Positions 1-64,000 of a stretch of 64,000 nucleotides of DNA are shown here, one piece after another. The position numbers and the translations under genes were made by a program. The stretch comes from Nitrospiraceae bacterium (GTDB lineage Bacteria; Nitrospirota; Nitrospiria; Nitrospirales; Nitrospiraceae): positions 125,998-189,997 of the forward strand of contig CAKKRK010000001.1 of NCBI GenBank assembly GCA_919902665.1. Direction: 5' to 3'. The first letter of the stretch is position 1. The number at the start of each line of letters is the position of its first letter. Under the pieces are notes generated by a model that was not told the DNA's origin, ran no database searches, and saw nothing but the letters and a program-made list of their open reading frames with translations.

Positions 1-1
1 G

Positions 2-211
2 ATCGGGATGACCCGAGTGGCAGCGGGCATCGTTCTCGGCATGTGGTTTATCACGCAGCTGATCAGCGGAGGCATGAGCGTAGGTGCGACAGGAGGGGGC
101 GTCGCCTTTTTCGCTCATATCGGTGGATTCATCGCAGGCATGGCACTGATTGGTCTTTTCAAACGGAAGGATGTGCGTTTTTTTTCGCCTGGCCGGTCGA
201 CGTGGTCTTAA
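2..211 (+). CDS. Rhomboid family intramembrane protease, C-terminal fragment (truncated by window start)
   Basis: Frame is open from base 2; C-terminal rhomboid-like [17 protein letters not shown] motif. Confidence 0.75.
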
Positions 212-244
212 TGAGGACGTCCCTCCCTGAACCGAGAAGACTGC

Positions 245-2092
245 TCATGCAGCATCCAACATCTCTCTGACCTTCTCGACTAAGCCGGACTGACGGTAGG
301 GATGCTGTAGGACAAACCGCTGATTGATCCGATGGTGCTGAATCGTTTCATCATCGTAGCCCGAGACAAACAGCGTCTTCATCGTTGGATGCTGGCTCAG
401 AAGTCGGCGGGCAAGTTCACGCCCTCCGATCTCACGCATCACTAAGGGACTCACTGCGAGATGAACAATCCCCTTATAGTGTTGAGTGAGCATAAGCGCC
501 TCGACCGATGAGGCCGCCTCCAAGACTCGATAGCGATGGCGCTGTAAGATGGACCGTGCCAGCTTCCGCTCAATTTCGCTTTCCTCCACAAGCAGGATCG
601 TTTCATCTCCTTTGGCTAACATCGCTTTGAGAGTCATCTCCTCCCGTACCTCCTGCGCCGGGGCCGCAGGGAACATGACTCGGACAACCGTCCCTTGCCC
701 TGGCCGGCTCTCGACGTCTAGAAGGCCGCGGTTTTGTTTAACAATCCCGAAGACCGCAGTGAGACCAAGACCAATGTTGGTTTCTTTCGTCGAGAACAGC
801 GGTTCGAACATATGGGCCTGAGTATCCAGACTCATGCCGGTTCCGGTATCACTGATTTGAATGAGGATCTGGGAATGTGCTGTATTGACCAACATCGGTC
901 GGGCCAATTTTTGAAGCTCCTCAATAGTCTTGATCTCAATCGTCAGTTGGCCTCCGTTGGGCATCGCATCTCGTGCATTAACAACCAATTGAAGAAGAAC
1001 GGTTTCCAAGCCTTCTCGATCCACTTCGGCATAGGCTACCTGCTCATCCACCTTGACGACCAGCTCAATATGGTCAGGTAAAAGACTCACGATCATACTG
1101 CGCAAATCGGCGAACACCGCTTGGACGGACCAGATATGTCCAACGTGCCGGCTCTCACACTCCAGTGCAATGAGCTGAGCCGTGAGCGTGGCAGCCTTTT
1201 CACCGACTCTAAAGAGCTCGTCGGCAGGAGATCTGAGAGGGTCGTTCGGCTGCAGACCCGATAACATGACACCGGTCTGCTTTCCAATGACAGCAAACAA
1301 CGCCCCGAATTCACCGGCAATTCTGGCCGTGACTCGACCGACGGCTTCCATCTTCTGTGCCTCATGAAGTTGTCGCTCAAGCCCCTTCCTGACAACATGC
1401 CCCTCGCGGAGACCAACATTCGCCTTTATAAGGTCCTCTTTCATGGATTTAATTCTGGCTTCAAGCTGAGTTTTGGCGGTCTCCAATTCCTCCTCGGTCT
1501 TCTTCAGTTGCTCTACATCTTTCTGGAGCGAGACCTTTTCTTCCTGAGCAACAGCCGTGCTTTCTAGCGCGACCCCGTAGAACACCGCCATGACGAGAAG
1601 GACCGGGATGCCCAGCAGCTGTCCGGTAGCCATGACTCCGGTTTGCAGTACCCCTTCATAGAGCACAACCGCATAGCCAGCACTCAAAAGCAGTGAGAGG
1701 CCAAGTAGATGACTGAGCCGCCTGACTGACGCCGCCACCAACATAAGAACAAAATAGGCAATGTACAGATCTGACCGGGCGTTTCCGGAAAGATAGATGA
1801 CCGTTGTCACGAGGAGCGTATCTGCTGCAACAAGTCCTGCACTAAACCAGGCCGCTCCCAGTAGAGCTTGAGGCAACATCGCGATGACGAGGATTCCCAG
1901 CCAGAGCCCGACCACCAGACTATTGCTCATCACTCGACTCACGACTGATTCGGCACCGAAGAGCAATTCATACGAAAGGATGATGGTAACGAGGCCCTGG
2001 AGAACCAGGAACCGGGAGCTTGGGTTCGAAAGCAACCGACAGAGTCTAGCCGACGCCTGACCGGAACCTGCTTGGACCAAATTGTGTCCCAT
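245..2092 (-). CDS. Hybrid histidine kinase-like protein with multi-TM N-terminus, HATPase_c domain and receiver-like C-terminus (phosphoacceptor residues apparently lost)
   Basis: N-box LLQLVVNARDAMPNGG, G-box SDTGTGMS, GLGLTAVFGIVKQNRG; C-terminal ETILLVEESEIERKLARSILQRHRYRVLEAA receiver-like. Confidence 0.85.
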   Translation of the reverse strand: MGHNLVQAGSGQASARLCRLLSNPSSRFLVLQGLVTIILSYELLFGAESVVSRVMSNSLVVGLWLGILVIAMLPQALLGAAWFSAGLVAADTLLVTTVIYLSGNARSDLYIAYFVLMLVAASVRRLSHLLGLSLLLSAGYAVVLYEGVLQTGVMATGQLLGIPVLLVMAVFYGVALESTAVAQEEKVSLQKDVEQLKKTEEELETAKTQLEARIKSMKEDLIKANVGLREGHVVRKGLERQLHEAQKMEAVGRVTARIAGEFGALFAVIGKQTGVMLSGLQPNDPLRSPADELFRVGEKAATLTAQLIALECESRHVGHIWSVQAVFADLRSMIVSLLPDHIELVVKVDEQVAYAEVDREGLETVLLQLVVNARDAMPNGGQLTIEIKTIEELQKLARPMLVNTAHSQILIQISDTGTGMSLDTQAHMFEPLFSTKETNIGLGLTAVFGIVKQNRGLLDVESRPGQGTVVRVMFPAAPAQEVREEMTLKAMLAKGDETILLVEESEIERKLARSILQRHRYRVLEAASSVEALMLTQHYKGIVHLAVSPLVMREIGGRELARRLLSQHPTMKTLFVSGYDDETIQHHRINQRFVLQHPYRQSGLVEKVREMLDAA

Positions 2093-2296
2093 GTTTTTCT
2101 AGCCTCCCGCTTGCAACAGGACGTGGGAGCCAGCAAGTGTCATACCCTAGGATTCCCAGCCAACCATGTTATTTACGAGGGTTGCTATCTTCCTCCCGAT
2201 CCTTTTCGGACCAGCCATTGACAAAATCGAACGGCAAGACCCTGTTGGCTACCAGGAATCTTTTTCAGCACATAGACGTGAAGGATTGAAACGAGC

Positions 2297-3460
2297 TTAG
2301 GCAGGTCGTCGAACGCGTGCAATGAACTGACGAGCCGTTTCTGCTGCTGTCGCCACTTGAGGAGCGGTAAAAGTCACATGCCCCATCTTTCTCCCAGGAC
2401 GAATCATCCGCTTACCGTACAGATGAAGCACAGCCCCTGCGGTTGAATAGAGTGCGTAGGATCCTTCTCTGGATGTCACAGATCCTACTTCCTCACCAAT
2501 GAGATTGACCATTACCGCAGGGCTCAAGAGCCTTGCGTCTCCCAACGGAAGCCCACAGGTCACTCGTACCTGTTGCTCGAATTGGGATACCGTACAGACG
2601 TCCAACGTATAGTGACCCGAATTGTGAGGACGAGGTGCAATCTCGTTAATAAGGAGGGACCCATCGTTGGTCTGAAAGAGTTCCACACAAAATACACCTA
2701 CACCCTGTAACGCCGTGACAGCTCGCTTCGAAAGTTCTGTTGCCTGCTCAGCAACGTCAAGTGGAATAGCAGCAGGCACCCGCGTTTCTCGTAAGATGCC
2801 CAGCTCATGCCGATTCTCGACCACTGGATACACACAGGACGCCCCACACTCGCTTCGCACGACGAGCACCGAGAGCTCTCGGACATATTCAATGAACTGT
2901 TCGAGAATCCATCGTTGACCGGACTTGACTGTTCCCAAGATGTGTTCAAGCTCCTGGACATCCGAGGGCTTTCGAAGGAGCCACTGACCTTTCCCGTCGT
3001 ACCCACTCTTTGCGGTCTTACAGACAGCGGGAAGGCCGAGACGGTCCACAGCTGAGACGAGTTGAGATGCCGATTCGACGATGGCGAAAGCGGGGACAGA
3101 GAGGTGTCGTGACAATAAGTATTGCTTCTGTTCAATCCGGTCTTGAAGGATCTTAAGCACAGCTCCCGTAGGTCGCATCGGGCGACGCATCTCCAGCCAT
3201 TCACAGAGCTCAGCCGGCACATTTTCCCATTCCAAAGTCACGGCATCAACGAGACTGGCAAATCGGTCACGGGCGGCAAGATCTGAGAATGGCGCAGTAC
3301 ATGAGTGGGTGGCAAGTCGATGGGCTGGCGCGTCGGCATCTGGATCCCAGACAGCCACCTGATAGCCCATGCGGTGGGCAGCCCCAGTGAACATCGCCCC
3401 CAATTGTCCTCCACCCAATACTCCGAGCGTGGAACCAGGCTCAAGGACTCGTTCCGTCAC
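2297..3460 (-). CDS. purK: 5-(carboxyamino)imidazole ribonucleotide synthase
   Basis: [14 protein letters not shown]-terminus and ATP-grasp motifs; 4-nt overlap with purE. Confidence 0.95.
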
Positions 3461-4050
3461 GGTCGTCGGCTCATCTCGTCCGCTCCGAGGTTACCAAGAC
3501 CTGTGCCCTTGGCTTCGGGAGAATTGAGAACACTCTTCGTTTGAGCCGCCCGATAGCGCTTAATGTTTTTGGCAATTTCAGGATGGCTTCCCGCCAAAAT
3601 CTGTCCTGCGAGGAGGCCAGCATTTTCGGCACCTCCGATCGCCACGGTAGCCACGGGAATGCCTTTGGGCATCTGAACGATGGACAACAAGGAATCGAGG
3701 CCGCGAAGGTTTTCTGTAGGAATCGGGACACCGATCACCGGAAGATGAGTCTTTGCTGCCAGCATGCCGGGAAGGTGAGCCGCTCCTCCAGCCCCCGCAA
3801 TGATGACTTTGATCCCGCGCCCTGGAGCACTGGCGGCGTATTCGAAGAGGCGGTCCGGCGTTCGATGTGCAGAAACGACGAGTAGCTCATAGGGAATATT
3901 GAGCTCGTCCAAAATCACACCGGCCTTTTCCAAAATGGGAAAATCTGATTTACTCCCCCCCAAGACCCCGACAAGCGGCTTGCGGCTCTTAACCTCTCGG
4001 CTCGCTCGTTGCCGCGAGCGGTTCGCTGCCTGCAGTATTCTGGCCATCAT
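3457..4050 (-). CDS. purE: 5-(carboxyamino)imidazole ribonucleotide mutase
   Basis: [48 protein letters not shown] motifs. Confidence 0.95.
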
Positions 4051-4297
4051 CTACCTCTCCTTCTATATCCATCATGCAGTCTCTTTCCAGAGAAAAAGTA
4101 GTGGCACCTTAGCGAGTCCAACTATTGGGGTCAAGGAGATTGGAGGTGTGATAATTACCCCTTCGAACAATTGAGCAGGATACGGCGCTAACAGCAATTC
4201 GCTGGTCTGTACATATAACGAAACCGACGCAGGACTTGTGGTTGCCGATTACGGTGCGCTGGAGAAATATACCTGCACCAGAAAATCGGCGGAGACA

Positions 4298-4330
4298 AAG
4301 ATGGCCCAGGGGGATGCCCTGAGCCATCTT
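4298..4330. repeat. Inverted repeat, about 14-bp stem with one mismatch and 5-nt loop
   Basis: aagatggcccaggg-ggatg-ccctgagccatctt. Confidence 0.6.
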
Positions 4331-4347
4331 CAAGAGGGAGAGGTGAT

Positions 4348-4370
4348 GTGCCGCACCATCGGTGCGGCAC
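4348..4370 (-). terminator. Perfect 10-bp hairpin just downstream of the HlyD-like gene; candidate operon-end terminator (no clear T tract)
   Basis: GTGCCGCACC-ATC-GGTGCGGCAC perfect inverted repeat 7 bp beyond the stop at 4377. Confidence 0.5.
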
Positions 4371-4376
4371 GATCGA

Positions 4377-5822
4377 CTATTTACCGCCCGGTGCTGCCAC
4401 CTTTGGCGCGAACATCTCAAACACACTGGGCTCCCGCTCCAGGTAGTCCGGCGGGAAGAAGTTAAATCGCCGCCACAGTTCATACCACAGAGGGACGCGA
4501 TTCATGACCACCCAGCCCAACACTTTTGTACCCTGCCTCACCTGAGCCTGATCAGGCCATGGTTGAGATTCTTCTGGATCAGGAACGACCCAGAATCGGT
4601 AGTTCCCTTTTCCATCGTCAATCTGGTCAACCACCTTGATCACGCCCCCGCGAGTGCCCGCCATCAACCCAGGCCAAGCCGGTAATGGGATGGCCGGGAC
4701 TCCAAAAAAGAGGATCCGAACCTTTCGCCCAGGCTTCAAAAGTGGGGAATCCAATCCTTCGGCCACCATTTCAATGGCTGGATCAGAGGCGACTGGAGAA
4801 ATTGTAACCAGGTTTTCTCCCTGCTTGACCGTCTCATTAAGACCAACTTTGGCCATCTTGACGACCGTGCCATCCATCGGCGCATACAGCTTTGCGGCCT
4901 CAATACGTTGCTGAACTCCCTGTTGTTTGTAGGAGATCTCAGCTAAGGATTCGGTTGCTTTGGCAGCTTCCGCGACGGCAGAATCACGTGATGCAATGGC
5001 GTCCATCAGTTTCTGATGCACATCAGCTGACACTTGATCACGACCGAAGCTCAAGGCCGACCGAGACTGCTCGGCAGCCGACAAAGCGGCCTGCGCTGCC
5101 TGCAAACCGGCCTTGGTGCCGATCTCGGTCTGAATCGTGAGCTCAAGTTCGCGCTGGGAAACCAGTCCATCACGGACAAGCTGCCGATGACGGTCGACAT
5201 TGAGTTGTGCCGTGTGCACATCGATCTTGTACTGCTCAACCTTCTGTTGAGCCTCACGCACTTTATTATCGGCCTCGACCACGCGGGCCTCCGCTGAGGG
5301 CACAGCAGCCTGCACCAACTTTTTCATCTCCCCGATTCTTTTCGTCAGCTGATCAGCCCTGGACATAGCTGCCTGGCGAGTTTGCTCCAGCGCTACCTTG
5401 CGCTGTTCGAAGAGGGGGAGGATCTCGGGCGCCATAAAGGTTGGATCGTAATCTTCCAACTCGCCGACAAGTTCGCCCTTCTTGACTTTGACTCCTTCGT
5501 AAATATGCCAGGCTTTGACACGGCCTGTAATCCGAGACTCAATCTGCTGCGGCCGGTCATATGGCGTGTAGGCGGAAACTTTTCCAGACGCCTGGATCGT
5601 TTGTGTCCAGGGTACGAATTCGAGGATGATCAGAAAGAGCAATAGAATTGTCAGAATGGCACGAGAAGCCGTGAACATTCCGCTAGGAATCTGTACTGCC
5701 TCCCAGCACGGCATCTTGGCCAATGCCGACCCCTGATCGATGGAGATCGCCTCTAAGCCGACCCCTCGCCGGACCAGCGCACGTTCTCCACTGTTTTCCA
5801 GACCGCGACCTAGGCTAGCCAT
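4377..5822 (-). CDS. HlyD/MFP-family periplasmic adaptor
   Basis: Single N-terminal TM, lipoyl-like ITGRVKAWHIYEGVKVKKGELVGEL, long coiled coil, LYAPMDGTVVKMAKVGLNETVKQGENLVTI. Confidence 0.85.
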   Translation of the reverse strand: MASLGRGLENSGERALVRRGVGLEAISIDQGSALAKMPCWEAVQIPSGMFTASRAILTILLLFLIILEFVPWTQTIQASGKVSAYTPYDRPQQIESRITGRVKAWHIYEGVKVKKGELVGELEDYDPTFMAPEILPLFEQRKVALEQTRQAAMSRADQLTKRIGEMKKLVQAAVPSAEARVVEADNKVREAQQKVEQYKIDVHTAQLNVDRHRQLVRDGLVSQRELELTIQTEIGTKAGLQAAQAALSAAEQSRSALSFGRDQVSADVHQKLMDAIASRDSAVAEAAKATESLAEISYKQQGVQQRIEAAKLYAPMDGTVVKMAKVGLNETVKQGENLVTISPVASDPAIEMVAEGLDSPLLKPGRKVRILFFGVPAIPLPAWPGLMAGTRGGVIKVVDQIDDGKGNYRFWVVPDPEESQPWPDQAQVRQGTKVLGWVVMNRVPLWYELWRRFNFFPPDYLEREPSVFEMFAPKVAAPGGK

Positions 5823-5867
5823 GGAGCCTCCATTAATTTACCGGTGTTGATTTGCCGTTCCAATCGC

Positions 5868-7550
5868 TTACGCATGAGCATGATGCAGCATGATGCGACG
5901 ATCCGCATGATCCGTAAGATTGGGATCCGTCGAGACGAAAATCACGGACCAGGCTTCATCTTTCGAGCACAGCCGACGCAAGATACGCTCACGCAACGAC
6001 GGCTCAAACGAGTGAATGAGGCCATCAAATATCAGAACTTGCGGACGTCCTAAAATGGCTCTGGCCAAGAGGATCTGCACAATGTGCGTTGGCGAAAGTG
6101 ATTCTCCAAGCGTAGAGATATCGGACTTGACTCCGCGTGGCAACCCTTCGACATCTTCTTCAAGTTCGGTGAAGCGGAGCGCCCAGTTGAGGTCGTCATA
6201 CGTGACATAGGAACGTCCCATCACGATATTTTCTTCAACCGTTCCCTTCACCAACGACAATTGGGAGTCGATCATGACACTGCGGCATTGGTTGATGGCA
6301 TTACCGTCAATATACCGGAGGTCGACCCCATTGTACTGAACGACGCCATTCGTTGGAACTTCCAGGCCACCCAATACTCTGGCCAAAGCTGTTTTGGCCC
6401 CCGTGGTCCGAGCGTAGATACCGAGCTTCTCACCTGGTGCGACATCCAGGTTGAAGCCATCGAATACCGACACCCCACTATGAACCAAACTGACCCCTTT
6501 GCAGGTAACCCGAACTCCTTGAGCCAAGTGCTTGGGCAACGCCACCGTTGATTCTGTTGTGACCTGATCTTGCTCCTGACTAAAGACCTCATCAAGGTGG
6601 GTCAGGGAGGCGAAGAAATAGTACACAGACCCCATGTTCTTGATCAGGGAGTCGAAATTGATGACGAGTGCACTCACGACCGCTTGAACAGCGACTAACT
6701 GCCCTAGAGTCAACTGCCCTGACGCCATGAGTGAGGCTGCGATGCCAAGCGCTCCGGCTTGTGCGATGGCTTGTCCGCCCACAGATCCAATATATTGCCG
6801 CACGAGAACCGCAAACCTTGCCTTCCGAGCTTCAACATACCGACCGACCAGATCGTTCGTTTTGTTCATGAGAAACGGGCGGCTGTCAGTGGCCTTCAGC
6901 TGCAGTGCATTCTTTGAAACCTCTTGAACAAAATTGAAGACGTCGTATTTCGCGTGAGACATGGCGAGGGTACTTTTGAGGGCACCACGGGACAACACGA
7001 AGAACGTGATGCCAAACCCAGCCAAAAGCATAAGGTTGTACATGAGGAAATAGGGATGGTAGACGACCAACACAACCATGCCGACCGTACCACCCACCAC
7101 GACATTGATCAGGTCGATCAACAGCGTGGACAGAGCACGTTGCATGAAGACCGTTTCCATAAAGTAGTTCGTAATTTCAGGCCGTGAACCTTTAAAACGA
7201 TTCCGAGGAAGCTGGTCCACCATCGCAACCGTGACTCGTGCAAAGATGCGGCGTTGCACGACATCCACCGCGTAGAAGTGGAATGTCTTGAACAGGCCGA
7301 CAAACAACAGCACCGACAGCATAATGCCGGTCAACGTCCAGATCATGACCGGCTGAACCGCATAGGAAAAGGTGCTGACCAATTCCTGCACGGTCAACGG
7401 GATGATAAGAGAAAAGAACCCGACGGCCAGCGCATAAGAAAAAATCAAACTCATGATTTTTTTCTCAGCCTTCATGGCCACGGACAGCTGCTTCATCAGC
7501 GCTTCGAACAGCCCCTTGGAACCTTCGCCCTGAGGTTCTTTCATGACCAC
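5868..7550 (-). CDS. ABC transporter-like fused TM/nucleotide-binding-domain protein with degenerate ATPase motifs
   Basis: N-terminal TM domain and ABC-fold C-terminus; Walker A read as ARTTGAKT, signature LSPTH, Walker B VLIFDG. Confidence 0.8.
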   Translation of the reverse strand: MVMKEPQGEGSKGLFEALMKQLSVAMKAEKKIMSLIFSYALAVGFFSLIIPLTVQELVSTFSYAVQPVMIWTLTGIMLSVLLFVGLFKTFHFYAVDVVQRRIFARVTVAMVDQLPRNRFKGSRPEITNYFMETVFMQRALSTLLIDLINVVVGGTVGMVVLVVYHPYFLMYNLMLLAGFGITFFVLSRGALKSTLAMSHAKYDVFNFVQEVSKNALQLKATDSRPFLMNKTNDLVGRYVEARKARFAVLVRQYIGSVGGQAIAQAGALGIAASLMASGQLTLGQLVAVQAVVSALVINFDSLIKNMGSVYYFFASLTHLDEVFSQEQDQVTTESTVALPKHLAQGVRVTCKGVSLVHSGVSVFDGFNLDVAPGEKLGIYARTTGAKTALARVLGGLEVPTNGVVQYNGVDLRYIDGNAINQCRSVMIDSQLSLVKGTVEENIVMGRSYVTYDDLNWALRFTELEEDVEGLPRGVKSDISTLGESLSPTHIVQILLARAILGRPQVLIFDGLIHSFEPSLRERILRRLCSKDEAWSVIFVSTDPNLTDHADRRIMLHHAHA

Positions 7551-7674
7551 CCCCAGTAATAAGTCAAAATGTGAATCATCGGCCCCTTATCCCCCTACCA
7601 AACTAAATCATGTTCGAGAGTTTATTTCCAATCCACCGAACGAACTATCTGCTACCACCAACCCTATGCACAGC

Positions 7675-9267
7675 CTAGTCACGTCCAAGCAGTTTACGGC
7701 CTGAGGACCCTGCTGCCTGTAGCGGATCACCATATTTGGCAAGTACCTTCTCACCCACTGGTTTCGCCAGTGCCCCTCTTGCATACAACATCCCCCCACG
7801 GGACACTACATAGTCGGCCTGGGCGCGGTAGAGCTCATAGGATGTCTCAACTACGTTGCGCTCACGCAGATTGACAAAGAGAATGCTGGTCGCTCCCATA
7901 TTAAAGCGAGCCCGTTCCCCCTCTTCCAACGTCTTGGCCAAGCGAAGAGCCTCTGTTGCAGCCTTCACCCGATCCCTGGCCCGCACTTGGGCAGACAGCC
8001 AGTTATCGACATCGACCGCAACCTGCTTTTCAGTATAGGCCTGCTTATACGCCAATCGTTGCTGCTGCGCTTCTGCGTGAAGAACCTTCCCTCGGGCGCC
8101 CCGATTGAACAACGGCATACTGAAGAGAGTCCCCACTCGGTAGCCGAACCCTCCAATCCAATAGATGCCACCCACCGCCGGTCCCCCCTCAATCTGTAGC
8201 TTGGGAAGCAGACCATTCTTCGCTAGTTTCAGTTCGATATTGTTCAGTCTGGCTTCAATGTAGAGATCGCGCACTTCCGGGCGATCCTCAGTGGCTTCTG
8301 CCTTAAAAGCCGCCACATCCTCTTCGCTTGGCAACGGCATTTCCCCATGAAATTCCGGAGCCCACTCCGGTCTCGGTGTCACCGGCTCGCCATCCTCCCA
8401 GAGAAAGAGCGCCAGCTTATATTGCTCATACTCGACCTTCCGTTGCGCATAAATGGCCGCTTCTCGACGCCGCTGAACTTCTTCCCGGGCTTCGACCACA
8501 TCAATCGGTGCAATGGCGCCGGCTTTGGATCTGCCCTCCACCATGCGATAGCGCTCCTCCGCGACGGCGAGCGCGCGCCTCACGACATCGGCCTGCTTGA
8601 CGGTGACCTGCCAGTCCCAGTATTGCACGGCTCCGGCGAGATAGAGATCTTGCCGCTTCTGCGCCACCTTCACCTCCGCTTGTGGCCCAGCAAGCTCTGC
8701 CTGTTGAAACTCGGCATTCGCTTCGTTGACCATGAATCCACGAAGCAGGTTAAACGATCCGCCAACGATGGCCGTTTGCTGCGTATAGAACAGTGTCAAG
8801 TCGGTAGGGAAGGCTACGGGGCCAGTGTCCGCAGAGTGAAGGAACGCGCCAGCATTTCCAGTCATCGTCGTGTGATCCCCAAAGCCGTGACGGATCCCAC
8901 CGAAGACCTCAAATCCCCAGGGGTGCCCGATCTTGAGCATCGTATCGCTATAGCCACCAGTCAGGGTATTTATTCCGCTAACGTTCGTCAGATTAAACGT
9001 CTGATAGCGATCGACCTCGACCTCGTTCCGAAACTTGGGCTCCCAGGCACCCAACGCTTTCAGGATTTTCGCCCGAGCCTGCGAGCGTTCCAGTCCCGTA
9101 GCGCGGAGCAGCGGATGGGTCAGTTCGATTCGCGCCAGCACCTCCTCAATAGTCAGTGGAGCGGTGCGAGTCGACTGAGATTTTAATACACTGGAATCAT
9201 GAATCGGTTCCGCCACTGCGGTCGCCGACACCACCATCATCAACGAGAACAACAATAGAAGGATCAA
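7675..9267 (-). CDS. TolC-family outer membrane efflux protein (copy 1); likely TTG start at 9267 within ORF 7675..9330
   Basis: Signal peptide, paralogous to the next two ORFs; AAAGGAG upstream of a TTG aligned with the starts of the paralogs. Confidence 0.8.
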   Translation of the reverse strand: MILLLLFSLMMVVSATAVAEPIHDSSVLKSQSTRTAPLTIEEVLARIELTHPLLRATGLERSQARAKILKALGAWEPKFRNEVEVDRYQTFNLTNVSGINTLTGGYSDTMLKIGHPWGFEVFGGIRHGFGDHTTMTGNAGAFLHSADTGPVAFPTDLTLFYTQQTAIVGGSFNLLRGFMVNEANAEFQQAELAGPQAEVKVAQKRQDLYLAGAVQYWDWQVTVKQADVVRRALAVAEERYRMVEGRSKAGAIAPIDVVEAREEVQRRREAAIYAQRKVEYEQYKLALFLWEDGEPVTPRPEWAPEFHGEMPLPSEEDVAAFKAEATEDRPEVRDLYIEARLNNIELKLAKNGLLPKLQIEGGPAVGGIYWIGGFGYRVGTLFSMPLFNRGARGKVLHAEAQQQRLAYKQAYTEKQVAVDVDNWLSAQVRARDRVKAATEALRLAKTLEEGERARFNMGATSILFVNLRERNVVETSYELYRAQADYVVSRGGMLYARGALAKPVGEKVLAKYGDPLQAAGSSGRKLLGRD

Positions 9268-9292
9268 GGAAGGATGCTCCTTTGTTGCTGAA

Positions 9293-10870
9293 TTAATCAC
9301 GTCCAGGTTGCTTCGTGGAGCCGTTCGCACCAGCCGCCGTCAGCGGGTTCCCATACTTGGCCAGCTCGCTTTCAGGCCACGGCTTCGCCAGGGCGCCTTT
9401 CGCCCACAACATCCCTCCACGCGCCACCGCGTAGTCTGCCTGCGCCCGATACAGTTCGTACGCTGACTCCACGACGTTACGTTCCCGGAGGTTCACGAAC
9501 AGCACAGTGGTCGCCCCCATATTGAACCGGGTCCGCTCGCCTTCTTCCAGCGTCTTCGCCAACCGTAGCGCTTCCGTCGCTGCCTTTACCCGATCTCTGG
9601 CCCGCACTTGGGCCGAGAGCCAGTTGTCCACATCAATGCTGACTTGTTGCTCGGCGTATAGCTGTTTGAAGGCCAATTGTTGCTGGTCCGCTTCCGCATA
9701 CAGGACCTTCCCACGCGCTCCCTTCTGGAACAGCGCCATCTCAAACTGCATGCCGTACCGATACCCCGCGCCCACAATCCAGTCTGCGGGGGCTTCCGTT
9801 CGTCCCCCATTAAAATTCAATTTCGGGAGCAGTTTGTTCTTGGCCAGCTTGATATCGATATTGTTCATCTTGGCTTCGATGTAGTAGTTCCGCACTTCCG
9901 GCCGATCTTCTTTCGCCTCCACTTTATAGGACGCGATGTCTTGTTCAGTGGGCAAGGGCGTTTCGCCCTGGAACTCCGGCGCCCACTCCGGTCGTGGGGT
10001 TACCGGCTCGCCGTTTTCCCAGAGAAAGAGAGACAGTTTGTATTGCTCATACTCCACATTCCGCTGGGCGGCGATGGCTGCCTCACGCCTGGCCTGAACC
10101 TCTTGATTCACCTCGATCACATCGAGCGGCGCAACCTTGCCGCCCTTGGCCATCCCTTGTACCTGTGCAAGCCGCTCTTCGGCCACGGTCAAGGCACGCT
10201 TCACCATCTCGGCCTGTCTGACGGTGACCTGCCAATCCCAGTACTGGACGGCGCCGGCGAGATAGAGATCCTGCCGCTTTTGCGCGACCGCGATCTCCGC
10301 CTGCGGCCCCGCGAGTTCAGCCTTTTGAAAATCGGCGTACTCGTCGTTGACCATGAAGCCGCGCAACAGAGGGAAATCTCCGCCGAAGATCATTTGCTGC
10401 TGATTATAGAAAAGTTTTGCATCAGGGATGACAGCCACGGTCCCTGCTGCCAGACCACTGATAGCAGGCTCCCCGACAATGGGAGGATCGCCGAATCCGT
10501 TACGGATCCCGCCCATGACCCGGAAGCCCCAGGGATGTCCGACCTCAAGCTTGCTGTCGTTGAATCCCCCCGTGGCCACCTCGGGGTTATACAGAAAATT
10601 CCAAATTTGAATACGAGCGACCTGTGTAATGTTCTTGAACGTCGGTTCCCAAGCCGCCAGCGCTTTCAAGACCTTCGCCCTGGCCTCAATCCGATCGACG
10701 CCCTGAGCCTTGAGCAGAGGATGGGTCAGTTCAATACGGGCAAGCACTTCACTGATCGTCAGGGGTTCGGTGCGGGCGGACTGCGCCTTCAACGCAGTTG
10801 AATCATGCACCGGCCCCGCCATGGTCGTCACGGGAAGTACGAGCAGAATCACGAATAATAGAGCGACCAT
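9293..10870 (-). CDS. TolC-family outer membrane efflux protein (copy 2); ORF extends to 11005 but ATG at 10870 has an AAGGAG upstream
   Basis: Shared blocks ISEVLARIELTHPLL, AQKRQDLYLAGAVQYWDWQVTV, NWLSAQVRARDRVKAATEALRLAKTLEEGER. Confidence 0.82.
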   Translation of the reverse strand: MVALLFVILLVLPVTTMAGPVHDSTALKAQSARTEPLTISEVLARIELTHPLLKAQGVDRIEARAKVLKALAAWEPTFKNITQVARIQIWNFLYNPEVATGGFNDSKLEVGHPWGFRVMGGIRNGFGDPPIVGEPAISGLAAGTVAVIPDAKLFYNQQQMIFGGDFPLLRGFMVNDEYADFQKAELAGPQAEIAVAQKRQDLYLAGAVQYWDWQVTVRQAEMVKRALTVAEERLAQVQGMAKGGKVAPLDVIEVNQEVQARREAAIAAQRNVEYEQYKLSLFLWENGEPVTPRPEWAPEFQGETPLPTEQDIASYKVEAKEDRPEVRNYYIEAKMNNIDIKLAKNKLLPKLNFNGGRTEAPADWIVGAGYRYGMQFEMALFQKGARGKVLYAEADQQQLAFKQLYAEQQVSIDVDNWLSAQVRARDRVKAATEALRLAKTLEEGERTRFNMGATTVLFVNLRERNVVESAYELYRAQADYAVARGGMLWAKGALAKPWPESELAKYGNPLTAAGANGSTKQPGRD

Positions 10871-10893
10871 CGAAGCATGCTCCTTGTGCCGGA

Positions 10894-12507
10894 TTAATCG
10901 CGGCCCGGTCGTTGAAATCCGTACCCACCGGCTGCTGTCAGGGGATCTCCATACTGCGCCACGGATTCCTTCGACCAGGGCTTCGACAAGAGACCCCTGG
11001 CCCACAGCATCCCTCCACGCGCGACGGCGTAGTCAGCCTGCGCCCGATACAGCTGGTACGCTGATTCCACCACGTTGCGCTCCCGGAGGTTGACGAACAG
11101 CACGGTGGTCGACCCCATATTGAACCGAGTCCGCTCGCCTTCTTCCAACGTCTTGGCCAACCGCAACGCTTCCGTCGCCGCCGTCACTCGGTCTCGTGAC
11201 CGCACGATCGCCGACAGCCAATTATCCACGTCGAGGCTCACTTGCTGCTCGGTATATTGCTGCTTCAACGCCAATTGTTGCTGGGCCACTTCCGCGGCGA
11301 GAATCTTCCCACGCGCTTCCCGCTGGAACAACGGCATCTCGAGGTGCACTCCGGTGCGGTATCCGATTCCCACAATCCAGTCCACGGCGCCGTCGGTCGG
11401 CCCCCCCTCAATAAGCAACGACGGGAGCAGTTTGTTCTTGGCCAGCTTGATGTCGATATTGTTCATCTTGGCTTCGACGTAGAGATCCCGCACTTCCGGC
11501 CGATCTTCTTTCGCTTCCACTTTATAGGCGGCGATGTCTTGTTCAGTCGGCAAGGGCGTCTCGCCCTGGAACTCCGGTGCCCATTCCGGTCGCGGAGTCA
11601 CCGGCTCGTTCTTTTCCCAGAGAAAGAGGGACAGTTTGTATTGCTCATACTCCACCTTCCGCTGCGCGGCGATCGCCGCCGCTCGCCGCTTCTGCACCTC
11701 TTGATTCGCCTCGACGACATCGAGCGGCGAGACCTTCCCACCCTTGGCGAGCCCTTCGACCTGGACTAGGCGCTCTTCGGCCACCGCCAAGGCGCGCTTC
11801 ACCACCTCGGCCTGCTTGACGACGACCTGCCAATCCCAGTATTGCACGGCCCCGGCGAGATAGAGATCCTGCCGTTTCTGCGCCACCTTGATCTCCGCCT
11901 GCGGCACCGAGAGTTGAGCCTGTTGATACTCGGCATACTCTTCGTTGATCATGAGGCCGCGCAACAGCTGAAACGACCCGCCGAGAATGAATTGCTGCTG
12001 TTTATAGAAGCCCTGCATATCAGGGATAAGGGCAATGATATTGTTGCTTTTATCCCCGAAGCCGCTGCGCATCCCGGCCTGGAACCGAAACCCCCAGGGA
12101 TGCCCGACATCAAGCTTGGTGTCGTTGAATCCCCCCGTCAATACCTGCGGCTGTATGCCATCACATTTAACGTTGATGTCTTGCTCTGCCGTGCAGGGAG
12201 CAATGGCCAAGCCTGGGGTGGGAGCCGTGGTGAGATTCCACGTGTCAAATCGTTGGGCTTCTACATTGTTCTTGAACTGCGGTTCCCAGGCCCCAAGCGC
12301 CTGGAGGATTTTCCCCCGGGCCTTCATTCGCTCGGCTCCGGTCGCCTGCAGCAAAGGATGCGTCAACTCGATGCGAGCCAGTACTTCACTGATGCTCAGT
12401 GGAGCAGTACGCGTCGACTGCGCTTTCAATGCGCTGGAATCATGCGTCGGTTCCGCCAGTGCGGCCATCGGCAGGAGAGTCATAAGGGCCAATACCAGAG
12501 CGATCAT
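10894..12507 (-). CDS. TolC-family outer membrane efflux protein (copy 3); ORF extends to 12531
   Basis: Same shared blocks; signal peptide MIALVLALMTLLPMAALA; GGAG upstream of ATG at 12507. Confidence 0.82.
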   Translation of the reverse strand: MIALVLALMTLLPMAALAEPTHDSSALKAQSTRTAPLSISEVLARIELTHPLLQATGAERMKARGKILQALGAWEPQFKNNVEAQRFDTWNLTTAPTPGLAIAPCTAEQDINVKCDGIQPQVLTGGFNDTKLDVGHPWGFRFQAGMRSGFGDKSNNIIALIPDMQGFYKQQQFILGGSFQLLRGLMINEEYAEYQQAQLSVPQAEIKVAQKRQDLYLAGAVQYWDWQVVVKQAEVVKRALAVAEERLVQVEGLAKGGKVSPLDVVEANQEVQKRRAAAIAAQRKVEYEQYKLSLFLWEKNEPVTPRPEWAPEFQGETPLPTEQDIAAYKVEAKEDRPEVRDLYVEAKMNNIDIKLAKNKLLPSLLIEGGPTDGAVDWIVGIGYRTGVHLEMPLFQREARGKILAAEVAQQQLALKQQYTEQQVSLDVDNWLSAIVRSRDRVTAATEALRLAKTLEEGERTRFNMGSTTVLFVNLRERNVVESAYQLYRAQADYAVARGGMLWARGLLSKPWSKESVAQYGDPLTAAGGYGFQRPGRD

Positions 12508-12650
12508 GAAGGATGCTCCTCTCGTATACATTCGGCGGACGGCGCCAACACTAACAACCTCCCCTTCTTTTTTAAAAATAGATAAAGCGGATTGGAGATA
12601 TCGGTAATTTCTATGTATAGTAGTGCCTCCAATGTACCAAAGAGGGCCGC

Positions 12651-13550
12651 ATGGATTGGTTGAATTACCATCATCTCTTGTATTTCTGGTCTGTCGCGAA
12701 GCACGGCACCATGACGAAAGCGTGCGAAGAACTCCGCTTGGCTCAACCCACGATCAGCGGACAGATCGGACAGTTGGAAAATACCTTGGGCGAAAAGTTG
12801 TTCATCCGAACAGGGAGACGGCTGGCGTTGACGGAGATGGGACATCTGGTGTTCAAGTACGCCGAAGACATCTTTTCGACCGGGCAGGAGCTGATGAACA
12901 CGGTCAAAGGGCAGGTGAATGGACATCCTGCCCGACTGGTCGTCGGCATCGCAGACGCCGTTCCAAAACCGCTGGCGACCCAACTCCTCAAGTCGGCTCT
13001 GAAACTGTACCGACCGACCCGTTTGATCTGCCAAGAAGACAAACTGCTCCAACTCTTGACCGATCTGACGGCCCATCGATTGGATCTCGTGATTGCCGAC
13101 ACACCACCCCCATCCAACATCAAGGAGCACGCCTACAGCCATCCCTTGGGCGAATCAGGAATCACGCTGTTTGCAACGGCGAAGCTGACGGCACAATATC
13201 GTCGGGAATTTCCGAAGTCATTAAACAGCGCTCCCTTGCTCCTCCCAACGCCCAATGCCGTGCTTCGACGACTGCTCGACCAATGGCTGGTCAACCATGG
13301 GCTGCGGCCCAACATTGTGGGAGAGTTCGACGACAGCGCAACCTTGAAGGCGTTCGGCCAGGACGGATATGGCATCTTCCCCGGTGCCTCGGTGATCGAG
13401 AAGGAGATCTGCCGCCAATACCGAGTGCAGGTGCTCGGACGGCTTGAGGCGCTCAAGCAACATTTCTATGCGATCACGGTGGAACGACGGCTGAAGCACC
13501 CGGCCGTTCTTGCTCTCGTTCGAACCGCCCGGCAGGAGTTGCTGAGTTAG
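12651..13550 (+). CDS. LysR-family transcriptional regulator, NhaR-like
   Basis: N-terminal MDWLNYHHLLYFWSVAKHGTMTKACEELRLAQPTISGQIGQLE helix-turn-helix. Confidence 0.85.
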   Translation: MDWLNYHHLLYFWSVAKHGTMTKACEELRLAQPTISGQIGQLENTLGEKLFIRTGRRLALTEMGHLVFKYAEDIFSTGQELMNTVKGQVNGHPARLVVGIADAVPKPLATQLLKSALKLYRPTRLICQEDKLLQLLTDLTAHRLDLVIADTPPPSNIKEHAYSHPLGESGITLFATAKLTAQYRREFPKSLNSAPLLLPTPNAVLRRLLDQWLVNHGLRPNIVGEFDDSATLKAFGQDGYGIFPGASVIEKEICRQYRVQVLGRLEALKQHFYAITVERRLKHPAVLALVRTARQELLS

Positions 13551-13639
13551 CGGCTCTTCCCCTGACCAGAACGGCCCTCATCCCCAGCGCAGTGTGCAGA
13601 CATCATTCACTCGCACGCTCGCCACAACCCAGTGCAGCC

Positions 13640-14353
13640 TCAGCCAGAACCCCGCCCAACCGCCGCGAATAACGGCTCCCGCTCTTCACTCGTGAGCTCT
13701 TTCCACTCCCCTGCCCTCAACCCTTTCACCGTGATGTGCATGATCCTTGTCCGGTGCAGCGTGATCACACGATAGCCAAGCGCGTGACACATGCGCCTGA
13801 TCTGCCGGTTCCGTCCCTCGGTCAGGATGATGCAAAACTGATCACGCCCGACACGCGTCATCCGACAGGGCCTCGTGATGCTTCCGAGAATGACGACTCC
13901 GCCGGCCATGCGATCCAGGAATGCTTGGTCGAACGGGCGATCGACCTGCACGAGATACTCCCGTTCATGTCCAAATTCGGCGCGGAGAATCTCGTTCACA
14001 ATGTTCCCATCGTTCGTCAGCAAGATGAGGCCGGATGAATCCTTATCCAGCCGTCCGATGGGGAAAATCCGTTCCGGGTGTCCGATCTCCGCAATGATGT
14101 TGCGGGCGACATGCGATTCGCTCGTGGTCGTCACGCCAACCGGCTTGTGATACTTGATATAGAGATTCGGCTTCCCCCAGGGAATGACGCGGCCCGCTCG
14201 GGCAATGACGTCGCTTGACTCGACCTGGTCGCCGAGTTTAGCCACCCGGCCGTTGATCGTAACGGCACCGGACTCGATCAAGCGATCCGCTTCGCGCCGG
14301 GAACAGATCCCATGTTCCGTGAAGAACTTATTGATGCGGATGGTGTGAGCCAC
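13640..14353 (-). CDS. 23S rRNA pseudouridine synthase, RluF/RsuA family (ORF extends to 14398; GTG start at 14353 preferred)
   Basis: S4-like RINKFFTEHGICSRREADRLIESGAVTING, GRLDKDSSGLILLTNDG, EGRNRQIRRMC. Confidence 0.85.
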   Translation of the reverse strand: MAHTIRINKFFTEHGICSRREADRLIESGAVTINGRVAKLGDQVESSDVIARAGRVIPWGKPNLYIKYHKPVGVTTTSESHVARNIIAEIGHPERIFPIGRLDKDSSGLILLTNDGNIVNEILRAEFGHEREYLVQVDRPFDQAFLDRMAGGVVILGSITRPCRMTRVGRDQFCIILTEGRNRQIRRMCHALGYRVITLHRTRIMHITVKGLRAGEWKELTSEEREPLFAAVGRGSG

Positions 14354-14371
14354 AGGATATTGATCTAGTCC

Positions 14372-14494
14372 CCGGATACTCAAACAGGTTGCCAGCAAGG
14401 CCGCAGTGAGCGAAGGCGCGAGTCGTACAGTTCGGTGTACGTCGAGCGTCTGAGCGAGGCGAGAACGATGCGGGCGGCCTGTTTCAGTATCCGG
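14372..14494. repeat. Imperfect inverted-repeat intergenic element with 22-bp terminal arms (19/22 matching) and a central GTAC-containing palindrome
   Basis: CCGGATACTCAAACAGGTTGCC at 14372-14393 versus reverse complement of 14473-14494 CCGGATACTGAAACAGGCCGCC. Confidence 0.6.
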
Positions 14495-15427
14495 CTAGTG
14501 AACGCGACGGCCGGCCTTGATCCGTCCGAGCATGCGATAGATCAACCGTGCAATGGAAAATTGCGGCGCCACGAATCCTTCGATGGGAGCGATCTCGCTG
14601 ACATCCATCCCGACGATACCAGGCCCGTTGGCCAGCGCGGTGATGAGGCTGAGGGTCTCGTACCACCCGAGACCACCCGGCTCAGGAGTACCTAAAGCGG
14701 GCATGATGGACGCATCCAGCCCATCACAGTCGAATGTCAGGTACACGGGCGTCCGGCAGGCCGCGACCACATCTGGTATCCAGTTCGATGCTTTGCCTTC
14801 GTACGGACCGGATGGATCAAGGATCGTCGCTGCAAAAAATGTCTTGATCCGATCCGTGGCGTCGATACGAGCGACCTCTTCCCGGCTGATCGATCGGATG
14901 CCTACCTGCACCAGTGGTAATCCATCGTCCACGACCCGCGCCATGACACTGGCATGGCTGAACGGATTGCCTTGATAGGCCTCCCGTAGGTCTCCATGGG
15001 CATCGATCTGCACCACAGTCATCTGCGGATACCGCTTCGCATGGGCCCGGATCGCTCCCAAGGCGCCGGTGTGTTCACCCGTCAGCGTGATGAGAAACCG
15101 TCCGGTTCCGACATGCGGGGAGACAAACGCTTCAATGGCGTCGACGGCCGCGCGGTCGACGCTCCCTTTGAGATCGAGCGGTGAAGCAGTCGCGATCCCG
15201 CCCCATTCTCGAAACGGTTCAGTCCCGAGTTGTTCGTCGTAGAATTCAACCTGGGACGAGGCTTCCAAAATGGCAGACGGGCCGTGGTCTGAACCACGGA
15301 TATAGCTAGAGGTGTGCTCGTAGGGAGCGGGCAACACGTAGACACCCGCGTGGTCCGGATGACACCAGGGTTCATCAATGCCAAGGAAGTTATGGTCGGA
15401 CCCCTCCCAACCGACTGGAAGCGTCAT
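14495..15427 (-). CDS. speB: Agmatinase (ureohydrolase family)
   Basis: VVQIDAHGDLREAYQGNPFSHAS and YLTFDCDGLDASIMPALGTPEPGG metal-site motifs. Confidence 0.88.
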   Translation of the reverse strand: MTLPVGWEGSDHNFLGIDEPWCHPDHAGVYVLPAPYEHTSSYIRGSDHGPSAILEASSQVEFYDEQLGTEPFREWGGIATASPLDLKGSVDRAAVDAIEAFVSPHVGTGRFLITLTGEHTGALGAIRAHAKRYPQMTVVQIDAHGDLREAYQGNPFSHASVMARVVDDGLPLVQVGIRSISREEVARIDATDRIKTFFAATILDPSGPYEGKASNWIPDVVAACRTPVYLTFDCDGLDASIMPALGTPEPGGLGWYETLSLITALANGPGIVGMDVSEIAPIEGFVAPQFSIARLIYRMLGRIKAGRRVH

Positions 15428-15493
15428 GGGTATGCTTCTCTTGGCGAAACCAATGACTGAAGGGGTATAAGTGCAGCCAAGACCGATACGCCC

Positions 15494-16066
15494 CTACTTG
15501 CGAGACCGGGTGGGCACATTTTCCGGTGGGATGAAGACCGCCAATGCGATGACCGTCGTCCACTTCCCCTTCTTCCCGACGGCCGACTGGGTGATATTCT
15601 GGGTCTTTACGATTTTCCCACCCATTTTGAACACTTGTTCACGCTCTTTCCAAGCCACATTCGGGTCGAACTCGACGCCTAAGGTCGTTGCCAGCATCTG
15701 CGCCGCGAGATCTTCCGTATATTCTCCGGTCTCCTCGTCCGTCTCACCATGGGCATGGTGCTCGGAGAGATAGCCGTACGTGCCGAGGTCGGTGGGCTTC
15801 GCAAGACCGACGGAGGCTGACACCAGCTGATTGCGTTCGTTGGTTTCGGATCGGGCCATAACACAAAACGTAATCTCTCCAGGCTTCAACAGTTGCTCCC
15901 CACGCTTTCTGGGAACAACCTTGCAATGGGGCGGAAGAATGGACGACACGCTGACGAGGTTGCAGTAGGCCACACCGGCACTGCGCAACGCTTCCTCGAA
16001 GGAGGTCAGCTTTTCCTTATGGACCCCCACGCCTCTCGTTAAAAACATATGCTTCGGTACCATCAT
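15494..16066 (-). CDS. pdaD: Pyruvoyl-dependent arginine decarboxylase
   Basis: [20 protein letters not shown] self-cleavage/pyruvoyl Ser region; PdaD-like length. Confidence 0.9.
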
Positions 16067-16219
16067 CTCCCCTTTCGTCTGGTAATCGGCCTGTCTGGTT
16101 GTTCGGAGGTTGTTTGGTGACTTATTTCGAATCCGCCAGCCAGATCAACAAACCGGACCAGATCAACTGCAGTATCGGGCGTTTGTTGTAGCAAGATTGG
16201 ACTGGCTTCGCAATATATT

Positions 16220-17674
16220 CTAGACACTTTTTTCGGGTAAATTCGGGAGGTCTTTTAAATTCACGATGAGCATGCGAGGCTCGGTCATATCTTCGATCGC
16301 GGCACGCAGGCCTTCGCGGCCCAAGCCGGAGTCTTTCACCCCGCCGTAGGGCATATGATCGGCCCGAAACGTGGGAATCTCATTCGCCAAGACCGCACCG
16401 ACTTCCAGATGCCGAAAGGCGTAAAAAATCTTGTTGATGTCCTGCGTGAATAGACCGGCCTGCAATCCATAGTCCGATTGATTGAGCAGCGCCACGGCTT
16501 CGCTGAGCTGGCGATACGGCGTCACGGTCACGACCGGCCCGAACACCTCCTGACACGAAACTTTCATATCAGGTTTCACATTGGACAACACCGTCGCTTC
16601 GATGAGCGAGCCCCTCCGCTTTCCTCCCAACAACACGCGCGCCCCCTCCGCAACCGCTTCCCCGATCCAACCCTCCACACGCTGCGCAGCCGCATGATCG
16701 ATGAGAGGACCGACGGTGGTCGTTTCGTCGGCAGGATCTCCCACCTTCAACCGAGCGACATACATGAGCAACTTGGTCGTAAACACATCGGCGACCGAAT
16801 GATGCACATACACCCGCTGTACCGAAATGCACGTCTGACCGGCATACCCAAATCCGCCCGCCGCACAACGCTGGGCCGCCAGTTCAAGATCGGCATCGGG
16901 CTCGATGATCACACCGGCGTTCCCGCCAAGTTCGAGCGTGATTTTTTTCTTCCCACATTTTGCCTTCAGCATCCATCCCACCGAGGCACTTCCGGTGAAA
17001 CTCAGCAACTTGAATCGCGGATCGACCACCATCCGCTCGGCAAGGGCATTGTCGCAGGGCACCACGTTGAGCCCACCCGGAGGAAGTCCTGCTTCGAGCA
17101 CGATCTCTCCGAGGAGCAACGCCGTCAACGGAGTTTGAGGCGCCGGCTTGATCAGAATCGGATTCCCGGCGGCGAGCGCCGGCGCCACTTTGTGTGCCAC
17201 GAGGTTCAGCGGAAAATTGAAGGGGGTAATGCCGAGAATCGGGCCGATCGGAAATCGGCGGAGCATGCCAAGGTGCGTATCGGAGCCGGGTGTCCAATCC
17301 AGCGGGACCACCTCTCCGGGAATGCGACGTGCCTCTTCGGCGGCAACCGTGAAGGTTTGGATTGCCCGGCTGACTTCCCGCTTCGCGTCGGTGATCGGCT
17401 TCCCGGCCTCCGCCGTGATGGTCTGCGCGATCTCATCGCGCCGTCGATAGAGCAGGGCCGCGATCTGCTGGAGCATATTGTATCTGGCATGCGCCGGCAG
17501 CTGACCCATGGTGATCGCCGCACTGCACGTAGACGCGATGGCCTCATCGACATCCGATTCCGTCGCTTGGGTGACCTGGGCGACGAGCTTTCCGGTGAAC
17601 GGATCAACGACCGGGGCCAAACGCTCGCCTGACTTCCATTGGCCATGCACGAGGAACGGACGGGATGTTTGCAC
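16220..17674 (-). CDS. NAD(P)-dependent aldehyde dehydrogenase
   Basis: ITLELGGNAGVI, GQTCISVQRVYV, CQEVFGPVVTV motifs. Confidence 0.92.
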   Translation of the reverse strand: MQTSRPFLVHGQWKSGERLAPVVDPFTGKLVAQVTQATESDVDEAIASTCSAAITMGQLPAHARYNMLQQIAALLYRRRDEIAQTITAEAGKPITDAKREVSRAIQTFTVAAEEARRIPGEVVPLDWTPGSDTHLGMLRRFPIGPILGITPFNFPLNLVAHKVAPALAAGNPILIKPAPQTPLTALLLGEIVLEAGLPPGGLNVVPCDNALAERMVVDPRFKLLSFTGSASVGWMLKAKCGKKKITLELGGNAGVIIEPDADLELAAQRCAAGGFGYAGQTCISVQRVYVHHSVADVFTTKLLMYVARLKVGDPADETTTVGPLIDHAAAQRVEGWIGEAVAEGARVLLGGKRRGSLIEATVLSNVKPDMKVSCQEVFGPVVTVTPYRQLSEAVALLNQSDYGLQAGLFTQDINKIFYAFRHLEVGAVLANEIPTFRADHMPYGGVKDSGLGREGLRAAIEDMTEPRMLIVNLKDLPNLPEKSV

Positions 17675-17709
17675 TGGAGGACTCGCTGGAGTCTGTGAGG
17701 AGGTTGGTG

Positions 17710-17982
17710 TTAGTCCGTTGCTTCAACCGGCGCAGCGGCTTCAGCGGCAGGTTGAGCAACCATGGCTGCTTCTTGTGCGGCAACGGCCTTGCCGATCAGT
17801 TCTTCCGTGCCCCACTCGCGGATCGACTCCAGGGTAAAGCCCTCGTAGGTCGATACCCCGTGACACGATGGACAGTCCGGCATCGGAACTTTTCCATAGA
17901 AGACCTCGGTCAGGCATGACATGCAGACCCAGAAGTCGTCAGCGCGATGGGAAACGGGCCAGAACGATTGCATTGAATCCAT
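17710..17982 (-). CDS. Small zinc-ribbon-like protein
   Basis: WVCMSCLTEVFYGKVPMPDCPSCHG double CxxC; Ala/Glu-rich tail. Confidence 0.6.
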   Translation of the reverse strand: MDSMQSFWPVSHRADDFWVCMSCLTEVFYGKVPMPDCPSCHGVSTYEGFTLESIREWGTEELIGKAVAAQEAAMVAQPAAEAAAPVEATD

Positions 17983-18079
17983 AGGGACACCCTACCTTTA
18001 TTTTCGAAGAGGACTATCGTACCTGCGTGCTGATGTCAACAGCACGCGCAAAGATTCACGCTGCTCCGGCGCAGTTCAG

Positions 18080-18721
18080 CTATTTTTTCTCACCCGCCAG
18101 AAGCTGATCGATTTCCTCTGCGAACTTCTCGAATGGAAAGGCTCCAGGGATCGCGATCGCCGGCTCTTTGTCCGTCGGCTCACTGGCCGTTCGCACAAGG
18201 ATAAACCCAGGAGTTCCATGAAACCCCCATTGGTTGGCTTCCTGACGATCTTCAAAAATCGCCTTGGTATACCGCCCCTCTTTCACGCACCGTTCAAACG
18301 CAGGCTGATCCAAACTAAGTGCCACAGCATGGCGAAGATAGACTTGCTTGCCCAATTGGCCCCCTTCGGCAAACAATCGATCATGCATCGCCCAATACTG
18401 CCCTTGTACCCCAGCACACCGGGCGGCCATCGCGGCATCTACCCCGGAACCTTGATCCCCGCGTGGAAAATCGCGGTAGATAAATCGAACTTTCCCCGTA
18501 TCGACATAACGCGCTTGAATCCGTGGCCACGTCTGTTTGAAAAATTTCACACAATACCCGCATGTGAAATCACTATATTCGATCAAGGTCACAGGTGCGT
18601 TGGCCTGCCCCCTGATCCGCACGTCGGTTTCAGGTGAAGGCCCGGCCAGGACCGAGGAAGACCACAGAAGAACACCGCACACGAACAGCTGAATCGATCG
18701 TCGATCTACCATTCGATTCAT
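18080..18721 (-). CDS. DsbA/DsbG-like thioredoxin-fold secreted oxidoreductase
   Basis: Signal peptide; EYSDFTCGYCVKFFKQTWP with CxxC. Confidence 0.88.
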   Translation of the reverse strand: MNRMVDRRSIQLFVCGVLLWSSSVLAGPSPETDVRIRGQANAPVTLIEYSDFTCGYCVKFFKQTWPRIQARYVDTGKVRFIYRDFPRGDQGSGVDAAMAARCAGVQGQYWAMHDRLFAEGGQLGKQVYLRHAVALSLDQPAFERCVKEGRYTKAIFEDRQEANQWGFHGTPGFILVRTASEPTDKEPAIAIPGAFPFEKFAEEIDQLLAGEKK

Positions 18722-19824
18722 GGGCGGCGCACCGCGCCAGCCTTCTTTCGCTCAAGAATCCCCATCATCAACAAAGGCCAAACAACCGTGGCATCGCTTA
18801 AGACTTCAGCAAATCGCCCACCGTCTTTGGGAGTCACAAATTTTCCCCATGACAGCCCCTCTTGATACGTACAGCCGCTGAGCCCTCCCCAGTAATCCGG
18901 TTCAGGACAAATTCGCACCCCGTAATGAAATCGAGGTGGCTTCACGTTCAGACCCAACCGGAGATTACTGATTTCAATGTATGGCCCAACCTGTTGCGCC
19001 CAGTTCCGAGGAACCCCTCCGCCGATCGTGAAAATTCCAAGTCGTTTAGCGGAAAGAACATGGTCGGCATAGCTGTTGAGATCGAGGTAAGGATTGAACA
19101 AAGGACACGATTGTTGGATCGCTCGCAAAATGTCCAGATCTCTCCCGGGCTCGACCTGAGCTCGGGCTCGATCGACCTCCCGAGCCATCGCCCAAGTTCC
19201 CATGTCCAGCCCCACTTCCGAGTCAGTGAACGCCGGGATATAGACCGGCACCTTTTTCAAATAGGCGCTTTTCAGAATTCCGTCGCTGTCTATCTCCTCA
19301 GCCAGCGTCTTCCCAATCTCCCTCGTGAGGATGGCCGACGACAGTGGCTGGTCTTGATTGAGACGCTTCAATGTTTGCGCGACAACGTGCTCGACATAAT
19401 TCAAATTCGATTCCATCTCAAGCGTGTCGTAGACGCGATTGTACCCTTTTCGAAAGAGCTCTTCGTCACTCATCGCAGGATCGTGGCGATAATGCGTCTT
19501 GCCGACCGACTCAGTGAGGCCATGCGCCATTAAGGCCCCGGTCGAAATGATGCATTGCACCATGCCTTCATCGATCATCCTGGTGATGATCTTCCCCATC
19601 TTGGCAATTGTCATCGCACCGGACAAGGTCATCACAACATGGCAGTCAGGGTCCTCGATCATCTCCCACAGCACATCGAACGCGTGGCCGAGATGCCGTC
19701 CTCCGAACGCGGTCTTGCCCATGGCTTCAAGCAGGCCGCTGAACGAGGTAATCTTGTCTGGGTCCAGCGGCTCGAGCGCTTCTAAGCCGTCTTTTGCACC
19801 GTCACGAAATTCACGTGCATACAT
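18718..19824 (-). CDS. Deoxyhypusine synthase-like protein
   Basis: MTLSGAMTIAKMGKII, IGGGVPRNWAQQVG, EGLSWGKF, DATVVWPLL blocks; overlaps the DsbA-like gene by 4 nt. Confidence 0.85.
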   Translation of the reverse strand: MYAREFRDGAKDGLEALEPLDPDKITSFSGLLEAMGKTAFGGRHLGHAFDVLWEMIEDPDCHVVMTLSGAMTIAKMGKIITRMIDEGMVQCIISTGALMAHGLTESVGKTHYRHDPAMSDEELFRKGYNRVYDTLEMESNLNYVEHVVAQTLKRLNQDQPLSSAILTREIGKTLAEEIDSDGILKSAYLKKVPVYIPAFTDSEVGLDMGTWAMAREVDRARAQVEPGRDLDILRAIQQSCPLFNPYLDLNSYADHVLSAKRLGIFTIGGGVPRNWAQQVGPYIEISNLRLGLNVKPPRFHYGVRICPEPDYWGGLSGCTYQEGLSWGKFVTPKDGGRFAEVLSDATVVWPLLMMGILERKKAGAVRRP

Positions 19825-20195
19825 AGCGATCCTCTAAAGAAATTCACAAACGCTTTCGTTATACACAACCATGAATAGGAGCGTCAATGAAAGGTTCGCC
19901 CGTGTGATGCGCAAACCGTGAGCTTCGCCGCGAGTGACCCCATGCGCCATGCTCGCGACGGACGAACCCGTGTTCGACAACAAGGATCGCAGAACATTCC
20001 ATCAATGCGCAATCGATTGGTCCGATATCTTTAAGGAGCTTGGGAGGATGACAACGATTCGAATCGAGGACTCGATCATAGCGGGATTTCAGGCCTCTCT
20101 TGCATAGGCTTGCAGCAAGAAAGACCCTCGCCGCAACCCGAAACCGCTGAACCTGAAAACGGGCGAAGCTCGTGAGAAGGGGGCAATTCCCTGAC

Positions 20196-21221
20196 TTACG
20201 AGCTTCCCAACAAGTATTTGTCTGCCACTTGTTTGAACCGAGCTGCGCTTTTCGATATGGCATACGCCAAAATGAATGTGATGATAAATGCAATGATGGC
20301 TTGGCCATAGAGCGGGGTCGAGGCGGGGAAGAAATCATTAAACCTGTCGTTGAGGAAATAAAAGTGCAGGATGTAGAATTCGTAGCTTAACCCCGCAAAC
20401 ACACCACTTACCACGAGAATTGGCTTGGGAAGCTTTTGGGACACGGCAAACAGCACGGGGACGAACGCGAGTGGGTAAAACGCAAAGAGGAGGCTCCGGA
20501 GTGAATTCGGCAGGACATGGGCAGTACAAAGAGCCGTAACCGTGAGCAGCCCAACACAGCCAACCAGTGGAACCATCAGACGCGCTCCCGTCTCAGTCAA
20601 TCGCTTCGTATAGCCGTTGGCACTGCAGTAGACACCGACGGCAAACGAAATCACGACGTTCCACATGGCCTGCCCACCATACGTCACAAAGTTCAGCAGC
20701 GTGCACAGCGCAACAAAGAGCACTACATGGACGAGTCCACGAGGATGCCGAAATAATTTCCGCAGGATCGGCAAGACAAGATACAACACGACGATGACGG
20801 TAATGAACCACAGTCCAGGGCCAATAGTCACTTCACTATCCACCTCCAACAACCCGAACCATGCACTCATTCCCATGAAATGGAAGAGTGTATGTTGTGC
20901 CATAACATGCCCGGCATGACTCAGCTCCATCACTTTCTTGCCGAGAAGCGCATGAATGGTCAGAATCACCATCAAACAGAAAATGAGCGAACTATAGATC
21001 CGGGTGAATCGTTTAATGAGAAATGCACCGAAATCTTCATCACGGGCAGACAGGAGCGCTGCACTGATGAACCCGAGAAGCGACATGGTCAGCCCGGGAG
21101 AGAGGGCCCGCGTGCCAAGGAAAATGATCTCATTCGTCGAGTGCTTGAAGGCATGGCCGAGGAAAACGACCAAGATGGCGAAAGATCGTATGAAATCGTA
21201 CCCGTCTATTCGCTTATCCAC
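20196..21221 (-). CDS. Acyltransferase 3 family membrane protein
   Basis: RIDGYDFIRSFAILVVFLGHAFKH, multiple TM segments. Confidence 0.8.
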   Translation of the reverse strand: MDKRIDGYDFIRSFAILVVFLGHAFKHSTNEIIFLGTRALSPGLTMSLLGFISAALLSARDEDFGAFLIKRFTRIYSSLIFCLMVILTIHALLGKKVMELSHAGHVMAQHTLFHFMGMSAWFGLLEVDSEVTIGPGLWFITVIVVLYLVLPILRKLFRHPRGLVHVVLFVALCTLLNFVTYGGQAMWNVVISFAVGVYCSANGYTKRLTETGARLMVPLVGCVGLLTVTALCTAHVLPNSLRSLLFAFYPLAFVPVLFAVSQKLPKPILVVSGVFAGLSYEFYILHFYFLNDRFNDFFPASTPLYGQAIIAFIITFILAYAISKSAARFKQVADKYLLGSS

Positions 21222-21366
21222 TGAAGGTATCCGCTATCACAAGGTAGAGAGATTGGCATTTGAGCCGAGAAGCCTTGGTCCCTGCGAGTCTCCTCACAAA
21301 AGAGATCCCCTCACCTGGTTCGGCATCGTTTAAGCGCTGAAGATTCTGAGAAATGCGTTACAGTAG

Positions 21367-21444
21367 TGGTGGTCCCAACGGGATTTGAACCCGTGTTTAA
21401 GCCTTGAGAGGGCTCCGTCCTAGGCCAGGCTAGACGATGGGACC
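21367..21444 (-). tRNA. tRNA-Glu (anticodon CTC), encoded CCA
   Basis: Cloverleaf on minus strand: GGTCCCA acceptor, GAGCC-CTCTCAA-GGCTT anticodon arm, GGGTTCAAATCCC T arm, ACCA end. Confidence 0.93.
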
Positions 21445-21703
21445 ATCCAGAAACTGTTCGAACGTTGAACCGTAGCATAAGCGGTTTTCCGTTTGCAACG
21501 AAGCGCCGCTCTGTCGAGAAAGACCTCTGTAATAGGTAACTATGTGGGCCTAATGCACATGGCCATAATATGCCCCTGTCCTCAAGCCGCATACCCTTGA
21601 CAGAGCTACGCAAAAAGCCTAGCCTCCCGAATGTTTTAGCAACACTCCCTGTGGCGTTTGCGAAGCTCCACAGGACCTGAAATAACTGTGACTTGAGGCT
21701 CAC

Positions 21704-22237
21704 ATGGATGATCCGGCGGCATTCCGCAGGACCGAATCCTTTAGTCGTACGGCACCGGCAGGAGTACTCTCCAGGCCAGGACTCGAACTGCGGATCGGAT
21801 CCAACATTTTTCGCCGCACCAACGGTGTGGTGACGATTCATGGGAAAGAGCAACTCGTCATTGAAGCCAAGTCGGAGCAAGGCCTACTTCTCGCCACGCT
21901 CGATCTGTATGACGAGCGTGGCGTCCGCATCGCCCACCTGCGTCGAAACGTCCTCACGTTGAATGACCGCGGACAGTTCACCGTTGATGTGCGGCTCGGA
22001 CAAGGTCTGTCACCATCCGATATGCCATCTGTTCGTCTGAGAGATTTACAATCTGGCCACTTCGTGTTCGAGGCACGGATGGCATCGGACTCCAGAGTCG
22101 ATCTCATCTGCGGGCGATTGCACTCGCATAAGGGCATACCGGTGGAAATCACCTCTCACTACTGCCGGATCGGTTCCCAGGCTGCCCTGTTTCAGGAAAT
22201 TATCGAAGCCCAAGGTGGCCCAGCTGTCCTCGGTTGA
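21704..22237 (+). CDS. Hypothetical protein
   Basis: 177-aa ORF with regular codon usage; no family recognised. Confidence 0.6.
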   Translation: MDDPAAFRRTESFSRTAPAGVLSRPGLELRIGSNIFRRTNGVVTIHGKEQLVIEAKSEQGLLLATLDLYDERGVRIAHLRRNVLTLNDRGQFTVDVRLGQGLSPSDMPSVRLRDLQSGHFVFEARMASDSRVDLICGRLHSHKGIPVEITSHYCRIGSQAALFQEIIEAQGGPAVLG

Positions 22238-22382
22238 CCGCAGGTGGTCTTTCACTCACGCTTCGACTCTTACGTATTCTTCATCTTGTCAGCCTTCTCC
22301 TTGGACGCGATATCCTCCGCCTCGTTCTGCGGAAAAGTGGGAACCGTTGTACCCTTCCTCCTGTTTTCCATAGAATGCCCCT

Positions 22383-22808
22383 ATGACCGATATCCCCACA
22401 CCCACCGTCCAAGCATTTCTCGTCTGCGATCAAGTCATCGAAGACAGCTTCACGAAAAAGAAAAGCTTGATCGGAATCTTCACACATCTGCAGACAGCTG
22501 CCTTCCCCTTCCAGCATCAGCAAATGGGCCTTTATTTCTGCCTCACCGATGCGGAAGGCCCGTACCATTTTGATATTGAGTTAATCTACCTCAACTCCGA
22601 ACAACTCATCTGCCGGGCCGCGCTTCCCAACATCGAGATCAGCGATCGCCTTCAGATTTCTGATTTCGGGATCAATATTCCGCTGTTAATCTTTCCCGCA
22701 CCTGGTCGGTATGAATTCCGCTTGCGAATGGATGGGCATCTCATCGCCCAAAAGGACTTTCATGTCATGCAGGCGTCAGGCCACTCAGCCCCAGAACCCT
22801 CTGCTTAG
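22383..22808 (+). CDS. Conserved hypothetical protein (DUF6941-like)
   Basis: PTVQAFLVCDQVIEDSFTKKKSLIGIFTHL start typical of the family. Confidence 0.65.
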   Translation: MTDIPTPTVQAFLVCDQVIEDSFTKKKSLIGIFTHLQTAAFPFQHQQMGLYFCLTDAEGPYHFDIELIYLNSEQLICRAALPNIEISDRLQISDFGINIPLLIFPAPGRYEFRLRMDGHLIAQKDFHVMQASGHSAPEPSA

Positions 22809-22861
22809 CCATTCCCCCATTCCTCCCGTCGGCCCGTCTATGGTAGAACTCCTTTCTGGGA

Positions 22862-24610
22862 TTGACTGACAATGACCAGGCTGAACCGTTCTCTCAAGAC
22901 TTCATGAGCACACCAGAGTCTTCTCATTCATCGAATTTCATTCGGGATCTTGTGGCGATCGATCGTGCCGCCGGTAAACACGGTGGACGGGTCGTCACAC
23001 GATTTCCCCCTGAACCCAATGGGTACCTCCATATCGGGCATGCCAAGTCCATCGCCCTCAATTTCGGGATTGCACAGGACACCCCCGGCGGAATGTGCCA
23101 CCTGAGATTCGACGACACCAATCCAACGACTGAAGACCCTGAATATGTCCAAGCCATTCAGGAAGACGTCCGATGGTTGGGAGTTGATTGGCACGACAAG
23201 ATGTTCTACGCCTCGGACTATTTCGACCAACTCTATGCGTTCGCCGTGACCTTGATCAGGAAAGAGAAGGCCTACGTCGATAGTCTCACAGCCGATGAAA
23301 TCCGTGAACATCGCGGCACCCTGACCGAACCGGGCCGCGACAGCCCCTTTCGAACTCGGTCCATCGAGGACAACCTGGATCTGTTCGCGCGCATGCGAGC
23401 GGGAGAGTTTGCCGACGGGGTGCATGTCCTACGCGCAAAGATCGATATGGGCTCGCCCAACATTAATCTACGGGACCCGATTCTGTATCGCATCCGACAT
23501 GCCACGCATTATCGGACCGGCACCGCATGGAGCATCTATCCCTCGTATGATTTCGCGCACCCGTTGTCCGACGCCATCGAAGGCATCACCCATTCCCTCT
23601 GCACCCTCGAATTTGAAGACCACCGCCCCTTGTACGATTGGGTCGTTGCCGAAACCGGTGCTCCCCATCACCCTCAGCAGATCGAATTCGCCAGATTGAA
23701 TCTCACCTCCACCGTGATGAGCAAGCGGAAGCTCCTGGAACTCGTCGAGAAGAAACTGGTGACCGGCTGGGATGATCCGCGCCTTCCCACCTTGAAAGGC
23801 CTCCGTCGACGAGGCGTGACGTCTGAAGCGGTCCGGGCCTTTTGCGAACACATCGGTGTGGCCAAGCGGGACGCCATTGTTGAGATGCAGCTACTTGAAC
23901 ACTTCGTCCGAGAAGACCTGAACAAACGGTCACCACGCGTGATGGCGGTGCTCCGGCCGTTAAGAGTGGTGATCGACAACTATCCGGAAGGCGTCGTTGA
24001 AGAACTTGATGCCGTGAATAACCCTGAAGATGCTGCCGCTGGAACTCGGAAGGTTCCCTTCTCACGGACGCTCTACATCGAACAAGACGATTTCCGTGAG
24101 GATCCACCAAAACAGTTCTACCGCCTGGCGCCTGGCCGCGAGGTCCGGCTGCGCTATGGATACATCATCAAGTGTGTAAGCGCGACCAAGGACTCTCAAA
24201 CCGGTGCGATCACCGAACTGCATTGCACCTACGATGCGGAGACCAGAAGCGGATCGTCGCAGGAACAGCGTAAGGTGAAAGCCACCATTCACTGGGTGTC
24301 GGCGCCACATGCAGTCAAAGCCGCCATCCGGCTCTATCATCCGCTTCTTCTCCCTGACCAGGCTAAGCTTCCGGCTGATCAGGACTGGACTCGATCCTTG
24401 AATCCTCAATCACTTGAACTCCTCAGCGGCTGTGTGGTTGAACCAAGCCTCCGGTCAGCTGCACCCGGGTCCCGTTTCCAATTCGAACGGCAGGGATACT
24501 TTTGCGTGGACCCCGATTCCTCATCAGAGGCACTCATTTTCAACCGGACCGTCTCTCTCAAGGATGCATGGGCCAAGATCGAGAAAACCCAGCAAGCCCC
24601 TCAGCGCTAA
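22862..24610 (+). CDS. glnS: Glutaminyl-tRNA synthetase
   Basis: [23 protein letters not shown] (HIGH), [11 protein letters not shown] (KMSKS-like). Confidence 0.96.
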
Positions 24611-24619
24611 ACAATTTTC

Positions 24620-24814
24620 ATGCTGTGCCCAACCTGTCGCCAGCCAACCACGTGGGAAGAAAACACCTGGCGCCCATTCTGTTCTGAACGCTGTCAGGTC
24701 ACGGACTTGGGAACATGGGCCGCAGAACAGTACCGCATTCCCGGTTCGCCCCTCACCACAGACACCGATATTCCTGAATCGACCGACAACGGCAAGGTGA
24801 ACGACTGCACCTAA
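24620..24814 (+). CDS. yacG: DNA gyrase inhibitor YacG-like zinc protein
   Basis: [40 protein letters not shown]. Confidence 0.88.
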
Positions 24815-24970
24815 GCACACCCCCCAATTCCACCTTTCCCCGCTGCCCACCGTCACCCAATGAGCCACTGCTATCGGTCACACCCCAAATATGCTGCCTT
24901 TGCTGTTGGCAAGGCCCGTTGAACTTGCTAAGGTCATATTGCCTACTCACCTCTCGAAGGAGAACATTCC

Positions 24971-26014
24971 ATGCTTGCGACTAACGGCTACGCGGCGATG
25001 GCCGCCAAGGAGCGTTTACAACCCTTCACCTTCGAACGACGCGAGGTCGGTCCGCATGACGTCTTGATCGCAATCTCGCATTGCGGCATCTGCCACTCAG
25101 ATATTCACCAGACTCGTAACGAGTGGGGCATCTCTCTCTTCCCGATGGTACCAGGACGCGAGATCGTCGGAACCGTGGCGCAAGTCGGCACCGCGGTGAC
25201 AGCCTTCAAGGTTGGCGATCAAGCCGGCGTCGGCTGCTTCGTGGATTCCTGCCGAACGTGCACGGCTTGCCGCGAAGGTCTGGAGCAATACTGTGAGGGC
25301 GGAACACTCTGGACCTACAGTGGCCAGGATCGAGCCGGCCAGATTACTCAGGGCGGCTACTCGACCCAGATCGTCGTGGACGAAAACTATGTCCTCCGAA
25401 TTCCCACGACGCTCTCCCCGGCGGGAGCGGCCCCGCTGCTCTGCGCCGGCATCACGACCTACTCGCCCCTGCGCCAGTGGGGCGTTGGGCGTTATCATAA
25501 ACTGGCCGTCGTCGGTCTCGGAGGCCTAGGCCACATGGCGGTGAAAATTGCCAGGGCGATGGGAACCGAGGTTACGGTATTAAGCACATCTGAGAAGAAA
25601 CGGGAGGACGCGAAGCGGCTGGGCGCTGCAAACTTTGTCGTGACGTCAGCCCCTCAGGCCCTCACCAAGCTCCAGGGGTACTTCCACTACATCCTTGATA
25701 CCGTTTCTGCTCCACACGATTACAACGCCTATTTGAACCTCCTGAAGACGGACGGCACCATGATCCTTGTGGGCGCACCAGAAACGCCCACTCCCGTTGA
25801 GGCCTTCTCGCTCATTTTCAAGCGGAGGCGTTTGGCTGGCTCGCTTATCGGCGGGATCAAAGAAACGCAAAAAATGCTCGACTTCTGCGCGCAGCACCAG
25901 GTCGAGTCGGAGATCGAACTGATCTCGATCCAGCAAGTTAATGAAGCCTATGAACGGGTACTCCGAGGCGATGTGAAGTTTCGATTTGTGATCGACATGG
26001 CGTCAATGAAATGA
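24971..26014 (+). CDS. Zinc-dependent alcohol dehydrogenase (YahK/AdhC-like)
   Basis: CGICHSDIHQTRNEWG, GxGCFVDSCRTCTACREGLEQYC, VVGLGGLGHMAVKIARAMG. Confidence 0.92.
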   Translation: MLATNGYAAMAAKERLQPFTFERREVGPHDVLIAISHCGICHSDIHQTRNEWGISLFPMVPGREIVGTVAQVGTAVTAFKVGDQAGVGCFVDSCRTCTACREGLEQYCEGGTLWTYSGQDRAGQITQGGYSTQIVVDENYVLRIPTTLSPAGAAPLLCAGITTYSPLRQWGVGRYHKLAVVGLGGLGHMAVKIARAMGTEVTVLSTSEKKREDAKRLGAANFVVTSAPQALTKLQGYFHYILDTVSAPHDYNAYLNLLKTDGTMILVGAPETPTPVEAFSLIFKRRRLAGSLIGGIKETQKMLDFCAQHQVESEIELISIQQVNEAYERVLRGDVKFRFVIDMASMK

Positions 26015-26044
26015 GAACCAGGTCGAGTATCTCTTGGGAGAAAA

Positions 26045-26118
26045 TGGCTGGGGGACTAGGAATCGAACCTAGGTAGCCGGCTCCAAAGGCCGGCGTCCTA
26101 CCGCTAGACGATCCCCCA
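26045..26118 (-). tRNA. tRNA-Gln (anticodon TTG), encoded CCA
   Basis: CCGGC-CTTTGGA-GCCGG anticodon arm, GGTTCGATTCC T arm, GCCA end. Confidence 0.94.
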
Positions 26119-26165
26119 GCGCGGTACGGAAGCAAATCGTGGAAGTGGCACAAGAGAGAAATTTT

Positions 26166-26239
26166 TGGCTGGGGGACTAGGAATCGAACCTAGGTAGTCA
26201 GATCCAGAGACTGACGTCCTACCGCTAGACGATCCCCCA
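26166..26239 (-). tRNA. tRNA-Gln (anticodon CTG), encoded CCA
   Basis: TCAGT-CTCTGGA-TCTGA anticodon arm; otherwise identical to the neighbouring tRNA-Gln(TTG). Confidence 0.92.
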
Positions 26240-26275
26240 ACCGGCGTTCAACGTAATATAGGACCGCTCAATCCG

Positions 26276-27697
26276 TCAAGCCTGGTTGGTTTTTGCGTGC
26301 TCAATTCCTGCCTTCAGCCGAACGAGGGTACGTTCGCGTCCAAGAATCTCCATGACCTCAAAGAGCCCTGGACTTGCCGTCCGTCCAGTCAAGGCGACGC
26401 GAACTGGCTGGGCTAACGCACCCATCTTGATACCTTCCTCTTCGACGAGTTTCTTGAAGCTGTCTTCCCACACCAGTTTGGAAAAGCTCGGAAGCGCCTC
26501 AAATCGTGTCAGAAGCTTCTGAAGCAACGGCGCGGTCGCTGGTGTGAGAAATTTCTTGGCTGCGTCTACCTCGAACGTGGTTCCTTGCCCAAAATAGGGT
26601 CTGACCCAATCAACCATATCGACTAAGGTTTTGGCTCGTTCTTTGACCAACACAACCACTTGCGCGAGCCATTCGGCTGACACGGTGCGCAATTCGTCTT
26701 GCATGCCGGCCTGTTCAAGCAGTGGCACAAGCGCCTTGGCGACTTCGCTCGGTGGACTGGTCTTGATGTATTCGGCATTCATCCACAGCAACTTATCGGG
26801 GTTGAAGACCGCCGCTGCTTTTTGCACATGATCCCACGAGAACTTCTCAATCAATTCCTGACGAGTAAAGAGCTCTTGATCCCCATGGGACCAGCCGAGT
26901 CGAACCAAATAGTTGATCATCGCGTCGGGAAGATACCCCATGTCTTTATAGGCCATGATTGAGGTGGCCCCGTGGCGTTTGGACAGCCGGGTTTTGTCCG
27001 ACCCTAAGATCATCGGCAAATGTCCAAAGCGAGGGACGGCAAACCCCAGGGCTTGGAAAATGGGGATCTGGCGCGGTGTGTTGGTCAGATGGTCGTCTCC
27101 CCGCACCACATGCGTGATCCCCATCAGCGCATCGTCGACCACCACGGAAAAGTTGTAGGTGGGATACCCGTTGGACCGGAGAATGATCACATCATCCACG
27201 ACCGCATGGTCAAACTCGACCCTGCCCTTGATCAGGTCATCAACGACGATCTGCCCCTCTTGTGGAGCCTTGAATCGAAGGGCGGCCTCGCTTGGTGGAC
27301 TGGTGATCCCTAAGTTGCGGCAGCGACCATCATAGCGAGGCGACAGTCCTTTGGCTTCGGCCTCTTTTCGCCGAGCCTCCAACTCTTCCGCCTTGCACAG
27401 ACACCAGTACGCCTGTCCAGTCTCTAGTAACTTCATGGCATGGCTGCGATACAGATCTATCCGCTCTGTCTGGCGGAATGGCCCTTCATCCCAATCAAGT
27501 CCGACCCATTTCATACCTTCGATGATCGCCTGAATCGATTCATCGGTTGACCGACTTTGATCGGTATCCTCGATGCGAAGAATGAACACACCCTGTTGTT
27601 GGCGTGCAAAGAGCCAATTGAACAGAGCCGTACGCACTCCTCCTATATGGAGAAACCCCGTCGGACTAGGGGCAAACCGAACGCGAACCTGACTCAT
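26276..27697 (-). CDS. gltX: Glutamyl-tRNA synthetase
   Basis: RFAPSPTGFLHIGGVRTALFNWLFAR; DKTRLSKRHGATSI. Confidence 0.96.
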   Translation of the reverse strand: MSQVRVRFAPSPTGFLHIGGVRTALFNWLFARQQQGVFILRIEDTDQSRSTDESIQAIIEGMKWVGLDWDEGPFRQTERIDLYRSHAMKLLETGQAYWCLCKAEELEARRKEAEAKGLSPRYDGRCRNLGITSPPSEAALRFKAPQEGQIVVDDLIKGRVEFDHAVVDDVIILRSNGYPTYNFSVVVDDALMGITHVVRGDDHLTNTPRQIPIFQALGFAVPRFGHLPMILGSDKTRLSKRHGATSIMAYKDMGYLPDAMINYLVRLGWSHGDQELFTRQELIEKFSWDHVQKAAAVFNPDKLLWMNAEYIKTSPPSEVAKALVPLLEQAGMQDELRTVSAEWLAQVVVLVKERAKTLVDMVDWVRPYFGQGTTFEVDAAKKFLTPATAPLLQKLLTRFEALPSFSKLVWEDSFKKLVEEEGIKMGALAQPVRVALTGRTASPGLFEVMEILGRERTLVRLKAGIEHAKTNQA

Positions 27698-27824
27698 GAC
27701 CGTACCGTCCCTTCTTCACACACGACAACCCAGTCATCTATACCATGCTGTGAAAATCCTTGTACATCGCCTTGCCACTTCCATCTCCTGACGGCTTCTG
27801 CTATGACGGTGCCGCGAATCGATT

Positions 27825-28529
27825 ATGGCGGAACTCACGCAACCGGCCACGGTACTTGCGGTCACCGATCTCACACCCCACGTTCGCCAACTCGTCGTCA
27901 AACCCAAGACTAGGAAGATTTCCTTTCAACCGGGACAGTGGGTTTCCCTCAAACTTCCGGTGGGCCCTAAGCCGCCGCTCAACCGTGCATACTCCATGGC
28001 CGATCCTTCGTCTCCGTATGGGGAGTTAACACTGGTATTTGATCGTGTTCCTGGTGGGCTGGCTTCCGATTATCTCTATGGGTTGCGGTCTGGAGATGAA
28101 GTTCCCCTGTCAGGCCCCTATGGGAATTTCGTCCTCCCTCAACCACTCGATCGCGAGCTGCTGCTGATTGCGCGCTACACGGGTCTTGCTCCGATACGGT
28201 GCCTCCTCAAGCAGATGTTTTTCTCGAAAATCCAAACTCCCGTCTTATTGATTGCCGTGGCACCCGGCGAAGACGAAGTTTTATTCCATCAGGAATGGCT
28301 CACGATGGCCATGCAATATCCCTCGTTCCGCTATCTTCCACTGGTCGCTCAGAACGGGGAGTCGGAGGCTGTGGAAAAGACCTTGTCCATGCTCACGCCG
28401 CTGGTCAACGGACAGCCCAAAGTCGTTCCCATGATTTGTGGAACTAAAGCGTTCGTCCGTCCCCTGCGTGCCTATTTTATAAAGGAAGGGTACGACCGAA
28501 AGGACGTGAAGATAGAGACGTACGATTAG
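27825..28529 (+). CDS. FAD/NAD(P)-binding ferredoxin-reductase-type oxidoreductase
   Basis: NRAYSMADPSS (FAD-binding RxYS-like), SGPYGNFVLP, ARYTGLAPIRCLLKQM. Confidence 0.85.
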   Translation: MAELTQPATVLAVTDLTPHVRQLVVKPKTRKISFQPGQWVSLKLPVGPKPPLNRAYSMADPSSPYGELTLVFDRVPGGLASDYLYGLRSGDEVPLSGPYGNFVLPQPLDRELLLIARYTGLAPIRCLLKQMFFSKIQTPVLLIAVAPGEDEVLFHQEWLTMAMQYPSFRYLPLVAQNGESEAVEKTLSMLTPLVNGQPKVVPMICGTKAFVRPLRAYFIKEGYDRKDVKIETYD

Positions 28530-28602
28530 AATGGTCGGTGGGCACTGTTCACTTAGAACACGCCGAAGTGTTTCATCAGTCGCGTGGGAGAAATCATCCC
28601 GA

Positions 28603-29019
28603 TCAGTGCCCCTCCCGCACAAGATTTTTATTAACGGCTGGAATTTCGACGACGATATCCTTGGTTCCATTCGGCACGCATTGGCATCCCAGACGAGACT
28701 GTAGTGTCGTCATGGGAGCCTCATCCAACTGATCATACTCATCGTCCGTGCCTTCATTGCAGGTCTCCAGCCCCTGCTTCACGATCACATGACAGGTCGA
28801 ACAGGCGCAGACCCCGCCGCATACATGTTCCAAATCTACTCCGTGTCCCATCGCGATATCTAAAAGGCTTCCTGGCAGCCCAGTGGGCCCATGGGGAATC
28901 TTTTCTGGATTGACTTCGACCGTGGTGGATCTGCCATCTGGATGGATAAATGTCACGGCATAGGAAGTTTTTGGAAGTTCATATTCGGCCTGTTCAATAT
29001 AGGGATTTGTGCCACCCAT
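28603..29019 (-). CDS. fdx: 2Fe-2S ferredoxin (ORF open to 29121; MGGTNPY start preferred)
   Basis: HVCGGVCACSTCHVIVKQG cysteine pattern. Confidence 0.88.
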   Translation of the reverse strand: MGGTNPYIEQAEYELPKTSYAVTFIHPDGRSTTVEVNPEKIPHGPTGLPGSLLDIAMGHGVDLEHVCGGVCACSTCHVIVKQGLETCNEGTDDEYDQLDEAPMTTLQSRLGCQCVPNGTKDIVVEIPAVNKNLVREGH

Positions 29020-29090
29020 GTGTCGATTCCTTTCTGAGAGATCACCGGACTCCGCCTGTCGTATTGACAGCAGAGAAACCTGCATGCTAA

Positions 29091-29140
29091 CCTTAGTACG
29101 ACTAAATTGATCGGAGATCATTATAGTCTCCGACCTAAGG
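29091..29140. promoter_or_regulatory. Candidate operator between fdx and iscR: nested inverted repeats
   Basis: CCTTAG...CTAAGG outer arms and CGGAGA...TCTCCG inner arms in the divergent intergenic region. Confidence 0.4.
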
Positions 29141-29154
29141 AATCGGCAATAGCA

Positions 29155-29628
29155 ATGCTGAAGATTTCAAAAAAAGCTGATTACGCGCTCATGGCGCTGC
29201 AGCACATTGCTTTAGTCCAATTCGGCGATATCACTCCTGGCCGCGTGGTGAATACGAAAGAAATCGCCGAGGAGTACAACATTCCCTTGGAATTGTTGGC
29301 GAAGGTCCTACAAGTTCTCTCAAAGAATGGTCTGATCGAAAGCCACAACGGTCCGAAGGGAGGCTATCTCCTGGCGCGGAGCGCCAGACAGATCACCATC
29401 GCACAGATTCTTGAAAGTATAGAAGGCCCCTTAGGCATCACCGACTGCTCCCACGAAAAAGATGGCGACTTCTGCATGCAGCGCGAACACTGCAACATCC
29501 GCACGCCGCTCCTGAAAATCCAAGACAGCATCTATCAGTTACTGAATAACATGACGTTGGGAGACATGATGGGGGGCACGCCTCTTATTACGATTCAGTC
29601 TCCCTCGGCACAAGGAGTCGAACGATGA
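29155..29628 (+). CDS. iscR: Rrf2-family transcriptional regulator IscR-like
   Basis: [19 protein letters not shown]; three Cys ([19 protein letters not shown]); heads the isc operon. Confidence 0.9.
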
Positions 29629-30842
29629 AGCTTCCCATTTTCCTCGATAACCATTCCACCACGCCCATGGACCCACGAGTTCTGGAAGCAATGCTGCCTT
29701 ATTTCGTGGAAAAGTTCGGTAACGCCGCCAGTCGCAACCATGCATTTGGCTGGGCCGCGGAAGAAGCAGTGGAACAGGCCCGAAAACAGATTGCGAAGCT
29801 CATTAACGCCGACTCAAAAGAAATCGTCTTCACCAGCGGTGCCACGGAATCGGACAACCTGGCGCTGAAGGGTGTCTTGGAGATGTATAAGGAGAAAGGC
29901 ACCCACATCATCACGTCATCCACGGAACATCGGGCCGTGCTCGATACAGCCAAGTCTCTGGAAGCCAAAGGGATGGCGACCGTGACCTATTTGCCGGTCG
30001 ATAAATACGGCATGGTGAATCCGCAGGACGTCCAGAATGCCATTACCGACAAGACCATCCTGATCTCGATCATGCTGGCCAATAACGAAATCGGCACAAT
30101 TAACCCTATCCAGGAGATCGGCAAGATCGCCAAAGCGAAGGGGGTCCTGTTCCATTGCGATGCCACGCAGGGCGTCGGCAAGATTCCCGTCGATGTCCAG
30201 GCCATGGGCATTGATCTCATGTCATTCACCTCCCACAAAGTCTACGGCCCCAAGGGAGTCGGTGCCCTCTATGTTAGGAAAAGAAATCCCCGCGTTCGAA
30301 TCGCAGCCCAAATAGACGGAGGCGGGCATGAACGCGGCATGCGGTCCGGAACCTTGCCGGTACCGTTGATCGTCGGCTTTGGGAAAGCCTGTGAACTGTG
30401 CGAACAGGAGATGGTGACGGAAACGGCGCGGCTGATCAAGATGCGAGACCGTCTCCAGACCGATATCATGGCGGCCCTCGAAGAAAGCTATCTCAACGGC
30501 CACCCAACGAACCGCCTACCCGGTAATCTCAATATCTCCTTTGCCTACGTCGAAGGCGAGTCACTGCTCATGGGCATGAAAGACATCGCGCTCTCGTCCG
30601 GTTCGGCCTGCACATCGGCCACCTTGGAACCCTCGTATGTGTTGCGCGCACTCGGGGTCGGGACCGAGCTCGCTCACTCTTCGATTCGTTTCGGTTTGGG
30701 CCGTTTCAATACCGACGATGAGATTGACTATACGACCAAAAAGGTTATTGAGGTCGTCACCAAGTTGCGGGAAATGTCCCCTCTGTATGAGATGGCCAAA
30801 GAAGGCGTGGACCTGAAATCCGTTCAGTGGGCCGCGCATTAA
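29625..30842 (+). CDS. iscS: Cysteine desulfurase IscS
   Basis: [59 protein letters not shown]. Confidence 0.96.
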
Positions 30843-30866
30843 TGACGGCAGACGTGAAACGTACCT

Positions 30867-30905
30867 CGTGAAGCGTATCTCACAGACAACGAACGGCGCT
30901 TCACG
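30867..30905. repeat. Perfect 9-bp inverted repeat in the iscS-iscU spacer
   Basis: CGTGAAGCG ... CGCTTCACG. Confidence 0.55.
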
Positions 30906-30931
30906 AACGACGAGATACCAAGGAGGTTTCT

Positions 30932-31330
30932 ATGGCATACAGCGATAAAGTCGTCGATCATTTCAACAATCCCCGCAACATGGGCAGCTTTAAGAAGGAC
31001 GATGCAGACGTGGGTACCGGAATGGTGGGAGCCCCGGAATGCGGTGACGTGATGAAGCTGCAGATCAAGGTCCAGAACGATACGATCGTTGATGCGAAGT
31101 TCAAGACCTTCGGTTGCGGGTCAGCGATCGCCAGCTCCAGCCTGGCCACCGAATGGCTCAAGGGGAAAACGATCGAGGAAGCCCAAAAGATCAAGAATAC
31201 GGACATCGTACAGGAGTTGAATCTCCCTCCTGTGAAAATTCACTGCTCGGTTCTGGCGGAAGATGCCATCAAAGCGGCGTTGGCCGATTATCAGAAGAAG
31301 ACAGACGGGCAACCAACCGGCACCAAGTAA
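30932..31330 (+). CDS. iscU: Fe-S cluster scaffold IscU
   Basis: AYSDKVVDHFNNPRNMGSF; GAPECGDVMKLQIKV; KTFGCGSAIASSS; KIHCSVLAEDAIKAA. Confidence 0.97.
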   Translation: MAYSDKVVDHFNNPRNMGSFKKDDADVGTGMVGAPECGDVMKLQIKVQNDTIVDAKFKTFGCGSAIASSSLATEWLKGKTIEEAQKIKNTDIVQELNLPPVKIHCSVLAEDAIKAALADYQKKTDGQPTGTK

Positions 31331-31351
31331 CAGCCACGAAGGGAGCGCCTC

Positions 31352-31708
31352 ATGGACACCACGAATGTCGAGACTCCAACTCCGATCATCTCACTCACCG
31401 AAGCAGCCGTAAAGGAAGTGAAGCGGCTCATCAACGTACAAGGCATTGAAGAAGGTGGCCTTCGCCTTGGTGTGAAAGGCGGCGGGTGTTCCGGCCTCAG
31501 CTACACGATTAACTTCGATGACAAGATCGGACAGTTCGATCAAGTTCATGAGATCGATGGTGTCAAAGTGATCATCGATGCGAAAAGCGCCATCTATCTC
31601 CAAGGCACACAGCTGGATTATCAAAAAGACATGCTGAGCGGAAACTTTAAGTTTTTGAACCCGAACGCCAACAAAACTTGTGGCTGCGGAGAATCGTTCT
31701 CAGCTTGA
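31352..31708 (+). CDS. iscA: A-type Fe-S carrier (IscA/ErpA-like)
   Basis: GVKGGGCSGLSY and CGCGESFSA cysteine motifs. Confidence 0.94.
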   Translation: MDTTNVETPTPIISLTEAAVKEVKRLINVQGIEEGGLRLGVKGGGCSGLSYTINFDDKIGQFDQVHEIDGVKVIIDAKSAIYLQGTQLDYQKDMLSGNFKFLNPNANKTCGCGESFSA

Positions 31709-31768
31709 TTCCTCATCCACTCAATATACCGACCGGGTATGGGACATATACCATGCTCGTTTTCACTC

Positions 31769-32491
31769 ATGGATAACCATCAATCATCGTCTCATCCCGA
31801 TACTCGTCGCCAGCTGCAGATGGCCCGGAGCATGTGCTGGCACTGCCAGTCAGAAGTGACAGGAGAATACTTCTGTGACCGGTGTGTGAAAGTCCAGCCG
31901 GTTTCAAAAGAAACCGACTATTTCACCTGCCTCGGGTTTCCACGGCGCCTCATGCTCGACCCGCAGAAACTAGAGGCCAAGTTCTACGAACTAAGCCGGA
32001 CATTCCATCCTGATTTTTATCAGACCAAGAGCGCAGACGAACAGACGATCAGCCTCAGCAATGCTGCAGTTCTCAATACCGCCTATCGCACGCTCCGTGC
32101 CCCCATTCAACGAGCCGAATACCTCTTGGCCTTGGAAACCGGCTCGGTCAAAGACATTCGAACATCTCCGCCAGCCGATCTCTTTGAAGAGATTCTAGAA
32201 CTCCAAGATACTCTGGAGGAGTACCGGGCGTCGGATCGTGACTCGGATCAGGGCCATCGACTCCGCTCCACCCTCCAGACTGAGCAGGAGGCGCTGGAGC
32301 GGCGCAAGCACGAGATGGAAGCTCAACTGCAGCAATTATTTGCCGACTGGGACAAGCTACAAGACGCGGGAGAAGCCACGAGCCTGGCGAGGGTGGAACG
32401 GGACAGAATCCTGAAGCAGATGCGCGATCTCCTGTCTAATCGCACATACGTCAACAATATCGTGAACGATCTGGCAGCAACAATCGCCTAA
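31769..32491 (+). CDS. hscB: Fe-S co-chaperone HscB with N-terminal zinc-finger-like CxxC motifs
   Basis: J-domain LSRTFHPDFYQ (HPD); CWHCQSEVTGEYFCDRC. Confidence 0.9.
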   Translation: MDNHQSSSHPDTRRQLQMARSMCWHCQSEVTGEYFCDRCVKVQPVSKETDYFTCLGFPRRLMLDPQKLEAKFYELSRTFHPDFYQTKSADEQTISLSNAAVLNTAYRTLRAPIQRAEYLLALETGSVKDIRTSPPADLFEEILELQDTLEEYRASDRDSDQGHRLRSTLQTEQEALERRKHEMEAQLQQLFADWDKLQDAGEATSLARVERDRILKQMRDLLSNRTYVNNIVNDLAATIA

Positions 32492-32522
32492 GCAACTCTT
32501 TCCCAACATCCTCATCTTTGAT

Positions 32523-34343
32523 ATGGCACGAATAGTCGGTATCGATCTCGGGACCACCAATTCACTGGTTGCGTACATGAAGGATGGGCAGCCCTGCGTT
32601 GTCCCAGACCGCAACGGTCGGACCATGGTGCCCTCGGTGGTCGCCTTGACGGACAATGGCTTGATCGTCGGAGATTCGGCGAAAGAGCATTTGACGAGAA
32701 ACCCGGAACGGACGGTCTACTCCGTGAAGCGATTCATGGGTAAAGGGCTGGCCGATGTCCAGAACGAGCTGGCCTATTTCCCATACCATGTCACTGAGAC
32801 TGGTGGTGTGATCCGGATCCGCCTTGGCCAGAAGAGCTATTCACCGCCACAGATCTCCGCCATGATCCTCAAGGAACTGAAGCTGCGTGCGGAGGCCTCC
32901 CTCGGCGAAAGTATCACCAAGGCCGTCATCACGGTGCCGGCCTACTTCAACGACAGCCAACGGCAGGCCACCAAAGATGCCGGCCTCATTGCCGGGCTGG
33001 AGGTGTTGCGCATCATCAATGAGCCGACCGCCGCATCGCTGGCCTACGGACTTCAACAAAAAACCCAAGGGACCATCGCCGTCTATGACTTCGGGGGTGG
33101 GACATTCGATATCTCAATCCTAAAGTTGAAAGACGGCATCTTTGAAGTGCTGGCGACCAGCGGCGATACCCATCTTGGCGGAGACGATCTCGATCGCGTG
33201 TTGGTCGACCTCTTCATCGGAGACATCCGAGACCGGTACGGGATCGACGTCGGCCGCTACCCTGATCACATGCAGACTGTCCGGTTGGAAGCGGAGCGGG
33301 CCAAGATCCGCCTTTCTGATGAGCTCAAGACCGAGATCACCATCGAGCTCCCCGAGGACAAAGGACTCTTTACCAGAGAGCTGACGCGTGATCAGCTCGA
33401 GTCTCTCGTGGCAGGGATCATCGAACGCACCTTAGCGCCCTGTCGCATCGCGTTAAAAGACGCCGGGCTCACTCCAACAGACATTGATGAAGTCGTGCTC
33501 GTGGGCGGGTCTACCCGGATGCCATTGGTCCGGCAACGAGTCGAAGCGCTCTTTGGGAAGCAACCACATTGTCACTTGAACCCGGATGAAGTCGTCGCGC
33601 TTGGGGCGGCGGTGCAAGCCGATATTCTCAGTGGCGGCACAACGGACATGTTGCTCTTGGACGTTACCCCGTTATCATTGGGCATCGAGACAATGGGCGG
33701 CGTGATGAGCAGCCTGATCCGCCGAAATACAACCATCCCGGCGAGCGCCAAGGAGATGTTCACGACCTATGTCGACGGTCAGACCGGAGTAGATATTCAC
33801 ATTCTGCAAGGTGAGCGCGAACTCGTGAAAGACAACCGGAGCTTAGCGAGATTCCGGCTAAAAGTGCCACCTCTCCCGGCCGGCATCCCACGCATCGAGG
33901 TCACCTTTTTGATCGATGCCAATGGTATCTTGAACGTCACGGCGACGGACATGCGGACGGGTCAAAGCCAGTCGATCGAGGTCAAACCGTCGTATGGACT
34001 CTCGGACACGGAAGTGGAGCGAATGATTGAAGATTCGTTCAAGTTTGCGGCTGAGGATGTCAATGCACGGAAGTTGATCGAAGCTCGATTGGATGCTGAG
34101 GCGTTGCTGAAAACGACCAACAAGTCGCTCGTGGACGCGGGACACTTGATCTCACAGGAAGAAGCCCATAGCATTCGAGCGACACTCGCTCAGTTGTCTA
34201 ACGCAACGGGCGGAACGGATCCGCGTGCCATCCGTACTCGCATGACGGAGCTTGAACAGGCCGCCAAACATTTGAATGTCGTGATGCTCGACGATTCGCT
34301 CAAGAACAGTTTGCACGGGAAGAAAGTATCGGAGCTGTCGTGA
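32523..34343 (+). CDS. hscA: Fe-S chaperone HscA (Hsp70 family)
   Basis: GIDLGTTNSLVAYMKDGQP, VYDFGGGTFDISIL, VLVGGSTRMPLV. Confidence 0.95.
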   Translation: MARIVGIDLGTTNSLVAYMKDGQPCVVPDRNGRTMVPSVVALTDNGLIVGDSAKEHLTRNPERTVYSVKRFMGKGLADVQNELAYFPYHVTETGGVIRIRLGQKSYSPPQISAMILKELKLRAEASLGESITKAVITVPAYFNDSQRQATKDAGLIAGLEVLRIINEPTAASLAYGLQQKTQGTIAVYDFGGGTFDISILKLKDGIFEVLATSGDTHLGGDDLDRVLVDLFIGDIRDRYGIDVGRYPDHMQTVRLEAERAKIRLSDELKTEITIELPEDKGLFTRELTRDQLESLVAGIIERTLAPCRIALKDAGLTPTDIDEVVLVGGSTRMPLVRQRVEALFGKQPHCHLNPDEVVALGAAVQADILSGGTTDMLLLDVTPLSLGIETMGGVMSSLIRRNTTIPASAKEMFTTYVDGQTGVDIHILQGERELVKDNRSLARFRLKVPPLPAGIPRIEVTFLIDANGILNVTATDMRTGQSQSIEVKPSYGLSDTEVERMIEDSFKFAAEDVNARKLIEARLDAEALLKTTNKSLVDAGHLISQEEAHSIRATLAQLSNATGGTDPRAIRTRMTELEQAAKHLNVVMLDDSLKNSLHGKKVSELS

Positions 34344-34356
34344 CAGCGGAGGAGCC

Positions 34357-34572
34357 ATGATGGACCTGAAGTGGAAAGATGCCGAAGAGATCGCTATCCG
34401 GCTGGTCGAAGAACACCCTGAGACAAATCCCCTCACCGTGCGCTTCACCGACATGCATACCTGGATCGTGGCCCTGCCGGAATTTAAGGACGATCCGAAG
34501 ACGTCGAATGAGAAAATCCTAGAAGTGATTCAGATGGCGTGGCACGAGGAATATCAGGACACGAAGGCATAG
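34357..34572 (+). CDS. iscX: IscX family protein
   Basis: MDLKWKDAEEIAIRLVEEHPETNPLTVRFTDMHTWI. Confidence 0.93.
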   Translation: MMDLKWKDAEEIAIRLVEEHPETNPLTVRFTDMHTWIVALPEFKDDPKTSNEKILEVIQMAWHEEYQDTKA

Positions 34573-34581
34573 GTTCTGGAG

Positions 34582-36984
34582 TTACAAGTTCCCGTCCCCT
34601 GCTGGTTGTCCCTCGGGAATCTGGTCCAACTTATAGAAATCCGTCGGATCCTGTCGACGCTGCACCGCCTGAGTCGGCTCACTCCCCTTCGTGAAGAGCT
34701 CAACTGTTCCCTTTTGCCCTTCTCCTTCCTGTTCGGACTCTAGGAGTCCTGTCGAAGAATCAACCTTCACAAAGGTCACCCCGTCTGGAATCTCGAAGGG
34801 CACGACAGGAAGCTGCTTGAACGCCTCTTTCATGAACCCGATCCAAATCGGCAAGGCTGAACGGGCCCCCGTTTCACTCTCTCCAAGCGAGCGACGGTCG
34901 TCAAAGCCAACATAAACGCCGGTGACGAGGTTCGGAGTTCCACCGATGAACCAGGCATTGATGTAGTCGTTCGTCGTGCCGGTTTTCCCGGCGATCGGAC
35001 GCCCCAGCACCTTCGCCGCCTGCCCGGTTCCCCGTTGCACGACATCTTCCATCATATTGGTAATCAAGTAGGCAGCTTCTTTCGCGATGACTTCATGGGG
35101 CTCGGGCTCGGTCACTTCGAGGACCTTCCCCGTATTGTCTTTGACCGATTTAACGGCAAAGGGCTCCACTCGATTCCCCTGGTTCAAGAACACCCCATAG
35201 ACCGAGGTCAACTCCAGCAAGCCGACCGACGATGTGCCAAGTCCGAGGGAGAGATCAGCGGGGAGAGGACTCGTGATCCCGACAGTACGCGAGAACTCGA
35301 TCACATTTTTCACGCCAATCTTGTCCAACAACCGAACCGTGGCAAGATTATGTGACTGAGCCAGTGCATCCCGAAGACTCACCATGCCGTGAAACTTCCG
35401 GCCGTAGTTCTCCGGTCTCCAGATCTTTTCATCCTCTGCCTGCTCATAGACGACTGGGGCATCGAGGATCTGTGTGGCAGGGCTCAACCCTTGACTCATC
35501 GCCGTCGCATAAATGAGGGGTTTGAACGCGGACCCCGGTTGCCGGTGGGCCTGCACCGCGCGGTTGTATTCACTGCGGGTGAAATCATACCCACCCACCA
35601 TCGCACGAATCGCACCCCCCTTGGGATCGATCGCAATCAGACCTCCCTCGACGACCGGCGTCTGCTCCAATGTGAGTTGCACGCCATCCTTCGTGATCCG
35701 TTTCACCCCGATTTCGATGACATCCCCAGGCTTCAGAAGTGATTTGAGATTCGGATTCACCACGAAATCCACGGTAGGATCCGGCCCCTTGAGCATCCGC
35801 TTGGCCCAGGCCATGTCGTCAAACGCCAGCTTCGCGCTGAACGGCCCGACCTGAACGAGATAGTGATCCTTTGCAACCTTTAACACGACCCCTTCACCCA
35901 GATACCCAGGCTTGAGCAGTGGATCCCTGGAGGAAAGTTCCGAAGGTTGGAACGTCGCTAAATCAAGGGTTCGCCGAGGCCCTCGCCACCCCTCTCGTTT
36001 GTCGAGCTCACGAACCCCGTTCAAAAACGCCGACTCCGCCGCTTTTTGCATCTCCACATTCAAGGTCGTGTAAATTTGGAGCCCGCCCTTGTACACCATC
36101 GACTCCCCATACTTGGCCATGAGCAGTTGACGGACATATTCGACGAAGTAGGGCGCCAGATGCTCGCTCCCTGGCCGATGGAAATTCAGTTTTTCGCGAA
36201 CGGCCGCTTCCCGTTCTGCTGCGGTAATAAACCCAACCTCCTCCATTCTGGCGAGAACATGCTCTTGGCGCTTCTTCGCCGATTCATAAGCGCTGAACGG
36301 AGAATACCGGCTGGGCGACTTCGGCAGACCGCCTAAGAACGCGGATTCGGCAAGGGTCAGGCCTCTGATATCTTTCCCAAAATACGATTGCGCCGCCGAG
36401 CCGACTCCATAAGCGCCTTGCCCGAAATAAATTTGATTCAGATAGGTTTCAAGAATCTGCTCTTTCCCGGACACCACTTCCATCTTGTAGGCTAAGACGA
36501 GTTCGCGAATTTTCCGTTCATAGGACCGTTCGGACGACAGAAAGAGCGCGCGAGCCAGTTGTTGCGTGATGGTGCTGGCTCCTTCGACCTTCCTCCCTCC
36601 GTGCCGAATATTCGTCCAGGCCGCTCGCAGCATTCCGATAAAATCCAGACCCGGATGCTCAAAAAACCTCGCATCTTCCGTCGCAATAACCGCCTGCGTC
36701 AGCGTTTTTGGAATTTCTGGGAGCGGCGTGAGAATGCGGCGCTCAATAAAGAACTGGCCAATGGGCTGCCGATCATCGGAATAGACAGTGGTGACCAAAC
36801 TCGGTTGATAGTTTTGGAGCAGATCGAGCGAGGGAAGGTCCCGGGAAAAGTACCAGATGACTCCTGCGACCGTCGTGGCTCCGACGATACTCAGGGCGAC
36901 CAAACCGATCAGGGCGACCTGCCACCAACGCCAGCGGCGGCGTGGCTGTTCTATTCTTTCGATAAAGCGACGATCATTCGGCAT
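34582..36984 (-). CDS. mrcA: Penicillin-binding protein 1A (transglycosylase/transpeptidase)
   Basis: EDARFFEHPGLDFIGMLRA, GASTITQQLARALFLS, QPGSAFKPLIYATA, GKTGTTNDYINAWFIG. Confidence 0.94.
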   Translation of the reverse strand: MPNDRRFIERIEQPRRRWRWWQVALIGLVALSIVGATTVAGVIWYFSRDLPSLDLLQNYQPSLVTTVYSDDRQPIGQFFIERRILTPLPEIPKTLTQAVIATEDARFFEHPGLDFIGMLRAAWTNIRHGGRKVEGASTITQQLARALFLSSERSYERKIRELVLAYKMEVVSGKEQILETYLNQIYFGQGAYGVGSAAQSYFGKDIRGLTLAESAFLGGLPKSPSRYSPFSAYESAKKRQEHVLARMEEVGFITAAEREAAVREKLNFHRPGSEHLAPYFVEYVRQLLMAKYGESMVYKGGLQIYTTLNVEMQKAAESAFLNGVRELDKREGWRGPRRTLDLATFQPSELSSRDPLLKPGYLGEGVVLKVAKDHYLVQVGPFSAKLAFDDMAWAKRMLKGPDPTVDFVVNPNLKSLLKPGDVIEIGVKRITKDGVQLTLEQTPVVEGGLIAIDPKGGAIRAMVGGYDFTRSEYNRAVQAHRQPGSAFKPLIYATAMSQGLSPATQILDAPVVYEQAEDEKIWRPENYGRKFHGMVSLRDALAQSHNLATVRLLDKIGVKNVIEFSRTVGITSPLPADLSLGLGTSSVGLLELTSVYGVFLNQGNRVEPFAVKSVKDNTGKVLEVTEPEPHEVIAKEAAYLITNMMEDVVQRGTGQAAKVLGRPIAGKTGTTNDYINAWFIGGTPNLVTGVYVGFDDRRSLGESETGARSALPIWIGFMKEAFKQLPVVPFEIPDGVTFVKVDSSTGLLESEQEGEGQKGTVELFTKGSEPTQAVQRRQDPTDFYKLDQIPEGQPAGDGNL

Positions 36985-37321
36985 GGTGAATGGAGCCTTG
37001 TAGAGGTGAATCCGAGGTCAGCAAAACCTTACAATGCGCCCTCTTAAAACTCAAGCGAGATGCCGATCAGAGACTTGGCCTTTCCCATCCGCTCCGCAAC
37101 CGTTCTCACACTGCATCAGCAAAAACCCATTTTACTTTGCCCCTTGCGATTCTCATAGTACGAATACCATAGAACTCCTGAGAGTATCGCGGGCCATTTC
37201 GCCAACCATACGAGCACACGCGGCTAGATGACCTCAAGTACGCACCATTGACAGAGACCGGTTACCGACCAGCAATGAGTGAACGCAAGGCAGCAACCCA
37301 CTAGCGAAGAAAGAGCGAGCA

Positions 37322-40300
37322 ATGCAGCCTGCGCCTTTGCCAGAGAACGAAGCCTCCCGTCTCGCCGCACTCCGACAATACGAGATTCTCGACACGCCGC
37401 CGGAAGCGGCCTTCAACGAGTTGACCGAACTCGCCGCTCAGATCTGCGGGACACCGATTGCGCTGGTCAGCCTCATCGATCCTCATCGCCAGTGGTTCAA
37501 GGCGAAGGTTGGTATCGAGGCTCAGGAAACCTCCCGCGACATCGCGTTCTGTGCCCACACGATCCATGGCAGTGACCTGTTCGTGGTAGCCGATGCCACC
37601 CACGACGCACGATTCTCCGATAACCCCCTGGTGACGGCAGACCCGCACATTCGCTTTTATGCCGGGATGCCACTTGTGACACCGGCCGGCCATGCGCTGG
37701 GCACCCTCTGTGTGATTGATCGAATACCCAAATGGTTGACTGACGATCAAATGAACGCGCTCCGTATTTTGGGACGGCAAGTCGTCACTCAACTTGAGTT
37801 GCGGAGGGGCCAGCAGGAACTCGAACGGAGTCTGGCCAGGCAAAAACAGCATGACCAGTCACAGGCAGACCTCCTTCGAACGCTCGAACACGGGTTGGAG
37901 GGCCTGGCCTTCTTGGACCAGGAAGGCCGCTATACCTATATGAACCCGGCACATGCCGCCATCTACGGGTACCAGCCAGAGGAGTTGATCAACCGCTCGT
38001 GGAAGACCTTGTACACTCCCGAGGGGGTGGCCAAGATTGAACAACTATATTTCCCAATCCTCTTGCATATCGGTCGGTGGTCCGGCGAGGTGCAAGGCCT
38101 CACCAAATCGGGCCAGGAGATCGACACTGAAATCTCCCTCGTCCTTTCACAGGAGGGGAAGGATCCGGCTCGCTGGCTCATGTGCACCTGCCGGGATGTG
38201 ACGGCACGTACCGTCGCACAGCGCCAGCTGGAAACCCATCGGAAAAGCCTGGCTCAGGCTCAGGCCATCGCCCATGTCGGCAGTTGGGAATGGGACGAAG
38301 CCACAGAAACGGAAATCTGGTCGGACGAACTCTTTCGAATCTGCGGCTATGCGCCTCAAGCGATCACGCCCACCGGTGACACCTTCCGCACGGCGATCCA
38401 TCCCGACGACCGATCCAGCGTGTTCAAGGCCGTTGAAGACGCGCTCGAACAGAATCGCCCCTATGAGGTGACCTGCCGGATTGTTCGCCCCAGCAAGGAA
38501 ATTCGCGACGTGCTGTGCCGTGGCACAATCATCCGTGAGACCAAAGGCCTGCCGAAGTCCATGACGGGCACCGTTCAGGACATTACTGAACAAACGGTGT
38601 ATGAACAGACGTTGCGAGATTCACTTCAGCGGTTGGACCTGGCAACGGCATCGGGCAGCATCGGGGTCTGGGACTATCACATTTCCAAAAACAAGCTGGT
38701 CTGGGACACACGGATGTACGCGCTCTATGGCTACACAACCGAGGATTTTCCCGGGGCGTATGACGCCTGGACCAATGAGAATTTTCCCGGGACGTATGGC
38801 GCCTGGACCAACCGACTCCATCCTGACGATAGACCCGCTGCCGAAGATGCCTTCCAAGCCGCGATCAAGGGAGAAGGTCGATTCGACACAGAATTTCGCT
38901 TGCTCCTTCCAGACCAAAGCATTCGCCATATCAAGGCATGCGCCGTTGTGATCAAGGATGACCAAGGTCACGTAGTCCGAATGACCGGCATCAATTACGA
39001 CATCACGGTGCGCAAAGAATCGGAACGGGCCTTGCTTGATCTTCACAACTTCCAAGAAGCCATCCTCCTCAACGCCCCCCATGCCGTGATCGCAACCTCG
39101 ACGACGGGGATCATCCAACATTTCAATCCGGCAGCCGAAAAGCTCTTGGGCTATTCCGCCGAAGAGATGATCGGCAAGTTGACCCCGGCAGTCTTCCATA
39201 ACTCTGAAGAAGTAGCCGCGCGCGCGAAAATATTCGGTACCGAACTGGGGATCGAGCTGGAGCCGGGGTTCGACGTCTTCGTCGCCAAGGCTCGCCTGAA
39301 CTTGCCCAATCAACACGAGTGGATCTACATCCGCAAAGACGGCACGCGGATCCCCGTGCTGCTCACTGTCACCGCGATCCATGACCATACCGGCACGATC
39401 ACCGGCTTTCTGGGAATGGCAACCGACATATCAGTACAGAAGAAGGCTGAACGGTCCAGATTGATGGCAGAAGCGGCGTTTCGAGAAAAAGAAGAGCTCA
39501 CCCGCGTGATGATCGAGAATGTGCTCGACTACTCCATTCTCCGACTCGACTCCGAGGGACATGTTGTGTCATGGAACCAGGGGTCACAGCGTCTGAAGGG
39601 ATACACTGCAGACGAGATCATCGGTCGTCACTTCTCCTGCTTTTACCCGGAGGAAGACCAAGCAAGTAGCAAACCCATGGCGCTATTGAGAAAAGCCACA
39701 ACCCATCACCATGCGGAAGACGAGGGATGGCGCGTGTGCAAGGACGGCTCACGGTTCTGGGCCCACGTGGTCATCACAGCCCTATTCGACCAGGATGGAC
39801 AACTGAAGGGCTTCACCAAGGTCGTCCACGACATGACTGCGCGCAAGCAGGCAGACCAGGAACTAAAAGAGCGGGAAGCGTCGCTCGTGCGGTTTAAGAC
39901 ATCCCTCGATCAGACGCTCGACTGCGTGTTTATGTTCCGCCCCGATACGCTACGCTTCACCTACTGCAACCGCGGAGCCTGCGAGCAAGTCGGCTACACC
40001 TCAGCTGAGCTCCTCACCATGACGCCCCTCGACATTAAACCCCAGTTCACCTTGGAACAGTTCCAGGCGATAGTGCAGCCGCTCATCGACGGCACGCAGC
40101 CGTCCTTATCCTTCGAAACGCTTCACCGGCACAAGGACGGCCATGACATCCTGGTTGAGATCTCGCTGCAACTCGTTCAACTGGAGAAGCAAGACTCGCT
40201 CTTCGTAGCCATCGTTCGCGATATCACCGCCCGCAAGCAGGCTGAGGCACAGTTCCGCCAGGTCGTTGAATCCGCCCCGAACGGCATGCTCCTGGCCAAT

Positions 40301-42982
40301 CAGGACGGCATCATGACCCTGGTCAATGCCCAGGTCGAGCGGTACTTCGGCTACGACCGCCAGGAGCTCCTAGGCCAACCGGTCGAAGTGCTGATGCCTG
40401 AGCGGTTTCGAGCGCGACACTCCGGGCAGCGCATCGACTTCTTCCACCGGCCCAAAACCCATTATGCGATGGGCGTCAGCCGCGAGCTCTTTGGTCTCCG
40501 CAAAGACGGCACCGAGTTCTCACTGGAGATCAGCCTCAACCCTATACACACACCCACTGGCCTCCAAATCCTCGCCTCTATCGTCGATATCACCACCCGC
40601 AAGCAGGCTGCAGAACAGTTCCGCCAGGTCGTTGAATCCGCCCCCAACGGCATGCTCCTGGCCAATCAGGACGGCGTCATGACCCTGGTCAATGCCCAAA
40701 TCGAACGCTACTTCGGCTACGACCGCCAGGAGCTCATCGGTCAACCAATCGAGACACTGATTCCCGAGCGATTCCGTCCTCAGCATCCTGGACAGCGAAC
40801 CGGTTTCTTTCACAAACCCACAGCCCGAGCCATGGGCGTTAACCGCGAACTCTTCGGCCGCCGCAAGGATGGCACGGAGTTCCCGCTCGAAATCGGACTC
40901 AACCCCATCAAAACCCCCGAGGGCCTCCAGGTCCTTGCCTCCATCGTCGATATTACGGCGCGCAAACAGGCGGAAGAACAGTTCCGCCAGGTCGTTGAAT
41001 CTGCCCCTAACGGCATGCTCGTGGCCAACCAGGACGGCGTCATGACCATGGTCAATGCCCAAATCGAACGCTACTTCGGCTACGACCGCCAGGAGCTCAT
41101 CGGTCAACCAATCGAGACACTGATTCCCGAGCGATTCCGTCCTCAGCATCCTGGACAGCGAACCGGTTTCTTTCACAAACCCACAGCCCGAGCCATGGGC
41201 GTTAACCGCGAACTCTTCGGCCGCCGCAAGGATGGCACGGAGTTCCCGCTCGAAATCGGACTCAACCCCATCAAAACCCCCGAGGGCCTCCAGGTCCTTG
41301 CCTCCATCGTCGATATTACGGCGCGCAAACAGGCGGAAGAGAGGCTGAAACAAGCGGCTCGTGACTTGGAAGCCCGTAATCAGGAGTTGGCGGAAGCGAA
41401 CCAGGTCGCGCTGTCCGCCACCCGCGCCAAGAGCGAATTCCTCGCGACCATGAGCCATGAGATTCGCACTCCCATGAATGCGATCGTCGGCATGGCGGAA
41501 CTACTCCAAGAAACGCCGCTCACGCCAGATCAGGCCAATTATGTCGGCCGCTTCAGCCGCGCCGCGGGCTCCCTCATGGAGCTGATCAACGCCATTTTGG
41601 ATCTCTCCAAGATCGAAGCTGGCTTCATGGCGTTGGAATCGGTGCCCTTCGATCTGGCCCAACTCGCCGACACCACGGCAGAGCTCATGTCCGGGAAGGC
41701 GGTGGCCAAGAAACTTGAACTCTTGGTCCTCGTGCATCCGGATGTCCCACAGGGTGTCGTCGGGGACCCCACCCGCTTGAATCAGGTGCTCGTCAACCTC
41801 GTCAGCAATGCGATTAAGTTTACCGAATCCGGGCATGTCATGCTCACCGTCGAACCGGCCCCCGATCGATCGATTGCCCACGCCCTCCGTTTCTCGGTGT
41901 CCGATACCGGCATCGGCATCCCGCCGGACAAGCTCCGGTCCATCTTTGAGCCCTTCACGCAAGTCGATTCCAGCACGACGCGAAAGTACGGCGGCACGGG
42001 ACTCGGCTTAAGCATCTCCCACCATCTCGTGCAACTCATGGGGGGCCATCTGGAGGCAGACAGTACGGTGGGAGTCGGCACCACCTTCTCCTTTACCATT
42101 GCCCTGCCGGAAGCCCCGCTCGTGATCACTCGCCCATCGGGACAGCCCCTCGATTTACGCGCGCTACGCCTGCTCCTCGTGGACGACAACGACACCAATC
42201 TGATCATCCTCCGGACCCATCTCGCACGCAGCGGCATCCAGCTCCTGGAAGCGAGCAGTGGCGCGCAGGCCTTGGCAATCTTGGATGACGCCCATCAACG
42301 CAAGGAGCCGATCACCCTCGCCATTTTGGACTATCACATGCCGGGCATGGATGGGTTGGACCTCGCCCAGGCGATCCGCAACCGACCGGAATGGGCGACG
42401 CTGCCCCTGATCATGCATGTCTCGGACCTTCAGCGGGACGAAACTCGACGAGCCCAATCGTTGGGAATTACCAACTACCTCTATAAGCCACTCAGCCGAC
42501 GGCGCTTAATGGATTCGTTGGCCGTGGCCCTGAACGTGGCACCAGTCGGACCGGTGGAACAGGAGAAGGTAGCGCCGGCTACACCGCAACCCTGTCACAT
42601 TCTGTTGGTGGAAGACCTGGAAGATAATCGCGATGTGGTCGCACTCTTTCTCAAGGACACCCCGTATCAGCTAGACATGGCCGAAAATGGGGCCGTCGCC
42701 CTGCAGAAATTCCAGACCGGTCGCTATGATTTAGTGCTCATGGATATGCAGATGCCAGTCATGGACGGTCTCGAGGCCACAGCGGCCATTCGCGCATGGG
42801 AACGAGTGCAGCAGCGCAGGCCCACGCCGATCGTGGCACTGACGGCCAATGCCTTCAAAGAAGAAGCAGACAAGTGCCTCGCCGCAGGTTGCACGGCCCA
42901 CCTTACGAAACCGATCAAGAAAAAAACCCTGCTGACTGCCATCGTCCAATGGACCGATTCTCCCAAAGACCAAGCAGCCTAA
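37322..42982 (+). CDS. 1886-aa hybrid sensor histidine kinase: GAF, many PAS domains, HisKA/HATPase, two receiver domains
   Basis: GAF N-terminus; repeated PAS/PAC blocks; [22 protein letters not shown]; two receivers with intact Asp ([20 protein letters not shown]). Confidence 0.93.
40251..41342 (+). repeat. Three tandem PAS-domain repeats (about 366, 363 and 363 bp); units 2 and 3 identical over 292 bp
   Basis: 40686-40977 is identical base for base to 41049-41340. Confidence 0.9.
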
Positions 42983-42997
42983 GAAAGGAGCCATTCG

Positions 42998-43405
42998 GTG
43001 AACAACCAGTCATCTGGACAGAACCCACTCCTCTTACTCGTCGAGGACGAACAAGATATGGCGGATCTCGTGACGCTGATCATGAAGGAACAAGGCTATC
43101 AGGTCTTACACGCAGCAGACGGCTCTGTGGCGCTGGAAAAGATCGCATTGATGTCACCCCCATCGCTCGTCATGTTGGATATTCAGCTCCCCCATGTGGA
43201 CGGCATCACGATTCTCGAGACCATTCGCGCCACACCGGACTGGGAACACGTGCCGGTGATCATGTTGACGGGGGTCGCCGATCAAGACAAGATCCGGAAG
43301 GTGCGTACGCTTAGGATCCAGGACTATGTGCTGAAGCCGTTCCGACAGGAAACCTTGCTCCGATCTGTCGACCAATCTCGTAAGACATCAGCCCGACCGC
43401 AATGA
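42998..43405 (+). CDS. Response regulator (receiver only)
   Basis: LLLVEDEQDMADLV, VMLDIQLPHVDG, DYVLKPFRQ. Confidence 0.92.
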   Translation: MNNQSSGQNPLLLLVEDEQDMADLVTLIMKEQGYQVLHAADGSVALEKIALMSPPSLVMLDIQLPHVDGITILETIRATPDWEHVPVIMLTGVADQDKIRKVRTLRIQDYVLKPFRQETLLRSVDQSRKTSARPQ

Positions 43406-43573
43406 TCCCAGCTTTCTCAATAAGTTAGTTGGTCTGCCTCTCGGGTGACACAGGCCTCAATTCTTCGGTGAATATTCGATTGCGGCCCAGGACTCGATGT
43501 GAAGCCCATCCTGATGAGTTCTATTAAGAATCAGGACAAAACGACCGATACTAGACTGATCGGAGAAGAGCCA

Positions 43574-43906
43574 ATGGAATACACGCAGCCCAAAGAGATA
43601 GGTGCTGAAGGCGAAGTGCTCGTGCATATCGATGCCTCCTTCGAGCCGCTCATCCCGAAATTCCTGACTAACCGCAAGAACGAAGTCGTGACGATGCGGG
43701 AAGCCCTGACTACCCAGGACTTTGATACCGTCCGCAAGGTGGCGCATGGAATGAAAGGTGCCGGTGGCAGTTACGGCTTCGACCGGATCACTGACATGGC
43801 TGCCGTCGTCGAACAGGCGGCAAAAACGGGAGACGCCTCGACGATAGAACGTGATCTCCCTGCGCTGGGTTCATATTTGGACCGGATCAAGGTGGTCTAC
43901 GAGTAG
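43574..43906 (+). CDS. Hpt-domain phosphotransfer protein (ORF open from 43499)
   Basis: VRKVAHGMKGAGGSYGFDRI Hpt motif. Confidence 0.87.
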   Translation: MEYTQPKEIGAEGEVLVHIDASFEPLIPKFLTNRKNEVVTMREALTTQDFDTVRKVAHGMKGAGGSYGFDRITDMAAVVEQAAKTGDASTIERDLPALGSYLDRIKVVYE

Positions 43907-43933
43907 TGTCCTTGGAGCAGAAGGAGCAAGCCC

Positions 43934-44416
43934 ATGAGCACCACCGTGCTGGTTGTGGAAGATGAACAGGATACCGCTGAGCTGTTGACGCGCCTCTTGG
44001 AGCGAGAAGGTTTTTCAGTACTCCATGCAGGCGATGGACGCCAGGCCCGTACCCTGATCGACACCATACGCCCACCATCGCTCATCTTGTTGGACATGGT
44101 GATCCCCTATGTGAGCGGATTCGAGCTACTGAGGGTCATCCGCCGTCATCCTGACTGGCAACTCACGCCAATTATTATGCTCAGCGCCGATGACTACGAG
44201 CCGGATATTCAGCAAGCCCTGCGCGAAGGAGCCACGGCCTATGTGACGAAGCAGAAGGGGTCGGCTGGTCTGCTGCAAGCGGTGAAACGGTTTTTGCCTG
44301 CCACGCCACCGCAAGACCAGATCGTCGCTCAAGCAGGAAGCGCGGCTCCTCCAACACGACGTGTATCAGTACGGCATCGCCTTCAGGGCAACCAGAGAAA
44401 GGAACGGGCCGCGTGA
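43934..44416 (+). CDS. Response regulator
   Basis: VLVVEDEQDTAELL, LILLDMVIPYVSG, AYVTKQKGS. Confidence 0.9.
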   Translation: MSTTVLVVEDEQDTAELLTRLLEREGFSVLHAGDGRQARTLIDTIRPPSLILLDMVIPYVSGFELLRVIRRHPDWQLTPIIMLSADDYEPDIQQALREGATAYVTKQKGSAGLLQAVKRFLPATPPQDQIVAQAGSAAPPTRRVSVRHRLQGNQRKERAA

Positions 44417-44532
44417 CCCATTTCTGTAGGCTCCTCGCATACGTGAGGGAAAGAAGAGATTTGTCTCTACAAGATGCGCGCCGTCATCGAACCGGCTTCT
44501 ACAGTTCAATGAATCCCCTTTAAGGAGACTGA

Positions 44533-44961
44533 ATGGGTAAAGCTAGGACCTCTTCTGGACCGACCGTCCTCATGATCGAGGATCACGACGACACCGCCTG
44601 CTTGGTCCGGTTCATCCTTGAACGGAACGGCTATACCGTCCGGCATGCTCCTGACGGGTGGAACGCAAAACGTCTGACGGAAACGGCCGAACCGCCGGAC
44701 TTGGTCCTGCTCGACATTTCTCTGCCCTCCCTGTCAGGACTGGAAGTCTTACGCGCCATTCGAACGGCACCGGAATGGCAGTGGATTCCCGTGATCATCC
44801 TCAGTGCGGACAACCGCGAGGAAACGATAGCCGAAGCGACTACCCTTGGAGCCACGGAATATTTGAAGAAACCCTTCTCGCAGGAACGCCTTATGAAGGC
44901 GGTGGAGCTGTTTTTGCCAAGACCAACCGATCAACAAGCGCCGCAACTCAAACAGGCCTGA
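44533..44961 (+). CDS. Response regulator
   Basis: VLMIEDHDDTACLV, LVLLDISLPSLSG, EYLKKPFSQ. Confidence 0.92.
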   Translation: MGKARTSSGPTVLMIEDHDDTACLVRFILERNGYTVRHAPDGWNAKRLTETAEPPDLVLLDISLPSLSGLEVLRAIRTAPEWQWIPVIILSADNREETIAEATTLGATEYLKKPFSQERLMKAVELFLPRPTDQQAPQLKQA

Positions 44962-45107
44962 TCAGCACGCACAGCCATCCTGTTCCATACCCTTCGACCA
45001 AACAGTGACGTGAAAAGCCAGCTCCATGACATCACGAAGACCGCCCTGTGGTTTTCCAGCGTTCCCTGCCTCTAAAGATCCACTCCATATTATTTCGCGA
45101 CCCTAGC

Positions 45108-45137
45108 TTGTGCAGGAGAATGCAGTTCGAGTATACT
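45108..45137 (+). promoter_or_regulatory. Candidate sigma70-type promoter upstream of typA
   Basis: TTGTGC - 18 bp - TATACT. Confidence 0.3.
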
Positions 45138-45147
45138 GCCGAGTTTG

Positions 45148-45173
45148 CGCCTCACTATCGGGGCGTCTTTTTT
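45148..45173 (+). terminator. Candidate intrinsic terminator in the typA leader
   Basis: CGCCTC-ACTATC-GGGGCG hairpin followed by TCTTTTTT. Confidence 0.5.
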
Positions 45174-45196
45174 GTCATTAAGGAAGCACCGTCACC

Positions 45197-47053
45197 ATGT
45201 CCACAGTACGCGCCCCTCAGGACCGTCGAAGCGATATTCGGAATATCGCCATCATCGCCCATGTCGATCACGGCAAAACAACCTTGGTCGATGCGGTGCT
45301 CCGCCAAACGCACGTCCATCGCAAGATCGATGATATGGGCGAACGCATCATGGACTCGATGGACCAGGAACGGGAGCGTGGAATCACAATCCGGGCCAAA
45401 AACGCCAGCGTCATCTACAACGGGGTGAAAATCAACATCGTCGATACGCCGGGCCATGCCGATTTCGGCGGGGAAGTGGAACGCACACTCCGGATGGTGG
45501 ACGGGGTGTTGATTTTGATCGACGCGAAGGAAGGGCCCATGCCGCAAACAACCTTTGTGTTGCGGAAAGCCTTGGCGCTGGGACACAAAGCCATTGTCGT
45601 CATCAACAAGATCGACCGGCCAGATGCGGTCATCGACGACGTCGTCAACCGCACCTTCGACCTGTTCGTTCATCTTGGTGCCACCGACGAGCAACTTGAT
45701 TTCCCGATCGTCTACACGTCGGCCATTAAAGGAATCGCCACGCTGGATGTCAACAAACCAGGAACGGATATCCAGCCGTTGCTCAATACCGTGCTAGAGA
45801 AGATCCCTGCCCCAGCCATTACCGTCGATGCTCCGCTCCAAATGCTTGTGCTGGCTCTGGTGCAAGATCCCTACAAAGGCAAGATGGGGATCGGCAAGAT
45901 CCAGTCCGGCTCCATTGCTCGGCGGCAAACCGTCATGTTGCTCGGCAAGGACGGCGCACAAGTTGCCGGCAAAGTATCCGACCTCGCCGTCTATTCGGGA
46001 CTGGACCGGGCCGACATGGAACAGGCCGCGGCCGGAGAAATCGTCGCGGTCGCGGGGCTTGATGATGTGAGCATCGGGGATACCATCGCCGACGCCGATC
46101 GTCCTGTCGCCCTCCCCCGGGTCACGATCGATGAGCCGACCGTCCAAATGACCTTCTCCGTCAACAACAGTCCATTCGCCGGACGCGAAGGCAAGTTCCT
46201 CACGTCACGCCATCTGCGTGAGCGCCTGTTCAAGGAACTGGAGACCAACGTGTCGCTCCGCGTCAATGAGACAGACAGCGCCGATCGCTTTCTTGTGGCG
46301 GGACGAGGCGAACTTCACCTCTCCGTCTTAATCGAGCAGATGCGACGGGAAGGGTACGAGCTGCAAGTCTCCCAACCGGAGGTCATTGTCCATCGCGAAG
46401 GCGGCAAAGTCATGGAGCCGTACGAGGAACTGACCATCCAGGTGCCAGAGACCTATCAGGGAACCGTGATCGAAGAACTCGGAAAGCGCCGGGGTGAAAT
46501 GCGGCACATGCGGCTGATTCACTCTGATGTCGGTACGAGTGAGATGCATTTGGAATACCACATTCCGACACGCGGCATCATGGGGCTTAAAAACCTCCTG
46601 TTGGCCAAGACCCGAGGGACCGTTATTCTGCACCATGTCTTCGCAGCCTATGAACCGGCGGAAGAACGGGACCTCCTCGTGACCCCGCATGGCTCGCTTG
46701 TCGCATACGAGGACGGGGCGAGTACCGGCTATGCCATCTTCATGACCCAGGAGCGGGGTGCCATGTTCATTGGCCCTGGAGTCGAAGTGTACCGGGGGAT
46801 GGTCATCGGCCAAAACAGTCGGGATGAAGATCTCGATGTGAACGTGTGCAAGGAAAAACATCTCTCGAACATGCGGGCGTCCGGTACTGATGAAGCCTTG
46901 GTGCTCACCCCTCCGCGCGAAATGACGCTGGAATTCGCATTGGAATACATTGGGGGCGATGAGCTGGTCGAGGTGACACCACAGCACCTCCGTCTACGTA
47001 AGCGACTATTGAATCCGGATGACCGCCGCAAAGCAAAGAAGTCTGGAAAGTAA
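45197..47053 (+). CDS. typA: Ribosome-associated GTPase TypA/BipA
   Basis: [47 protein letters not shown]. Confidence 0.97.
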
Positions 47054-47070
47054 TTGTCACAGGTACCCAT

Positions 47071-47823
47071 ATGAGGATTCGGAAAAAGTCTCCTAAGCCT
47101 TCTGCCACGCGCCCCCCTCTCTACTTCATCGGCTATCGGGGTACGGCTCCATCAACCGACGAGGTTCAGGCACTCTACGAGCGGGAATATGGCGTCCCCT
47201 TGGCCATCCGTCATGAAGACGGCTCGCCAGAATCCTGGCAGGCGACCCACGGTCCTTGGTCTGCCCATGTGGTACTGCCACTCCCGATGAGTCATGTGGC
47301 TGAAGTGATGAAGCAATTGACCTGGGAACATGAGCTCATGGGTGCCGTTGCACCGTCCGTCACCTCCCCTCGTGATGTGCCCGATACCGTCCTCCTGGCG
47401 ACACGATTGGCCCGTTGTCTGACCCTCTTATCGCAAGGCACGGCCTATGACGTCATTCGGCAAGCGTACGCCAATCCCTCGGACTGGCAGCCTCGTACAC
47501 TCGGGAGTTTTCTTCTGGATGACCATGTGTCCATCGTCCATGACGACACCTCTCATCCGGACCGGGTGTGGTCCTACTCACTCGGACTCAGCAAATTTGG
47601 GTTGGACGAAGTTGAAATGTTTACGGCAAAAGGACTTTCCGACAGCGCGGCAAAAGACCAGTTGACTGAGTCGGCTGGTGAATTGCTGCGGCTGGGGCAC
47701 TCTCCAAAAGTTGGAACAGCGCTCGACCTTCCTCTGCTCGGCCGTACCCTTCACGTCAGGAACTACCGCACCGCTGCACCTGCCGGACGGATGCTGGGAT
47801 TCCGAGAACTTCAACACGCGTAA
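47071..47823 (+). CDS. Hypothetical protein
   Basis: 250-aa ORF directly downstream of typA; no family recognised. Confidence 0.65.
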   Translation: MRIRKKSPKPSATRPPLYFIGYRGTAPSTDEVQALYEREYGVPLAIRHEDGSPESWQATHGPWSAHVVLPLPMSHVAEVMKQLTWEHELMGAVAPSVTSPRDVPDTVLLATRLARCLTLLSQGTAYDVIRQAYANPSDWQPRTLGSFLLDDHVSIVHDDTSHPDRVWSYSLGLSKFGLDEVEMFTAKGLSDSAAKDQLTESAGELLRLGHSPKVGTALDLPLLGRTLHVRNYRTAAPAGRMLGFRELQHA

Positions 47824-47997
47824 GTCCGTTGATAACTCAACATGTTACCCATTCACACCCAATGCTGGGCCTAGCGGGCTGTTGACATCCCTTTAAAGCA
47901 CAGGTTACAAAGTTTATGGTTCATGTGGGGTCCTGCCAATCCGAGGCCTCAGTACAGCGATCACCCAAATATAGATGTCCTAATAAGGAGGTTTGCA

Positions 47998-48468
47998 ATG
48001 AGCGATGTAGCATCAGAAATTAAGGTGGGCGATACAGCACCGGACTTCAATCTCAAGGATCAGGACCAAAAGGACGTGACGTTGAGCGAGTACAAAGGCA
48101 AGAAGAACGTCGTGCTCTGCTTCTATCCGTTGGATTGGAGCCCTGTGTGCCAGGGTGAAAACAAGTGCCTGACCGATGACTTCCCCAAGTTCCAGTCCGC
48201 CAATGCAGAATTGTTTGGCATCAGCTGCGACAGCTTTTTTTCCCACAAAGCCTGGGCGGATTCGCTGGACCTGAAGCACCGCTTGTTGTCGGACGTCCAC
48301 CGGACGACCGCAAAGTCGTATGGCCTGTATTTTGAGCCGTTGAACTGCTCGAAGCGCGCGACGGTGATCATCGATAAGAACGGCAAGGTCGCCTACGCGA
48401 AGGTGCAGGAGATCAAGACGGCACGCGAAGACAAGGACATCCTCGACGCGCTGTCCAAGCTGAACTAA
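47998..48468 (+). CDS. Peroxiredoxin (AhpC/TSA family)
   Basis: VGDTAPDFNLKDQDQKDVTLSEYKGKKNVVLCFYPLDWSPVCQGE; AAGGAGG upstream of ATG. Confidence 0.93.
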   Translation: MSDVASEIKVGDTAPDFNLKDQDQKDVTLSEYKGKKNVVLCFYPLDWSPVCQGENKCLTDDFPKFQSANAELFGISCDSFFSHKAWADSLDLKHRLLSDVHRTTAKSYGLYFEPLNCSKRATVIIDKNGKVAYAKVQEIKTAREDKDILDALSKLN

Positions 48469-48479
48469 TTCTATAGCTA

Positions 48480-48535
48480 GAAAGTCTGAAAGTTGGAAAG
48501 TCGTCACGTTTTGGCTTCCTGACTTTCAGACTTTC
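48480..48535. repeat. Perfect 14-bp inverted repeat between the peroxiredoxin and thioredoxin-like genes
   Basis: GAAAGTCTGAAAGT (48480-48493) and ACTTTCAGACTTTC (48522-48535). Confidence 0.7.
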
Positions 48536-48550
48536 AACTTTAGATAACTT

Positions 48551-48883
48551 ATGACTGGCACTGTTCTCGACGTCAGCGACGCCAACTACAAAGAATTCAC
48601 CGACAGCGCCGGTGCGGTCGTTGCGTACGGCCTTGCCACCTGCGAGCCCTGCAAGACCTACGATCCCATTCTTGAAGCGACCGCTGCGAAATTTCCTGAG
48701 ATCAAAATCGGGAAGGCCAAGATGCATGTGCCGGGCCGCTGTCGTGAGATCAAGAAGACCCACACGTTTGAAACATACCCCACCACTCATTTCTTCGCAC
48801 ATGGTAAATTATTACTGACACGCGAAGGAGTCGTCGAGTCGGCCGAACTCGCCGCACTTATTTCAGACCATTTACTCAAGTAG
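48551..48883 (+). CDS. Thioredoxin-like protein
   Basis: VVAYGLATCEPCKTYDPILEATAAKFPEIKIGKAKMHVPG with CxxC. Confidence 0.8.
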   Translation: MTGTVLDVSDANYKEFTDSAGAVVAYGLATCEPCKTYDPILEATAAKFPEIKIGKAKMHVPGRCREIKKTHTFETYPTTHFFAHGKLLLTREGVVESAELAALISDHLLK

Positions 48884-48982
48884 ATCCGCTGCTGCATTGT
48901 GAGTCAGTGAACCCGGAGACACTTCCACAACCGCTGGATCAGGCAGCACTGAGCGATCAATGAGTGAGGAGGCGAGCAGAGC

Positions 48983-49462
48983 ATGAACAAGACGATTGCT
49001 AGTGTGGTATGTGGCATGACCCTGTCCCTGTCCCTCTCGGCTGGTGCCCATACCGACGAATATTTTGAATCTGTCCAGGCGCCCCATGGCGGGCAGTTGC
49101 GCATGACCGGTCCATTTCATATGGAGCTGATCGCGAAAGATGGCGACCTGACGGTCTACGTCACGGACCACGCCGACAACCCCATCAGCGTCGACGGCGG
49201 TTTAGCCAAAGCCAACATCGAGAACGGGCCAACCAGGACGCAGGTGAACATGCACCCGGTGGGGAACAATATGCTCAGTGGTTCCGGCACCTTTTCGTTG
49301 ACCCCCAATACCGTGGTTGTCGTCTTCATGAAGCTGCCGAACCACGACGGCTATGCCGCCCGCTTCACGCCGTTGAAACCCAAGAGCGAACAGGCAGAAA
49401 AAGCCCCGTCCCACGCGGATGATGCCGGCCCACATCACCATCACCACTCACCGAAGCATTGA
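48983..49462 (+). CDS. Secreted hypothetical protein with His-rich C-terminus (paralog of the next gene)
   Basis: Signal peptide; HGGQLRMTGPFHMELIAKDGDLTVYVTDHADNP; tail GPHHHHHSPKH. Confidence 0.7.
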   Translation: MNKTIASVVCGMTLSLSLSAGAHTDEYFESVQAPHGGQLRMTGPFHMELIAKDGDLTVYVTDHADNPISVDGGLAKANIENGPTRTQVNMHPVGNNMLSGSGTFSLTPNTVVVVFMKLPNHDGYAARFTPLKPKSEQAEKAPSHADDAGPHHHHHSPKH

Positions 49463-49522
49463 TGGCCGACTTCCACCACTCACTATTGAGAGATACGGAG
49501 CTGCCATTCTGGAGTACCGATC

Positions 49523-49978
49523 ATGAAATATCTCCTAGGACACTTAACCCTGTGTGCAGCGCTGCTCGGAGCGGCGCCGGTCTGGGCCCATTCAGCGAAA
49601 CACACAGAACCCGTGAAGGCCCTTCACGGCGGGCAATCGCTTGCTGCAGGCCCTTATCATCTTGAGTTGGTTGCCAAGGATGGAGAACTGCTGCTGTATG
49701 TGACCGATCATTCCGACAAGGGCATCCCTTCCGATGGAGCGAAAGCTAAGGCCACCATCCAGCACGGGTTTGAGAAGGCCACGATCCAGATTGAGCTGGA
49801 ACCGTCGGGCGACAACCAGCTGAAGGGGAGCGGAATATTTTCAATTAATCCGGACACCGGAATCCTGGTCTTCCTCAGGCTGCCGGAACAGCAGGCCTAT
49901 GCCGCCCGCTTTACCCCGCTCAACCCCAAGAACGGAGCCGCATCAAGAGGCGAGTCCCATCACAAGACAAGACATTGA
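49523..49978 (+). CDS. Secreted hypothetical protein (paralog of the previous gene)
   Basis: Signal peptide; HGGQSLAAGPYHLELVAKDGELLLYVTDHSDKG; YAARFTPLNPK. Confidence 0.7.
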   Translation: MKYLLGHLTLCAALLGAAPVWAHSAKHTEPVKALHGGQSLAAGPYHLELVAKDGELLLYVTDHSDKGIPSDGAKAKATIQHGFEKATIQIELEPSGDNQLKGSGIFSINPDTGILVFLRLPEQQAYAARFTPLNPKNGAASRGESHHKTRH

Positions 49979-50125
49979 TCAGCACCTGCTGAGTGCAAAC
50001 GTTGAGAAATCTTGGCAATAGGTCGGCGATAGCTTGAGGCAGGTGAAACAATGGCAGGAGTTAGCCTCACCTGCGCTTTCGAGTCGCTAAAAAAACTCCT
50101 TGGGATCTCTTTCTTCGGCAAGCCC

Positions 50126-50593
50126 TCATCGCAGGCGGGAGATCGCCAACGTGGCAATCGCGAGAAGCACGTCCTTTCTCTCGCCCGTCACTTCGATGGC
50201 CAGATCGTTCCGCTTGACCGCCGCGAGACTCAGCCCCGAGGCCATAAACTGCTTGGCCATATAGGCTTGATCCCATAAGCCGGCTACCGCCTGGCCACGC
50301 TCAGCCGCTGTCTGGCTCTTCCACATCGCCTCAATGCCGGCAGGCGCCTGAATCGAAAAACGGTAACTCTCCACCGTGCCGTCGGGCATCTCCACAAGAT
50401 AGGCGCAAGCTTGCGCCCCTCCCAGCGGCGGCGACATAAGCTTCCCCTTGGCAATCCCGGCAACCTCTTTACCCGTCACAACCTCGCAGGCCTTGAGCGA
50501 TGATAGATCGCGCGCTTCAGCCATGAGCGTGGAGAACAGGACGGCAGTGACAAGAAGGAGACCAAGGGAGAAAATGCGACCTGGAGCATCCAT
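50126..50593 (-). CDS. Secreted hypothetical protein
   Basis: Signal peptide LGLLLVTAVLFSTLMAEA; 155 aa. Confidence 0.6.
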   Translation of the reverse strand: MDAPGRIFSLGLLLVTAVLFSTLMAEARDLSSLKACEVVTGKEVAGIAKGKLMSPPLGGAQACAYLVEMPDGTVESYRFSIQAPAGIEAMWKSQTAAERGQAVAGLWDQAYMAKQFMASGLSLAAVKRNDLAIEVTGERKDVLLAIATLAISRLR

Positions 50594-50675
50594 GTGAATC
50601 TTCCTCCGTCAGAGATGGTGAACGATATAGGATACGGATTGAGGGTGGCAATGGGAGAAAATGCCAGAAGCAGGA

Positions 50676-53000
50676 TTACACACCCCTTTGAATCTGCGGT
50701 TGATAAAGATACTTCTGAAACCCAGCGAAGATCTTGGCAATCTCCTCAGGCTTGCCCAGGTCTGCCACGGCGTCAGCGATAGCATTGTGATACTTCAGTT
50801 TGAGCAGCGGGGAGAGCTTATCCTGCGCGAGTTCATCAACACCGACTCTCACGTATTGCGCGAGGACAAAGTCGATGAACGCCTGGTGCTTGCCGGTGAA
50901 GTGCGTCCGGATTTCCACCTTGGCTCTATCCGCCCGTTCTTCTCGCGTGAGTGGAGCGAGAGCATAGGCGACATGCGCGAGCACATCGAAGAGGTCGCTG
51001 TTCTCTGCATCAATGATGCGCTGCATCTCCGCCATCTGCTCAGCGCCGAACCCTTTTTTACTAAGCCCCTGCAAGAGCTTAGTGCGTGTATCGGGGCTAC
51101 TCCAGATTGCACGGAGTTCGGCCTCGCTCTTGAAAAACTCGGGAAGCTTCCCAAAGAGTGTTTCCAAGAATTGCTGCGCCGACATCGGCGTCCCGTCCGG
51201 GTGCCAAAAGGTCGTGACCATCATGTGTTGAATGGTGCGGGCTTTCCCGTCTGCCAGCTTCACCTTGATGCGTTTTCTTTTCACATACTCGACAGGCTCT
51301 TCACGCACCCTCTCAGCCGGTGGAAGCGATGGAGGAATCGTCTTGCTCTCCGGCCTTGGCTCCGGCTCAATCGGCTCTCCATCCCATTCAGGATCACTGA
51401 AGTGGTGATGGGCCTTCACAAAATCATAGATCGTAAAGTAGTCCTTCCCATCATACAGTCGCGTCCCACGCCCGATGATCTGCTTGAACTCGATCATGGA
51501 GTTGATCGGGCGCATGAGGACGATGTTGCGAATATTGCGGGCATCCACACCGGTCGAGAGCTTCTGGGAAGTCGTCAGGATCGTCGGGATGGTCTTTTCA
51601 TTGTCTTGGAAGTCGCGGAGGTGCTGTTCGCCCAGCTCACCGTCGCTGGCCGTCACACGCTGGCAATAGTTGGGGTCCGTGCTCGTCTTCATCTGGTTGA
51701 TGAGGTCGCGCACGGCCAGGGCGTGGTCCTGTGTGGCGCAAAACACCAGCGTCTTCTCCTGCTGGTTGATCTGGCTCATGAAGATCTCGACACGCTTCTT
51801 TTCCCGCTCTTTGATTTCGATGATCTTATTGAAGTCGCTCTCCGTATAACGTTTCTTCGCCTCAATCTCACCTTCGATGAGCTGGTCGTCCGGCGTATAG
51901 ACATACTCATCGAGCGTCGTGGAGATCTGCTTCACCTTGAACGGCGTGAGAAACCCGTCGTTGATGCCGTCCTTCAGTGAATAGATATAGACCGGCTCGC
52001 CGAAATAGGCGTAGGTGTCCACATTGTCTTTGCGTTTGGGGGTGGCGGTCAGGCCTAGCTGCACGGCGGGGGCAAAGTACTCCAGGATGCCGCGCCAGTT
52101 GCTCTCGTCGTTCGCGCCGCCACGATGGCACTCGTCGATGACGATGAAGTCAAAAAAGTCCGGTGGATACTCGCCGAAATAGGGTATGTCCCCTGGCCCG
52201 CTCATGAAAGTTTGAAAGATCGTGAAGAACAGACTCCCATTCTTCGGTACCTTACCTTTCTTCCGAATATCGTCCGGCTCAATCCGCACCAGCGCATCTT
52301 CAGGAAAGGCAGAGAAGGCGTTGTAGGCCTGATTCGCCAGAATGTTCCGGTCGGCCAGGAACAGGATGCGCGGACGCCGTGTCGGTTCACGGCTCAGATT
52401 CCAGCGGCTATGGAACAGCTTCCAGGCAATCTGAAAGGAAATGAAGGTTTTGCCGGTACCAGTGGCGAGGGTGAGTAGAATGCGCGGCCTGTTTTCCGCC
52501 ATGGCCTGCATCACACGCTCAACGGCAATGTCCTGATAGTAGCGGCTGGGATGCGAGCCGCCCTTGTCTTCGAATGGAACCGCCGAGAAGCGATCGCGCC
52601 AGGCATTCTGTTTCGCGAAGGTCAGGCTCCAGAGTTCTACGGGACTCGGATAGTGCGGCACCTCACCTTCCGTACCGGTCTCCATGTCGATGCCGTAGAG
52701 ACCCTGCCCGTTGGTGGCATAGGTGAAGCGAATGGCCAGCTTCCCCGCATAGTCCTTCGCCTGCCCTACCCCTTCAGTCAGCTGTTCATCCCAGGCCTTG
52801 GCTTCGATGACGGCCAGCTTGTGGTTGCGATAGACCAGTACATAGTCGGCGACAAGCGGCTTCGCGCGCCGTCCAAGGCCTTCGATCCGGCCCGGGGTGA
52901 TGTGATACTCACGCAGAATCCGGCTGCCTTCGACCACACCCCAGCCCGCCGCTTTCAGGGCAGGATCAATATGCTCGGCTCTGGTTTCGGCTTCGTTCAT
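50676..53000 (-). CDS. hsdR: Type I restriction enzyme R subunit
   Basis: ADYVLVYRNHKLAVIEAKAW nuclease motif, LTLATGTGKTFISFQIAWKL, DECHRGGANDESNWRGIL, GRGTRLYDGKDYF. Confidence 0.94.
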   Translation of the reverse strand: MNEAETRAEHIDPALKAAGWGVVEGSRILREYHITPGRIEGLGRRAKPLVADYVLVYRNHKLAVIEAKAWDEQLTEGVGQAKDYAGKLAIRFTYATNGQGLYGIDMETGTEGEVPHYPSPVELWSLTFAKQNAWRDRFSAVPFEDKGGSHPSRYYQDIAVERVMQAMAENRPRILLTLATGTGKTFISFQIAWKLFHSRWNLSREPTRRPRILFLADRNILANQAYNAFSAFPEDALVRIEPDDIRKKGKVPKNGSLFFTIFQTFMSGPGDIPYFGEYPPDFFDFIVIDECHRGGANDESNWRGILEYFAPAVQLGLTATPKRKDNVDTYAYFGEPVYIYSLKDGINDGFLTPFKVKQISTTLDEYVYTPDDQLIEGEIEAKKRYTESDFNKIIEIKEREKKRVEIFMSQINQQEKTLVFCATQDHALAVRDLINQMKTSTDPNYCQRVTASDGELGEQHLRDFQDNEKTIPTILTTSQKLSTGVDARNIRNIVLMRPINSMIEFKQIIGRGTRLYDGKDYFTIYDFVKAHHHFSDPEWDGEPIEPEPRPESKTIPPSLPPAERVREEPVEYVKRKRIKVKLADGKARTIQHMMVTTFWHPDGTPMSAQQFLETLFGKLPEFFKSEAELRAIWSSPDTRTKLLQGLSKKGFGAEQMAEMQRIIDAENSDLFDVLAHVAYALAPLTREERADRAKVEIRTHFTGKHQAFIDFVLAQYVRVGVDELAQDKLSPLLKLKYHNAIADAVADLGKPEEIAKIFAGFQKYLYQPQIQRGV

Positions 53001-53446
53001 GGCGTGTCGTTCCCACCGCTAATGGCATGGAAAATTTTCAACTTCAACGCTTCATTGTCTTCATTGCCGCTGAGTACAGCATCCATCCATTCTCCAAGCA
53101 ATTCCTTCGAGATGTTGCCGGCAGCCACATGGTAGCTGATATTTTCGGACTCCCGAATGAAGGCGTTGATGCTGCGCAGATACCCGTTCAAGAGGAGCAT
53201 CTGAGCGCAAAGGGTAATGGCGATGCGTTTGTTGCCATCCTCAAAACAATGAAACTTGCAGGCACAGAAAAACAAATGCGTGAGCTTGGCATCAAACGTC
53301 GGATAGTAATCATCGTTCTGGATGTGCTGAAGCACGGCATCCAGCTTGCCGATGTCGAGTTGGCCTAACGACCCGCCGCCGCTGACTTCCACGGTTTTTC
53401 CGTGAATCTCAATCGCTTGCTCGACAGTCACATACACCCAGGCCAT
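52997..53446 (-). CDS. Doc/Fic-family (death-on-curing) protein
   Basis: HCFEDGNKRIAITLCAQMLL matches the Doc-type HxFxDGNKR motif; 4-nt overlap with hsdR. Confidence 0.9.
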   Translation of the reverse strand: MAWVYVTVEQAIEIHGKTVEVSGGGSLGQLDIGKLDAVLQHIQNDDYYPTFDAKLTHLFFCACKFHCFEDGNKRIAITLCAQMLLLNGYLRSINAFIRESENISYHVAAGNISKELLGEWMDAVLSGNEDNEALKLKIFHAISGGNDTP

Positions 53447-54471
53447 TATTCTCGTTCTTTAAGACGCTTCATCACGTCCTTAGCCTCTTCCAGACGCTCG
53501 GCCAACTCCTTGCTCTTCTCACCAAGAAACCGCTCAAACTCATCACGCTGGAGCGGGGTGACATACTCCTGAAGCTGAAGGTGCAAGGCGTCGCGGAACG
53601 CCAGATCGCGGCTGGCCATTTTATTCCGTACCTTTTCAATCAATGGCTTCCAGTGCGCTTGCTTTTCAAAAGTGGCGAATAGGTCGTCCACTTCCCAGGA
53701 CGTAAGTTTGCGCCCCTGGGCTTTACAATTCTGGACTAACACATCTGCAAACCCAGCTTCGTAGGATGCGATGACATCCAGGACCTCCGAATAAAACGTA
53801 TCACGGACATTAGCGCGTTTGTCGAGACGCAGCACCCGGCGATAGACCTGCGCCTTCTCACGAAAGATGCTCACGTAGATCTTGTCCGTGTAGAGGGCAT
53901 ACTTGAAATTGCCCATGTCCACGCAATCTTTCAGCGCATCCGTAAATTGCTTGCGGTAGTTCTCCTCAATGAACGCCGATTGAATGAAATCTTCGTCGCG
54001 CTGATTGATATACTTCGTCCCGCCGCCGGTACGCCGATTGATCGTGTCGATGACGATGTCCAGAATGGCCTTGCGCAACAGTCCTGCCCGTTCTGATTCC
54101 GTCATGAGCATGGCAAGATTGAGAAAGGCACGAAAATCAAGCACTCCCAGCCGAACCGTCTTTGTGGTGATCCCGAAATGTGTTTCGGGATCACCCACAT
54201 CCTGAATAGATAACTTCAAGGATTTCAGTCGGTTACCCGTCACCACCTCATACCCATTTCGGGCCAGTTCTTCGGCATTCTGCTCCAAGTAATTTTCCAC
54301 AGTGCGGAGGGTGACCTCGAAAAACACCGCCACTTGCTCTTTAAGCACCACCGTCTTGCCCTCAAACGGAATGCCACGAATGCCTGCAGCCTTTTCAATT
54401 TCGGCAAGCGCATAGGGATTATTCAGAATATTTTGCCGGTCTATCGCTGAAGTGGTCAGGTCCTTACTCAT
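53446..54471 (-). CDS. DNA-binding protein with RhuM-like N-terminus
   Basis: FEGKTVVLKEQVAVFFEVTLRTVENYLEQN helix-turn-helix-like start; 1-nt overlap with the Doc gene. Confidence 0.7.
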   Translation of the reverse strand: MSKDLTTSAIDRQNILNNPYALAEIEKAAGIRGIPFEGKTVVLKEQVAVFFEVTLRTVENYLEQNAEELARNGYEVVTGNRLKSLKLSIQDVGDPETHFGITTKTVRLGVLDFRAFLNLAMLMTESERAGLLRKAILDIVIDTINRRTGGGTKYINQRDEDFIQSAFIEENYRKQFTDALKDCVDMGNFKYALYTDKIYVSIFREKAQVYRRVLRLDKRANVRDTFYSEVLDVIASYEAGFADVLVQNCKAQGRKLTSWEVDDLFATFEKQAHWKPLIEKVRNKMASRDLAFRDALHLQLQEYVTPLQRDEFERFLGEKSKELAERLEEAKDVMKRLKERE

Positions 54472-54480
54472 AGGTGCCTC

Positions 54481-55689
54481 CTACAGCTCTCCACTAAAGG
54501 CCTGGTGCAACAGCGACTTTTTCAACGCTTCCAGTGCGGCGAGTTTCTGCTGGTAGATGGATTCGAGGCGTTGGGTTTCTTCGGCGAGAACGTTGAGTGT
54601 TCTCACGATTGCTCGCTGAGTAGGAATGGATGGCACAGCGATTGGAAGGGTTTGCACTGCGCCGTTGCTAATTTTCTTCATCGTCGGATTTGCACCCTGC
54701 GCTCTGCCAGTGATTTCCTTTCGCAGTGAAGGAGAACGCATCTGATAATAGAGAAACTCCGTCATTATACGATCTGGTGCGGGATTCATCCGCATGATCA
54801 AGTCGGGATAGATGGTCGGCTTCTCAATCCTCGATGCGATGGCGACATGACCAACCAGTTCTGGCGTGTTACTACGAGTGATGAGGAAGTCGCCGTTCTT
54901 GACCCAGTAGTTTCGTCGAGAATCAGTAGATGCTGAGGTGAACTTACGCTTGTCTGGTCTGAATCGGAATCCTGTGACGGATGAAAGCGTCAGAACGGGC
55001 GTTCCAGAATCTGAGTGATTTGCTGCTGGAGGAGACCAACCGTTTTGAGGCTGTATGGCGAGTACCTCCTCAAGAGTTGTTTCTGTCCATCCTTCACCGC
55101 GCTGGGTAAAGACAGTTTGGAGGTGGCTTTCGAAGAGAGCGCGGGCGTTGTGGAGGTTCCTTTCGGCGTTGGCTGTGGCGGTGGCGATGCCGTCAAACGC
55201 TTCGTCGAGGATGCCGACGATCCGTTGCTGTTCGGGAAGCGGAGGGATGGGAATCTGCTGAGAGCGGACATCGCCGTCTGTCACTGCTGGATAGCTCGCA
55301 CCCTTTTGAAGCTTCTCCATCGCGGTCATGAAACCTTCGGTCTGGAGAAAGTAGAACACGAAGCGGTGGTCCACATCCGGCTTGGCCCTGAGGACGAAGT
55401 AACCCGTGCTGCAAACTTGGTTATCGAGTTCCTCGGGAACGATGGCGATGCGCCGCAGAGTCGGGCGAATCGTAGCGAACAAAACGTCGTTGGCCTTCAC
55501 GAGCCGCCGCGCTCGACTCGGCGCATCTTTGCCGTTCAGTCGCTGCGTTTCTTCGATCGCCAGCGTCTCATTCGAGACACTTGAAACGTCGATGTAGTCG
55601 AACTCGGTTTGCGGCGAGCGCGCCGGGTCAGTCGTCTCTGTTTTCACCAAGACATCGCCGAGAGTTTTCTTCTGCCACCCCTTCTTCAT
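54481..55689 (-). CDS. hsdS: Type I restriction-modification specificity subunit S
   Basis: Two target-recognition halves with IPIPPLPEQQRIVGILDEAF conserved spacer. Confidence 0.93.
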   Translation of the reverse strand: MKKGWQKKTLGDVLVKTETTDPARSPQTEFDYIDVSSVSNETLAIEETQRLNGKDAPSRARRLVKANDVLFATIRPTLRRIAIVPEELDNQVCSTGYFVLRAKPDVDHRFVFYFLQTEGFMTAMEKLQKGASYPAVTDGDVRSQQIPIPPLPEQQRIVGILDEAFDGIATATANAERNLHNARALFESHLQTVFTQRGEGWTETTLEEVLAIQPQNGWSPPAANHSDSGTPVLTLSSVTGFRFRPDKRKFTSASTDSRRNYWVKNGDFLITRSNTPELVGHVAIASRIEKPTIYPDLIMRMNPAPDRIMTEFLYYQMRSPSLRKEITGRAQGANPTMKKISNGAVQTLPIAVPSIPTQRAIVRTLNVLAEETQRLESIYQQKLAALEALKKSLLHQAFSGEL

Positions 55690-57140
55690 AGCAACATCTT
55701 GATATTCGCCAGCACCTCCGCACTATCGGCATCCAGCGCGGCAATTTCGTCCATGATCTCTTGAGGGCTGCGGTGCGTGACGACCTCGCCGCCATTGGGA
55801 TTCTTCACAGAGAGATCAAAGGTCGTCTGGTCGATGCTCTTCGTATCCACGCTCCAACTTTTAGATGAGTCGGCTGAGGTCTTTTGCAGCTTCACGAACT
55901 CTTTCAAGTCGTCGTCGTTCAGCGGATTGGTCTTGCCGAGGCTGCGGCCAGGGTCGAGCTGGTAGTACCAGACCTTGCGCGTGGGTGCGCCCTTCTCGAA
56001 GAACAACACCACGGTCTTCACGCCCGCGCCCTGGAATGTACCTCCTGGGCAATCGAGCACCGTGTGGAGATTGCAACTTTCCAGCAGTTGTTTCCGCAAG
56101 CTCACAGAGGCATTGTCGGTATTGGACAGGAAGGTGTTCTTGATGACCACGCCGCCGCGTCCCCCCGCCTTGAGCATCTTGATGAAGTGTTGGAGAAACA
56201 GAAACGCCGTCTCACCGGTGCGGATGGGGAAGTTCTGCTGCACTTCCTTCCGCTCTTTCCCACCGAAGGGCGGATTGGCTAGCACCACGTCGTAGCGGTC
56301 CTTCTCCTGAACGTCGGCCAGATTTTCCGTGAGCGTGTTGGTGTGGATGATGTTCGGCGCTTCGATGCCATGCAGGATCATGTTCATGATCGCCATGACG
56401 TAAGCGAGAGACTTCTTCTCCTTGCCGTAGAAGGTGCGGGTCTGGAGCGTGGTGAGGTCTTTAGTCGTCAGGTTGCCCTTGGACTTCAAGTAGTCGAATG
56501 CCTCGCACAAGAATCCTGCCGACCCGCAGGCCCCGTCGTAGATCTTCTCGCCAATCTTCGGCTTGACCACCTGCACCATGGCGCGGATGAGCGGGCGCGG
56601 AGTGTAATACTCGCCACCGTTGCGCCCGGCGTTGCCCATGTTCTTGATCTTGGCTTCATATAGGTGTGACAGCTCGTGTTTCTCGGTCTGGGAGCGAAAG
56701 CGCAGTTCGTCGATGTGGTCGATGATCTCGCGCAGGTTGTAGCCGCTCTGGATCTTGTTCTTAATCTCGCCGAAGATTTCCCCGATCTTGTACTCGATGG
56801 TGTTCGGCCCGCTGGCCTTCTGCTTGAAGCCGTGGAGGTAGGGAAAGAGCTTGAGGTTAACGAACTCGCTCAGGTCACTGCCGGTCAAGGCTTTGTTGTG
56901 ATCGAGCTTGCCGTCTTTCCCCTTGGGTGCGGCCCAGCTCTCCCAGCGAAAATCTTTGTCGAGAATGAAACTGTATCGTTTGCCCTCCAGCTTCGCTTCG
57001 TCGGCCTTATCCTGCTCCAGCCCATCGAGATATTTCAGGAACAAGAGCCAGGAGGTCTGCTCGGTATAGTCTAGCTCCGTCGTACAACCGGCTTCCTTCC
57101 GAAGCACATCATCGATGTTTCTAAAGGCTTGTTCAAACAT
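55686..57140 (-). CDS. hsdM: Type I restriction-modification DNA methyltransferase subunit M
   Basis: GEYYTPRPLIRAMVQVVKP, YDGACGSAGFLCEAFDYL, VVLANPPFGGKE. Confidence 0.95.
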   Translation of the reverse strand: MFEQAFRNIDDVLRKEAGCTTELDYTEQTSWLLFLKYLDGLEQDKADEAKLEGKRYSFILDKDFRWESWAAPKGKDGKLDHNKALTGSDLSEFVNLKLFPYLHGFKQKASGPNTIEYKIGEIFGEIKNKIQSGYNLREIIDHIDELRFRSQTEKHELSHLYEAKIKNMGNAGRNGGEYYTPRPLIRAMVQVVKPKIGEKIYDGACGSAGFLCEAFDYLKSKGNLTTKDLTTLQTRTFYGKEKKSLAYVMAIMNMILHGIEAPNIIHTNTLTENLADVQEKDRYDVVLANPPFGGKERKEVQQNFPIRTGETAFLFLQHFIKMLKAGGRGGVVIKNTFLSNTDNASVSLRKQLLESCNLHTVLDCPGGTFQGAGVKTVVLFFEKGAPTRKVWYYQLDPGRSLGKTNPLNDDDLKEFVKLQKTSADSSKSWSVDTKSIDQTTFDLSVKNPNGGEVVTHRSPQEIMDEIAALDADSAEVLANIKMLL

Positions 57141-57288
57141 GCGGGCATTTCCAGGCAGCTGTAGGGAAATCAGCGCCGAAGCTTACCCCTTCCCTGTTGA
57201 AAAATCACGCCTTTGAGAAGAGGCGACCGGTCAGAAGTGAAATATGGAGGAAAGCCGGAAGTCCGTTTCGTCTAGAAAGGACGACCGA

Positions 57289-58041
57289 TCACCCCGCGTA
57301 GTCGTAGGCCAGGTCGCGGGAGGGAACCAATCGAATGTTGGTCAACGTGCCTTGGGTGATGCGTGGAGCGAGTTCCTTCCAGATGTCTTGAGCCAACTCT
57401 TCGCCGGATACAGTCTGGCGATCCAGGGCCACCGACAGGTCCTTGTGATCGAATTTCGCAATCACCCTGTCCCTGACTAGCTGATCCAATGCTCCGATAT
57501 CAGTCACCATGCCGGTCATCGGATCGATCGTGCCTCTCACCGTCACAAAACAATCCCACTCGCGCCCTTCATGTCCTGGTTGAACGGCATTGAAGGAGTA
57601 TCGCTTCGTAATCGTGGCGCTGTTCGGACGATCCCCAGCCGTCACCTCGGCATAGAGATCTTCATCCTCACAGAGCCGAAGGGTATGGAGGGCACCGATG
57701 TCCCGCTGAGCCGCCAACTTCGTCCACAGCACGTGCGCGAAATTTTCGGAGGTCGGAATCTGATCGTTGAAGTAGGGCATGTCGAGATTCAGGTTCTTGT
57801 GATCAAACTCTTCGATCACGTCCAGGAGCACCCGTTTGAGATCGAACAGATTGACGACCATGCCGGTCGTGGGATCAATGTCGCCGGAGACGGTGAGTTC
57901 AAGCAGGTAGTTGTGTCCGTGCGCAGGAGGATTGTAGCAGCGCCCAAATACCGCACGATTCTTCACGTCATCCCATTCCGGCCGGCCATAGCGATGGGAG
58001 GCGGAAAATTCGATGCGCTTGGTCAACAAGACAGGGGGCAT
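57289..58041 (-). CDS. 6-pyruvoyltetrahydropterin synthase/QueD-like protein with two tandem PTPS domains
   Basis: N-half FSASHRYG ... GRCYNPPAHGHNYLLELTV; C-half repeats the domain pattern TGMVTDIGALDQLVRDRVIAKFDHKDLS without HGH. Confidence 0.85.
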   Translation of the reverse strand: MPPVLLTKRIEFSASHRYGRPEWDDVKNRAVFGRCYNPPAHGHNYLLELTVSGDIDPTTGMVVNLFDLKRVLLDVIEEFDHKNLNLDMPYFNDQIPTSENFAHVLWTKLAAQRDIGALHTLRLCEDEDLYAEVTAGDRPNSATITKRYSFNAVQPGHEGREWDCFVTVRGTIDPMTGMVTDIGALDQLVRDRVIAKFDHKDLSVALDRQTVSGEELAQDIWKELAPRITQGTLTNIRLVPSRDLAYDYAG

Positions 58042-58053
58042 GGTTTCTCGGTG

Positions 58054-58644
58054 CTACGCACCGCCTCTTAAATCGGCAAGCCACTCTTCGCGCATCGTAC
58101 CGGACACAGGCGCCTCTTCTCGATAGTCGCCATGGTCGACACGAATCGTCACAGGTTGACTGAGGTCTGCAAAGGTCTTGGTCATGGATGCAGTCGGCCG
58201 AAACTTTACGAAATGGACCGCGCTGATTTTCGTCTCATGGCTCCGGCCTCCTTCAAATTCGCCGAATACTTCCTCGCCTCCAACAACAATGGCTACTTTT
58301 TCTCCATGATCCAGCCCCATGAACTGATCGAGCCGTTCCTTGATCATCGCGTCCTGGGTGATCTCGATTAACAGGGTCGCGCTCAACTCGCCCGGAGCCG
58401 GCAGAAGGGCATTGTACACATCCAGTTCATCCTGAACCTTGACCGGATCGAAAATCCGCTCGACGCGGATCATCTCCTGAATTTGAAACTGCACCGTGTC
58501 ATGATTCTCGAATACCATCGTCATACAGGGGCCGACCGACATGCGCCGCCGCTGTTTCAGCGCAATGATGTTCGCTCGAAAGGCCTCACGCTGCCGCTCG
58601 TACTCCTGGTGCGGAATGATATCTTCTGGAGCGATTGCTTTCAT
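58054..58644 (-). CDS. DUF3501 family protein (ORF open to 58872)
   Basis: MKAIAPEDIIPHQEYERQREAFRANIIALKQRRRMSVGPCMTMVFEN. Confidence 0.82.
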   Translation of the reverse strand: MKAIAPEDIIPHQEYERQREAFRANIIALKQRRRMSVGPCMTMVFENHDTVQFQIQEMIRVERIFDPVKVQDELDVYNALLPAPGELSATLLIEITQDAMIKERLDQFMGLDHGEKVAIVVGGEEVFGEFEGGRSHETKISAVHFVKFRPTASMTKTFADLSQPVTIRVDHGDYREEAPVSGTMREEWLADLRGGA

Positions 58645-58693
58645 TGATTGTCCCCTCTCTCGTGATTCGTCCAGCGTGAAGCTGACTCCAGCC

Positions 58694-59974
58694 TCATGGT
58701 TGTCGTGGCAACCCATAGGCATCACGGACAATCTGAATCGGATGCAGCGTGCTCCGTCCTCCGGCATGGGCCGACGCGCCGGCTTGATCCAACTGTAAGC
58801 CGGCCAGGGGACAGTCCGACGCGACAAGGTCCGCTGGTGTCTGCTCGATCGCTCGCATGGCCTTCCCGGCAATCTTCATCGAAAGTTGGAAAAACTCTGT
58901 CTTCGCCGACCAGGCGCCGTCATGCCCCGAACACTGTTCGATCACCTCGACCTGAGCACCGGCACACTCCATGAGTTCTCTGGATTTAAACCCGATATTT
59001 TGATCCCTGAGATGGCAGGGAATCTGATAGGCGACTCGCCCTGGCTTCTGCGTGAAATCGGTCGCCAACTGGCCGTTTTTCTTCATGGCCATCAGATATT
59101 CACAGACATCGAAGGTCCGCTCCGCGACCCGTTTCGTCTTCTCATCGCGAGAGAGTTCCGGGTATTCGCGTTTCAACATCAAGCTGCAACTAGCGGTCGG
59201 AACCACCACATCGTACCCTTCGGCGACCAACGGATACAATGACGCAACGTTACTTCGAGCAGCCTGTTGAATCGCCTGGGTATCCCCAATATCGAAACTG
59301 GGCATCCCGCAACAGCGTTGCTCCGGTACCACCACCTGGACGCCGTTCTTCTCCAGCACTTGCACCGTCGCCTTCCCGACATCGGTCGCCTGAAAATTCA
59401 CGAGGCAACTGGCAAAGAGGGCGACCTTGCGGACGGGTGGATCTACGATGGCCATTTTGGCTCGTCGGCCGAACCAGCGGGGAAATGTCTCTCCTGAAAA
59501 ATGCAGGAGCTGGCGGTCCCGATGAATTCCCATGACTCGCTCCAGAAGGCGGCGCACAAGCCGGTTCCCCAACAACCTGTTCGTGAGCGAGGCGGTGGCG
59601 CTGCCAAGTCTTCCGATCGCATCTGTCATGATCAACAGGCGATCTCGCCACCGAACACCGCGCTCCGCCGCAAGACGCTTCTTCCAGGCGACCATCAAAT
59701 GCGGGAAGTCGATTTCATAGTGATGCGGTGGAGTATAGGGACAATGGTTGAAGCAAAGCTTGCAGTAGTAACATTCATCGACGACTTGATGATGATCGGC
59801 CGGGGTCAGCTTGGCCACGTCACTCTCGTACACATCAATCCGATCTAAGAGTGTGTTGAACGAGGGACAAAGATTGAAGCAGCGCCGACAGCCGTCACAG
59901 ACCTCGTAGATTCGAAGCGTTTCCTTCTCCAACTGCTTGGAATCGATCGGGGTCAGGAGACTGAGACCTTTCAT
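58694..59974 (-). CDS. GlpC/HdrD-like (Fe-S)-binding protein with CCG domains
   Basis: CDGCRRCFNLCP, CYYCKLCFNHCPYTPP, EQRCCGMPSFD; MKGLSLL start. Confidence 0.88.
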   Translation of the reverse strand: MKGLSLLTPIDSKQLEKETLRIYEVCDGCRRCFNLCPSFNTLLDRIDVYESDVAKLTPADHHQVVDECYYCKLCFNHCPYTPPHHYEIDFPHLMVAWKKRLAAERGVRWRDRLLIMTDAIGRLGSATASLTNRLLGNRLVRRLLERVMGIHRDRQLLHFSGETFPRWFGRRAKMAIVDPPVRKVALFASCLVNFQATDVGKATVQVLEKNGVQVVVPEQRCCGMPSFDIGDTQAIQQAARSNVASLYPLVAEGYDVVVPTASCSLMLKREYPELSRDEKTKRVAERTFDVCEYLMAMKKNGQLATDFTQKPGRVAYQIPCHLRDQNIGFKSRELMECAGAQVEVIEQCSGHDGAWSAKTEFFQLSMKIAGKAMRAIEQTPADLVASDCPLAGLQLDQAGASAHAGGRSTLHPIQIVRDAYGLPRQP

Positions 59975-60070
59975 TCCTCTCTCCAAAAATGACCAGCGGC
60001 CAGCCTTCGCCGACGGATTCCCGTCACGTCGCCGAAAACTGACCGCTGAACGTGAGCCGATACGTACGTG

Positions 60071-60496
<426 letters not shown>

Positions 60497-60699
60497 ATCA
60501 TCCTCCTCGTTGTTCGAAGGCCCATCCTTAGCCCCACCGAGATTTTCGTCGCGAGTAAACCGGCGACTAAGATAGCGCAGCCATCGTCAGCGGTTCAAGG
60601 GGCTTCGTGCCATCCGGTTCAGTTAGTATTCGCACGGCTGGGGGTATGTTACACTCCCACAGGATAATATACGAGGACTCTTATCCACCGAGGAGCCAT

Positions 60700-61191
60700 A
60701 TGAAGATCTCCGGCCGCCATGTCTTCTACCGAACGGCAGGTGTCATCGCCTTGTTCGTGTCGATAATGTCTGGTTGCGCGGCAGACCCGTATCAACGACG
60801 AGCGGATGTCATGAAGGACCACGTCGAGAACTTCTATACGCACCTCAAGGCCAATCGAGTGGCCGCAGCGGTTCACGAAAATGAGCAGATCGAAGCCATG
60901 GCCGATCAAATGGCGGACACCGTCAGGAAGCAAGGTCAGTTGCAGGGGACATCGCAGGTCGAACGGGAGTTCGCACTCATGAAAACGGCTCGCGGAACGG
61001 CGGCTCAGAACTGGATCGCGTTGGGACAATATTTCGCGATCAAGCAGCAACCGGAGAAAGCCCGTGCCTCCTATCAACGAGTGGTCGATACCTACACGGA
61101 CCAGACGGAGCGTACCTACCGAGAACAGGCTGCTCGAGCGTTGAACGACTTGGAGATCCTGTCAGGGCCCTCTCCCAGCTCGACTCACTAG
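60700..61191 (+). CDS. Putative lipoprotein
   Basis: Lipobox-like VSIMSGCAADPYQ; GAGGAGCC upstream of ATG at 60700. Confidence 0.65.
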   Translation: MKISGRHVFYRTAGVIALFVSIMSGCAADPYQRRADVMKDHVENFYTHLKANRVAAAVHENEQIEAMADQMADTVRKQGQLQGTSQVEREFALMKTARGTAAQNWIALGQYFAIKQQPEKARASYQRVVDTYTDQTERTYREQAARALNDLEILSGPSPSSTH

Positions 61192-61240
61192 TCGCGCAGA
61201 TCACAACACTGTGGGGAGGGTCGAGCCGCCCATCCATTGA

Positions 61241-61837
61241 TTGCCAATGACCCACTCGAGACGGTTCACAATGCTCCTGCTAGCCCTCTCTCTCACAGGG
61301 GTGGGATGCGTCCATCGGATTCAGGTGACGCCTCTTCCCACCAGCGTGTCGTCCATCACAATCCCTCGAACGCTTCAGGCCGTTGTCAGCCCGATTGCGA
61401 TGGAAGGCGCGGACCATCGGCCAGGCATCGCCTTGCTGGAATGGCCGCATCTCGACCTGAAACAGGCGGTCTTGCGATACCTGCAACAACGAAGCACCTT
61501 CACGTCGGTCTCGCCTGACCCAGCCGACCTGACGCTTCGCGTGGCCACGAAATTGAGGCTGACCTCCCGCAGCAGCCTCTATCATTATCGAATCGTGCTA
61601 CAAGCAGAGATGAGCGAAGCTGCCGGGGTTATGAAGTCCTATCGCGCCGAACACACTGCAGCGGGATCGTCGGTGCGGTGGGTCACGGCGTCGGACCGTA
61701 ACCCCATCGAAACCGCGTTACAGGGAGCGTTGGAAGACTTAATGAGGCAGATCGAGGGGGACGGAGCACTCTACCTCATCCGAACAGAGCAACAGTTACA
61801 GAAGCTGCCCCATGATAAATCGTCACCCGGCAGCTAA
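61241..61837 (+). CDS. Putative lipoprotein
   Basis: LLALSLTGVGCVHRIQV lipobox-like signal. Confidence 0.65.
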   Translation: MPMTHSRRFTMLLLALSLTGVGCVHRIQVTPLPTSVSSITIPRTLQAVVSPIAMEGADHRPGIALLEWPHLDLKQAVLRYLQQRSTFTSVSPDPADLTLRVATKLRLTSRSSLYHYRIVLQAEMSEAAGVMKSYRAEHTAAGSSVRWVTASDRNPIETALQGALEDLMRQIEGDGALYLIRTEQQLQKLPHDKSSPGS

Positions 61838-62503
61838 GCCTTGGGCCATGGTCTCAGCTTTGTGAGAATCAGCCTTCTTACTCGGATCTTCCGCTGGACC
61901 TTCCACGTACTCTGGACAATCAAGGCGAAATGCCTGATCTCCGAATGCTGCATGGTAGAAGTCGCAGTGATGAGGTTGGTCCGATTCCGCATAGGCATGC
62001 GGACGGAAATGTTCGCAGGAGACGCACATGCGCGCAACAGGAATTTCTCCTTGCAATTGAAGCGCACGAATCAGCTTCACGAGCGAGCCAAGAAGCGCGA
62101 CCTGCTCTTGCACCGACAAATTCTCGGTCGCAGACGCCAGAATTTCCGGCCATCGGTTTTCCACATGACCTGCCTTAGCCCCAAGGGAGGTGAGGTGAAC
62201 CGTCACGACACGGTTGTCGAGTTCCCGACGGCGCCGGCGGACCAATCGCTTCCCCTCAAGCGTTCGGATGACCTCAGAAGCAGTCGGCAGTTTCACGGAG
62301 AGTTCTCGGGCAATCGTTGAGACGGTAGCCGAATGATTCGGTCGAGAGCGGAGAAACGTCAGCACTTGGATTTGCAAGGGACCAATCCCTGCCCGCCCCT
62401 TCCGTCTCCAGGCACGGCTCTTCATCGCCAGCCCGATTTTTGAAAGCCCCGTCACTAAACGATCAGGGAGCGACTCTTGATCGATTTTCATTAATGCGGT
62501 CAT
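61823..62503 (-). CDS. MarR-family regulator with Cys/His-rich C-terminal extension
   Basis: Winged-helix TVSTIARELSVKLPTASEVIRTLEGKRLVRRRRRELDNRVVTVHLT; CVSCEHFRPHAYAESDQPHHCDFYHAAFGDQAFRLDCPEY. Confidence 0.82.
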   Translation of the reverse strand: MTALMKIDQESLPDRLVTGLSKIGLAMKSRAWRRKGRAGIGPLQIQVLTFLRSRPNHSATVSTIARELSVKLPTASEVIRTLEGKRLVRRRRRELDNRVVTVHLTSLGAKAGHVENRWPEILASATENLSVQEQVALLGSLVKLIRALQLQGEIPVARMCVSCEHFRPHAYAESDQPHHCDFYHAAFGDQAFRLDCPEYVEGPAEDPSKKADSHKAETMAQGLAAG

Positions 62504-62608
62504 ACGGTTTCCTCTCTTGTTGATCCGAGAGGGTGTCAGTCTATGGCGCCTCCTTCCTTTCCGTCAAGCCTGTTCCACCGGCCATGAGCCACCCCCTACT
62601 TTTGATGT

Positions 62609-63466
62609 TCAGCGGACCACCAGCACGCCACAGTGAGCATGCTGCACCACGCGGGTGGAGACGCTGCCGAGCAAGACACGACGGATTGCGCCCATCCCCT
62701 TCGCTCCGGTCACAATCAGGTCCGCCTTCTCCTGTTTGGCCACCGTCAGAATCTCGTCAGCCGGCTTCCCCAGTCTCAAGACTTCACGTATCTGGAAGCC
62801 TGATTTCGCAAGCTTATCTCCATAGCGTTGCACCAGCGCTTTCCCGGCTTCTTTCACTTCCGGATACTTAAAATAGGGTACCGCATGCATCACGGTCACC
62901 ATGACCGGTTCGCGATCCGGACCATCAGGCATCGGATTGATCGTGCGAAGAAGAAACTTGACCGCCTTATTCGAGGCAGCCGACCCATCGACTGCCAGCA
63001 TCACATGCCGGACTGGCCGAGGGGGCTCTTTCACCACCAATACCGAGCAAGGGGCATGGTGGATGGCATGGTTTGAGATACTGCCCAGCATAAAGCGGTC
63101 TAAGGCATCCAAGCCTCGGGCCCCGATCGACAGGAGCCCGACCCCACGCTGCGCATGCTTCATGATCGTCACTGCCACCGCGCCCTGGTCGGTCGTCACG
63201 GTCCCGCTCAAGCCAAGCGCTGACAACAAACCCTCCGACTCTTTCTTAGTGGACTTGGCCACTGCCTCCATCCGCTTGACCTCGGACTGAATGTATCGTC
63301 CGGTCCCGACGATCGCCGGCTGGATCATAAAGGGAGCCCGAACGCTCGCCACATCGATGACATGCAACACACGAACGACCGGCTGCACCGCGAACGGCAT
63401 CTCCGCTAACCACTCGATCGCCCACTTACCATGTTTCGACCCATCAACTGTCGCAAGAATCTTCAT
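62609..63466 (-). CDS. Universal stress protein with two Usp domains
   Basis: MKILATVDGSKHGKWAIEWLAEM and HVMLAVDGSAASNKAVKFLL; GAKGMGAIRRVLLGSVSTRVVQHAHCGVLVVR. Confidence 0.92.
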   Translation of the reverse strand: MKILATVDGSKHGKWAIEWLAEMPFAVQPVVRVLHVIDVASVRAPFMIQPAIVGTGRYIQSEVKRMEAVAKSTKKESEGLLSALGLSGTVTTDQGAVAVTIMKHAQRGVGLLSIGARGLDALDRFMLGSISNHAIHHAPCSVLVVKEPPRPVRHVMLAVDGSAASNKAVKFLLRTINPMPDGPDREPVMVTVMHAVPYFKYPEVKEAGKALVQRYGDKLAKSGFQIREVLRLGKPADEILTVAKQEKADLIVTGAKGMGAIRRVLLGSVSTRVVQHAHCGVLVVR

Positions 63467-63506
63467 GTCGGATATCCTTTTTTTCGACGAGCTGCACCTA
63501 TATTGC

Positions 63507-64000
63507 TTAACAGACTGTACCGAACCGTTCTCGAAACGCTTCTGGAGACAGGTTGGCCAAGGCGGCACAGCGACCCAACATGTCCCGATTATTCACGTCG
63601 GCCTCCGTAAGTCGAATCATGTATTGGCGAGCGATCTGGTAGGACTGGGAATCGATATCCACCATTCTCACCTTGGTCCGTCCAGTGGTGGAATCCCCCA
63701 TCTGTTTGAACGGAATCGGAGTGAACCGTCCGTTTTGAATCGAGACCATGGCTGATGTCCCGCCGTCGAGCAGATACTGAGCGGCGCAATAGCCAAGATC
63801 GCGTGTGTATTCGATATCGTATGGAATCGGATCGGCACAGCGGAGCTCATATCCCACGTTCTTGGCCACCAGGCTGATGGAAAGCCCCAGCTGGTGAAGC
63901 TGCTTCGTCAGTTCACGCCGCAGCACGTCACCGATGTCTATCTCACTCATTCGTAAATGGCCGTGTTCGTCTCGTTCGACATGCTCTAACCCACCAAGAT
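63507..64000 (-). CDS. 6-phosphofructokinase (possibly PPi-dependent), C-terminal part truncated by window end
   Basis: NVGYELRCADPIPYDIEYTRDLGYCAAQYLLDGGTSAMVSIQNGRFTPIPF; frame open to the window end. Confidence 0.82.
   Translation of the reverse strand, partial: LGGLEHVERDEHGHLRMSEIDIGDVLRRELTKQLHQLGLSISLVAKNVGYELRCADPIPYDIEYTRDLGYCAAQYLLDGGTSAMVSIQNGRFTPIPFKQMGDSTTGRTKVRMVDIDSQSYQIARQYMIRLTEADVNNRDMLGRCAALANLSPEAFRERFGTVC

Follow-up and report, generated by a model that had tools for sequence, protein, structure and literature searches.

A conserved ABC exporter protein with a degenerate ATPase site, encoded with HlyD and TolC in Nitrospirota

ABC exporters are defined by their ATPase. 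The locus described here shares with type I secretion systems (HlyB/HlyD/TolC, PrtD, LssB/LapB) an HlyB-like fold, an operon with HlyD and TolC, and a TolC-docking motif. It differs from them in that the nucleotide-binding domain (NBD) of its ABC protein is without the catalytic Glu, the His, the Gln and the signature, in that the NBD is absent in one lineage, and in that the NCBIfam T1SS models score far below cut-off on the protein. Conserved loss of catalytic residues within a type I exporter fold is also a feature of heterodimeric exporters of the TmrAB, TM287/288, TAP and CFTR type. However, known heterodimers retain one intact composite site, to which one side contributes the Walker B Glu and the opposite side the LSGGQ signature, and for the protein studied here no partner carrying an intact site turned up. 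Its best NCBIfam score is to the PCAT and NHLP bacteriocin exporters (NHLM_micro_ABC1, 116 bits versus a cut-off of 853); these have a peptidase, whereas our protein is without an N-terminal C39 peptidase domain and its motifs appear dead. Secondary SecA_DEAD + HlyD/OEP modules resemble our locus in combining T1SS-like adaptor and outer-membrane components while lacking an ABC ATPase, but they use a SecA-like ATPase and have no ABC homologue (PMC4452313), while our operon keeps an ABC-derived permease and no ATPase. The absence of an ABC homologue led us to reject that module as the same system. A full-text search of open-licence PMC returned no paper describing the family to which our protein belongs.

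The window analyzed is a 64,000-nucleotide stretch of a Nitrospiraceae genome, and the features of interest are listed in Table 1. The pseudo-ABC gene (5868–7550, minus strand) has a GTG start and, as the initial annotation had it, a frame of 560 aa with no internal stops. Pfam ABC_tran (34.1 bits, cut-off 25) and Foldseek both place the product in the type I ABC exporter fold, with a transmembrane domain (TMD) and a RecA-like NBD. Foldseek matched the predicted structure to HlyB, TmrAB and Sav1866 at E of about 1e-19 to 1e-21, with HlyB nearest (8dck_A, E 1.2e-21); the monomer model is of moderate quality (mean pLDDT 67.6, most of the NBD 73–89), and its alignment included one canonical Nostoc row. 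The TMD had been called normal, which is not quite the case, as it scores 17.7 bits against ABC_membrane, under the 28-bit cut-off. No peptidase domain was detected by Pfam, and the protein begins about 20 residues ahead of the TMD. Elsewhere in the window, positions 37322–42982 (+) hold an ORF of 1886 aa.

Motif positions were read by alignment to solved exporters. Codons 6390–6413 give exactly the Walker A sequence first reported. The other substitutions in that report were confirmed as well: LGESLSPTH for the signature, with LSPTH aligned to LSGGQ; Gly at the catalytic Glu position of Walker B; Ser for the Q-loop Gln in MIDSQ, where a Gln sits one residue later; and Thr for the H-loop His in FVSTDPN. 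The A-loop aromatic is also gone (VSLVH). The broader claim that every canonical ATPase motif is degenerate holds insofar as all motifs are altered, but Lys386 and Thr387 of Walker A and Asp509 of Walker B persist, and these are the only canonical residues left. A functional ATP site (Walker A, Q-loop, signature, Walker B Glu and H-loop His) was not found in this protein. The remaining ABC exporters encoded in this genome have canonical motifs.

Table 1. Coordinates of features in the window and in loci encoding NBD-less relatives
Feature	Location	Position	Strand	Basis or remark
HlyD-family adaptor, 481 aa	Window	4377..5822	(-)	TolC-docking RxxxLxxxxxx[ST] motif (RHRQLVRDGLVS)
Pseudo-ABC exporter, 560 aa, TMD then degenerate NBD	Window	5868..7550	(-)	ORF, profile and structure matches
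Degenerate NBD, about residues 345-556	Window	5883..6518	(-)	Pfam, model
H-loop site	Window	5928..5930	(-)	Thr541 for His (FVSTDPN)
Walker B	Window	6021..6038	(-)	VLIFDG; Gly510 in place of catalytic Glu
Signature site	Window	6084..6098	(-)	LSPTH vs LSGGQ (stretch TLGESLSPTH)
Q-loop site	Window	6261..6269	(-)	DSQ (within MIDSQ); Ser at Gln position, Gln one residue later
Walker A site	Window	6390..6413	(-)	ARTTGAKT vs GxxGxGK[ST]; 3 motif Gly replaced, Lys386 and Thr387 kept
TMD, about residues 20-330	Window	6561..7493	(-)	Portion retained in NBD-less relatives
TolC-family outer-membrane protein, copy 1	Window	7675..9330	(-)	Pfam OEP
TolC-family outer-membrane protein, copy 2	Window	9293..11005	(-)	Pfam OEP
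TolC-family outer-membrane protein, copy 3	Window	10894..12531	(-)	Pfam OEP
Divergent LysR-type regulator	Window	12651..13550	(+)	Single copy, no other close copy in genome
NBD-less version	L140	5704-6744		HlyD-TolC operon, then DabB-X-DabA
NBD-less version	L141	4444-5457		HlyD-TolC operon, then DabB-X-DabA
NBD-less version	L142	5352-6365		HlyD-TolC operon, then DabB-X-DabA

Homologues of pseudo-ABC were detected at E<=1e-40 in 66 of 99 relatives, and a GTDB scan yielded 44 loci, nearly all of them in Nitrospira. In the 93 aligned Nitrospirota rows, where some species are counted twice via two collections, the catalytic Glu position is always Gly, the Walker B Asp is always retained, and the H-loop position is Thr, Asn or Ile; His occurs there in no row of the family. 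Catalytic Glu and H-loop His are both present in 12/12 canonical control exporters. Most Nitrospira members still have the Walker A Lys/Thr and the Walker B Asp. When window orthologues were compared in pairs, dN/dS came to 0.080 for the TMD, 0.049 for the NBD and 0.039 for the degenerate motifs, so the NBD is under selection, though not for canonical chemistry. Because exporters of the same genome are canonical, the substituted residues are conserved in relatives and the NBD is under purifying selection, the motif loss is more than chance. Decay of a pseudogene or an assembly error would be barely credible as an explanation, and we rejected both: the gene is intact and shows the same kind of degeneration in dozens of independent genomes, with dN/dS far below 1. 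Orthologues with canonical motifs, which the initial annotation had named as grounds for abandoning its view that this is not simple decay, were looked for and none was found; the orthologues are degenerate alike and purifying selection acts on them. Together the alignments and dN/dS values show a conserved, selected ABC exporter protein that is without the residues for ATP hydrolysis.

In the window, an inner-membrane ABC protein, an HlyD adaptor and a TolC factor are encoded together, as in type I secretion. Most homologous loci are ABC/HlyD/TolC operons, with exceptions that include orphan paralogues, and in most intact operons HlyD and TolC adjoin the pseudo-ABC gene. Three tandem TolC genes with overlapping ends (7675–12531, minus strand) stand ahead of one ABC and one HlyD gene, and this TolC triple is retained in most window orthologues. 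The direct neighbors of the trio are purE/purK-like genes and LysR, with no RTX or other substrate gene recognized among them. A promoter and terminator scan gave hits at chance level only. Presence and absence follow the same pattern: among the 99 relatives, HlyD is present in 66/66 genomes with pseudo-ABC and absent from 32/33 genomes without it. In the sole exception (G046), the conserved locus holds a 5'-truncated HlyD remnant that has neither ABC nor TolC for a neighbor; the trio has been deleted there between pseudouridine synthase-like and purK-like genes (L189, 7316–8605). The RxxxLxxxxxx[ST] pattern, a TolC-docking motif demonstrated for HlyD (PMC3391258), occurs in 124/125 HlyD homologues; since it also arises in 19% of shuffles, its position and conservation carry weight rather than its bare presence. 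This operon structure and co-occurrence support the earlier proposal that the protein is a structural or gated part of an envelope complex.

Another contrast with canonical exporters comes from a Nitrospirales family (f3). In three of its species (G078, G080 and G094) the operon consists of HlyD, TolC and TMD genes, and the third gene stops at 337–346 aa, directly past the TMD, with the next gene following. The three species form a single clade in the TMD tree (support 100/100), so that the NBD has been lost naturally in one lineage of the family. A displaced pseudo-NBD was sought elsewhere in these three genomes and none was found; the matches that remain are at most 35% identical and come from other ABC proteins, the top one being shared with species whose gene is intact. 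In sister f3 species the NBD is still present, though without its Walker A Lys. Across f3, conservation is higher in the TMD than in the NBD (0.69 versus 0.48, TMD ahead in 28/28 pairs), as it is in Persicobacter (0.93 versus 0.58) and in sphingomonads (0.64 versus 0.53). In the window genome's canonical exporters it is the NBD that is better conserved (TMD 0.24, NBD 0.51), although these are paralogues, so that the pattern is comparable and the rate is not. In the window orthologues the NBD is the more conserved domain (TMD 0.79, NBD 0.87), suggesting that it has a job of its own there.

These observations bear on the suggestion, also made in the initial annotation, that the protein is the inactive half of a heteromeric exporter in which a canonical ABC subunit encoded elsewhere hydrolyzes ATP. 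Degenerate sites are common in heterodimeric exporters (PMC7756269), and additional ABC_membrane proteins of the window genome have their motifs in canonical form. However, a composite site needs LSGGQ from one chain and pseudo-ABC offers no signature; the conserved operon contains no intact NBD gene, and a search of it and its surroundings for a subunit with complementary intact motifs found none. NBD-less members exist, and other genera of the window's family carry a tandem gene pair in which both copies are degenerate. L002, the canonical exporter of this genome that most resembles a T1SS one, was considered as an obligate partner and rejected, since many complete genomes with the trio, G025, G030, G037 and G043 among them, and the f3 genomes lack it; this excludes one candidate and not every possible one. 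Canonical ABC genes near L093/L094 were likewise set aside, as they look, judged by sequence, like an unrelated ABC-2/Gld-type cluster. The pairing proposal therefore fared poorly, and we regard it as unlikely. As a separate observation, the first of the two tandem genes in one genome (L147, 5983–8478; G225) is broken between its TMD and NBD frames.

Another reading is that the NBD binds ATP or another nucleotide without hydrolyzing it, and acts as a slow sensor or as glue that sets the gate. Retention of the Walker A Lys and Walker B Asp in window orthologues would fit, as would the strong conservation of the degenerate motifs (dN/dS 0.039). On the other hand, Walker A and the signature have other residues in place of their glycines, and the A-loop has no aromatic. 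The loss of the Lys in f3 and of the whole NBD in three species indicates that nucleotide binding is not a general requirement. We consider this account improbable for the family, while weak nucleotide binding by Nitrospira members is possible, given that Lys/Thr and Asp persist in most of them. Members that have no NBD might still make use of an ATPase supplied in trans.

Degenerate relatives outside Nitrospirota were found on plasmid records of Bacteroidota (Persicobacter, Aureibacter, Riemerella) and Sphingomonadales (Novosphingobium, Sphingobium). Sampling beyond Nitrospirota is of plasmid records only, and is thin. HlyD and TolC usually come after these genes; two sphingomonad copies (L111, L112) are adjoined by IS3 transposases and have no HlyD/TolC alongside. 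Only the Riemerella relative combines a sound P-loop with a Glu in the catalytic place; its Walker B Asp, however, is replaced by Lys, and it lacks a signature. In a tree built from TMD columns, 48/48 degenerate rows fall on one side of a 100/100 branch and the 12 canonical exporters on the other. As aligned, motif loss is common to the sampled relatives in three phyla. The separating branch is long and the non-Nitrospirota sampling thin, so an intact member may yet be nested in the family.

Some members have been found outside the trio. Orphan paralogues form separate clades, one beside a PAS histidine kinase and an NtrC-type (sigma-54) response regulator (L096, L148, L151, L159; Pfam-tested in L159), another adjoining a Na+/H+ exchanger (Pfam-tested in L102 and L154) and glycosyltransferases (L102, L154, L157). 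Some ATPase-dead members have thus been put to use away from the trio. These contexts also lend something to the idea that pseudo-ABC takes no part in transport itself and instead serves in sensing or assembly, as the orphans stand beside the kinase and regulator or the exchanger without HlyD/TolC. For the window gene this is very unlikely, because it is tied to HlyD and TolC both in the operon and in presence and absence, and the TolC-docking motif is retained in HlyD.

Gene neighborhoods connect the trio to DAB, a PMF-driven CO2 hydration complex (PMC13144422). A homologue of the window LysR gene, 51–89% identical, lies next to the trio in Nitrospira and two f3 genera (g11 and g13), and next to the DAB operon DabB-X-DabA-PII in G074. 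DAB and the trio are linked in four f3 genomes and in Sphingobium. The three NBD-less species have a merged operon with LysR and the order HlyD-TolC-TMD-DabB-X-DabA, with PII visible in G094, and G082 has LysR with DabB-X-DabA-PII-HlyD-TolC-pseudo-ABC. In Sphingobium KCTC 72723 the order is DabB-DabA-pseudo-ABC-HlyD-TolC (L172 with L187/L188, on a plasmid, at the origin of NZ_CP060389.1); the DabB gene spans the origin of that record and is missing from its gene table. The linkage thus takes three different gene orders with one shared regulator type, and covers 4/11 f3 trio loci. In the window genome, DAB lies on another contig than the trio. As guilt by association and as a lead only, this suggests a working tie of the trio to the PMF-driven DAB inorganic-carbon system in sister lineages.

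Our preferred reading, held with reasonable though not strong confidence, is that the window protein belongs to an ancient family of ABC exporter proteins whose ATPase is dead and would serve as the inner-membrane base of an HlyD-TolC conduit, independent of ATP hydrolysis. The TMD dimer would be the working part, as a gate or as a membrane platform for the HlyD ring, and the Nitrospira NBD may be kept as a folded dimerization or regulatory domain. In place of ATP hydrolysis, the conduit would be driven by a gradient, by a ligand or by a proton-driven partner coupled to it, and the LysR regulator probably controls the trio. We put forward only tentatively, as rather doubtful, the fuller picture of a conduit with a permanently ATPase-less ABC permease, driven by PMF or a gradient and working with DAB in autotrophic Nitrospirota, in which a degenerate NBD has naturally given way to no NBD.

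If the preferred reading is true, a lineage across three phyla shows that an exporter TMD can work without its motor, and the trio with a deleted NBD is a natural experiment on how type-I-like conduits are energized and gated. Database names such as "ABC transporter ATP-binding protein" would then be misleading for the annotated relatives in this sample. Given the linkage to DAB and LysR, a role for the trio in how nitrite oxidizers metabolize carbon can be tested.
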